Source: Syntrophomonadaceae bacterium (lineage in GTDB: Bacteria > Bacillota > Dethiobacteria > DTU022). Taken from it: 33,987 nt of DNA. The translations under genes were made by a program, and so were the position numbers. This document shows, piece by piece, positions 1 through 33,987 of the stretch. The notes under the pieces were generated by a model. That model did not search any database and was not told the origin of the DNA. It worked only from the letters and a program-made list of their open reading frames with translations. The DNA is taken from the NCBI GenBank assembly GCA_007119965.1, contig SKOR01000022.1, forward strand, positions 1 to 33,987, written 5' to 3'. Within the stretch, counting starts at the first letter, position 1, and each line of letters begins with the position of its first letter.

Positions 1-2
1 AA

Positions 3-149
3 GAGGTTATTTTTACCAACACCATTCCTGTAGACAAAGGTATGTTGAAGGGGCTGCGAGATTGCTTCACAACCATTTCGGTTGCCCCCCTGATCGGTGA
101 AGCTGTAATTCGCATACATGACAAACGTTCTGTAAGCGAACTTTTTTAA
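3..149 (+). CDS. prs: Ribose-phosphate pyrophosphokinase, C-terminal fragment
   Basis: An open frame enters from the left edge and ends at TAA; 48 codons are visible. The translation carries the typical PRPP synthetase ending: a TNTIP stretch, then an ISVAPLIGEAVIRIH segment, then SVSELF. The enzyme makes PRPP from ribose-5-phosphate and ATP in the cytoplasm, for nucleotide, His and Trp synthesis. Its place directly before ctc and pth matches the Bacillus gene order. The N-terminal part, with the catalytic domain, lies outside the window. Identification rests on this short tail plus gene order. Confidence 0.85.
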   Translation, partial: EVIFTNTIPVDKGMLKGLRDCFTTISVAPLIGEAVIRIHDKRSVSELF

Positions 150-154
150 TTGAG

Positions 155-183
155 TTGATTTTCGCTGCTTCCTGAAGTATACT
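155..183 (+). promoter_or_regulatory. Sigma-A promoter for ctc
   Basis: A -35 TTGATT (155-160) and a -10 TATACT (178-183) are separated by exactly 17 bp. They lie in the short gap after prs and about 20 bp before the ctc start, so ctc-pth can be transcribed independently of prs. This is seen directly as a consensus match; activity is inferred. Confidence 0.7.
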
Positions 184-206
184 ATTGCAGAAGGAGGCTG
201 GAATGA

Positions 207-896
207 ATGGAACGAATGGAATTGGAAGCAAAAACACGCCCGTCTATGAGCAAAGGGGAGCGCAAGCAGATGCGCACTGAAGATTTTGTCCCCGCGGTTA
301 TTTACGGCAGGGGAGAAAACAGCTTGCCCCTGACCATTAATGGACGTACTTTACGGCAGGTTTTAACGACAGGCGGCAGCAACGTTCTTCTTGATCTTAA
401 AGTTAAGTCCAGGGGTAAAAAAACGCTGCAGGAAACTGTAATGTTCAGAGATATCCAAAGGGATATTCTTATACAGGATCGGATTCTGCATGTTGACTTT
501 ATCCGCATTTCTATGAGCGACAAGATCGAGGTTGCCGTACACCTTAACTACGTCGGTGAACCTGTTGGCACAAATGAAGGCGGAGTTCTCTCAATGGTTA
601 CCAGGGAAGTTGACGTAAAATGTCTGCCCGGTGATATCCCTGAACAATTTGATGTCGACATTTCAGAATTGAACATAGGCGACAGCATCGCTGCTGAAAG
701 CCTGGTTCTCGATAATGACATTGAACTGCTTACCCCGCCGGAGACTACGCTGGTCCAGGTTCTTGCGCCGATGGCTGAAGAAGAACTCGAGCCTGCTGTT
801 GAAGAAGAGCTTGAGGAAGGTGAAGAAGCGGCTGCTGAAGATACCGGAGAGGGCGAAGAGTCCCCGGCTGCTGAAGAAACCGAAGAAGAAAGTTAA
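207..896 (+). CDS. ctc: Ribosomal protein L25/TL5/Ctc family protein
   Basis: A 5S rRNA-binding protein of the large ribosomal subunit, of the long Ctc/TL5 type. The N-terminal L25 domain covers about residues 4-95 (KTRPSMSKGERKQMR, then PAVIYGRGE). The TL5-type beta domain spans about 96-185 and includes HLNYVGEPVGTNEGGVL and DVDISELNIGDS. From about residue 190 the protein ends in a 40-residue, very Glu-rich, probably disordered tail. The ATG is 9 nt after AAGGAGG; a second ATG three codons on is possible. The gene has its own promoter and is followed 7 nt later by pth, as in many Bacillota. In Bacillus this protein is stress-induced (family knowledge). Confidence 0.93.
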   Translation: MERMELEAKTRPSMSKGERKQMRTEDFVPAVIYGRGENSLPLTINGRTLRQVLTTGGSNVLLDLKVKSRGKKTLQETVMFRDIQRDILIQDRILHVDFIRISMSDKIEVAVHLNYVGEPVGTNEGGVLSMVTREVDVKCLPGDIPEQFDVDISELNIGDSIAAESLVLDNDIELLTPPETTLVQVLAPMAEEELEPAVEEELEEGEEAAAEDTGEGEESPAAEETEEES

Positions 897-903
897 ACAA
901 ATA

Positions 904-1482
904 ATGTACTTAATTGCAGGTCTTGGTAATCCCGGCAAAAAGTATGAAGGCAGCAGGCACAATCTCGGTTTTCGGGTTGTCGAATCGCTCTCCCGGCGGC
1001 TGAAAACCGGCCGTCCAACCCAGAAGCACAAAGCCTTATATACGGTTGCCGATTACAAATCAAAGCAGGTCATACTGGCCCAACCGTTGACCTACATGAA
1101 CCGCAGCGGTCTCGCTGTTATAGAGCTGCTGCGTAATTATGATCTGGAACTGCCAAATCTACTGGTTGTTTTTGACGACCTGGATCTTCCCCCCGGGGCG
1201 ATCCGTCTGCGCAAAAAAGGCGGAAGTGCAGGGCACCGCGGCATTCAGTCAATTATCGATGTCCTGGGCACTGCAGAGTTTCCGCGCCTGCGGATTGGTG
1301 TCGGGAAACCGCCGTCTTTTTCAGACGGTGCAGAATATGTTTTACAGCAAATTGATGCAAACGATCAAACATTGATCAACGAAGCTGTAGAGAGGGCCGC
1401 AGAGGCGGCTCTCCTTTTCGTCAGCGACGGTTTGGATGCAGCTATGAATATTTATAACCAGGGGTTGTCATCCCCGGATTAA
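904..1482 (+). CDS. pth: Peptidyl-tRNA hydrolase
   Basis: Releases peptides from peptidyl-tRNA that has dropped off the ribosome. The 192-residue length is normal for bacterial Pth. Family motifs are present: LIAGLGNPG at the N-terminus, SRHNLGF with the catalytic His near residue 20, TYMNRSG, the VFDDLDLPPG segment containing the catalytic Asp, and GSAGHRGIQSI. The open frame extends upstream into ctc, but the conserved protein begins at this ATG. There is no clear Shine-Dalgarno site, so translation is probably coupled to ctc, whose stop lies 7 nt upstream. In Bacillus the orthologue is also called spoVC. Confidence 0.95.
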   Translation: MYLIAGLGNPGKKYEGSRHNLGFRVVESLSRRLKTGRPTQKHKALYTVADYKSKQVILAQPLTYMNRSGLAVIELLRNYDLELPNLLVVFDDLDLPPGAIRLRKKGGSAGHRGIQSIIDVLGTAEFPRLRIGVGKPPSFSDGAEYVLQQIDANDQTLINEAVERAAEAALLFVSDGLDAAMNIYNQGLSSPD

Positions 1483-1502
1483 TGTGTTAAAATTCTTCTC
1501 AA

Positions 1503-1508
1503 TATAAT
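1503..1508 (+). promoter_or_regulatory. Probable -10 box for the aroF-pheA T-box transcript
   Basis: A perfect TATAAT lies 20-25 bp before the first recognisable T-box stem. No good -35 sequence sits 16-18 bp upstream, so this is a tentative call based on the -10 match and its position. Confidence 0.4.
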
Positions 1509-1521
1509 TATTACTTTAAAT

Positions 1522-1799
1522 GCGATGCAGAAGGAAAGTAGACCGGGTCAACTGCCCCGCCAGAGAGGTTAGGCCGGAGGCTGAGAGCCTGACCGGGAAG
1601 TGCCGGGTTGAAGTTCCCTTCGAAGCAGTGTGCTGAAAGCCCCGCGGGGGGTAAAGTAGGCGCTAACGGTTCTTCCCCGTTAACGGAAGAGGGTATCGGC
1701 AGCCTGTTCAGGGCAGCCCGTACTTGCTGAGTGGATATTCATCAAATTGGGTGGTACCGCGGATAAACAATCCGTCCCTTGCAGGGGCGGTTTTTTTTA
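1522..1799 (+). promoter_or_regulatory. T-box riboswitch, probably tRNA-Phe responsive
   Basis: A T-box leader in front of aroF-pheA. Its 5' part has the usual Stem I elements: AGTA after GAAGGAA, an AGAGAGG block near 1563, and a specifier region near 1611-1621. The T-box GGGTGGTACCGCG is at 1749-1761. Its UGGU (1752-1755) would pair with an uncharged acceptor end ACCA, meaning a tRNA with discriminator A; this suits tRNA-Phe or tRNA-Tyr and argues against tRNA-Trp. The likely specifier is TTC (Phe) at 1614-1616, read from the family pattern GAA-n-codon-CC. Uncharged tRNA should favour the antiterminator and switch on aromatic amino acid synthesis. T-box identity is secure; the specifier call is moderate. 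Confidence 0.92.
1772..1798 (+). terminator. Intrinsic terminator of the T-box leader
   Basis: An 8-bp stem (1772-1779 with 1783-1790, including one G-T pair) has a 3-nt loop and is followed by eight Ts. It lies just after the T-box, in the position expected for the terminator that competes with the antiterminator. Confidence 0.9.
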
Positions 1800-1880
1800 T
1801 TGGCAAAATTAAAAAAGGCCGATTCAAAAGAATAAGGTTATAAGCTGCTAAATATGAAAAAATGAGAGGAGTGTCGGATC

Positions 1881-2930
1881 ATGATTATTGTAATGAAGCA
1901 GAATGCCCAGAAGGACGAAGTGGAGAAAGTAGAAGAACGTCTGGCTGAAATGGGTTTCGGCCCGCACCGAATCGAAGGCACAGGCAGGGTTGTGATTGGG
2001 GCTGTAGGGGAGCAAAAGATAGCCTTTCCCACCGGGCTGGAAGTCCTGGCCGGAGTGGAAAGAGTCGTGCCGATTACTGCCCCGTACAAATTGGTCAGCC
2101 GTCAGGCCAAAGAGACAAGCAGCATCATCAAGGTTGGTGATCTTGAAATAGGCGGAAAAGAGCTGGTTGTTATGGCCGGCCCCTGTGCGGTTGAAAATGA
2201 AGATCAGCTGCTGACTATTGCCCGTGCTGTTAAAGCGGCAGGTGCCCAGGTTCTGCGTGGCGGCGCTTTCAAGCCGCGCTCGTCGCCGTATAGCTTCCAG
2301 GGTCTTGAGGAGCAGGGTTTGCAGATGCTGGAGACTGCCCGCCGCGAAACAGGTCTGAAAATAGTGACTGAAGTTATTAACCCACAAGAAGTTGAAATGG
2401 TTGCCGGCTACACAGATATTATCCAGATCGGTGCCCGTAACATGCAGAATTTTTCCCTGCTGCGTGAAGTTGGACGCAGTAAGATGCCTGTCCTGCTGAA
2501 ACGCGGCCTGGCGGCAACTCTTGAAGAGTGGCTGATGGCAGCGGAGTATGTATTGGCTGAGAATAACTTTCAGGTAATCCTCTGCGAGCGCGGAATCAGG
2601 ACTTTTGAAACATCTACCAGGAGCACGCTTGATATCAGCGCTATACCACAGGCAAAAGAGTTAAGCCACCTGCCTGTTATCGCAGATCCATGTCACTCCA
2701 GCGGCAACTGGCGCCTTGCCGATCCCCTCTCCAGGGCTGCCGTGGCAGCGGGTGTTGACGGGCTGCTTATTGAAGTCCACCACAAGCCGGCTGAGGCCCT
2801 TTGCGATGGGCCGCAATCTCTGACCCCTGAGAACTTTGAACAGTTGTTAGCGGCAGTAAACCCGATTGCTGCAGCGATGGGCAGGTCCCTGCCTGGCAAA
2901 GCCAGGCCCGGTATGGCGGAGGGGTTATAA
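1881..2930 (+). CDS. aroF: 3-deoxy-7-phosphoheptulonate synthase (DAHP synthase, type I-beta)
   Basis: Catalyses the first step of the shikimate pathway, from PEP and erythrose-4-phosphate to DAHP. Residues 1-70 form the ferredoxin-like regulatory domain seen in the Thermotoga-type enzyme; the barrel follows. The metal ligands of that family fall at C102 (AGPCAVE), H272 (DPCHSSG), E298 (LLIEVHH) and D309 (CDGPQSL), the same numbering as I recall for T. maritima. Substrate motifs KPRSSPYSFQG and CERGIRTFE are present. GAGAGGAG lies upstream of the ATG. In Thermotoga the extra domain gives Tyr/Phe feedback inhibition, which is likely here too. With pheA directly after it and a T-box before it, the operon is under phenylalanine control. 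Confidence 0.95.
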   Translation: MIIVMKQNAQKDEVEKVEERLAEMGFGPHRIEGTGRVVIGAVGEQKIAFPTGLEVLAGVERVVPITAPYKLVSRQAKETSSIIKVGDLEIGGKELVVMAGPCAVENEDQLLTIARAVKAAGAQVLRGGAFKPRSSPYSFQGLEEQGLQMLETARRETGLKIVTEVINPQEVEMVAGYTDIIQIGARNMQNFSLLREVGRSKMPVLLKRGLAATLEEWLMAAEYVLAENNFQVILCERGIRTFETSTRSTLDISAIPQAKELSHLPVIADPCHSSGNWRLADPLSRAAVAAGVDGLLIEVHHKPAEALCDGPQSLTPENFEQLLAAVNPIAAAMGRSLPGKARPGMAEGL

Positions 2931-3779
2931 ATGAATAAAAAAAGGCTTGGTTTTTTAGGACCTTCCGGCACTTTTTCTGAAGAGGCGGCCCTGGTTTATA
3001 ATCGGCAGCACGGCAGCGATCTGCAGGAATACTCCTCTATAGCCGCTATCGTCAGTGCTGTTGCCCGGGGCGATTTGGATGAAGGACTCGTTCCACTGGA
3101 AAACACCCTCGAAGGCGGGGTCGGGGCAACCCTGGATCACCTGGCCAGGCAGGAAGAGATCTATATTTGTCACGAGTTGAACTATCCTGTCCACCAGTGC
3201 CTGATGGCGGCAGAAAAAACTGATTTAAGCCGGATCGGCCAGGTGCTCTCTCACTCCCACGCCCTGGGTCAGTGTGCCGGGTATCTCAGCTGCAATCTTC
3301 CCGGAGCCGAATGCCTGCCGGTCGAAAGTACCGCTGCCGCAGCCAGGTCAGTAAAAACCCGGCCCGGAACGGCGGCAATTGCCCCGCGCAGGGCTGCCGA
3401 ACTGTTTAACCTCTCATTACTGGCGGAAGGCATCCAGGATAATGACGGGAATGCCACCCGTTTTGTGATCCTCTCCCTCCGGGATCACCCGCCCACTGGT
3501 GAAGATAAAACTTCCCTGGTTTTATCTATTCCTGATGGCCCGGGCAGTCTTTACCAGGTGCTAGGTTACTTTGCCCGCCGCGAAATCAACCTGACCCGGA
3601 TTGAATCACGCCCCTCGAGGCGCATAATCGGGGACTGGCTGTTTTTTATCGACTGTGAAGGGCACCGCACCGACCCGGGGAGGGAAGAGCTGTGGGAAGA
3701 GATACGTCAGGCTGTCCCCTTCTTCAAACTGCTCGGTTCATACCCGGTCAGTAAAAGCACCGGGGCATTTAAGGGTTAG
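2931..3779 (+). CDS. pheA: Prephenate dehydratase with ACT domain
   Basis: Converts prephenate to phenylpyruvate, the committed step to phenylalanine. The protein is a monofunctional 282-residue enzyme with no chorismate mutase domain. The catalytic domain spans about residues 5-185, with GFLGPSGTFSEEAA, VPLENTLEGGVG and the essential TRF triplet at 176-178. An ACT regulatory domain follows (about 193-272), with GSLYQVL and ESRP (225-228), which in the family binds Phe for feedback inhibition. Its ATG abuts the aroF stop codon with no gap, so translation is coupled. The T-box leader upstream controls both genes. Confidence 0.95.
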   Translation: MNKKRLGFLGPSGTFSEEAALVYNRQHGSDLQEYSSIAAIVSAVARGDLDEGLVPLENTLEGGVGATLDHLARQEEIYICHELNYPVHQCLMAAEKTDLSRIGQVLSHSHALGQCAGYLSCNLPGAECLPVESTAAAARSVKTRPGTAAIAPRRAAELFNLSLLAEGIQDNDGNATRFVILSLRDHPPTGEDKTSLVLSIPDGPGSLYQVLGYFARREINLTRIESRPSRRIIGDWLFFIDCEGHRTDPGREELWEEIRQAVPFFKLLGSYPVSKSTGAFKG

Positions 3780-3817
3780 CAGCCTGCTGGCTGATGGGAT
3801 AATAGTTGTCTTGATGG

Positions 3818-5317
3818 TTATTTTCGATTATTGCGAGCTTTCTGCAGGTGATAGCGCAGGGCCCGGGGAGTAATGCCCAAGAGCTTTGCCGCTTTTACCT
3901 GGTTGCCGTAGGTGTCCTCCAGGGCCGCTTCGATAATGCCGGCTATCAGTGAATCCCGCCATTGATTGATATCCCGGCAGAAAAGATCAAAGTCAAAGCC
4001 ATCCCGAATTTTAATGGATTCAAAAAGCGCCTCCTGAAAGGATTCTAACAACCCGTTCAACCCGGCCCCATCTTCAACGATGCCCGAAAAGAGAACACCG
4101 TTCGAGTTTTTACCTTCTGCCGTGTCCTGCAGTATTTGCTCCGGTTCAGCAGTGTTTTTGCGAATACGTTCCGGGAGGTCTTCAACATCGATCAGCGCCC
4201 CTTTGCAGAGCAGGAGGGCCTGTGCCACTGTGTTGGAGAGTTCCCTGATATTGCCCGGCCAGCGGTGTTTTTTCATAACGGCCAGGGCATCATCCGTAAA
4301 TAACTTGATCGGGATCTGCTTGGCAGCAGATTCTTTTTTCAGGAAGTAGTCGATAAAAATCTCAATGTCATCGGGCCTTTCCCTAAGTGGGGGGATGGTT
4401 AAAGAGGCGACATCCAGGCGGTAAAAAAGATCTTCGCGAAACCGGTTGTCTGCTACTTTAGCCGCCAGGTCAGCATTTGTTGCCGTGATAATGCGGACAT
4501 CTACCTTGCACATTTCTTCCCCGCCGACTCGTAAAAATTCTCCCGTTTCCAATACGCGCAGCAGCTTAATTTGAATAGCCGGACTGGCGGAGTCAATTTC
4601 GTCAAGAAACAGGGTTGCCTTGTTAGCCTGTTCAAAAATCCCCTTTTTTTGCTGCGCAGCCCCGGTAAAGGAGCCTTTTTCATGACCAAAAAGTTCACTT
4701 TCAAGGAGCGTTTCAGTAAAAGCGCCGCAGTTGAAAGCGAGGAATGACCGGTCACAACGATGGCTTGCTGAATGGATGTAGCGGGCCAGGACTTCTTTCC
4801 CGGTTCCGGTTTCGCCCTGGATCAGGACGGTAATATTTTTTTTGGCAATCTTTTGTGCTGCAGAAACCAGGCCGAGCATTTTTTGGCTATTACCGACAAC
4901 AAACCCTAATTCCTGCCGGGCGAGCGAAAGTTTTTCAGATTCCTCTTTTACATTCAGCGAGCGATCCAGCAGGTGCTCCATTTCATTAATATCGACGAAC
5001 GGTTTTTCCACGTAATCGAAGGCGCCGAGCTGGATGGCCTCCACGGCAGACTTTACTGTAGAGTACCCTGTAATGATTATAACTTCACACTGCGGCTGAA
5101 CATTTTTTATTTCCCTTAAGATATCCAAACCGTTAGCATCGGGCAGCTTCAGGTCAACCAGCGCAGTTGCAAAGTTGTACTGTTCCAATCTTGCTGAAGC
5201 CTCTGCCCCGGTATTGGCAGTAACCGCAGCGTAGCCTTTTTGTTTAAGGAGATAGCTGAAAAAGTTGCATACTTCCTGTTCGTCATCAACGATCAAAAAC
5301 CGGGGTTGTTCCGCCAT
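3818..5317 (-). CDS. Sigma-54-dependent response regulator (NtrC family)
   Basis: A 499-residue enhancer-binding activator with the classic three-part layout. The receiver domain (about 5-120) has the acidic pair D11/D12, phospho-acceptor D55 and K105. The AAA+ domain has Walker A GETGTGKE at 168-175, the sigma-54 contact loop GAFTGA, Walker B LFLDEID, and an LRERPDDI segment. A C-terminal Fis-type helix-turn-helix (about 460-495, NQVKAAKLLGITPRALRYHL) binds DNA. An unusually long linker of about 80 residues separates the AAA+ domain from the helix-turn-helix. It is the last gene of the cluster, 34 nt after the histidine kinase, and GGAGGGAAG precedes the ATG. The near-consensus sigma-54 promoter and dyads before the channel gene are its likely target (inference). 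Confidence 0.93.
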   Translation of the reverse strand: MAEQPRFLIVDDEQEVCNFFSYLLKQKGYAAVTANTGAEASARLEQYNFATALVDLKLPDANGLDILREIKNVQPQCEVIIITGYSTVKSAVEAIQLGAFDYVEKPFVDINEMEHLLDRSLNVKEESEKLSLARQELGFVVGNSQKMLGLVSAAQKIAKKNITVLIQGETGTGKEVLARYIHSASHRCDRSFLAFNCGAFTETLLESELFGHEKGSFTGAAQQKKGIFEQANKATLFLDEIDSASPAIQIKLLRVLETGEFLRVGGEEMCKVDVRIITATNADLAAKVADNRFREDLFYRLDVASLTIPPLRERPDDIEIFIDYFLKKESAAKQIPIKLFTDDALAVMKKHRWPGNIRELSNTVAQALLLCKGALIDVEDLPERIRKNTAEPEQILQDTAEGKNSNGVLFSGIVEDGAGLNGLLESFQEALFESIKIRDGFDFDLFCRDINQWRDSLIAGIIEAALEDTYGNQVKAAKLLGITPRALRYHLQKARNNRK

Positions 5318-5351
5318 CCGCTTCCCTCCATCCGGTTATGCTTAATACGGA

Positions 5352-6548
5352 TTAATCACACTGCATTTTCATAGTGCCGTTTTTAACGGGCGCCTCCTGA
5401 TCAAGGGGCAGGATTAAGCTGAACGTACTTCCCTCGCCAACGGTTGTATCGAGATCAATGAAGCCGCCGTGCGCCTGGGCGATACCGAGGCTGACCGATA
5501 AACCGAGCCCGGTCCCTTTGCCGCTTGATTTTGTAGTATAAAAAGGGTTAAATATTTGCGAGACATGCTCCTGCTCTATACCGTGACCGTTATCGGATAC
5601 ATCTACTATCGCAAACTCGTTGTCGGGGTGAATCCTGGTTTTGATGGTGACAATTCCTTTTTCGCCATTCTTTTCAGTCTGCATTTTTTCTTCTACAGCA
5701 TCTTTGGCATTCAGCAGAAGGTTTACAATAATTTGTTCCAGGCCGTTGCCGCTGCCTGACAGCGCGGGAACGTTTTCATAAAGGTCGACAACCAGGTCAA
5801 TCTTGCTTTTTTCGATCTGGTAAGCGGCCAGCTCCAGGCCGCTCTTAACTATTGTATTTAAGTCGATTTTTTCAAAGGTAAACTCATCCTGCCTGGAAAA
5901 GGTCATCAGGTTTTTTATAATCCGCTGGCAGCGGATACCGCTGGTATGAATGTCCTTAATTAACTGATAATGAGGGTTGTCGGGGGATGCTTCCCTGAGG
6001 AGCAGCTGTGAATTCCCAACAATTGCTGTCAGGGGGCTGTTCAATTCATGGGCAACTCCGGCCGACATTTCGCCCATCGAGGCCAGTTTGATCGAATCGA
6101 TCAGGCGGGTTACATCTTTGGCGTAATATGTTACGCCGTAAGGTTTATTTTGCTCGGTAAAAGCCGGGTAGGCAAATATATCGAGCACCCGGTTATAACG
6201 GGTCCTCGATTGCAGGTAAGATGTTTTCTGGGTATTTAAAACCTGGTCGCCAATGCAGGGGCTGCACTTTTCTTCGCGGCCGTAAAATAATTTATAGCAT
6301 TTTGAACCAAGCAGATCACTTTCAGGGGTTGTGAAAAAATCAACAGCAGCCTTGTTCACCCGTTGGATTTCGTAATCGCTGTTAATGAAAACCAGCAGAT
6401 CGGTGACTGCAGAAAAAGTAACTTCCCATTCGCGTTTAATTTGCAGCAGTTCATTGATCTTTTCCTTTAATGCGACGTAGTAAGATTTTTTTGAACTGTG
6501 AACTCCGGTTAGCTTTTCAATCAGCTCTTTTTTGTTTTGCATAACCAT
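5352..6548 (-). CDS. Soluble PAS-domain sensor histidine kinase
   Basis: A 398-residue histidine kinase with no membrane segment, so it senses a cytoplasmic signal. A coiled stretch (about 1-40) is followed by a PAS domain (about 41-150), then a HisKA domain with phospho-acceptor H167 in AGVAHELNSPLTAI. The HATPase domain has an N box near NLLLNAKDAV, then DNGHGIE and GKGTGLGLSVS. The PAS domain carries C84, C95 and C98 in a CYKLF-x6-CSPC arrangement, a pattern seen in other PAS proteins that could bind metal or sense redox (inference). Its ATG overlaps the stop of the upstream ADH-like gene by 1 nt (TAATG), so the two are translationally coupled. The response regulator follows and is the obvious partner. 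Confidence 0.93.
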   Translation of the reverse strand: MVMQNKKELIEKLTGVHSSKKSYYVALKEKINELLQIKREWEVTFSAVTDLLVFINSDYEIQRVNKAAVDFFTTPESDLLGSKCYKLFYGREEKCSPCIGDQVLNTQKTSYLQSRTRYNRVLDIFAYPAFTEQNKPYGVTYYAKDVTRLIDSIKLASMGEMSAGVAHELNSPLTAIVGNSQLLLREASPDNPHYQLIKDIHTSGIRCQRIIKNLMTFSRQDEFTFEKIDLNTIVKSGLELAAYQIEKSKIDLVVDLYENVPALSGSGNGLEQIIVNLLLNAKDAVEEKMQTEKNGEKGIVTIKTRIHPDNEFAIVDVSDNGHGIEQEHVSQIFNPFYTTKSSGKGTGLGLSVSLGIAQAHGGFIDLDTTVGEGSTFSLILPLDQEAPVKNGTMKMQCD

Positions 6549-7717
6549 TATTGCTCACCATCCTTTGCCTCTAAGGCAGAGCGAAAGATATTTATAATGT
6601 CGTCTTCATCAGCGTCCCTGGGGTTGGTTATGAAACAGGCATCATTAATGGCATTGCGGCTCAGGTTTGGAATGGAATCTTCCGGTAAGCCGAGTTCGGC
6701 CAGGCCTGAAGGAATGCCCACGTCCCGGGCAAGTTCACGCACCATGTTGATCGCTTCTTCCGCTTTTTCACGTGTTGACATGTTGTCAGTTTGTGCTCCC
6801 ATAACTTCGGCAATGGAGGCATATTTATCGACACAGGCAATTAAATTAAAGCGCATTACATAAGGCAGCAGGACGGCGTTAATTGTGCCGATCGGCAGGT
6901 CAAGCAGTCCGCCTACCTGGTGGGTCATGGCGTGGGTCAGTCCGAGAACAGCATTGGAAAAGGCTATCCCTGCATGTAAGCTTGCTTTGCTCATGGCGAT
7001 TTTCGCGGCTTCATCGACCTGGCTGGCTACCGATGACCTGAGGTTGGCAGAGATTAATTTAATGGCGTGCAAAGCATGGATGTCGGTCATATCAGTGGCT
7101 GCCAAAGACAGGTAAGCTTCAATGGCATGGCTGAGGGCTTCCATGCCGGTGTGCGCAGTCACTTTGCTATTTACCGTTGACAGGATCAGCGGGTCGGTAA
7201 TAGCGATATCCGGGACGAGTGACTTTGAAATAATGGTCATCTTTATTTTTCTTTTGCTGTCAGATATAATCGCAAACTGTGAAACTTCCGCCCCGGAGCC
7301 TGCCGTGGAAGGGATCACAATTAAAGGCGGCAGGGGTTCTTTGATCATATCAATACCTTCAAAGTCATGAATCTTTCCCCGGTTAGTTGACAGGGTGGCC
7401 ACAGCTTTTGCGGCATCAACAGCGCTGCCTCCCCCGATCGCCAGGACGGCATCACAGCCGCAATCGTTAAAAAGAATAGCTCCTTCTTCCACTTCGTAAT
7501 CTCTCGGGTTCGCAGAAAAATCTGTCCAGAGCCGGTACTCGAGATTTGCTTCATTCAGAAAAAAAATCGCTTTTTCGACCCACCCGCAGATGAGAACTCC
7601 GGGGTCGGCTACCAGGAAAACACGGGATGAACCGAGGCGGCTGCAGCATTCACCGGCCTGGCTCAGGGAACCGGTACCGTAAATAATTTCCGGGGTTACA
7701 AATTTACTGATATACAT
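6548..7717 (-). CDS. Fe-ADH superfamily protein, ErcA-like, with altered metal site
   Basis: A 389-residue member of the iron-containing alcohol dehydrogenase superfamily. The NAD(P)-binding GGGSAVDAAK motif (about 95-104) and the STAGSGAEVSQFAIISD segment are present. The fold pattern, including KFVTPEIIYG near the start, NPRDYEV, HDFEGID and ISKSLVPDIAI, resembles ErcA as I remember it. ErcA is an ADH homologue encoded beside a PAS kinase in Pseudomonas and implicated in regulating ethanol use. Against FucO (D196, H200, H263, H277) the aligned residues are E193, H197, H262 and I276, so two of four metal ligands are changed. The ATG chosen follows AAAGGCGG by 8 nt; an in-frame TTG 21 nt upstream lacks a good site. 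It could be a sensor or accessory protein rather than a dehydrogenase. Confidence 0.85.
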   Translation of the reverse strand: MYISKFVTPEIIYGTGSLSQAGECCSRLGSSRVFLVADPGVLICGWVEKAIFFLNEANLEYRLWTDFSANPRDYEVEEGAILFNDCGCDAVLAIGGGSAVDAAKAVATLSTNRGKIHDFEGIDMIKEPLPPLIVIPSTAGSGAEVSQFAIISDSKRKIKMTIISKSLVPDIAITDPLILSTVNSKVTAHTGMEALSHAIEAYLSLAATDMTDIHALHAIKLISANLRSSVASQVDEAAKIAMSKASLHAGIAFSNAVLGLTHAMTHQVGGLLDLPIGTINAVLLPYVMRFNLIACVDKYASIAEVMGAQTDNMSTREKAEEAINMVRELARDVGIPSGLAELGLPEDSIPNLSRNAINDACFITNPRDADEDDIINIFRSALEAKDGEQ

Positions 7718-7818
7718 ATTTGCATCCGCCTTTGGCAATAATTTATAGTTAACCTGTTTGCTCCATTATTCTTGATTCGGACACATAAATCCTTTATATT
7801 TGGTGGGGTATTAATGAA

Positions 7819-7844
7819 GCGCCCCGGCTTTTTTGACGGGGCGC
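7819..7844. repeat. Inverted repeat between the four-Cys gene and the ADH-like gene
   Basis: A perfect 8-bp GC-rich stem (GCGCCCCG at 7819-7826 and CGGGGCGC at 7837-7844) has a 10-nt loop holding a T run on the plus strand. No T tract follows on the minus strand, so it is not a standard terminator for the cluster. It may attenuate read-through, mark a processing site, or protect the upstream mRNA. The rest of the roughly 170-bp gap shows no convincing promoter. Confidence 0.5.
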
Positions 7845-7889
7845 AGTAAAGTTTCTTGCAGCTGCCTGTATTCGTCCTGGTCTGGGGGT

Positions 7890-8153
7890 TCATCTGCCCG
7901 GCAGTAGCGCCGGTTCCCTGTTGATCTCGTTCCCCTTTGCATGCGATTCTTCATATATTTCAGGGACCAGCCCAAAGCCGACATTGTTTTCCATTGTCTT
8001 TTTGCAGCTGCTTCTCTGCTGTTCTGTGCAGCCGCAGCTTTTCGCTTCTGTTACCGACAATTTTTTCCCGTATGCCCCGGCGCTGCAGAACATAACCCAC
8101 CCGTTGAGTCCGTGGTATTCTTTCCAGTGTTCGCAGTTGACCAGCTTTTTCAT
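7890..8153 (-). CDS. Small four-cysteine protein, stand-alone copy of the channel's N-terminal domain
   Basis: An 87-residue soluble protein that I cannot assign to a named family. Cysteines lie at 7, 23, 40, 42 and 50. Four of them (7, 23, 42, 50) have the spacing C-x15-C-x18-C-x7-C, identical to the N-terminal domain of the channel encoded just upstream. Without gaps, about 21 of 59 positions are identical, including W10, E12-Y13, G18, V20, G41-C42-T43, R47, M54-E55 and a VGxGxxPE ending. The start follows AAGGAG; a longer open frame of 19 more codons has no ribosome site. It lies 57 nt after the channel stop codon. Four conserved cysteines suggest a metal or Fe-S site (inference). Confidence 0.8.
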   Translation of the reverse strand: MKKLVNCEHWKEYHGLNGWVMFCSAGAYGKKLSVTEAKSCGCTEQQRSSCKKTMENNVGFGLVPEIYEESHAKGNEINREPALLPGR

Positions 8154-8210
8154 GTTTTCTGCTCCTTTCCGATTATTACTTAATTCTTTTCTGCAGGGTT
8201 TGCCCTGCAT

Positions 8211-9302
8211 TTAGGTTCGCCCGTTGAGAATAAGGCTTTTCGGCAGGTTCGGACGCAGATAGCAGGTCCAGTAGGCGACAGCAACAAATAATACCCCGCC
8301 GATAATGTTGCCGATAGTAACCGGGATCAGGTTGCTAAAAAAGAACGCCTGCCAGGTGATACCCTGCATTACCGTCGGTGAAACCAAGGCCTGGGCAAAT
8401 TCGGCGTTTTTAACCAGCAGCCCCATGGGAATAAAAAACATGTTGGCTATAGAGTGTTCAAAACCGGCAGCGACGAAAGCTGTAATTGGAATCATGATTG
8501 CCAGTATTTTGCTAATCGCATCTTTTCCGGCCAGGGCGATCCAGACGGCAAGGCAGACCAGCCAGTTGCAGAGAATGCCGCGGAAAAGCGCTTCACTCCA
8601 GGTCAGGCTTGTTTTGGCAGAGGCTATATCAATAATTCTTACAGCGATACTGCCGTCGTTTGCCTGCCAGATTCCTGAGAAGAAAAACAGGATCACAACA
8701 ACGAGCGCGCCAACAAAGTTGAAAATGTAAACCCAAAACCAGTTTGAGAGGACCTGCCTTCCGCTCACTTTTTTCTCCAGGTAACCGGCTGCAAGCAGGT
8801 TGTTCCCTGTAAACAGCTCAGCCCCTCCGAGAATGACCAGGATTAACCCGATTGAAAAGGTAACTCCACCTACCAGGCGGCTTAAACCGTCGCCGATATA
8901 GATTGCCAGGTCATTAGTGATAATGGTGAACATTACAGCGCCCAGTGCGATGTAGGCCCCGGCAAGGATCGCCAGCATGACAAGGGCGGGAGCGGCCAGG
9001 GCAGTTTTTTTCTGAGCAGTTCCGACAACTGTTTTGGCAATCTCCTGTGGCGGGTCGCATGTTAAAACGGGTGGCGACATTGGCGCCGGGACAGGCTGCA
9101 GGGCAGGCAGTTCTTCGGGGATTACCCCTGCCCCTACAGCGAGCTCCATGCTTTTCAGACAATCTTTTCTTTTGTCCGGGGTGCAGCCGATTGCCATCAG
9201 GAACTGGGGATTTACCGGCCTGTTGAAGGCCGCCAGTTCACAGTAGCATACATGGCCTGCAATTGAATCGTATTCATTCCAGAATGCACACATGTCTTTC
9301 AT
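8211..9302 (-). CDS. Formate/nitrite-family channel with N-terminal four-Cys domain
   Basis: A 363-residue protein in two parts. Residues about 1-65 are a hydrophilic domain with C5, C21, C40 and C48 (plus C19), matching the neighbouring small protein. A Pro-rich linker (about 66-95) leads to a FocA/NirC-type channel at about 100-355. Channel hallmarks include GAYIALGAVMF, GAELFTGNN, NWFWVYIFNFVGAL, CNWLVCLAVW, GFEHSIANMFFIPMG (with the conserved pore His) and PVTIGNIIGG, all closest to FocA-type formate channels. A usual FNT protein is about 260-290 residues, so the extra length is the cysteine domain. FocA N-termini are cytoplasmic, so this domain should sit inside and could gate the pore. 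GAGGAGG precedes the ATG. It is the first gene after the sigma-54 promoter. Substrate (formate, nitrite or another small anion) is not proven. Confidence 0.93.
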   Translation of the reverse strand: MKDMCAFWNEYDSIAGHVCYCELAAFNRPVNPQFLMAIGCTPDKRKDCLKSMELAVGAGVIPEELPALQPVPAPMSPPVLTCDPPQEIAKTVVGTAQKKTALAAPALVMLAILAGAYIALGAVMFTIITNDLAIYIGDGLSRLVGGVTFSIGLILVILGGAELFTGNNLLAAGYLEKKVSGRQVLSNWFWVYIFNFVGALVVVILFFFSGIWQANDGSIAVRIIDIASAKTSLTWSEALFRGILCNWLVCLAVWIALAGKDAISKILAIMIPITAFVAAGFEHSIANMFFIPMGLLVKNAEFAQALVSPTVMQGITWQAFFFSNLIPVTIGNIIGGVLFVAVAYWTCYLRPNLPKSLILNGRT

Positions 9303-9354
9303 TTTGTAACCTCCTCTCCTATTCCTCTTGCTCTGTCCCTGTGACTTACCTTAT

Positions 9355-9370
9355 TGCAATCTGCATGCCA
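9355..9370 (-). promoter_or_regulatory. Sigma-54 promoter (-24/-12) for the channel cluster
   Basis: On the minus strand the sequence reads TGGCATG-CAGA-TTGCA, against the consensus TGGCACG-N4-TTGCA, with the GG and GC at the required spacing. Transcription would start near 9344, about 40 nt before the channel ATG. The sigma-54 activator at the end of the same cluster makes this a very credible promoter. Confidence 0.9.
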
Positions 9371-9497
9371 ACATGCCGGAAGAGAAAAAAATAAATTTAA
9401 AATCCAGGTAACATAGCTGCCCCAGGGTTTTTTAAACTGCTTGCCCCGGATCTGGCTTGTTCACAGTCCTTAAATAGAGGCGGGCAGGGCTTAACCG

Positions 9498-9533
9498 GTC
9501 ACAAAAGTGACGCAAACAAGTCACCTGGGTAAC
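9498..9533. promoter_or_regulatory. Tandem dyads, candidate enhancer for the sigma-54 activator
   Basis: Two similar dyads lie in tandem: GTCAC-N4-GTGAC at 9498-9511 (perfect) and GTCAC-N4-GTAAC at 9520-9533 (one mismatch). Their centres are 22 bp apart, two helical turns. They lie roughly 150-170 bp upstream of the -12 element, the usual distance for sigma-54 enhancers. Binding by the cluster's Fis-type activator is an inference from position and symmetry. Confidence 0.65.
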
Positions 9534-9574
9534 GTGATCAGGTAAAAGAAGTAAACGCGCTAATTGCCTATGAG

Positions 9575-9603
9575 TTGACGATGCAGGTTATGGCCGCTAT
9601 AAT
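9575..9603 (+). promoter_or_regulatory. Sigma-A promoter for mfd
   Basis: A -35 TTGACG (9575-9580) and a perfect -10 TATAAT (9598-9603) are separated by 17 bp, giving a leader of about 75 nt before the mfd start. It faces away from the sigma-54 promoter of the channel cluster, and the candidate enhancer lies between the two. Confidence 0.88.
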
Positions 9604-9685
9604 TTAGTCCATGGGTTAATGGGGGGTATCAGCCGGTTCCCCTCCCTTTTGCTGTACCCGGATGTAATAATCAGGAGGTTCTGTT

Positions 9686-12600
9686 TTGCTTAAATATCTG
9701 CTGGACCGATGGTCCAATAACGAAACTTTTCTAGAGATTAGCTCAGCTGTAAGTCGCGATCAAAACTACAGGGCAGTTGTCACCGGCCTGGAAGGCAGTG
9801 CGCGCAATATTTTTATAGCTGCGCTGGCCGGTTTTAGCGGCCGTCCGGCTTTAATTATAACCAGCGATCTCGCGCGGGCCGAAAGGGTTTATTCTGATCT
9901 GCTCTCTATATTCCCGGGCCGGGTAAATCTGCTCAGGCCGAGGGAGCTATTCATCAATACCGATGCTTTATCCCGCAGTGATGAGCAGCAGAACTCAAGG
10001 CTTGGTTTTTTAGAGTGGCTGAACTCCGGTGGCGGGGGCTTCTATGTTGCTCCAGCTGCGGCGCTGATTTCGCAATCTCTTCCCCCCGGTCTCTGGCGTG
10101 ATTTGATTATCGGCCTGCAGGTAGGTATGCAAGTAGACCGCCAGGAATATATAGACCTCCTGGTGTGCAGAGGTTATGAGCGGACAACTTTAACGGAATC
10201 TGCAGGACAGTTCAGTGCTCGAGGCGATATTATCGACATTTACCCGCCCGGCAGGCAGGAACCGGTCCGTATTGAACTATTTGACGATCTTATTGAATCG
10301 ATCCGCCACTATGATCCCCTGACCCAGCGTTCGACCGATCAAATCAGGCAGGTCGATATTTTACCGGCCCGTGAGCTTTTGTTGACGGAACAGGCCCTCA
10401 GCAGCGGTGAGCAGAAAATCAACAGCACTCTGGATCGGACCCTGTCCAGGCTGCGCAGGAGCGGGGAAAATGAAGTGGCTTTAAGGTTGAAGCAGCAGGT
10501 TTTTCGCCACATGGAAAGGTTGGCCGACCCGGAGGGCATCGATTATTTAAGCAGCTACCTGCCCTTCTTTTATGGGGAAGGGGCTTCCCTGCTTGATTAC
10601 CTGCCCCCGGATTCCCTGGTCTTTCTTGAGGAGCCTGCGCAAATTGCTGAAAAAACCGCCAACCTGCGAAGTGAATTTAATGATTACAGCAGCAGCTCCC
10701 TGCTTGAAGGCGACCTGCTTCCTCCCGAGCAGGAACTGCTGTGGAATGAAAAAGATTTATTCTACCGGTTATCCTGTCCCTTAATTGGTACAGCCTTATT
10801 TGCCGAGACGGGCGGTTTGTTTAAGCCTGAACAGTCAGTAAGAATTGAATCGAAAAGCGCGCCGTTTTACCACGGGCAGTGGGATATATTCAGAAGCGAC
10901 TGCAGGAAGTGGTTCAGGGAGGGTTACGGGGTTTATCTCCTGACTGAATCCGAAGAACGGGGCAATGGACTGTTGAGTATGATAGCAGAGCATAATAATT
11001 CAGCTGAAGAATACAGGGATGGCGGTCAGGGCGGCGAAATGTTTTCAAAGCCACAGGTCATTGCGGGCAGTCTTGAAGAAGGCTTTATTATACCCGGGCT
11101 GCAGTTGGCCGTTATTACCGAGCGTAACCTGCTTCCTGTCCGCAGGAAAAAGAGGCGGCTTAACAGGAGTGAGGGGATCAGGCTCAGTGACTACCGGGAA
11201 CTGTCGAACGGGGATTATGTTGTTCATGAACAGCACGGCATCGGCCGGTATTTAGGTCTGAACACTCTTGAAGTCGGGGGAGGCAAGCGTGACTACCTGG
11301 TATTAAAGTACAGGGGCACCGATAAATTATACCTTCCGGTTGATCAGGTAGGGTTGATTCAAAAATATTCCGGTGGAGACGGCCCCGCGCCCCGACTGCA
11401 CAGCCTGGGCGGCGGCGAGTGGCAGCGCCTGAAAAGCAGGGTCAACCATTCCGTTGAAGAACTGGCCCGGGAACTGCTTGCCCTTTATGCTGCCAGGCAG
11501 GCTGTCGAGGGTTACAGTTTCGGACCGGATCACCCCTGGCAGCAGGAATTTGAAGCCCACTTTCCTTTTGAAGAAACTCCTGACCAACTAAAGGCTGTTG
11601 AGGATGTAAAAGCCGACCTGGAGAAAAACCATCCGATGGATCGACTGATCTGCGGCGATGTTGGCTACGGGAAAACTGAGGTGGCCATGCGGGCGGCCTT
11701 CAAAGCGGTTATGGAAGGAAAGCAGGTTGCTGTGCTTGTTCCAACCACGGTTTTAGCCCAGCAGCACTACCGTACCTTTACGGAAAGGTTTGACGGCTTC
11801 CCGGTTAAGATTGCCCAGATCAGCCGCTTTATTGCTCCGGGCTGGCAGAAAGAAATTACCAGGAACCTGGCTGCAGGTAAAATAGATATAATTATCGGAA
11901 CCCACCGCCTTCTTTCCGGAGATGTCCGCTTCCATGACCTGGGCCTGCTGGTCGTTGATGAAGAGCAGCGCTTCGGCGTACGCCAGAAGGAGAAGATGAA
12001 ACAGCTGCGGCTTGAAGTTGATACCCTGGCGATGACAGCCACGCCGATTCCGCGGACCCTGCACCTTTCCCTGGCCGGGGCCAGGGATTTCAGCATTATT
12101 GACACGCCGCCGGAAGACCGCTATCCGGTTCAGACTTACGTTCTCGAGTATTCCGAAAACCTTGTCCGCGATGCAGTGCAGCGCGAACTGAGCCGCGGCG
12201 GACAGGCCTTTATTGTTTTTAACCGCGTTGACAGGATTGATGCTTTTGCTGAAAGAATCCAGGGTCTTTTTCCCGATGCTTCGGTGGCTGTAGGGCACGG
12301 ACAACTTCCGGAAGCGGCTCTTGAAAGAATTATGGCCGATTTTCAGGAAGGCAGGTACCAGATTCTGGTCAGTACAACAATTATCGAATCAGGGCTTGAT
12401 ATCCCAAATGTCAATACCCTGGTAGTTTGTGATGCTGACCGGTTCGGGTTGGCCCAGCTTTACCAGATCCGGGGACGTGTTGGCCGTTCAAGCCGGCTTG
12501 CTTATGCTTATCTCACCTATCGGAGGGATAAGGTTGTTTCTGAAACGGCAAAAAAAAGACTTAAGGCAATTAAGGAATTTACCGAGTTGGGATCCGGGTT

Positions 12601-13237
12601 CAAGATTGCCCTCCGCGATCTGGAAATCAGGGGGGCAGGCAATATCCTTGGCGCCGAGCAGCATGGTTTTATTGCGGCGGTAGGTTTCGATCTCTACGCC
12701 CGGCTTTTAGATCGGGCTGTGGCTGAGCTGAAAAATGAAAAGCGGGAAAAAACGGTCGACACGCGACTGGAACTGCAGATTAATGCCCACTTGCCCTCCT
12801 CATATTTGATTGCCCAGGATCAGAAGGTAGATTTTTACCAGCGCATCTATAGCGCCGCCAAAAGCGAAGAGCTTGAAGAAATCGAAGAGGAACTGACCGA
12901 TCGTTACGGAGTTCCGCCAGGGCCGGTTAAAAACCTGCTCGCGGTAGCCGGATTGCGCCTGGAAGCGGCAGCCCTTGGAATAGAGCATATTTCCCAGAAG
13001 CAGGGCAACCTCATAATCCAGTTTGCCCCGGGACATACCGTTGATATAAAACGGCTGCAGGAATCACAGGTTTACGGCACCGACCGGATCAGGGTTGCAT
13101 CCCGAAAACCGCTTGCCCTGCAGATTAAAAGGGCGGCAAATTCTATAGGCCTGCTCAACGAACTTCACAACTTTCTACAATCACTTCCGGAAGCCCGGGA
13201 TGTGCCTGCCGGCGCAGGAAGCAGCATTCAACGGTAG
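9686..13237 (+). CDS. mfd: Transcription-repair coupling factor
   Basis: An 1183-residue ATP-driven translocase that removes stalled RNA polymerase and recruits UvrA to DNA damage. The UvrB-like N-terminal region (about 1-350) includes TESAGQFSARGDIIDIYPPG. The RNA polymerase-interacting (CarD-like) domain is at about 507-562 (NGDYVVHEQHGIGRYLG). The SF2 helicase has Walker A GDVGYGKTE near 656-664, DEEQ near 757, TATPIPRTLH, STTIIESGLD and QIRGRVGRSSR. The TRCF C-terminal domain follows. The length is normal. The start is TTG, 7 nt after AGGAGG. In Bacillus, fin lies between pth and mfd; here that place is taken by the aroF and sigma-54 clusters. Confidence 0.97.
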   Translation: MLKYLLDRWSNNETFLEISSAVSRDQNYRAVVTGLEGSARNIFIAALAGFSGRPALIITSDLARAERVYSDLLSIFPGRVNLLRPRELFINTDALSRSDEQQNSRLGFLEWLNSGGGGFYVAPAAALISQSLPPGLWRDLIIGLQVGMQVDRQEYIDLLVCRGYERTTLTESAGQFSARGDIIDIYPPGRQEPVRIELFDDLIESIRHYDPLTQRSTDQIRQVDILPARELLLTEQALSSGEQKINSTLDRTLSRLRRSGENEVALRLKQQVFRHMERLADPEGIDYLSSYLPFFYGEGASLLDYLPPDSLVFLEEPAQIAEKTANLRSEFNDYSSSSLLEGDLLPPEQELLWNEKDLFYRLSCPLIGTALFAETGGLFKPEQSVRIESKSAPFYHGQWDIFRSDCRKWFREGYGVYLLTESEERGNGLLSMIAEHNNSAEEYRDGGQGGEMFSKPQVIAGSLEEGFIIPGLQLAVITERNLLPVRRKKRRLNRSEGIRLSDYRELSNGDYVVHEQHGIGRYLGLNTLEVGGGKRDYLVLKYRGTDKLYLPVDQVGLIQKYSGGDGPAPRLHSLGGGEWQRLKSRVNHSVEELARELLALYAARQAVEGYSFGPDHPWQQEFEAHFPFEETPDQLKAVEDVKADLEKNHPMDRLICGDVGYGKTEVAMRAAFKAVMEGKQVAVLVPTTVLAQQHYRTFTERFDGFPVKIAQISRFIAPGWQKEITRNLAAGKIDIIIGTHRLLSGDVRFHDLGLLVVDEEQRFGVRQKEKMKQLRLEVDTLAMTATPIPRTLHLSLAGARDFSIIDTPPEDRYPVQTYVLEYSENLVRDAVQRELSRGGQAFIVFNRVDRIDAFAERIQGLFPDASVAVGHGQLPEAALERIMADFQEGRYQILVSTTIIESGLDIPNVNTLVVCDADRFGLAQLYQIRGRVGRSSRLAYAYLTYRRDKVVSETAKKRLKAIKEFTELGSGFKIALRDLEIRGAGNILGAEQHGFIAAVGFDLYARLLDRAVAELKNEKREKTVDTRLELQINAHLPSSYLIAQDQKVDFYQRIYSAAKSEELEEIEEELTDRYGVPPGPVKNLLAVAGLRLEAAALGIEHISQKQGNLIIQFAPGHTVDIKRLQESQVYGTDRIRVASRKPLALQIKRAANSIGLLNELHNFLQSLPEARDVPAGAGSSIQR

Positions 13238-13254
13238 CTGCTGCCTTCACTAAC

Positions 13255-13263
13255 TGTTATAAT
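13255..13263 (+). promoter_or_regulatory. Extended -10 promoter before the SpoVB/MurJ-like gene
   Basis: TG-n-TATAAT forms a perfect extended -10 element in the gap after mfd. There is no good -35 at 17 bp, as is usual for extended -10 promoters. It could drive the SpoVB-like gene and mazG. Confidence 0.55.
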
Positions 13264-13318
13264 GTTTATTAATGGAAAAAATCAAGCTGCCTGAGCAGTG
13301 CCAAAGAGGGTAAAACAA

Positions 13319-14968
13319 TTGTCCGAAAGCAGCAGAGCATTTGTTAAAGGTGCAACTATCCTGGCCTTAACCGGAATAACTGCCCGGGTAATCGGGGCGG
13401 TATTCAGGATCGTCCTGGCGGCAATTCTCGGCGACGAAGGGATTGGCCTCTACATGTATGCCTACCCGGTTTATTCTACCCTGCTGGTGGTTTCCACGGC
13501 CGGGATTCCGGTTGCCCTTTCAAAACTGATGGCAGAAAATATTGCCCTTAAAGACTATCGCGAAGCGTTGAGGGTTTTCCGGGTGGCCCTCTTTATTCTT
13601 ACCTTAAGCGGGCTGGCCATAACCATGGTTCTTTTGCTGGGAGCTGAATTCTTTGCTGCTTCCATAGTTAAAGATATGGAAGCAGTTTACCCCCTGATGG
13701 CGATATCCCCTGCCATATTCTTTGTTACCATTATGGCTGCCCTGCGCGGGTTTTTCCAGGGGCAGCAAAATATGATTCCGACAGCGGCATCACAACTCCT
13801 TGAGCAGCTGGTCAGGGTTGGGTTCTCAATTTTTTTGGTTCTTCTCCTGTTACCCGTCGGCCTGGAATTTGCAGCCGCCGGGGCTACTTCGGGCGCAGCG
13901 GCAGGAGGTTTGGGCGGCCTCGTTTTTCTATCCATTTTCTATTGGCGCAAGCGCGGTCGTTTTATGAGCCTGGCCGATCAACAGGAGAAACATGAACCGG
14001 CCCCGGTTAGCAGGATCATCGGCCGTATTTTCAGCCTGGCTGTACCCGTTACAATCGGGGGATTGGTCATACCCCTGATATCACTGATTGACCTGGCTGT
14101 AGTGCCCAGGCAGCTGCAGGCTGCCGGTTTTGACCTGGAAACAGCCCGGGCTCTGTACGGCCAGCTTACAGGGATGGCCGGACCGATCGTTTACTTCCCC
14201 AATGTTGTAGCCCTGGCTCTAAGCATCAGCCTGGTGCCGGCAATTTCAGAAGCCTTCGCCCTGAAGGACAGGCTCCTGATTCAAAGCAGGACTGCCGTTG
14301 CCGTTAAACTGACCGTCTTCTTCGCGCTTCCATCGGCGCTCGGCCTCTATTTGCTGGCGGAACCGATCACGGTTTTGCTTTACGATAACGCTGCGGCAGG
14401 CTATTCCCTGGCTTACATGTCCTGGTCGGTAATCCCCCTCTGTCTCTATGTAACGACAACAGGTTTGCTCCAGGGGTTGGGTCGGCCGATTGTTCCCGCC
14501 CTGAACATGATTTACGGCGGAGCGGTTAAAACCCTGTTTGCCTGGTATCTTACCGCTGTCCCCGAACTAAATGTCGGCGGAGCCGCACTGGCTTCCGTGA
14601 TCGGCATTGGGGTGGCTGCAGCTCTTAACCTTTATCATGTTAGCCGTTTTACGGGGTGGCGCGGCAACTTTCGTGAAGTACTGCTGCTGCCCGGCCTGTC
14701 TGTTGTGGCGATGTCAATTATTGTTTATGGTGCCTACGGTGGTATTGCCAGGTATGGAGAACCCTTTTTGTCGGCCGGCCGGGTGAATGCCGCGGCTGTA
14801 CTCCTGGCAATTATTGCCGGCATCCTGGTTTACAGCCTGGTTTTATTTTTAACAGGCGGCTTGAGCAGGGAAGAATTAAATATGGTCCCACTGATCGGCC
14901 CGCGCCTGGCAGCCCTGGCCCGGCGCTTCCGAAAGATGCAGGGCCCTAATGGAGTTGATAACCAATGA
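13319..14968 (+). CDS. SpoVB/MurJ-like polysaccharide flippase
   Basis: A hydrophobic protein of 549 residues with about 14 membrane helices, of the MOP superfamily polysaccharide transporters (SpoVB/YtgP/MurJ type). Family features include the N-terminal helix GATILALTGITARVIGAVFR, YMYAYPVYS, STAGIPVALSKLMAE, RGFFQGQQNMIPTA and, near the middle, an AVPVTIGGLVIPLISLIDLAVVP helix. It probably flips lipid-linked cell-wall or polysaccharide precursors. The TTG start follows AGAGGG by 8 nt; an in-frame GTG 21 nt upstream (13298) has no ribosome site. It sits between mfd and mazG exactly where spoVB lies in Bacillus, but spoVT is missing. The stop overlaps the mazG start by 4 nt. Whether it serves sporulation or vegetative wall synthesis cannot be told. 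Confidence 0.88.
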   Translation: MSESSRAFVKGATILALTGITARVIGAVFRIVLAAILGDEGIGLYMYAYPVYSTLLVVSTAGIPVALSKLMAENIALKDYREALRVFRVALFILTLSGLAITMVLLLGAEFFAASIVKDMEAVYPLMAISPAIFFVTIMAALRGFFQGQQNMIPTAASQLLEQLVRVGFSIFLVLLLLPVGLEFAAAGATSGAAAGGLGGLVFLSIFYWRKRGRFMSLADQQEKHEPAPVSRIIGRIFSLAVPVTIGGLVIPLISLIDLAVVPRQLQAAGFDLETARALYGQLTGMAGPIVYFPNVVALALSISLVPAISEAFALKDRLLIQSRTAVAVKLTVFFALPSALGLYLLAEPITVLLYDNAAAGYSLAYMSWSVIPLCLYVTTTGLLQGLGRPIVPALNMIYGGAVKTLFAWYLTAVPELNVGGAALASVIGIGVAAALNLYHVSRFTGWRGNFREVLLLPGLSVVAMSIIVYGAYGGIARYGEPFLSAGRVNAAAVLLAIIAGILVYSLVLFLTGGLSREELNMVPLIGPRLAALARRFRKMQGPNGVDNQ

Positions 14969-16419
14969 GCAGAATTATCATTATCGGCCTTGGCCCCGGC
15001 AATCCCGGGCATTTGACCCGAGAAGCTCACGGCAACCTGATCAGTGGAAGGCCCCTTTTCTTCCGGACCCTTAAGCACCCTTCTGCCCGCTATTACGCGG
15101 CAAAAACCCGGAGGGCTAAATCGTTTGATCATCTCTACAGGCAGGGCAGCGATTTTGAACAGGTATACCGGAAGATTACCGGCACCCTGATCAGGGCCGC
15201 CCGCCGGCATGGCACAGTTTGCTATGCAGTGCCCGGACACCCCTCGGTGGGCGAGGCGGCTGTAGACAGGCTGTGCAGGATATGTCCCGGAAAACGCATT
15301 AAAGTTCAGGTAGTGGAAGGGATGAGTTTTTTGGAACCCCTGCTCAGCACCCTGAAAATAGACCTGCTGGACGGCGTTACCGTTTATGACGCCCTTGTAC
15401 TTGACCGTCTTAAGGAACCCTGCCCTAACCACCTGATTATTGCCCAGGTGTACAACCGGGCCCTGGCTTCCCGGACTAAACTCAGGTTAATGGAGCTATA
15501 CCCCGAAGATTACCCGGTTGTAGTTGTGCGTGCAGCGGGAATGCAGGGCCGGCAGGCCTGGAAAACCGCTCTTTACAATCTCGACCGCAGAGATTTATTT
15601 AACCATTTTACAACACTTTATCTGCCGCCTTCACCGCACCGCAGCATGGGAGATTTAATTGAGATTATGGCTATGCTCCGTTCCGAAAATGGCTGCCCCT
15701 GGGATAGAAAACAGACCCATGAAAGCCTGAGGCAGTATATGATTGAAGAGGCTTATGAGGCAGTGGCAGCGATAGACAGGGACGACGACAGCGCATTACA
15801 GGAAGAGCTGGGGGATGTTCTGCTGCAGGTTGTTTTTCACAGCCAAATAGCACGGGAGGAAAACCGCTTTAACTTCAACGGGGTGCTGGATACAATCGCA
15901 GCCAAGTTGATCAGGAGGCATCCCCATGTTTTCGGAACGGATAACGCTGATGATGCAGCGCAGGTAAAAGTGCTCTGGGAGCAGATTAAGTCAGATGAGC
16001 GAGGCAAGCATAAACCCACTTCAGCTGTAAAGATTGATCACGCCCTCCCTGCCCTTTTAAAGGCTTATAAAATGCAGAAACGCGCTGCTGAAGCCGGTTT
16101 CGACTGGCCCTGCGTCAGCGGCCCCCTGGATAAAGCCAGGGAAGAGCTGGCCGAATTGGAAGAAGCTTACCGTAATGAAGATCAGGCGGCGGTAGAAGAA
16201 GAATTCGGTGACTACCTTTTTTCGGCAGTTAACATTGCCCGCTTTATGGGAGTTAATCCCGAATTAGCCCTCGGCAAGACAATAGCAAAATTTATTGAAC
16301 GGTTTGGTTATGTTATGCAAAAAGCAGATGAAACTAAACGCCCGGTTTCGTCATTTTCCCTGGAAGAATTGGATAAATGGTGGGTAGAAGCTAAAAAAAT
16401 AAGGAAAATGAGTGAATAA
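14965..16419 (+). CDS. mazG: Nucleoside triphosphate pyrophosphohydrolase with methylase-like domain (MazG/YabN)
   Basis: A two-domain protein like Bacillus YabN. Residues about 1-215 form a tetrapyrrole-methylase-like domain (IIIIGLGPGNPGHLT; VPGHPSVGEAAV). Residues about 235-480 form a double MazG domain, with ENGCPWDRKQTHESL, the metal-binding MIEEAYEAV and EELGDVLLQVVFHS, then a second copy with ELEEAYRN and EEEFGDYLFSAVN. MazG proteins hydrolyse NTPs to NMP and PPi and cleanse the nucleotide pool. The role of the methylase domain is unknown. The ATG overlaps the preceding stop (ATGA), so translation is coupled. The length of 484 is as expected. Confidence 0.93.
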   Translation: MSRIIIIGLGPGNPGHLTREAHGNLISGRPLFFRTLKHPSARYYAAKTRRAKSFDHLYRQGSDFEQVYRKITGTLIRAARRHGTVCYAVPGHPSVGEAAVDRLCRICPGKRIKVQVVEGMSFLEPLLSTLKIDLLDGVTVYDALVLDRLKEPCPNHLIIAQVYNRALASRTKLRLMELYPEDYPVVVVRAAGMQGRQAWKTALYNLDRRDLFNHFTTLYLPPSPHRSMGDLIEIMAMLRSENGCPWDRKQTHESLRQYMIEEAYEAVAAIDRDDDSALQEELGDVLLQVVFHSQIAREENRFNFNGVLDTIAAKLIRRHPHVFGTDNADDAAQVKVLWEQIKSDERGKHKPTSAVKIDHALPALLKAYKMQKRAAEAGFDWPCVSGPLDKAREELAELEEAYRNEDQAAVEEEFGDYLFSAVNIARFMGVNPELALGKTIAKFIERFGYVMQKADETKRPVSSFSLEELDKWWVEAKKIRKMSE

Positions 16420-16494
16420 AGCAGGAATATCAGTTGCTAAAGCGAATAACTTTTTAATAAGGTTCATTAATTTGTATGAGGAGGGCTTTAAACA

Positions 16495-16767
16495 GTGAAT
16501 AAGTCTGAACTGGTCGATCTGGTTGCAGAGAAAACGGAAATGTCCAAGAAGGATAGTGAGAAGGCTGTAAAAGCGGTGCTGGACAGTATTACTGACGGTT
16601 TAGTCAAAGGTGATAAAGTTCAGCTGGTAGGGTTTGGAACCTTTGAAGTCAGGAGCCGTAAAGAACGCGAAGGACGTAATCCTGCTACAGGAGAAAAAAT
16701 TAAAATTAAAGCCCTTAAAGTCCCTGCTTTTAAACCGGGCAAAGCATTAAAAGAACAGGTAAAATAA
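16495..16767 (+). CDS. hup: DNA-binding protein HU
   Basis: A 90-residue histone-like nucleoid protein. The sequence follows HU throughout: [37 protein letters not shown], the DNA-binding arm with [12 protein letters not shown], and an [10 protein letters not shown] ending. The GTG start follows GAGGAGGG. In Bacillus the gene after mazG is yabO (an S4-domain RNA-binding protein), while HU next to mazG is common in Clostridia. A strong terminator follows, so transcription ends here. Confidence 0.97.
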
Positions 16768-16806
16768 GGAAGATTTAAAATCATAACAGTGGACTTTATA
16801 TCTATT

Positions 16807-16831
16807 CCCCCCATCCAGGGGGGGTTTTTTT
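16807..16831 (+). terminator. Intrinsic terminator after hup
   Basis: A stem of six C-G pairs with a 5-nt loop is followed by seven Ts. It ends the spoVB-mazG-hup unit. The 116 nt after it hold only a TATAAT-like box (16866-16871) with a weak -35; there is no sign of yabP or yabQ. Confidence 0.9.
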
Positions 16832-16947
16832 CCTGCGGGGAATGGATGTGAGACGCTGGATGAGTTATAATAGCGGCGAATCCCACTCTTCACGGCAGGT
16901 ATAGTCCTCAGTGAATCGAAGAAGTAATTACATTAAGTTGAAGAGTT

Positions 16948-17292
16948 GTGTTTTCTGTGAATATTAAACGCAAAAAAGCAGGTAGTTCAGTTTCTAAATT
17001 TCCCGTGCAGCACAGGGAAAACAGGTACGATATGTACAGGTTAATCAGCGCAGTAGGCATCCTTGTCATTATCGGATTGTCAGTAATGCTTGGCACCCAG
17101 TATCTTCAACAGTTAAAGGTGCAGCAGGAACTCGCCGAACATGAGAAGAGATTGGAAATAAAAGAGCAGCAACGGCAGGATTTAGAGTTGGAGATAGAGC
17201 GCCTGCAGGAAACAGATTATATCGAAATACTGGCCCGGGAAAGATTGGGACTGGTTAAGCCTGATGAGGTTATCTTTCAGTTAGAGGATTGA
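16948..17292 (+). CDS. divIC: Septum formation initiator DivIC/FtsB family
   Basis: A small bitopic division protein of up to 114 residues. A short basic cytoplasmic N-terminus precedes one membrane helix (about 31-51, LISAVGILVIIGLSVMLGTQ). An extracytoplasmic coiled coil follows (about 53-90, rich in Glu, Gln and Leu), then the conserved ending ARERLGLVKPDEVIF. It acts in the FtsL-DivIB-DivIC complex at the septum. Two GTG starts are possible; the second (16957) is better spaced from GAAGAG, but the annotated one keeps the longer frame. The stop codon overlaps the -35 box of the next gene. Confidence 0.88.
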   Translation: MFSVNIKRKKAGSSVSKFPVQHRENRYDMYRLISAVGILVIIGLSVMLGTQYLQQLKVQQELAEHEKRLEIKEQQRQDLELEIERLQETDYIEILARERLGLVKPDEVIFQLED

Positions 17293-17316
17293 CAATTATA
17301 CAAAAATAGGTATAAT
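17289..17316 (+). promoter_or_regulatory. Consensus sigma-A promoter for the S1-domain gene
   Basis: A perfect TTGACA (17289-17294) and a perfect TATAAT (17311-17316) have a 16-bp spacer, one of the strongest promoter matches in the window. The -35 box contains the divIC stop codon. Confidence 0.9.
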
Positions 17317-17358
17317 TATTGTAGTCTTGAGGTAAATAAATGCAAGGAGGAGTTTTTT

Positions 17359-17781
17359 ATCAAGAAAGAGATAGTAGTTGGCAGTATTGTGGAAGGAGTG
17401 ATAACCGGCATAACAAAATTCGGAGCTTTTGTTGAGCTTCCCGGTGGAACAACCGGCCTCGTGCACATATCCGAAATAGCGGATGAGTATGTTAAGGATA
17501 TCAATGAGTTTTTCAAAAAAGCTGACAAGGTGAAAGTTAAAGTGCTTACCGTGGAAAATAACGGTAAGGTAGGTTTATCTATCCGCCAGGCTGTGGAGGG
17601 TTTTACCCCTCACAAGAAAAGCGCAAAAACTGGCAGGGGTAAGCCAGCAGTTGTAAACAAGGCTTCATTCGAGGATAAGATGAATCGCTTTCTTAAAGAA
17701 AGTGACGAGCGTTTGCTGGACCTAAAGCGCAATACCGAATCTAAAAGAGGCGGTCGCGGTTCTTTTCGGGAAGCATTTTAA
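17359..17781 (+). CDS. S1-domain RNA-binding protein (YabR type)
   Basis: A cytoplasmic protein of 140 residues with a single S1 OB-fold (about residues 6-78: VGSIVEGVITGITKFGAFVELPGG, then GLVHISEIA and VKVKVL). A basic, low-complexity C-terminal tail contains a short FEDKMNRFLKESDERL segment typical of YabR-type proteins. The usual codon GTG at 17389 would cut into the first strand of the S1 fold and has no ribosome site. AAGGAGG at 17344-17350 points 8 nt downstream to ATC (17359), which gives the expected N-terminus (KKEIVVGS). I therefore propose an ATC start; an undetected base error is the alternative. The gene lies between divIC and tilS as in Bacillus, but spoIIE is absent. Confidence 0.88.
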   Translation: MKKEIVVGSIVEGVITGITKFGAFVELPGGTTGLVHISEIADEYVKDINEFFKKADKVKVKVLTVENNGKVGLSIRQAVEGFTPHKKSAKTGRGKPAVVNKASFEDKMNRFLKESDERLLDLKRNTESKRGGRGSFREAF

Positions 17782-17814
17782 ATAGATTCTTAAGCAATAT
17801 TGCAGATCGAAAAG

Positions 17815-17838
17815 CACTCTGTTCCAGGGTGTTTTTTT
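17815..17838 (+). terminator. Intrinsic terminator after the S1-domain gene
   Basis: A 6-bp stem (CACTCT with AGGGTG, one G-T pair) and a 5-nt loop are followed by seven Ts. The stem is short but the T tract is good. Confidence 0.75.
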
Positions 17839-17871
17839 ATCTTTTAAGCGGTTAGGTTGTGATTGCCACCG

Positions 17872-19287
17872 ATGCAGCTGGGTAAAGTCAGCAGCTTTAT
17901 AAAAAAGCACCGTCTTTTTAACAAAGGCGATACGGTTGTTGTCGCTGTGTCGGGGGGGCCGGATTCGTCTTGCCTTTTACACCTGCTTTGCCGCCTGCGG
18001 GATGAGCTCTGCTTAAAGTTAATTGTCGCTCACCTCAATCATGGCCTGAGACCAGAGGCCGGGCACGAAGCGCTGGGTGTTGAAAAAATTGCGAAGTCCC
18101 GTTCTATTCCGTTCGAGGTTAAGGCTGTCGAGATCAGGTCTTATAAAAAAGAACTCGGCCTTTCAGAAGAAGAGGCCGGCCGCAGGGCCCGCTACGATTT
18201 TCTCTTCGAAGTTGCCCGCAAATATGGGGCTTCCAGGATTGCCCTCGGCCATCACCTTGACGATCAGGCAGAAACCGTCTTGTTAAACCTGATCAGGGGG
18301 ACCGGAGTAGATGGGCTGGCCGGGATGCTGCCCAGGCGTAAACGCGGCCGGTTTCAGCTGGTCAGGCCCCTGCTTTGCCTCAGGCGCCGCGAAATTGATA
18401 CATACTGCCGGGAGAACAAGCTGCTGACATTCACAGACAGCAGTAACCTGGAAACTGATTATACCCGGAACAGGCTACGCCTGGAGCTCATACCTCATCT
18501 TGAACAGCGCTACAACCCCCGGATCAGCGAAGCCCTGTACAACCTGGCTTCACTCGCAGCCGACGATCGCAGGTTCCTGCAGGCCATGGCCAGGAAGAAA
18601 CACCTGGAGTTATCCACTTTCTGCCGGGGAAAAACAGTTGTAAAGCGTCCCGGGCTGATGGCGCTTCCCGCAGCTTTAAAGGGCAGGGTCCTGCGCCATG
18701 CTTTGAAAAGGTTTGTTTCAGCAAAAAAAATCAGCAGGCTCCATATCGAACAGCTTCTTACCCTTGCGGAAAAAGGCAGAACGGGCAGTTACCTGACCCT
18801 GCCAGGAGGGGCGGAGGCTTACTGTTCGTATAACAACCTGGTTTTAAATGTTCGGTCAGGAAAGCCCGCAAAACCTTTCACGGCAGTAACCTTAAAAGTT
18901 CCCGGCAAAACATACCTGCCCGGTGGCTTTGCGATTACTGCCCGGGTGGCAGATGCCCATGAACTGCCCTGGCCCCCGCATTCGTGCCGGGCCTATCTTG
19001 ATTATGATGAAATCCCGGCAGGGGCCTTAAAGGTCCGGCCGCGCTGGCCCGGCGCCCGTTTTTATCCCCAGGGTTCTCCAGGCAGTAAAAAGTTGAAAGA
19101 TTTTCTGATCGATCAGAAAATAGCTGCTGAAAGGCGTGATACTTTGCCACTTGTTACTGCAGGGGAAATGATTCTCTGGGTTGTCGGAGTTCGGATTGCG
19201 CACCCTTACCGGGTTACCGGCCAAACCGGAAAAGTTTTAGTTCTTGAATACAGGGTTCAAAAACAGGCAGGCAAAAAAGTTAAATAA
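17872..19287 (+). CDS. tilS: tRNA(Ile)-lysidine synthase
   Basis: Attaches lysine to C34 of the tRNA-Ile CAU anticodon, changing its reading from AUG to AUA. It is an essential cytoplasmic enzyme. The PP-loop ATPase motif SGGPDS is near residue 26, followed by HLNHGLRPEA and the GHHLDDQAETVLLNLIRGTGVDGL and RPLLCLRR segments. The C-terminal substrate-binding domains run to residue 471, a normal length. The chosen ATG gives a typical N-terminus; an in-frame TTG 9 nt upstream is also possible, and neither has a strong ribosome site. It lies directly upstream of hpt and ftsH, the conserved order. Confidence 0.95.
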   Translation: MQLGKVSSFIKKHRLFNKGDTVVVAVSGGPDSSCLLHLLCRLRDELCLKLIVAHLNHGLRPEAGHEALGVEKIAKSRSIPFEVKAVEIRSYKKELGLSEEEAGRRARYDFLFEVARKYGASRIALGHHLDDQAETVLLNLIRGTGVDGLAGMLPRRKRGRFQLVRPLLCLRRREIDTYCRENKLLTFTDSSNLETDYTRNRLRLELIPHLEQRYNPRISEALYNLASLAADDRRFLQAMARKKHLELSTFCRGKTVVKRPGLMALPAALKGRVLRHALKRFVSAKKISRLHIEQLLTLAEKGRTGSYLTLPGGAEAYCSYNNLVLNVRSGKPAKPFTAVTLKVPGKTYLPGGFAITARVADAHELPWPPHSCRAYLDYDEIPAGALKVRPRWPGARFYPQGSPGSKKLKDFLIDQKIAAERRDTLPLVTAGEMILWVVGVRIAHPYRVTGQTGKVLVLEYRVQKQAGKKVK

Positions 19288-19375
19288 TGAAGTCTCTGCT
19301 CACGTCTTCAAAGAGTTCCGGATCTTCCGGCAGTTCTAAACGAGGCAGATATAATAATAAAAGGTGGGATACAAA

Positions 19376-19900
19376 GTGGCAAAAGAAGCATTGGAAGTGC
19401 TGCTGTCGGCAGAACAGATTAACGAAAAAATTAAAGAGCTTGCTGCTGAAATAACAAAAGATTACCATGATAAAAACCCCCTGCTAATTGGCGTTCTTAA
19501 GGGTGCGGTTGTCTTTTTGAGTGATTTAATCCGTGAAATTGATGTGCCGCTGGAAGTTGATTTTATGGCTGTTTCCAGTTACGGCGCCGATACCGCTTCT
19601 TCCGGTATTGTCCGGATTCAGAAAGATCTTGATCAGAGCATCAAAGATAAAGATGTCCTGATTGTCGAAGACATCGTTGACACCGGGTTGACCCTCAACT
19701 ATCTTTTTGAGAACCTGGGCAGCCGGTACCCTAAATCTATTAAAGTAGTAACCCTCCTTGACAAACCTGACCGGCGTAAAGTCAAGTTTGAAGCCGATTA
19801 CTGCGGCTTTAAAATTCCCGACCGCTTTGTCATTGGTTACGGGCTAGATTTTAATGAAAATTATCGAAACTTAAAAGATATTTGCATCCTCAATGCTTAA
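19376..19900 (+). CDS. hpt: Hypoxanthine phosphoribosyltransferase
   Basis: A purine salvage enzyme that turns hypoxanthine or guanine plus PRPP into IMP or GMP. The 174-residue protein has the PRPP-binding VLIVEDIVDTGLTL motif, LIGVLKGAVVFLSDLIR near the start, the flexible-loop MAVSSYG, and a VVTLLDKPDRRK ending region. The GTG chosen lies 8 nt after AAGGTGG; an earlier in-frame GTG (19364) lies inside that ribosome site. A TATAAT at 19350-19355 may give it a separate promoter, though the -35 is poor. Position between tilS and ftsH is conserved across Bacillota. Confidence 0.95.
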   Translation: MAKEALEVLLSAEQINEKIKELAAEITKDYHDKNPLLIGVLKGAVVFLSDLIREIDVPLEVDFMAVSSYGADTASSGIVRIQKDLDQSIKDKDVLIVEDIVDTGLTLNYLFENLGSRYPKSIKVVTLLDKPDRRKVKFEADYCGFKIPDRFVIGYGLDFNENYRNLKDICILNA

Positions 19901-19926
19901 ATTGCCTATCTGCGGCCTCGGTTTTA

Positions 19927-19955
19927 TTGCTTCTCAATGTGCAGTGTGTTAGAAT
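19927..19955 (+). promoter_or_regulatory. Sigma-A promoter for ftsH
   Basis: TTGCTT (19927-19932), a 17-bp spacer and TAGAAT (19950-19955) preceded by an extended -10 TG. Just downstream, near the likely start point, lies a 5-bp inverted repeat AGGCC-N5-GGCCT (19963-19977) that could be an operator or a 5' hairpin. Confidence 0.65.
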
Positions 19956-20000
19956 TAACGTTAGGCCTTAACGGCCTGAACGGAAAGGGGGGACTGTTTT

Positions 20001-22058
<2,058 letters not shown>

Positions 22059-22081
22059 AGGAGCCCCCGGGCTCCTTTTTT
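22059..22081. terminator. Terminator between ftsH and the convergent amidohydrolase gene
   Basis: A perfect 8-bp stem (AGGAGCCC with GGGCTCCT) with a 2-nt loop starts right after the ftsH stop and runs into a T tract on the plus strand. It may work both ways, as the opposite gene ends 9 nt further on, but the T run is weaker on the minus strand. Confidence 0.9.
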
Positions 22082-22089
22082 ATTGCCGG

Positions 22090-22941
22090 TTAACCAGACC
22101 CGGTTACTTTATTCAAAAATGATGCTGCATTATCGTGAAAGAACTTCCTGTAATTATCTTCCGGCAGGCCGAGCTCCAGGATCCGCCTGATGCCGTTCTG
22201 AGGCGCTTCCAGGATAAACGGGTAATCGCTGCCGTACAGGAAGCGGTCCGGGTAAGCAAGCATTACCTCCCTTATTTCATCTAACGGCGGAATGAAAACC
22301 TGGTTTTGAAAGACGAAGGCAGTATCCAGGACCAGACCGCTGTACTGATCCAACAGGTTGCTGTATTTTCGAAGATCGTAAAGGCCCAGGTGAGGAATAA
22401 TCAGGTTTAGTGTGGGGAAAAGGGACAGCAGGCGGGAAACGCCCTCTATCCCGAGGTAATCCTTATATGGCAATGGAAAGCTGCTGGCGTGGATAATGAG
22501 TCCTTTTGAGCGTTTAGACAGTGCTTCATAAAGCGGATAAAGCTTCTCATCATCAGGCCGGCATTGCTGGACCAGGCAGTGCAGCTTCATGCCCGGGAAA
22601 TTGTAATGATCGAGGCATTCAATTACAATGTTCTCCAGATCCGGGTCATCGGGATGCACAGCGCCAAAAGGCCTGAGCCAGCTGTTCTTGCGGCAAAAAT
22701 TTGCCAGCCAATAGTTTAGTTGGCGCGAAAGGCCGGGTTTGTGTGTATAAGCGAGGGCAAAAGCCTGGTTTGTCCCCTGGTCTGCCAGTTCTTTTACCAG
22801 CATATCGGGATTGGTTGGAAAGCGTCGTGGCCAACCATATAAGCGTTCAAAGTAGGCAAAAACAGCTTTCATCATTTTCTCAGGAAAAATGTGCACGTGA
22901 CTGTCACAGAGTGGGGCAGGTATTATTTCGGTAGGGTGCAG
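22090..22941 (-). CDS. Amidohydrolase family protein (PF04909-like)
   Basis: A TIM-barrel metal hydrolase or decarboxylase of the amidohydrolase-2 type; the substrate cannot be told. Motifs include DSHVHIFPE (metal HxH), FPGMKLHCLVQ, GLIIHAS, LNLIIPHLG and LYGSDYPF with the catalytic Asp. The only usual start near the front, GTG at 22896, would remove the first His of HxH and has no ribosome site. The frame is open upstream, and AAGGAG (22952-22957 on the opposite strand) lies 10 nt before an in-frame CTG. I therefore place the start at CTG, giving 283 residues. It is divergent from the P1 peptidase gene, with a 106-bp gap. Confidence 0.82.
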   Translation of the reverse strand: MHPTEIIPAPLCDSHVHIFPEKMMKAVFAYFERLYGWPRRFPTNPDMLVKELADQGTNQAFALAYTHKPGLSRQLNYWLANFCRKNSWLRPFGAVHPDDPDLENIVIECLDHYNFPGMKLHCLVQQCRPDDEKLYPLYEALSKRSKGLIIHASSFPLPYKDYLGIEGVSRLLSLFPTLNLIIPHLGLYDLRKYSNLLDQYSGLVLDTAFVFQNQVFIPPLDEIREVMLAYPDRFLYGSDYPFILEAPQNGIRRILELGLPEDNYRKFFHDNAASFLNKVTGSG

Positions 22942-23047
22942 GGTTTGATCGCTCCTTTCCGATTATATATTCGAAGCAATCAGAGCTGGCTTGATGCTTA
23001 AGCTAATTAAATCATAGTATACCATATAGCTATAGGAGTGATTAATA

Positions 23048-23998
23048 GTGGCTAACGGTTTAACGGATATCCCGGGCATTAAGGTTGGAGTAGCCGCCGA
23101 CAGGGAAGCTGTTACCGGGGTTACCGTAGTCCTGGTTGAAGAAGGAGCCAGGGCTGCTGTTGAAGTCCGGGGTTCAGCCCCCGGAACCAGGGAAACCGAT
23201 CTGCTGCGTCCGGGGCAGCTGGTTGGAGAAACTCAGGCAGTTGTTTTAGCCGGAGGCAGCGCCTTTGGGCTTGATGCCGCTTCGGGTGTCACCGCGTACC
23301 TTGAGGAAAAAGGTTGCGGTTTTCCGGCCGGAAAATATTTTGTGCCGATAGTGCCTGCAGCTGTGCTTTTTGACCTCTTTATTGGCGACGGCTCTATCCG
23401 CCCTGATGCTGCAATGGGCCGTGAGGCGTGCCTGGCCGCTTCGGACGGGCCTGTCGAAGAAGGTTCGGTCGGTGCGGGCACAGGGGCTACTGTCGGTAAA
23501 ATATACGGCACGCCACAGTCGATTAAATCCGGGCAGGGTTCCGCTGCGGTACAGAACGGCAGCTTAATTGTTGCCGCCCTTGTGGCGGTCAATGCTTTTG
23601 GCGATATTTTTGATCGCCGGGGCAACCTGCTGGCAGGTCCCCGTAACCCGGAAACAGGCAAAATGGATTTAACTGCAGAAGTACTGGCCGGGATAACATC
23701 CGGTGGTTTCTCAGGCAATACGACCCTGGGTGTGGTCGCCACAAATGCCTCTTTCGACAGTACCGCTCTTACAAAAATCTGCCAGCTTGCCCACGACGGG
23801 CTGGCCCGCTCTATTTGGCCTGTCCATACCATGTGGGATGGTGATACTATTTTCGCTTTATCTAAAGGAGATTTAACGGCCGATGTGAACCTGGTCGGCC
23901 TGATGGCGGCTGAAGCAATCGGCTTAGCCGTGGTAAGGGCAGTGCTCAAGGCAACCTCTCTTGGCGGGATTCCGGCCAGGAAAGATCTGGCCCTGTAG
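23048..23998 (+). CDS. P1-family peptidase (DmpA-like, PF03576)
   Basis: A 316-residue member of the DmpA/L-aminopeptidase family (peptidase family S58), N-terminal nucleophile enzymes that cleave themselves into two chains. Seen are GLTDIPGIKVGVAADREAVTG at the start, RGSAPGTRETDLLRP, VLAGGSAFGLDAASGV, and the GNTTLGVVATNA region where self-cleavage is expected. The nucleophile position, Ser in DmpA, is Thr225 here. Substrates in the family are aminopeptides or beta-peptides; the true one is unknown. The GTG start follows ATAGGAG by about 9 nt. The TAG stop is followed by 68 open codons in the same frame (see the small ORF). Confidence 0.9.
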   Translation: MANGLTDIPGIKVGVAADREAVTGVTVVLVEEGARAAVEVRGSAPGTRETDLLRPGQLVGETQAVVLAGGSAFGLDAASGVTAYLEEKGCGFPAGKYFVPIVPAAVLFDLFIGDGSIRPDAAMGREACLAASDGPVEEGSVGAGTGATVGKIYGTPQSIKSGQGSAAVQNGSLIVAALVAVNAFGDIFDRRGNLLAGPRNPETGKMDLTAEVLAGITSGGFSGNTTLGVVATNASFDSTALTKICQLAHDGLARSIWPVHTMWDGDTIFALSKGDLTADVNLVGLMAAEAIGLAVVRAVLKATSLGGIPARKDLAL

Positions 23999-24073
23999 TG
24001 GCCGGCAAAACGGATCAGCCCGACCGGACAAAAGATCGAGGTTACACCGGCTATTGCTGCTGTCCGGAGCGGA

Positions 24074-24205
24074 ATGAAATTTCTGTGTTTACAGTTGGCG
24101 GAATACCCGGAATATTTGGAGATGCGGGCAGGTGGAAAAGATCAAAAAATAAGTGAAAAACTGAACTTCAAGGCAGGAATCGCGCTAGAAATGTTGAATA
24201 AATGA
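24074..24205 (+). CDS. Possible small protein or coding remnant, unrecognised
   Basis: A 43-residue reading frame (MKFLCLQLAEYPEYLEMRAG...), ending in ALEMLNK and TGA. A short GGAG lies 4-5 nt before the ATG. The same frame is open back to the TAG of the P1 peptidase, and its translation there looks protein-like (KIEVTPAIAAVRSG). It could be a real small protein, the degraded end of a lost gene, or chance. I recognise no family. A second overlapping frame (GTG at 23998, 52 residues, with GYTGYCCCPER) is less convincing. Confidence 0.3.
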   Translation: MKFLCLQLAEYPEYLEMRAGGKDQKISEKLNFKAGIALEMLNK

Positions 24206-24222
24206 ATTTGTCTGCGTAAAAA
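24194..24222 (+). promoter_or_regulatory. Weak candidate sigma-A promoter for fhs
   Basis: TTGAAT (24194-24199), a 17-bp spacer and TAAAAA (24217-24222) lie 47 bp before the fhs ATG. Both boxes match only partly, so this is tentative. Confidence 0.35.
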
Positions 24223-24268
24223 TGTAGAAGGCCGGTTTAAATTTTTTAAAAATAAGGAGGTAGTATTA

Positions 24269-26032
24269 ATGGCATTAGATCCAACCAAACATGCCGACTG
24301 GGAAATAGCTGAAGCTGCTGAATCAGGCATGAAAAAGGTATACCAGTTGGCAGAGGAGCTCAAGCTTGAGCAGGAAGAGCTCCTTCCCCACGGCCACTAT
24401 GTGGCTAAAGTTGACTACAAGAAAGTACTTGACAGAAAGAAAGATGCCCCCGGTGGAAAATATATCGATGTTACTGCGATTACACCCACCCCGCTCGGCG
24501 AAGGAAAATCAACATCAACCATGGGCTTGACCCAGGGGATGGGCAAACTGGGTAAAAATGTTCTGGCGACTATCCGCCAGCCATCAGGCGGGCCGACCAT
24601 GAACGTTAAGGGTTCTGCCGCAGGTGGCGGTTTAGCCCAGTGTATTCCTTTGACCCCCTTTTCTCTCGGTTTAACCGGGGACATCAATGCAATCATGAAT
24701 GCCCACAACCTGGGTATGGTCGCTTTGAACTCCCGCCTGCAGCACGAAGCTAACTCCACCGATGCTTTTATGGAGCGCAGTGGCCTGAAGCGGTTAAATA
24801 TCGATCCGAAAAATGTATCTATGAACTGGATTATTGACTTTTGCGCCCAGGGCCTGCGTAATATCATCATTGGCCTTGGCGGAAGAAAAGACGGCTTCAT
24901 GATGAGCTCAGGGTTCAATATTGCGGTTTCTTCCGAGGTTATGGCGATTCTGGCTGTTGCCAATGATTTAAAAGATATGCGCGAACGGATGGGCAAGATT
25001 GTGGTTGCTTACGATAAAAGAGGCAAACCGGTGACCACTGAAGATCTCGATGTTGCCGGTGCGATGACCGCCTGGATGGTTGAAGCAATCAACCCCAACC
25101 TGATGCAAACCCTTGAAGGACAGCCGGTCTTTGTTCATGCCGGCCCGTTTGCAAATATTGCTATTGGTCAGTCTTCAATTATTGCTGACCGGGTTGGCCT
25201 AAAACTTAGCGATTATGTGATCACCGAGTCGGGTTTTGCAGCCGATATCGGTTTCGAGAAATTCTGGAACCTGAAGTGCCGCATGTCCGGCCTGACTCCT
25301 GACTGCGCAGTTCTCGTGGCCACCATTCGTGCTCTTAAGTGTCACGGTGGAGCGCCGCTGCCGCAGCCGGGCCAGCCGCTTGATCCCGCTTACAAAGAGG
25401 AAAATGTTGAGTGGGTGGAAAAAGGCTGTGAAAACTTAATTCACCATATTAATACCGTAAAAAAAGCCGGGATCAGCCCGGTAGTTTGCATTAACCACTT
25501 CTATACTGATACTGATAACGAAGTTAATGCTGTTCGCCGCCTGGCAGAAGCAGCAGGCGCCAGGGTTGCTCTTTCCAAGCACTGGCAGTACGGTGGCGAC
25601 GGAGCCAAGGAATTTGCCGAAGCTGTGGTCGAAGCCTGTGATGAACCGACCGATTTCAAATTCCTTTACGAATTAGAAACCCCGCTGCGTGAGCGTATTG
25701 ATCTGATTGCCAGGGAAGTGTACGGAGCAGACGGTGTTGAGTATTCTCCCGATGCGCTTGCGAAAGCTAAAAAGATGGAACAGGATCCCCAGATCCAAAA
25801 GATGGGTACCTGCATGGTTAAGACTCACCTCAGCCTCAGCGATAATCCTATGCTAAAAGGTGTTCCGAAAGGCTGGAAACTTAACATCCGCGATATTCTC
25901 ACCTACGGTGGGGCCGATTTCGTAGTGCCTGTTGCCGGGGCGATCTCCCTGATGCCCGGAACTGCTGCCAGTCCTGCTTACCGCAAGGTTGACGTTGATG
26001 TCGAAACCGGTAAAGTGCAGGGCTTGTTCTAA
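24269..26032 (+). CDS. fhs: Formate--tetrahydrofolate ligase
   Basis: Makes 10-formyl-THF from formate, THF and ATP, the entry step of the methyl branch of the Wood-Ljungdahl pathway and of C1 metabolism generally. The P-loop [10 protein letters not shown] is near residues 74-83, followed by [19 protein letters not shown], the [12 protein letters not shown] segment, [14 protein letters not shown] and a [11 protein letters not shown] ending. At 587 residues it is about 30 longer than the common 555-560-residue enzyme. AAGGAGG precedes the ATG. It stands alone with terminators behind it; other C1-pathway genes are not in the window. Strong translation signals fit a highly expressed enzyme (inference). 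Confidence 0.97.
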
Positions 26033-26038
26033 AAAACT

Positions 26039-26056
26039 ATTTGCCTTCCGGCAAAT
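26039..26056. repeat. Hairpin just after fhs
   Basis: A perfect 7-bp stem, ATTTGCC with GGCAAAT, with a 4-nt loop begins 6 nt after the fhs stop. It has no T tract and precedes a true terminator, so it may stabilise the 3' end of the mRNA. Confidence 0.5.
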
Positions 26057-26067
26057 AATGGATCGGG

Positions 26068-26096
26068 AAAAGGGACGCCTTTGCGGCGTCCCTTTT
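26068..26096 (+). terminator. Intrinsic terminator after fhs
   Basis: An 8-bp GGGACGCC/GGCGTCCC stem, lengthened by an A-T run on each side, with a 5-nt loop and a following TTTT. The symmetric A and T runs allow it to work in both directions, stopping the fol operon as well. The next 140 nt up to folK hold nothing I can identify. Confidence 0.88.
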
Positions 26097-26237
26097 CTGC
26101 ACGGTGCTTAAAAAATACTACATGCTGTAAAAATATAAGTTGACTCCGTAAGAAGTTCAAGCAATAAGTTGAAACAGTTTCTGCTTACCGTGGAGAAGCG
26201 GGTAACAGCGATAAAGGCAGGGATCCTTTACTGCAGA

Positions 26238-26741
26238 TTATTCGTGCCAGCCTGACAGCCGGAAGAGATTCACGCCGGTAGCCGGGCCGCGGGCCGCGAT
26301 AATATCACTGACTGTCATATCTAAACCGGAGATAAGCAGGTCAGGGGCAATATCAAAAAGGGGGATCAGGACAAAATCACGCTCGGCCAGCCGTGGATGC
26401 GGCAGCTCAAGGATGGGTGTTTTTAAAGTAACCTCTTCATAAGATAAGAGGTCTAGATCAATAAGGCGCGGCCCCCACCTTTCATCCCTCATTCTTCCCA
26501 ATTGGTCTTCAATTGACAGCAGTTTCAAGAGGAGCTCTTCCGGCGGCAGCGCTGTCTTCAGGACAGCACAGGCATTAAGGAACCGGCCCTGAACCGGCCC
26601 GCCGACAGGAACAGTTTCATAAAGAGGGGAAACTGTCCGGATAGAAATACCTTCTTCAGCGCTTAGTCTTGCAATGGCCCGTTTCATATTATCCAGGCGA
26701 TCGCCCAGGTTGGCGCCGAGAGCAATAAAAGCTGTGTTCAT
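26238..26741 (-). CDS. folK: 2-amino-4-hydroxy-6-hydroxymethyldihydropteridine pyrophosphokinase (HPPK)
   Basis: Transfers pyrophosphate from ATP to 6-hydroxymethyl-dihydropterin, the step before DHPS. The 167-residue length is normal. Motifs seen are ALGANLGDR, SPLYETVPVGG, FLNACAVLKT, IEDQLGRMRDERWGPRLIDLDLL (with the metal-binding Asp pair) and LPHPRLAERDFVL. It is the last gene of the fol operon, 40 nt after folB. It ends facing fhs, with a two-way terminator between. Confidence 0.95.
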   Translation of the reverse strand: MNTAFIALGANLGDRLDNMKRAIARLSAEEGISIRTVSPLYETVPVGGPVQGRFLNACAVLKTALPPEELLLKLLSIEDQLGRMRDERWGPRLIDLDLLSYEEVTLKTPILELPHPRLAERDFVLIPLFDIAPDLLISGLDMTVSDIIAARGPATGVNLFRLSGWHE

Positions 26742-26781
26742 AAACTATACCTCTGACCTTCAATGTGCCGGCCGGAATTAA

Positions 26782-27135
26782 TTACTTGCCCCGGCTGACC
26801 ATAACGCTCACCCCGCCCTGCACACCGGGTAACGGCGGGTTGGGTTTGCGCACTTCTACAGTTGCCTCAATTACTCCTTCAATGGAGAGCAGTTTGTCAG
26901 CAATACGGCAGCCCAGGGTTTCCAGCAGTCGGCACGTTTGTCCGTACATTACCTCTTCAACTATCGCTACGGCAGAGCGGTAATCGGGCACACGGTCTAT
27001 CTGGTCGTCACTGTGAGCGGAAAGGTCTACGCCCAGTTCAAGGCTGATCTGAAATTCCTGGCCCAGGGTTTGCTCTTCGAGAAGAAGACCATGATAACCA
27101 TAGCAGACAATTCTTTCGACAATAATACGATCCAT
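26782..27135 (-). CDS. folB: Dihydroneopterin aldolase
   Basis: Converts dihydroneopterin to 6-hydroxymethyl-dihydropterin and glycolaldehyde. The 117-residue protein shows the family sequence: MDRIIVERIVCYGYHGLLLEEQ at the N-terminus, GQEFQISLELGVDL, DYRSAVAIVEEVM and RKPNPPLPGVQGGVSV. The ribosome site GGAGGTGA includes the stop codon of folP, so the two genes are tightly coupled. Product feeds directly to folK, next in the operon. Confidence 0.95.
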   Translation of the reverse strand: MDRIIVERIVCYGYHGLLLEEQTLGQEFQISLELGVDLSAHSDDQIDRVPDYRSAVAIVEEVMYGQTCRLLETLGCRIADKLLSIEGVIEATVEVRKPNPPLPGVQGGVSVMVSRGK

Positions 27136-27141
27136 AAAAAA

Positions 27142-28314
27142 TCACCTCCGGGTCATAGCATCGGTCATAACGGCAACCCGTTTCATCTGCCTGACATCAT
27201 GCACCCGGATGATATCAGCCCCTGCAGCAATACCGTAAGCAACAGTAGCGGCAGTACCTTCAAGGCGTTCTTCAGCAGGCAGATCAAGGGTTTTTCCGAT
27301 CATTGATTTTCGCGAAGTCCCAAGGAGCAGGGGATAACCAAGCTTGCATAAATCCTGCAGGTGCAGCATAACATCAAGATTCTGCTCATAGTTTTTACCG
27401 AAACCGATCCCGGGATCGATAATAATTTGCCTGTCTTCTACTCCGGCCCGGTGGGCAAGGTTAATTGATGCTTCCAGTTCTTCAATAATATCTGGAATTA
27501 AATCTTCATATTCAGTGTCGCGTCGGTTATGCATCAGGCAGACCGGAACCCCGTAGTCGGCTGCAACTCCGGCCAGGCCGGGATCTTCTTTAAAGGCCCA
27601 GACATCGTTAAGCATTTCAACCCCTGCTGCCATAGCCTGTTCAGCAACATCAGCCTTGTAGGTATCAATAGAAAGGGGCAGTTTGAAACTGTTGTCTTTT
27701 TTGAGAGCTTCAATTACAGGCATCACACGTTTTAACTCTTCTTCAGCGGTAATCTGTATTGAGCCGGGCCGTGTTGATTCGCCCCCGATATCGATGATGT
27801 CAGCGCCGTCTTCAAACATTTCAAAGGCCTGGGCCAGGGCGTTTTCAAAGCGGTCAAATTTGCCGCCATCTGAAAAAGAATCAGGAGTTACATTTAGGAT
27901 GCCCATGATATAAGTTTTGCTGCCGGGTAAAAAAACATGGCTGCCCAACAGAAGCTTATCAACCGGTTTAATTTTCAGCTTCTGTAGAGCGATGTGCAGG
28001 ATGAGGCCAAGCTCCCCGGCTTTTCCGTCATGTCCCCTGAGTTTATCAGATACTGCAGCCAGCCCTTTTTCAGAACCGATGATCACAGCATCGTAAATGG
28101 TTTGAGAACGGCCGGATTTCCCGGAGAAAACGACTGCTCCATTTTCCGATATAACAAGCTTTTTTAACAGGGGTGTGAGCGTTTCGGGAATACGGCGCAG
28201 CTTATAGGCATGGCAGGGCGCGCTCTGCATAAAGCCTTCCTGCTCCTGTTTATTTAAGCCCATTGAACTGAGAGCACTTTCGATTAATTGGAAACTACAA
28301 TGTACTGCCTGCAT
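27142..28314 (-). CDS. folP: Dihydropteroate synthase with N-terminal extension
   Basis: Joins the pterin pyrophosphate to p-aminobenzoate to make dihydropteroate, the target of sulfonamides. The catalytic barrel starts near residue 134: YIMGILNVTPDSFSDGG, DIIDIGGESTRPGS, PLSIDTYKADVAEQA, INDV-like MLNDVWAF, DPGIGFGK and LLGTSRKSMIG. A typical DHPS is about 280 residues; this one is 390 because of a 133-residue leading domain. As I recall, extensions of this kind occur in other Clostridia, with no known role. Its start follows the HD-domain gene by 21 nt, and it runs into folB with its stop inside the folB ribosome site. Confidence 0.95.
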   Translation of the reverse strand: MQAVHCSFQLIESALSSMGLNKQEQEGFMQSAPCHAYKLRRIPETLTPLLKKLVISENGAVVFSGKSGRSQTIYDAVIIGSEKGLAAVSDKLRGHDGKAGELGLILHIALQKLKIKPVDKLLLGSHVFLPGSKTYIMGILNVTPDSFSDGGKFDRFENALAQAFEMFEDGADIIDIGGESTRPGSIQITAEEELKRVMPVIEALKKDNSFKLPLSIDTYKADVAEQAMAAGVEMLNDVWAFKEDPGLAGVAADYGVPVCLMHNRRDTEYEDLIPDIIEELEASINLAHRAGVEDRQIIIDPGIGFGKNYEQNLDVMLHLQDLCKLGYPLLLGTSRKSMIGKTLDLPAEERLEGTAATVAYGIAAGADIIRVHDVRQMKRVAVMTDAMTRR

Positions 28315-28335
28315 ATAATCACCCCGAACTAATAG

Positions 28336-28830
28336 TTAGTAAAGGAGGGTCTCCTGGTTTGGTTGATGCCCAAACTTGCGGCATTGCTCTCTAACCTTGC
28401 AGCTAAAGCAGTTTCGGGACAGGCTGTCTGCCCTGCTCAGCGCGGCGCTGAGCAGGGAGCGGTGTTCACAGCAATCACCTTTTAAGCGGTGCTGTGCGAT
28501 TGCCTGCTTAATTATACGGCTCTCATTTTCCGAAAAGCCTGCTTCCAAAAGAATCGGCTCAGCCAGTTCGGCGCTTGCCTTGGCATGGTCGGTGCCATCC
28601 CAATACTCGCACCAGCGGCCAATGTCGTGGAGCAGCCCTGCTGCATAGGCCATTTCCCGGGAAATAAAGGGGCACCCTTCTTCAAGGATTAAAATATAAG
28701 TTAATCGGGCGGTAGCCAGCAGGTGCTCGAAGTGATGGGTGCAGAAAATCCGATCATTTTCCGCAGCTTCGTTTTTAGTCAGGCACTCCCGGTAAGCGGG
28801 GTTGGCAATTATCCGCCTGATCTGTTCCAT
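28336..28830 (-). CDS. HD-domain phosphohydrolase in the folate operon
   Basis: A 164-residue HD-superfamily protein with the full metal set: H36, H68-D69 (LLHDIGR) and D135. A C-terminal cluster C141-x2-C144-x5-C150 could bind metal. It lies between folE and folP. No gene for removing phosphates from dihydroneopterin triphosphate (such as a Nudix hydrolase) is seen in the operon, so this protein is a candidate for that step (inference from position only). AAGGAG precedes the ATG. An alternative is a nucleotide or signalling-nucleotide hydrolase unrelated to folate. Confidence 0.85.
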   Translation of the reverse strand: MEQIRRIIANPAYRECLTKNEAAENDRIFCTHHFEHLLATARLTYILILEEGCPFISREMAYAAGLLHDIGRWCEYWDGTDHAKASAELAEPILLEAGFSENESRIIKQAIAQHRLKGDCCEHRSLLSAALSRADSLSRNCFSCKVREQCRKFGHQPNQETLLY

Positions 28831-28933
28831 ATGCCGCTCTCCTTTGTTGAATTAAGGCTGTCGGCAGGGTAACAAGAAACATGATCTGCTGCCGGCCCCT
28901 GTCTTGCGAGAAACAGGAATATCTGACCCGGCT

Positions 28934-29503
28934 CTAGTTATTTTTGCCTCTGATTAGGCTGAATACTTCAATCCGGGAACTGGGGTTTCGCCTGAAAAGC
29001 CCCCGCACCGCCGAGGTGACTGTTGATGACCCCGGTTTGCCTACACCGCGAATGCTCATACATAGATGTTCGGCTTCTACCACGACGACAACCCCCTTGG
29101 GCTTGAGTACTTCAGTTATTATATCTGCCACGTTCGAAGTCAGCCTTTCCTGCAGCTGGGGACGCCTGGATACAGTTTCAATTACCCTGACCAGTTTGCT
29201 TAAGCCGACAATCCGCCCTCCTGCAGGGAGATAAGCTACGTGAGCTTTTCCGTAAAAAGGCAGCAGATGGTGTTCGCACATTGAATAAAAAGAAATATCC
29301 TTAACCAGCACAATTTCGTCATGCCCGTCTTCAACAAAGCATGTTTTAAGGTGTGATTTGGCATCCTGTTTTAAACCGCCAAACAGTTCAGCATACATGT
29401 TGGCTACCCGCTGAGGTGTTCCGAGCAGTCCTTCCCGGGTTAAGTCTTCGCCAACACCTTCAAGGATCATTTCTACGCCTTTTATGATTTTTTCCTTGTC
29501 CAT
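28934..29503 (-). CDS. folE: GTP cyclohydrolase I
   Basis: Opens GTP to 7,8-dihydroneopterin triphosphate, the first step of folate synthesis. The 189-residue length is normal. The zinc ligands are C76 and H79 ([20 protein letters not shown]) and C148 ([12 protein letters not shown]). Other family segments are [18 protein letters not shown] and [25 protein letters not shown] precedes the ATG. It follows the membrane protein gene by 17 nt, suggesting shared transcription from upstream of 30834. The 103-nt gap after folE shows no clear promoter. Confidence 0.96.
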
Positions 29504-29520
29504 TATGTACCGCCTTTCAG

Positions 29521-30834
29521 CTAATAAATTAAAATACCGGGCAGCCAGAGAAGCAGGCTATGCATAAGAGCACAGGCCAAAATGTTTTCAGTACGCAGGT
29601 AAAGGTAACCGAGGATGGCAGCAGTTCCCGGGACAAAAATTGCGATTTCCAGATAAGCGTACGGGTACGCTGTCATCCATGGATTGGCATTATACAACAG
29701 GATAAAATGGACGATAGCGGCCATTATAACCGTGGCCAGCAAACCCTTTGTAACTCCTAACCTGCGGCTTAAAAAAGCCTGTATATAGCCGCGCCAGATC
29801 ATTTCCCGCGGAAGGGCCAGCAGCAAGAATATAAGGGGCAGCTGTAGAATTGTATTGGTTCCCTCAATATTTATTCCTGAAGGCAGGCCTCTGACTGCGC
29901 TGACAATAAGGACTGAGGCGGTTACGGCCAGCAGGTAGCCGTTTAGAATTCTGTCCCAGCGCAAGCCAAGGTCCAGATAATCTATTTTACCTCTTATTGC
30001 TGATAAAATCAGTATAAATAAAATCACTGCATAGCCTGCTGCAGAATAGAACTCGGGCAGGTTGTATAAATGCGCAACAAATCCATTGATCAAAATTATT
30101 GCAATTACAACCGGGATTAAAGCAAGGCTGAAAAGGGCTGGCGGTGTTTTGCCCAGGTGCATCCAGTAGCGGGAGTAGCGGTGGTCCGGTGAAAGGATCG
30201 TGAGGGTCATCCCTGATATAGCGATTAATAAGGTATAAACCAGGGCGGAACCCAACAGGGTTGGTATCGAATAGTTGGCAGCAGGCGGCATGCTTGGCTC
30301 TCCCTCAGGAGTTATAAAGTAATAGTAAACCAGATCTTCCTGGGCATGAAAAGTTACCGGCATTGTTTCTTTCCAAATTGCCGGGATGCCCTTTTGTTGA
30401 TCAGCAATTTCGGTAACCTGGTTTAACAGGGTTTCATCTTCGATCGGTATAAAGATGTTATCGCCCCTGATTTCATCAAAATGGCCGTGCCCTGCAACCA
30501 TGAATAAACCGCCGGCCTGATCAGCGGCGGCAGATTCTTCATTGTGCCTGTAGGTGCCCTCGCCGAGGAGCAGAACACTGCGGTATTGGTCAGTCTGGTT
30601 GACGGTAAGTATAACTCCGCCTTCCGGAAAGGTAACCTCCAGGTTTTTAATTTCAAATGACCACGGTTCAAATTCACATGCACTTAAAGCTTCGTATTCA
30701 TATGGTGTTCTGCCCAGTGAACCGGGCAGGAATGCTGTCGTAATAAAAGCAGCAATTACCAGGCCTATAGTAATGGCCAGTAAGATAATCATGGCAACAA
30801 AATAGTTCCTGGCACCTATTTTTTTAAGCAGCAA
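29521..30834 (-). CDS. CPBP/CAAX-protease-like membrane protein with degenerate active site
   Basis: A 437-residue membrane protein. One helix (about 12-36) leads to an extracytoplasmic domain (about 37-190) that I do not recognise, then about seven to eight helices ending in a CPBP-type (Abi/CAAX protease) domain at about 325-437. The three CPBP motifs are altered: EExxxR is R343-E344-x3-R348, FxxxH is A372-x3-H376, and HxxxN is H425-x3-L429. Loss of the first Glu and of the Asn suggests it is not an active protease (inference). The TTG start follows AAGGAGG by 8 nt. It appears to be the first gene of the fol operon, with no known link to folate. Confidence 0.8.
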
Positions 30835-30948
30835 AGATAGTTCCTCCTTAAGCTGATCATGGTGTTGGTGTTTTAAATATACTGCGATGAGTCTAACCTT
30901 TTTCTTTCAGAAATGCAAGTATTGCCTGAAGCTGAGGGCCGGGTTTCC

Positions 30949-30977
30949 TTTTCAAAACTGGCTGAATCTGCTATAGT
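30949..30977 (+). promoter_or_regulatory. Probable sigma-A promoter for coaX
   Basis: TTTTCA (30949-30954), a 17-bp spacer and TATAGT (30972-30977) lie in the divergent gap between the CPBP-like gene and coaX. Four of six and five of six positions match the consensus. Confidence 0.5.
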
Positions 30978-31034
30978 GGATGTGCTGTAAAGTTGTAAAA
31001 CGGCTTTCAAAATAATAATCATGAGGTGACTTCA

Positions 31035-31799
31035 TTGCTTCTGGCCATTGATGTTGGTAACACTCACATAATGCTCGGTGTTTACAAGGAAGAAAATATT
31101 CTGGTTTACTGGCGTCTCGCTACCCGCAAAGACAGCACTGAAGATGAACTCGGTATGATTGTAAAAAACCTGCTTCATAACAGCCGGCTTAAATTAACCG
31201 ACATAGAAGCAGTTGCGATATCTTCCGTTGTCCCTCCCCTGATGTATTCCCTGGAACGGATGTCGAATAAATATTTCAACAGAGAACCCCTGATCATAGG
31301 CCCCGGAATTAAAACCGGCTTAAATATATTGACAGATAATCCCCGCGAAGTGGGCGCCGATCGTATTGTTAATGCTGTTGCCGCTCACAATTTATATGAC
31401 GGGCCGTTGATTATTGTCGATTTCGGGACTGCAACAACCTTTTGTGCTGTGTCGGGTTCAGGAGATTACCTGGGCGGGGTAATCGCCCCGGGTATCGGTA
31501 TCTCCCTGGAAGCTTTATTTGATAAGGCGGCTAAGCTGCCGCGGGTGGAGATAATCCGGCCGGATCGTGTGATCGGCAAGGATACCATAGCCAGCATGCA
31601 AGCGGGGATCGTTTACGGTTTTGTAGGTCAGGTTGACGGGATAGCCCGCAGAATGATTGATGAATTTACTGTTGAGCCGAAAGTTATCGCTACCGGGGGC
31701 TTTGCATCGTTGATTGCCCGCGAATCGGAAACAATCTGCAAAGTTAATTCGCTTTTAACCCTGGAAGGGCTGCGCATTATTAACGGGATGAACAGGTAG
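31035..31799 (+). CDS. coaX: Type III pantothenate kinase
   Basis: Phosphorylates pantothenate in the first step of coenzyme A synthesis; needs a monovalent cation and is insensitive to CoA feedback in the family. It is a 254-residue ASKHA-fold kinase with DVGNTH near residue 6, GADRIVNAVAAH, the VDFGTATTF phosphate motif, GGVIAPGIGISLEAL and a GATGGFA-like VIATGGFASL. The TTG start lies 5 nt after GAGGTGA and gives the typical MLLAIDVGNT start; a GTG 9 nt earlier lies within the ribosome site. Confidence 0.95.
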   Translation: MLLAIDVGNTHIMLGVYKEENILVYWRLATRKDSTEDELGMIVKNLLHNSRLKLTDIEAVAISSVVPPLMYSLERMSNKYFNREPLIIGPGIKTGLNILTDNPREVGADRIVNAVAAHNLYDGPLIIVDFGTATTFCAVSGSGDYLGGVIAPGIGISLEALFDKAAKLPRVEIIRPDRVIGKDTIASMQAGIVYGFVGQVDGIARRMIDEFTVEPKVIATGGFASLIARESETICKVNSLLTLEGLRIINGMNR

Positions 31800-31840
31800 T
31801 TTATTGGCTGTTACTGCAGAAAGGAAAGGGGGTCAGCTGA

Positions 31841-32050
31841 GTGGCCGGGTTTGGTTTGATCAACTTGTTTACAGCTATACTGGCAGTGATTGGGTTATTG
31901 TTCCTGGTGACTGCCCTTTTGCAGTGGCTTTGGAATATTACTATGCCAGACGTGTTTAACCTGAAAAACATTACATACTGGCAGGCTTTTCGCCTGCTTT
32001 TAATCGCCGGTATTCTTTTCGGCGCTGCAGGATTTAATTTCGCAAACTAA
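31841..32050 (+). CDS. Small two-helix membrane protein
   Basis: A 69-residue protein with two membrane helices (about 6-29 and 49-66). The middle carries a WNITMPDVFNLKNITYWQAF segment followed by LLLIAGILFG. This W-x-MP-x-x-F ... ITYWQA ... LLL pattern is familiar from small uncharacterised proteins of many bacteria. Function is unknown. The GTG start follows GGAAAGGGGG. It sits between coaX and the patatin gene, all on one strand with short gaps, so it is probably co-transcribed. Confidence 0.7.
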   Translation: MAGFGLINLFTAILAVIGLLFLVTALLQWLWNITMPDVFNLKNITYWQAFRLLLIAGILFGAAGFNFAN

Positions 32051-32092
32051 TAACTATCGTTGCCGGGACATTAAACCGGGAGGTCGGGAGTC

Positions 32093-32893
32093 GTGAAGGT
32101 CGGGTTGGCTTTAAGCGGGGGTGCTGCCAGGGGTATAGCACATATCGGGGTCCTCAAATACCTTGAGGAAAAAGGGATTAAGCCCTGTTGTCTGGCGGGG
32201 ACCAGCGCCGGCTCTATCGTTGGTTCATTGTATTGTTCCGGAAAAACGGTGGCTGAACTGGAAGAAATCGCTTCGACGATGTCCTGGAAAGATTTGGTCA
32301 AGATTTCCTGGCCTGGCAGGGGGATAATCAATTCGTCACGGCTTTTGAAAGTAATTAAAAAGCACCTGGGAGACCCGGATTTCGGTGACTTAGAGCTTCC
32401 TCTCCTGATTAACGCTGTCGACTTATTTAGCGGTAAAGAGATAGTCATAGATCAAGGGTCGGTTGCTGAAGCGGTGGTGGCCAGCTGCGCTATTCCGGGA
32501 ATATTTACCCCGGTTAATATAGGCAAGTATCTTTTTGTTGATGGGGGGTTGCTCAATAACCTGCCCGCCGCTTTGCTGAAAGGCCGTGATATTGATCGGA
32601 TAATATCAGTTAATGTCGGGGCCCAGAGGCTCCTGCAAAAAGAACCAGAAACTCTAATCGAAGTGCTTATTGAATCTTTTGATATTATTCGCCGTCAGCG
32701 GGACGAGCCTGCGGAAGAGTATACCGATATTTTAATCGAACCTGATTTGAGCGAGTTTGCCTTTCATGATACCAGTAAGGCAGGACTGCTGATTGAACGT
32801 GGCTATGAAGCTGCCGGGGAAGCCTTAAAAAATGTAAACCTTTCAAAGCAACCCAGCCGTATTTCCAGGTGGTTTAGCAGACGGAAAAAATAA
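32093..32893 (+). CDS. Patatin-like phospholipase (RssA/YlbK type)
   Basis: A 266-residue serine acyl-hydrolase of the bacterial patatin family. The oxyanion loop SGGAARG is at 8-14, the nucleophile S38 lies in GTSAG, and D150 of DGG completes the Ser-Asp dyad. No signal peptide is seen, so it acts in the cytoplasm or at the inner face of the membrane, probably on lipids. The GTG start has GGGAGGTCGGGAG before it. All catalytic residues are present. Substrate and role are not known for this subgroup. Confidence 0.9.
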   Translation: MKVGLALSGGAARGIAHIGVLKYLEEKGIKPCCLAGTSAGSIVGSLYCSGKTVAELEEIASTMSWKDLVKISWPGRGIINSSRLLKVIKKHLGDPDFGDLELPLLINAVDLFSGKEIVIDQGSVAEAVVASCAIPGIFTPVNIGKYLFVDGGLLNNLPAALLKGRDIDRIISVNVGAQRLLQKEPETLIEVLIESFDIIRRQRDEPAEEYTDILIEPDLSEFAFHDTSKAGLLIERGYEAAGEALKNVNLSKQPSRISRWFSRRKK

Positions 32894-32910
32894 TTTAGGG
32901 GGGTCCGGTC

Positions 32911-33525
32911 ATTATTGAAAGCTGCAGGGAAGTGATCGAAAAGCGACGCAGCATCAGACAATATAAGCCTGATGCTGTTTCAGCAGAAGATCTTGAAGAA
33001 ATTATTGAAGCCGCCAGGCTTGCGCCTTCAGGAACTAACCGCCAACCCTGGCGTTTTGTATTGATCAACGATGAGGCAGGCAAAGAAAAGCTTGCCGGAG
33101 CTGTGGTGCAGCCATTTGTCCTTCACGCGCCGGCAGTTTTCATCTGCTGTCTCGACCGCAATGCTTATACCCGCGGTCTGGTTGAAAAGAGAATGAAAGA
33201 ACTGGTCCGGTCCAATGTTGTCAGTGAAGAAGCTGCAGGCTATATATATAAAAGGAAAATGCCTGAACAGACAGAAGATGTGGTCATCCCTGCATCAGCT
33301 TATATTGATCTGGGGATCGCGGTAGAACATATGGTTCTGACGGCTGCAGCGCTCGGTCTGGGCAGCTGTTGGGTGCGCTTGTTTGACCCGAAGCAGGTTC
33401 ATGAGTCATTAGGGCTGCCGGGCGACATCGAGGTGGTGGCTCTGCTTCCGGTTGGTTACCCTGCAGAGGAACCTTCTCCCCGTCCGCGGCTGGACCGGGA
33501 TCAAATCATGATTGAGGCGAAATAA
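32911..33525 (+). CDS. Nitroreductase family protein
   Basis: An FMN-dependent oxidoreductase of about 204 residues that would use NAD(P)H; the substrate is unknown. The N-terminal EKRRSIRQY flavin-binding motif, APSGTNRQPW, then AVEHMVLTAAALGLGSCWV and the VVALLPVGYP ending mark the family. The only usual start, GTG at 32932, has a badly placed ribosome site. AGGGGGG at 32897-32903 points to in-frame ATT codons at 32911 and 32914, giving a natural IIESCREVIEKRRS start. I propose an ATT start. The 17-nt gap after the patatin gene suggests one transcript. Confidence 0.88.
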   Translation: MIESCREVIEKRRSIRQYKPDAVSAEDLEEIIEAARLAPSGTNRQPWRFVLINDEAGKEKLAGAVVQPFVLHAPAVFICCLDRNAYTRGLVEKRMKELVRSNVVSEEAAGYIYKRKMPEQTEDVVIPASAYIDLGIAVEHMVLTAAALGLGSCWVRLFDPKQVHESLGLPGDIEVVALLPVGYPAEEPSPRPRLDRDQIMIEAK

Positions 33526-33565
33526 ACCCTGTTTGCCCGGCACAATCGTCTTCCGAGTTATGTAT

Positions 33566-33685
33566 CGGCCGGCTGCATTCGGCAGTACGGCCGGCGGTAA
33601 GCAGTGCCGCGGTTTCGTCGTATATTGCTCCTGCGCTCCCGGACGGCAAGAAACTGCTTCGTTTGCAGCTGCCGGAATCTCCGGC
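33566..33685. other. Hairpin-rich intergenic stretch
   Basis: No convincing gene is seen between 33526 and 33849. This part holds strong inverted repeats: CGGCCG...CGGCCG (33566-33593) with an inner GCTGC/GCAG stem, and GCCGG-N5-CCGGC (33671-33685). A further ATAAGC/GCTTAT hairpin follows near 33709. It may encode a structured RNA or be a repeated intergenic element; short reading frames here look like chance. Confidence 0.4.
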
Positions 33686-33773
33686 TGCCTTTGGAGTCAT
33701 GAGCAGCCATAAGCTTCGACTGCTTATACAGTAACATAAAGTTAAAACAATCAGCTGATAAAAGTGCATTAAG

Positions 33774-33804
33774 AGGGGAGGCGCGTTTAAGCTGCGCCTC
33801 CCCT
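33774..33804. terminator. Strong hairpin between convergent ends, possible terminator
   Basis: A perfect 11-bp stem, AGGGGAGGCGC with GCGCCTCCCCT, has a 9-nt loop. No proper T tract follows on either strand, so terminator function is likely but not certain. Confidence 0.55.
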
Positions 33805-33849
33805 GGTTTCACCTGTATTTACTCAGCCGTATTCAGTTGTAGCAGTCTG

Positions 33850-33987
33850 CTAAAGAGAACTGTGCTCGCTCGCTGCTCGTTCAGGCTGGAACTGCCTCGG
33901 CTTAAATTCAACCTTTCGCCTGGCTTGCCCTTGCGACAGGCTCATCTGAGAGCTACCGCCCGCTGAGACCGGGCTAATAAAAGACCG
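33850..33987 (-). CDS. Possible C-terminal end of a minus-strand gene
   Basis: A frame enters from the right edge on the minus strand and stays open for 45 codons to TAG. The translation is polar and rich in Ser, Gln and Arg (QARRKVEFKPRQFQPERAA), like a disordered protein tail. I recognise no family. The strong hairpin just beyond its stop fits a gene end. It could also be chance in a repetitive stretch. Confidence 0.3.
   Translation of the reverse strand, partial: RSFISPVSAGGSSQMSLSQGQARRKVEFKPRQFQPERAASEHSSL

Follow-up and report, generated by a model that had tools for sequence, protein, structure and literature searches.

Alcohol dehydrogenase-like proteins as kinase partners

The closest described systems are those of Pseudomonas, in which ErcA (PA1991) and YiaY (PP_2682), two proteins of the Fe-ADH family with a regulatory role, are encoded together with the hybrid kinases ErcS and PP_2683, respectively, and have been proposed to serve these kinases as sensory partners (PMC12997753; PMC7427536). 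Genetic data show that the induction of alcohol oxidation by way of the co-encoded kinase depends on ErcA/YiaY as well as on the kinase itself (PMC12997753; PMC7427536; PMC10308882), and the target cluster is repressed when either the ADH or its kinase is inactivated (PMC12997753). By which mechanism an ErcA-type ADH acts on the kinase, catalysis or binding, is regarded as unresolved in the literature on these systems (PMC12997753). Control by sigma54 is found in the AdhR/AorR regulons of Clostridiales, whose targets are adhA and aor, and the portion of that report drawn on here describes neither an ADH-like kinase partner nor a formate channel as target (PMC6615313). Within the Fe-ADH superfamily, the maleylacetate reductases function metal-free (PMC5125639), but they carry other substitutions, are distant in sequence and work as enzymes in aromatic degradation, with no kinase as partner.

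The locus described here lies in a window of 33,987 nucleotides, which is the whole stretch of DNA that was analyzed (Table 1). Like the Pseudomonas pairs, it encodes an Fe-ADH-family protein together with a kinase, and here too the former is proposed to be the sensory partner of the latter. In contrast to the Pseudomonas systems, which control PQQ-dependent alcohol oxidation by way of the LuxR-type AgmR and in which the ADH is described as Fe2+-dependent, two metal ligands have been lost, regulation depends on sigma54 and is probably directed at an FNT channel. ADH-type kinase partners as such were known already, while the lost metal ligands, the sigma54 output, the channel target and a 4-Cys domain are new here. 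We regard it as fairly probable that the ADH-like protein is a metal-free ErcA homolog that acts as the sensory subunit of the kinase, and that this unit controls a FocA-like (formate) channel.

Table 1. Positions of the genes and sequence elements of the locus within the window.
Feature	Position	Strand	Description
NtrC-type sigma54 response regulator	3818..5317	-	Receiver, AAA+ with GSFTGA loop, Fis HTH
Histidine kinase	5352..6548	-	N-terminal motif, PAS, HisKA (H-box HELNSP), HATPase
Kinase residues 9-28, LIEKLTGVHSSKKSYYVALK	6465..6524	-	Motif conserved in ErcA-linked kinases; candidate docking site
ErcA-type Fe-ADH homolog	6548..7717	-	389 aa; ligand set E193-H197-H262-I276; proposed sensory subunit
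I276 codon, ATC	6890..6892	-	Fourth metal-ligand position; His in relatives
E193 codon, GAA	7139..7141	-	First metal-ligand position; Asp in relatives
Stand-alone 4-Cys protein	7890..8153	-	87 aa from ATG 8153; C-x15-C-x18-C-x7-C
FNT-family (FocA-like) formate/nitrite-type channel	8211..9302	-	Extra ~80-aa 4-Cys N-terminal region
sigma54 -24/-12 promoter, TGGCATGCAGATTGCA	9355..9370	-	~52 nt upstream of channel start
Upstream activator palindrome, TGACTTGTTTGCGTCA	9508..9523	.	Consensus TGACGYAWWTRCGTCA; 137 nt upstream of -24 box

Family and fold of the ADH-like protein

The ADH-like reading frame begins at the ATG at 7717 (MYISKF...), a start common to the orthologs, while a TTG at 7738 is a mechanical alternative. 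In a profile search, the protein matches PF00465/PF25137 far over the cut-off, and its nearest relatives of known structure are the dehydrogenases of methanol, 1,3-propanediol and lactaldehyde. An AlphaFold2 model (pLDDT 90.7) superimposes on FucO, 1,3-propanediol dehydrogenase and methanol dehydrogenase with a TM score of about 0.95 (0.93 to 3BFJ), and both the Fe-ADH fold and the family of the protein are certain. The best named family is the NCBIfam equivalog ErcA (NF041833), which is matched with 470.9 bits at a cut-off of 550, so that the protein is ErcA-like but is not filed as ErcA. It is a member of the Fe-ADH superfamily, which includes metal-free subfamilies (PMC5125639), yet with E-H-H-I instead of D-H-H-H at the four ligand positions it does not qualify as a "metal-dependent Fe-ADH". 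An ordinary catalytic Fe-ADH was considered and rejected, as the three other Fe-ADHs of the genome keep DHHH and are only 34-39% identical to the ADH-like protein.

Two observations of the preliminary description, made from the letters of the window alone, concern this gene. The ligand columns E193, H197, H262 and I276, with spacings of 4 and 14 residues, are borne out by alignment to relatives. The stop codon of the ADH-like gene indeed shares 1 nt with the kinase start at 6548 (TAATG), although this overlap is found in some relatives but not in all, others having the two genes 2 to about 35 nt apart.

Replacement of two metal ligands

Fifteen related loci from named genomes were compared together with EHHI loci from a class-level search, and fixation was counted over non-redundant full-length orthologs of 70-87% identity (n = 26). 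E193 and I276 are present in 26/26 of these orthologs, which belong to three families of one class; the ligand set is EHHI in 25 and EHQI in one (L024), in which H262 is gone too. Asp and His at the two positions are kept in all 27 ErcA-type relatives outside the substituted clade (52-60% identical; DHHH) and in 6/6 neighboring catalytic Fe-ADHs. In the tree, the substituted set forms a single clade (support 100/100) nested among intact relatives, and on this phylogeny the E193/I276 substitutions are of single origin. Chance or a sequencing error in one MAG is ruled out by the fixation of the substitutions in 26 orthologs.

The nucleotide site has been preserved: the NAD(P) motif GGGSxxD and Asp38 are present, and the NAD-site columns D38, GGGS95-98, D101, T138, G140, K159 and H266 are invariant in all 26 orthologs, while H197, H262 and H266 are retained almost everywhere in the clade. 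NAD(H) binding, which the preliminary description had suggested, fits this intact site, and NAD(H) is the predicted ligand. The dN/dS ratio is about 0.03-0.08 where an estimate of dS is possible, synonymous sites being close to saturated, and by this measure the selection on the gene is purifying; together with the open frames, it rules out a pseudogene.

The ADH-like protein probably no longer oxidizes alcohols and is predicted to lack both metal and catalysis. However, Glu is able to coordinate metal, and a site made of E-H-H might keep one in place. If E193, H197 and H262, completed by water or another side chain, held Fe, Zn or another metal in a rebuilt site, the protein would, as has been suggested for ErcA, sense alcohols or aldehydes through their oxidation. 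Glu commonly serves as a metal ligand, nearly all members still have two His, and the glycerol dehydrogenases of the wider superfamily use Zn although they have just one of the three conserved His (PMC5125639). A rebuilt site is nevertheless quite improbable in our judgment, given that I276 is invariant and cannot ligate, that L024 also lacks H262 and that the EHHI loci have a channel gene in place of the catalytic neighbors of their intact relatives (see below).

A conserved cassette with a histidine kinase and a sigma54 regulator

The ADH-like protein, a PAS/GAF kinase and a sigma54 regulator are encoded side by side in all complete close loci fetched, and the same gene triple is found in most relatives at 52-60% identity. 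The regulator matches PF00072, PF00158 and PF02954, and its GSFTGA sequence is a GAFTGA-type loop. The kinase of the window is without the GAF region of ~165 aa found in most relatives, which was lost in the window's sub-clade, while the N-terminal motif LxxLTG(V/I)xSSKxxYYxxLK is kept in the ErcA-linked kinases of the phylum, even in those without GAF. The PAS domain of the kinase also contains a Cys motif, CYKLFYGREEKCSPC, a possible metal or Fe-S site.

The genome G055 offers an apparent natural loss: of the ADH gene in its locus (L157, 2597-6454) only about 50 codons are left, next to a retained kinase, regulator and channel, and the N-terminal motif of the kinase has degraded to LVGINSSKNSYYPALK. 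Because the motif is conserved elsewhere and degraded in this one case, it is a plausible docking site for the ADH-like protein, which would contact the kinase there. Judging by G055, the ADH-like protein might be dispensable, or its part might be a modulatory one. The same genome bears on the idea that the protein is a ligand-free, passive scaffold, which only assembles or stabilizes the kinase while the input comes through GAF/PAS. PAS and GAF are the usual input domains of kinases, and the G055 kinase persists without a full ADH gene; but a scaffold would have no need of an invariant NAD motif, and the window's sub-clade has lost GAF yet retained the ADH-like protein, which leaves a mere scaffold very improbable.

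The cassette also bears on whether the protein is instead a metal-independent, NAD(H)-dependent reductase with a new chemistry, in a locus that would be a metabolic operon and encode regulators of its own. The maleylacetate reductases are active without the Asp ligand and without metal (PMC5125639), so that loss of ligands does not imply loss of catalysis, and a reductase would agree with the NAD site, the almost universally retained H197, H262 and H266, and the strong purifying selection. L024, however, is without H262 as well, the gene travels with a kinase and a regulator and not with a metabolic pathway, and ErcA relatives in such a position act in regulation (PMC12997753); hence we consider a reductase unlikely. 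A mixed case, in which the protein is a catalytic sensor, is a further possibility.

The FNT channel and the 4-Cys domain

The channel matches PF01226 with 271 bits, and FocA is the best PDB match of its FNT domain (E about 1e-52), with the pore Thr and His of FocA aligning to the channel in the GFEHSIANMF and LFT stretches. The FNT domain is thus shared with FocA, while the 4-Cys N-terminal region and the control by sigma54 and a palindrome are particular to the channel described here. The FNT family also carries nitrite and other small anions; formate is the predicted cargo of this channel.

The stand-alone 4-Cys protein is homologous to the N-terminal region of the channel, with W, Y and G invariant. 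In the substituted clade, the cassette is linked both to the channel and to such a separate 4-Cys protein. No Pfam family matches the 4-Cys domain, be it stand-alone or fused (channel N-terminus, about 9060-9302), and a structure model is of low confidence (pLDDT 65). The domain is previously undescribed and occurs in two forms, stand-alone and channel-fused. A second stand-alone 4-Cys gene is found on contig C94 of the same genome (L121, 280-535), with a sigma54 promoter and a perfect palindrome of its own. In another genome (G032, contig C23), a 171-aa frame contains two matches to the domain.

A sigma54 promoter and an upstream palindrome

In a scan for sigma54 promoters, 28/30 loci have a -24/-12 element ahead of the channel that is perfect or nearly so. 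The genome of the window contains rpoN and 15 perfect sigma54 sites, as against one match of a control pattern. By eye, other sigma54 promoters of this genome (L108-L122) precede genes resembling those of amino-acid, acyl-CoA and methylamine metabolism. Scans for sigma70-type promoters and terminators gave no more matches than shuffled sequences.

The palindrome TGACGYAWWTRCGTCA was recovered in 27/27 relatives in a leave-one-out search, four of which score weakly. With held-out scoring, only two of the 15 sigma54 promoters of the window's genome have it, namely those of the channel and of the second 4-Cys gene on C94. In a genome-wide pattern search the perfect palindrome occurs only at C94, while the window site has two mismatches, and at this laxity two other sites and an equal number of control matches appear, hence the weight rests on the combination of palindrome and sigma54 promoter. 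In G056, cassette and channel are on different contigs, and the channel still has both promoter and palindrome. The palindrome was also looked for before the promoters of DHHH loci, where it is absent, so that its link to the regulator is based on co-distribution and proximity. The sigma54 regulator of the cassette is the likely protein to bind the palindrome, although another regulator could read it.

Distribution of the channel and neighborhoods of intact relatives

Where an EHHI locus has enough flanking sequence, the channel gene nearly always lies upstream, the exception being L013, in which it is on another contig. Among 97 genomes of the class, the long channel is present in 27/27 EHHI genomes and in 4/70 others (Fisher 4e-20, uncorrected for phylogeny); since EHHI arose only once, the genome correlation overstates the evidence, and the association should be read as strong linkage following one evolutionary event. 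In three of the four non-EHHI genomes with the long channel, its gene is located near a contig end; the remaining genome is G055, whose ADH gene is truncated. The channel is lacking in those of the 97 genomes that encode DHHH ErcA-type proteins.

Fourteen longer loci of the phylum (L158-L171) show what surrounds a cassette with intact ligands. Like the locus described here, they have the three genes, the N-terminal kinase motif and sigma54 promoters on neighboring genes, but their ADH-like proteins are DHHH, they have no FNT channel, and 9/14 adjoin a catalytic Fe-ADH and/or an aldehyde:ferredoxin oxidoreductase (AOR). These ADH/AOR genes are preceded by sigma54 promoters in eight of the nine loci, and also in L016. 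EHHI loci are without neighboring catalytic ADH/AOR genes and have the channel instead; therefore, the ligand loss coincides with a shift of neighbors, and probably of target, from alcohol/aldehyde enzymes to the channel, a coincidence from which causality cannot be read. As DHHH relatives have the same cassette, the signaling role is apparently older than the ligand loss. The preliminary description had proposed such a role on the grounds that two ligands were replaced and that the gene overlaps the kinase gene: the role itself is well supported by the conserved gene triple and by ErcA/YiaY genetics, whereas the reasoning is to be corrected, in that it is the family and the gene neighborhood, not the ligand loss, that point to signaling.

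Further neighborhoods vary in composition. In one of the outgroup loci (L059/L166), a sigma54 promoter precedes a gene that by eye resembles formate-tetrahydrofolate ligase. On a Tsukamurella plasmid (L107, 4962-8124), an ErcA-like ADH (DHHH), a histidine kinase and a response regulator lie beside an NDMA-dependent methanol dehydrogenase and a mycofactocin gene. In L163 (5815-9164), a DHHH ErcA-type ADH precedes a 521-aa ORF and, in place of a sigma54-type regulator, a 216-aa ORF that resembles a response regulator. The window itself encodes a formate-tetrahydrofolate ligase (24293-26029), the only copy found in the genome, and contig C10 of the same genome (L173, 3655-5649) encodes the alpha subunit of a formate dehydrogenase, the frame of which contains one TGA, likely a selenocysteine codon.

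Model and significance

The reading of the ADH-like protein as a sensory subunit can be put as a sequence of steps. A descendant of the ErcA-type Fe-ADH regulators has lost two of the four metal ligands and kept its NAD(H) site, so that what was an enzyme now seems to form part of a sensor. It may bind NAD(H), perhaps with the former substrate pocket occupied by a small carboxylate or aldehyde, and would signal its state via the N-terminal kinase motif, which reads LTGxHSSKKSYY. The kinase would then phosphorylate the sigma54 regulator, and the regulator, bound to TGACGYAWWTRCGTCA, would turn on the operon of the channel and the 4-Cys protein together with sigma54. The second 4-Cys gene elsewhere in the genome would be switched on likewise. 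Most likely, the formate channel is switched on by the activator of this cassette, and the formate metabolism genes of the genome (the formate-tetrahydrofolate ligase and the formate dehydrogenase with its in-frame TGA) count in favor of the model as a whole. More tentatively, and with somewhat less than an even chance in our estimation, a former alcohol dehydrogenase without metal has become an NAD(H)/carboxylate-responsive sensory subunit, and the target of the whole unit has moved from ethanol/aldehyde genes to a formate channel with a 4-Cys domain.

Since a natural clade combines a metal site changed past what normal coordination allows with a module under selection, it becomes directly testable whether sensing proceeds by catalysis or by binding, and the outgroup loci, which are already aligned and have their ligands intact, can serve as controls. 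The locus further offers a small, testable sigma54 regulon, in which two promoters share one palindrome, for the FocA-like channel of anaerobes that metabolize formate. If the more tentative reading is true, the unit would tie the formate flux of these anaerobes to their intracellular redox state.

Follow-up and report, generated by a model that had tools for sequence, protein, structure and literature searches.

Why should a FocA-type channel carry, ahead of its channel core, a small domain with four cysteines that recurs on its own in the very next gene, and what might such a domain do there? The question is raised by a stretch of 33,987 nucleotides of bacterial DNA, here called the window, in which both genes lie on the minus strand.

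Results and discussion

The channel gene (8211-9302, minus strand) encodes 363 amino acids and matches PF01226 (E 7.8e-81; residues 87-345, 271.4 bits against a curated cut-off of 34.6) as well as the fnt family TIGR00790 (257 bits, above the cut-off of 232.3). With the FocA equivalog TIGR04060 it scores 256.5 bits, under the cut-off of 290.1, and by these profile scores the channel is FocA-like and is not classed as a FocA orthologue. Its residues T165 and H283 correspond to the FocA pore residues T91 and H209 in an alignment to 3kcu, and both are invariant in 13 orthologues; formate is the putative substrate. The four-cysteine domain occupies channel residues 1-63 (9114-9302, minus strand; profile match E 1.2e-32), with cysteines C5, C21, C40 and C48 and a fifth one, C19, that is not conserved. 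A Pro/Ala-rich linker (residues 64-83) joins it to the canonical FNT N-terminal helix, PPQEIAKTVVGTAQKK... (residues 84-104; 8991-9053, minus strand), equivalent to the ...SPAEIA... helix at which other FNTs start; a helix spanning residues 86-101 was predicted in an AlphaFold2 model. The gene of the lone protein (7890-8153, minus strand) begins 57 nt downstream of the channel gene. Its reading frame is open from 8210 and the likely start is the ATG at 8153, preceded by AGGAG, which yields 87 amino acids with cysteines C7, C23, C42 and C50.

A gap-free BLASTP alignment pairs channel residues 5-63 with residues 7-65 of the lone protein (21 of 59 identities, E 9e-14), and the alignment score of 122 compares with a maximum of 47 among 5000 shuffles. 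Both window copies have precisely the spacing C-x15-C-x18-C-x7-C. A preliminary description of this DNA had claimed that the same four-cysteine domain occurs fused to the channel and alone in the next gene, with this spacing and about 21 of 59 identities, and that FNT channels normally have no such domain. The alignment confirmed the former points, and the last one agrees with 68 FNT loci of other lineages, which lack the domain and whose FNTs start directly at the ...PAEIA... helix. Together with the cysteines of the orthologues and the purifying selection described below, these data show that the fused and lone copies are homologous and not alike by chance. A chance or frameshift origin was ruled out by the BLASTP match, the dN/dS values and the shuffle test.

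Novelty and conservation of the domain

For the window copies, no Pfam or NCBIfam family matched the four-cysteine domain over its cut-off. Searching 35 domain members against Pfam returned noise only, for example HycA_repressor at E 0.1 in 2 of the 35. HycA regulates formate hydrogenlyase, which makes this match tempting, and the identity was rejected as being at noise level. No relative was found in the PDB with an alignment profile of the domain. Two separate AlphaFold2 jobs predicted the same order E-E-H-H-H, a beta-hairpin with three helices, at low confidence (pLDDT 67 and 59); fold searches with the low-confidence model produced no convincing match, with a best E of 1.4 in Foldseek and one row, with a Z of 2.1, in VIA-align. 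In the open-licence literature we found no paper on an FNT with a Cys domain, and nothing on the combination of XRE, formate dehydrogenase and selenocysteine or on sigma-54 with a formate transporter. The domain represents a new small family of approximately 60 residues with four invariant cysteines that has no name in Pfam, NCBIfam or the PDB.

The four cysteines are invariant in 64 distinct domain copies. Two alignments, of 37 and of 35 copies, show G16, A25, G39 and P62 to be invariant as well; T41 and R45 are fully conserved in one of them and almost so in the other. The invariant residues are shared by the fused, lone, XRE and HTH_17 forms of the domain. Conservation of the cysteines in orthologues had been set beforehand as a check on the initial proposal, which had also suggested a profile search; the profile recovered both domain sets in orthologues, with all four cysteines present throughout the two alignments. 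Strong purifying selection acts on both genes, with pairwise dN/dS values of approximately 0.03-0.11 for fused and lone copies alike. Furthermore, second FNT copies in loci with the order FNT-lone-FNT (L011, L012) have lost the MExxxG end of the domain and kept all four cysteines. A natural loss case is provided by a channel outside the core families (L099:1129-2193, minus strand, genome G036), where nothing but a decayed remnant is left of the Cys domain, MANRCRFWQNC...

Distribution and domain architectures

The domain is present in 32 of the 98 genomes of the window's class, and in all 30 that encode the fused channel intact, the lone copy adjoins it; the close relatives (loci L002-L013 and L082-L110) carry the same pair. 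In a sample of the phylum it was found in 20 of 398 genomes, two of these matches being weak and probably due to chance. Among 34 named FNT-bearing genomes, the sole test of phyla beyond the window's own, no domain copy was found anywhere. Plasmid-borne spread of the domain was also considered, and no match was found. The window's genome holds a third, lone copy (G000:C94:217-480, minus strand; L141) with a sigma-54 site 39 nt upstream. The 6.5-kb contig on which it lies also encodes a lactate-type MFS transporter and a nitroreductase.

Four architectures were observed. The domain is fused to an FNT channel in families f1, f5, f6 and f35; it occurs as a lone copy, adjoining the fused channel or elsewhere; in f6 the lone copy bears a C-terminal HTH_17/excisionase-type domain (L148, L149); and in f18, f45 and f60 (L153-L156) it lies C-terminal to an XRE HTH_3 domain (E 3e-12). 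In addition, a 171-aa reading frame (L142:1303-1809, plus strand) contains two tandem copies, of which the N-terminal half groups weakly, on a long branch, with channel-type domains and the C-terminal half with separate lone copies. This tandem gene, which has a sigma-54 site, stands beside an NtrC-type regulator resembling that of the window. No lone copy was found alongside the fused channels of family f35 (L159-L162, L164), hence a fused channel does not require a lone copy. By eye, the neighbours in several f35 loci resemble uroporphyrinogen-decarboxylase-type methyltransferases and corrinoid proteins.

In a tree built on few columns and with long branches, the fused copies split from the lone and XRE copies with support of 100/97; they seem to be old paralogues retained together and not recent duplicates. 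Such ancient sister clades kept side by side, and the HTH_17 DNA-binding domain on the lone partner of the f6 channel, would suit an arrangement akin to AmtB-GlnK or MalK-MalT: depending on the substrate, the lone (or lone-HTH) protein would be bound at the membrane by the fused domain, and transcription would thereby respond to the activity of the channel. However, the lone copies of f1 and f5 carry no DNA-binding domain, and we consider this arrangement quite unlikely.

The E. coli FocA N-terminal helix lies on the cytoplasmic face, gates the pore and is where PflB binds; translocation is disrupted when the helix is removed (PMC11841067; PMC12559229). With this docking site as precedent, the domain could hold one permanent, structural zinc and only recruit formate dehydrogenase or another formate producer to the mouth of the channel, without any sensing, the lone copy serving as an adaptor. 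A small four-cysteine domain with a hairpin and helices, as in the predicted fold, follows a common zinc-knuckle plan, and the retention of all four cysteines in second FNT copies that are otherwise degenerate would fit it too. The presence of the domain on XRE and HTH_17 regulators nevertheless points to signalling, beyond enzyme docking, which leaves pure zinc docking a possible but doubtful explanation.

The channel operon and its putative promoter

Downstream of the gene pair, on the same strand, lie three further genes. The first encodes an ErcA-like iron-containing alcohol dehydrogenase (6548-7717, minus strand; 470.9 bits with NF041833 ErcA), the second a PAS histidine kinase (5352-6548, minus strand; HisKA, HATPase_c and PAS_4), both conserved neighbours, and the third an NtrC/AtoC-type sigma-54 response regulator (3818-5317, minus strand; Response_reg, Sigma54_activat and HTH_8; AtoC-like, 421 bits). 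NF041833 is the best family throughout for the dehydrogenase, the next one scoring 348 bits; the three orthologues reach 470.9, 469.3 and 465.3 bits, all under the cut-off of 550. A cluster of cysteines in the PAS domain of the kinase, KCYKLFYGREEKCSPC, is a possible binding site for a metal or cofactor. The order of fused channel, lone copy, ErcA-like dehydrogenase, PAS kinase and NtrC-type regulator is kept in f1, f5 and f6, and in the class genomes the fused and lone pair is usually followed by these three genes.

The sole exact sigma-54 -24/-12 match in the window, the promoter TGGCATGCAGATTGCA (9355-9370, minus strand), is separated from the start codon of the channel by 52 nt. An element with at least 9 of 11 positions of the -24/-12 consensus was found 36-72 nt upstream in all 31 distinct leading fused channel genes (duplicates, two incomplete records and one second FNT copy behind a lone gene, in L013, were left out), as against 26 of 1155 control reading frames (2.3%) with a comparable element. 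Moreover, such an element precedes all five separate lone or tandem domain genes, including the third copy in the window's genome. A pattern search of this genome gave 15 sigma-54 sites, compared with 0-1 for the reversed control pattern. No sigma-54 sites were found at the loci that combine XRE and formate dehydrogenase genes. The linked NtrC-type regulator is a candidate for activating the channel promoter (9355-9370). Among this genome's other exact sites (L167-L181), some precede, by eye, genes resembling those for acyl-CoA dehydrogenases, trimethylamine methyltransferases and amino-acid-type dehydrogenases, and some lie inside genes or face away from them.

Association with formate dehydrogenase

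In four genomes from three distant families, the gene for the XRE-Cys protein is preceded by a lone copy and directly followed by a selenocysteine formate dehydrogenase operon. The dehydrogenase of these loci matches TIGR01591 (900 bits), and all four have an in-frame TGA within CARL-U-HSATVAGL (HSSTVAGL in one). In one locus (L153:6051-10649, plus strand), genes for the lone Cys protein, XRE-Cys, the selenocysteine formate dehydrogenase and AsrA/HydB-like Fe-S and AsrB/HydG-like flavin subunits follow one another in this order; the set has the appearance of a formate dehydrogenase with electron-transfer subunits of the sulfhydrogenase/sulfite-reductase type. The window's own genome encodes a selenocysteine formate dehydrogenase as well. 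Since all 60 relatives have formate dehydrogenase matches, whether or not the domain is present, co-occurrence with this enzyme is uninformative, and we dropped it as support. Next to the channel, genomes of the window's class encode no formate enzyme. In the window itself, a reading frame at 24269-26032 (plus strand), some 15 kb away from the channel, resembles, by eye, a formate-tetrahydrofolate ligase.

Selenocysteine formate dehydrogenases are generally oxygen-sensitive. Hosts that encode them might use the domain as a metal-free thiol-disulfide switch, in which stress would oxidise pairs of cysteines and thereby shut the channel or set the regulator free; the inclusion of all four cysteines in the strictest invariant set is in keeping with such a switch. 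Yet a metal site common to all architectures would account at least as well for four invariant cysteines whose spacing does not vary from one architecture to another, and no thioredoxin-type gene is adjacent in the loci examined. We regard a thiol switch as distinctly improbable.

Proposed role of the domain

The domain is real, consistently linked to formate metabolism and carried by a well-known channel family. It had been placed beforehand at the side where the FocA N-terminus gates the pore, and it does lie directly before the canonical FNT helix, which is cytoplasmic in E. coli FocA. The accompanying idea of a gate would fit this location; as the sole function it is too narrow, given that the domain is found also on XRE and HTH_17 proteins or alone. 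This wider use indicates a general regulatory or interaction module tied to formate metabolism. From sequence comparison, and with a probability of roughly one half, we propose that the domain is a regulatory or docking module of formate metabolism that lies in the cytoplasm, probably binds a metal (zinc or Fe-S), is placed before the gating helix and ties transcription as well as the channel to this metabolism.

For this module we infer metal binding, gating and a partnership between the lone and fused copies. The four cysteines would hold one metal site. On a cytoplasmic signal, which might be a redox or metal state or the docking of a formate enzyme, the domain would shift the position of the N-terminal helix; such docking is modelled on that of PflB on FocA. 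The free copy may pair with the fused one via the same surface and modulate it, and the linked set of ErcA-like protein, kinase and NtrC-type regulator would turn the operon on.

A bolder version would have a metal- or redox-sensing domain shared by the formate channel and transcription, with the free (or HTH-bearing) copy shuttling between the channel domain and a promoter-bound regulator. We hold this version to be unlikely; if true, the same molecule would set both channel opening and formate dehydrogenase expression. To our knowledge, no such channel-coupled signalling system has been described for FNT proteins.

These considerations bear on how FNT channels open and close and how formate flux is matched to the state of the cell in syntrophic and acetogenic anaerobes, for which the E. 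coli model rests on the N-terminal helix and PflB. That regulators beside formate dehydrogenase use the domain too suggests that transport and transcription share one signal. As the added N-terminal domain also exists in a soluble, 87-residue form, direct tests of its chemistry and of any binding to the channel are feasible.

Comparison with known systems

The window channel shares with FocA (PF01226; TIGR04060) the FNT core, the FEHSIANM motif, the pore residues H283 and T165 and the canonical N-terminal helix. Unlike FocA, it adds the 63-residue four-cysteine domain and the linker ahead of this helix, has a sigma-54 promoter and a co-encoded lone domain, and stays below the TIGR04060 cut-off. 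The adjacency of an iron-ADH-like gene and a PAS histidine kinase recalls the ErcA-ErcS / YiaY-YiaZ alcohol signalling of Pseudomonas (PMC12997753). In contrast to that system, the window dehydrogenase reaches 471 of the 550 bits demanded, the regulator is of the NtrC and not of the LuxR type, and the target seems to be the formate channel operon. With AtoSC/NtrC-type sigma-54 two-component systems, the locus has in common a kinase with an enhancer-binding regulator and a conserved -24/-12 promoter. Finally, the small soluble protein encoded beside the channel offers a possible analogy to the coupling of AmtB and GlnK.
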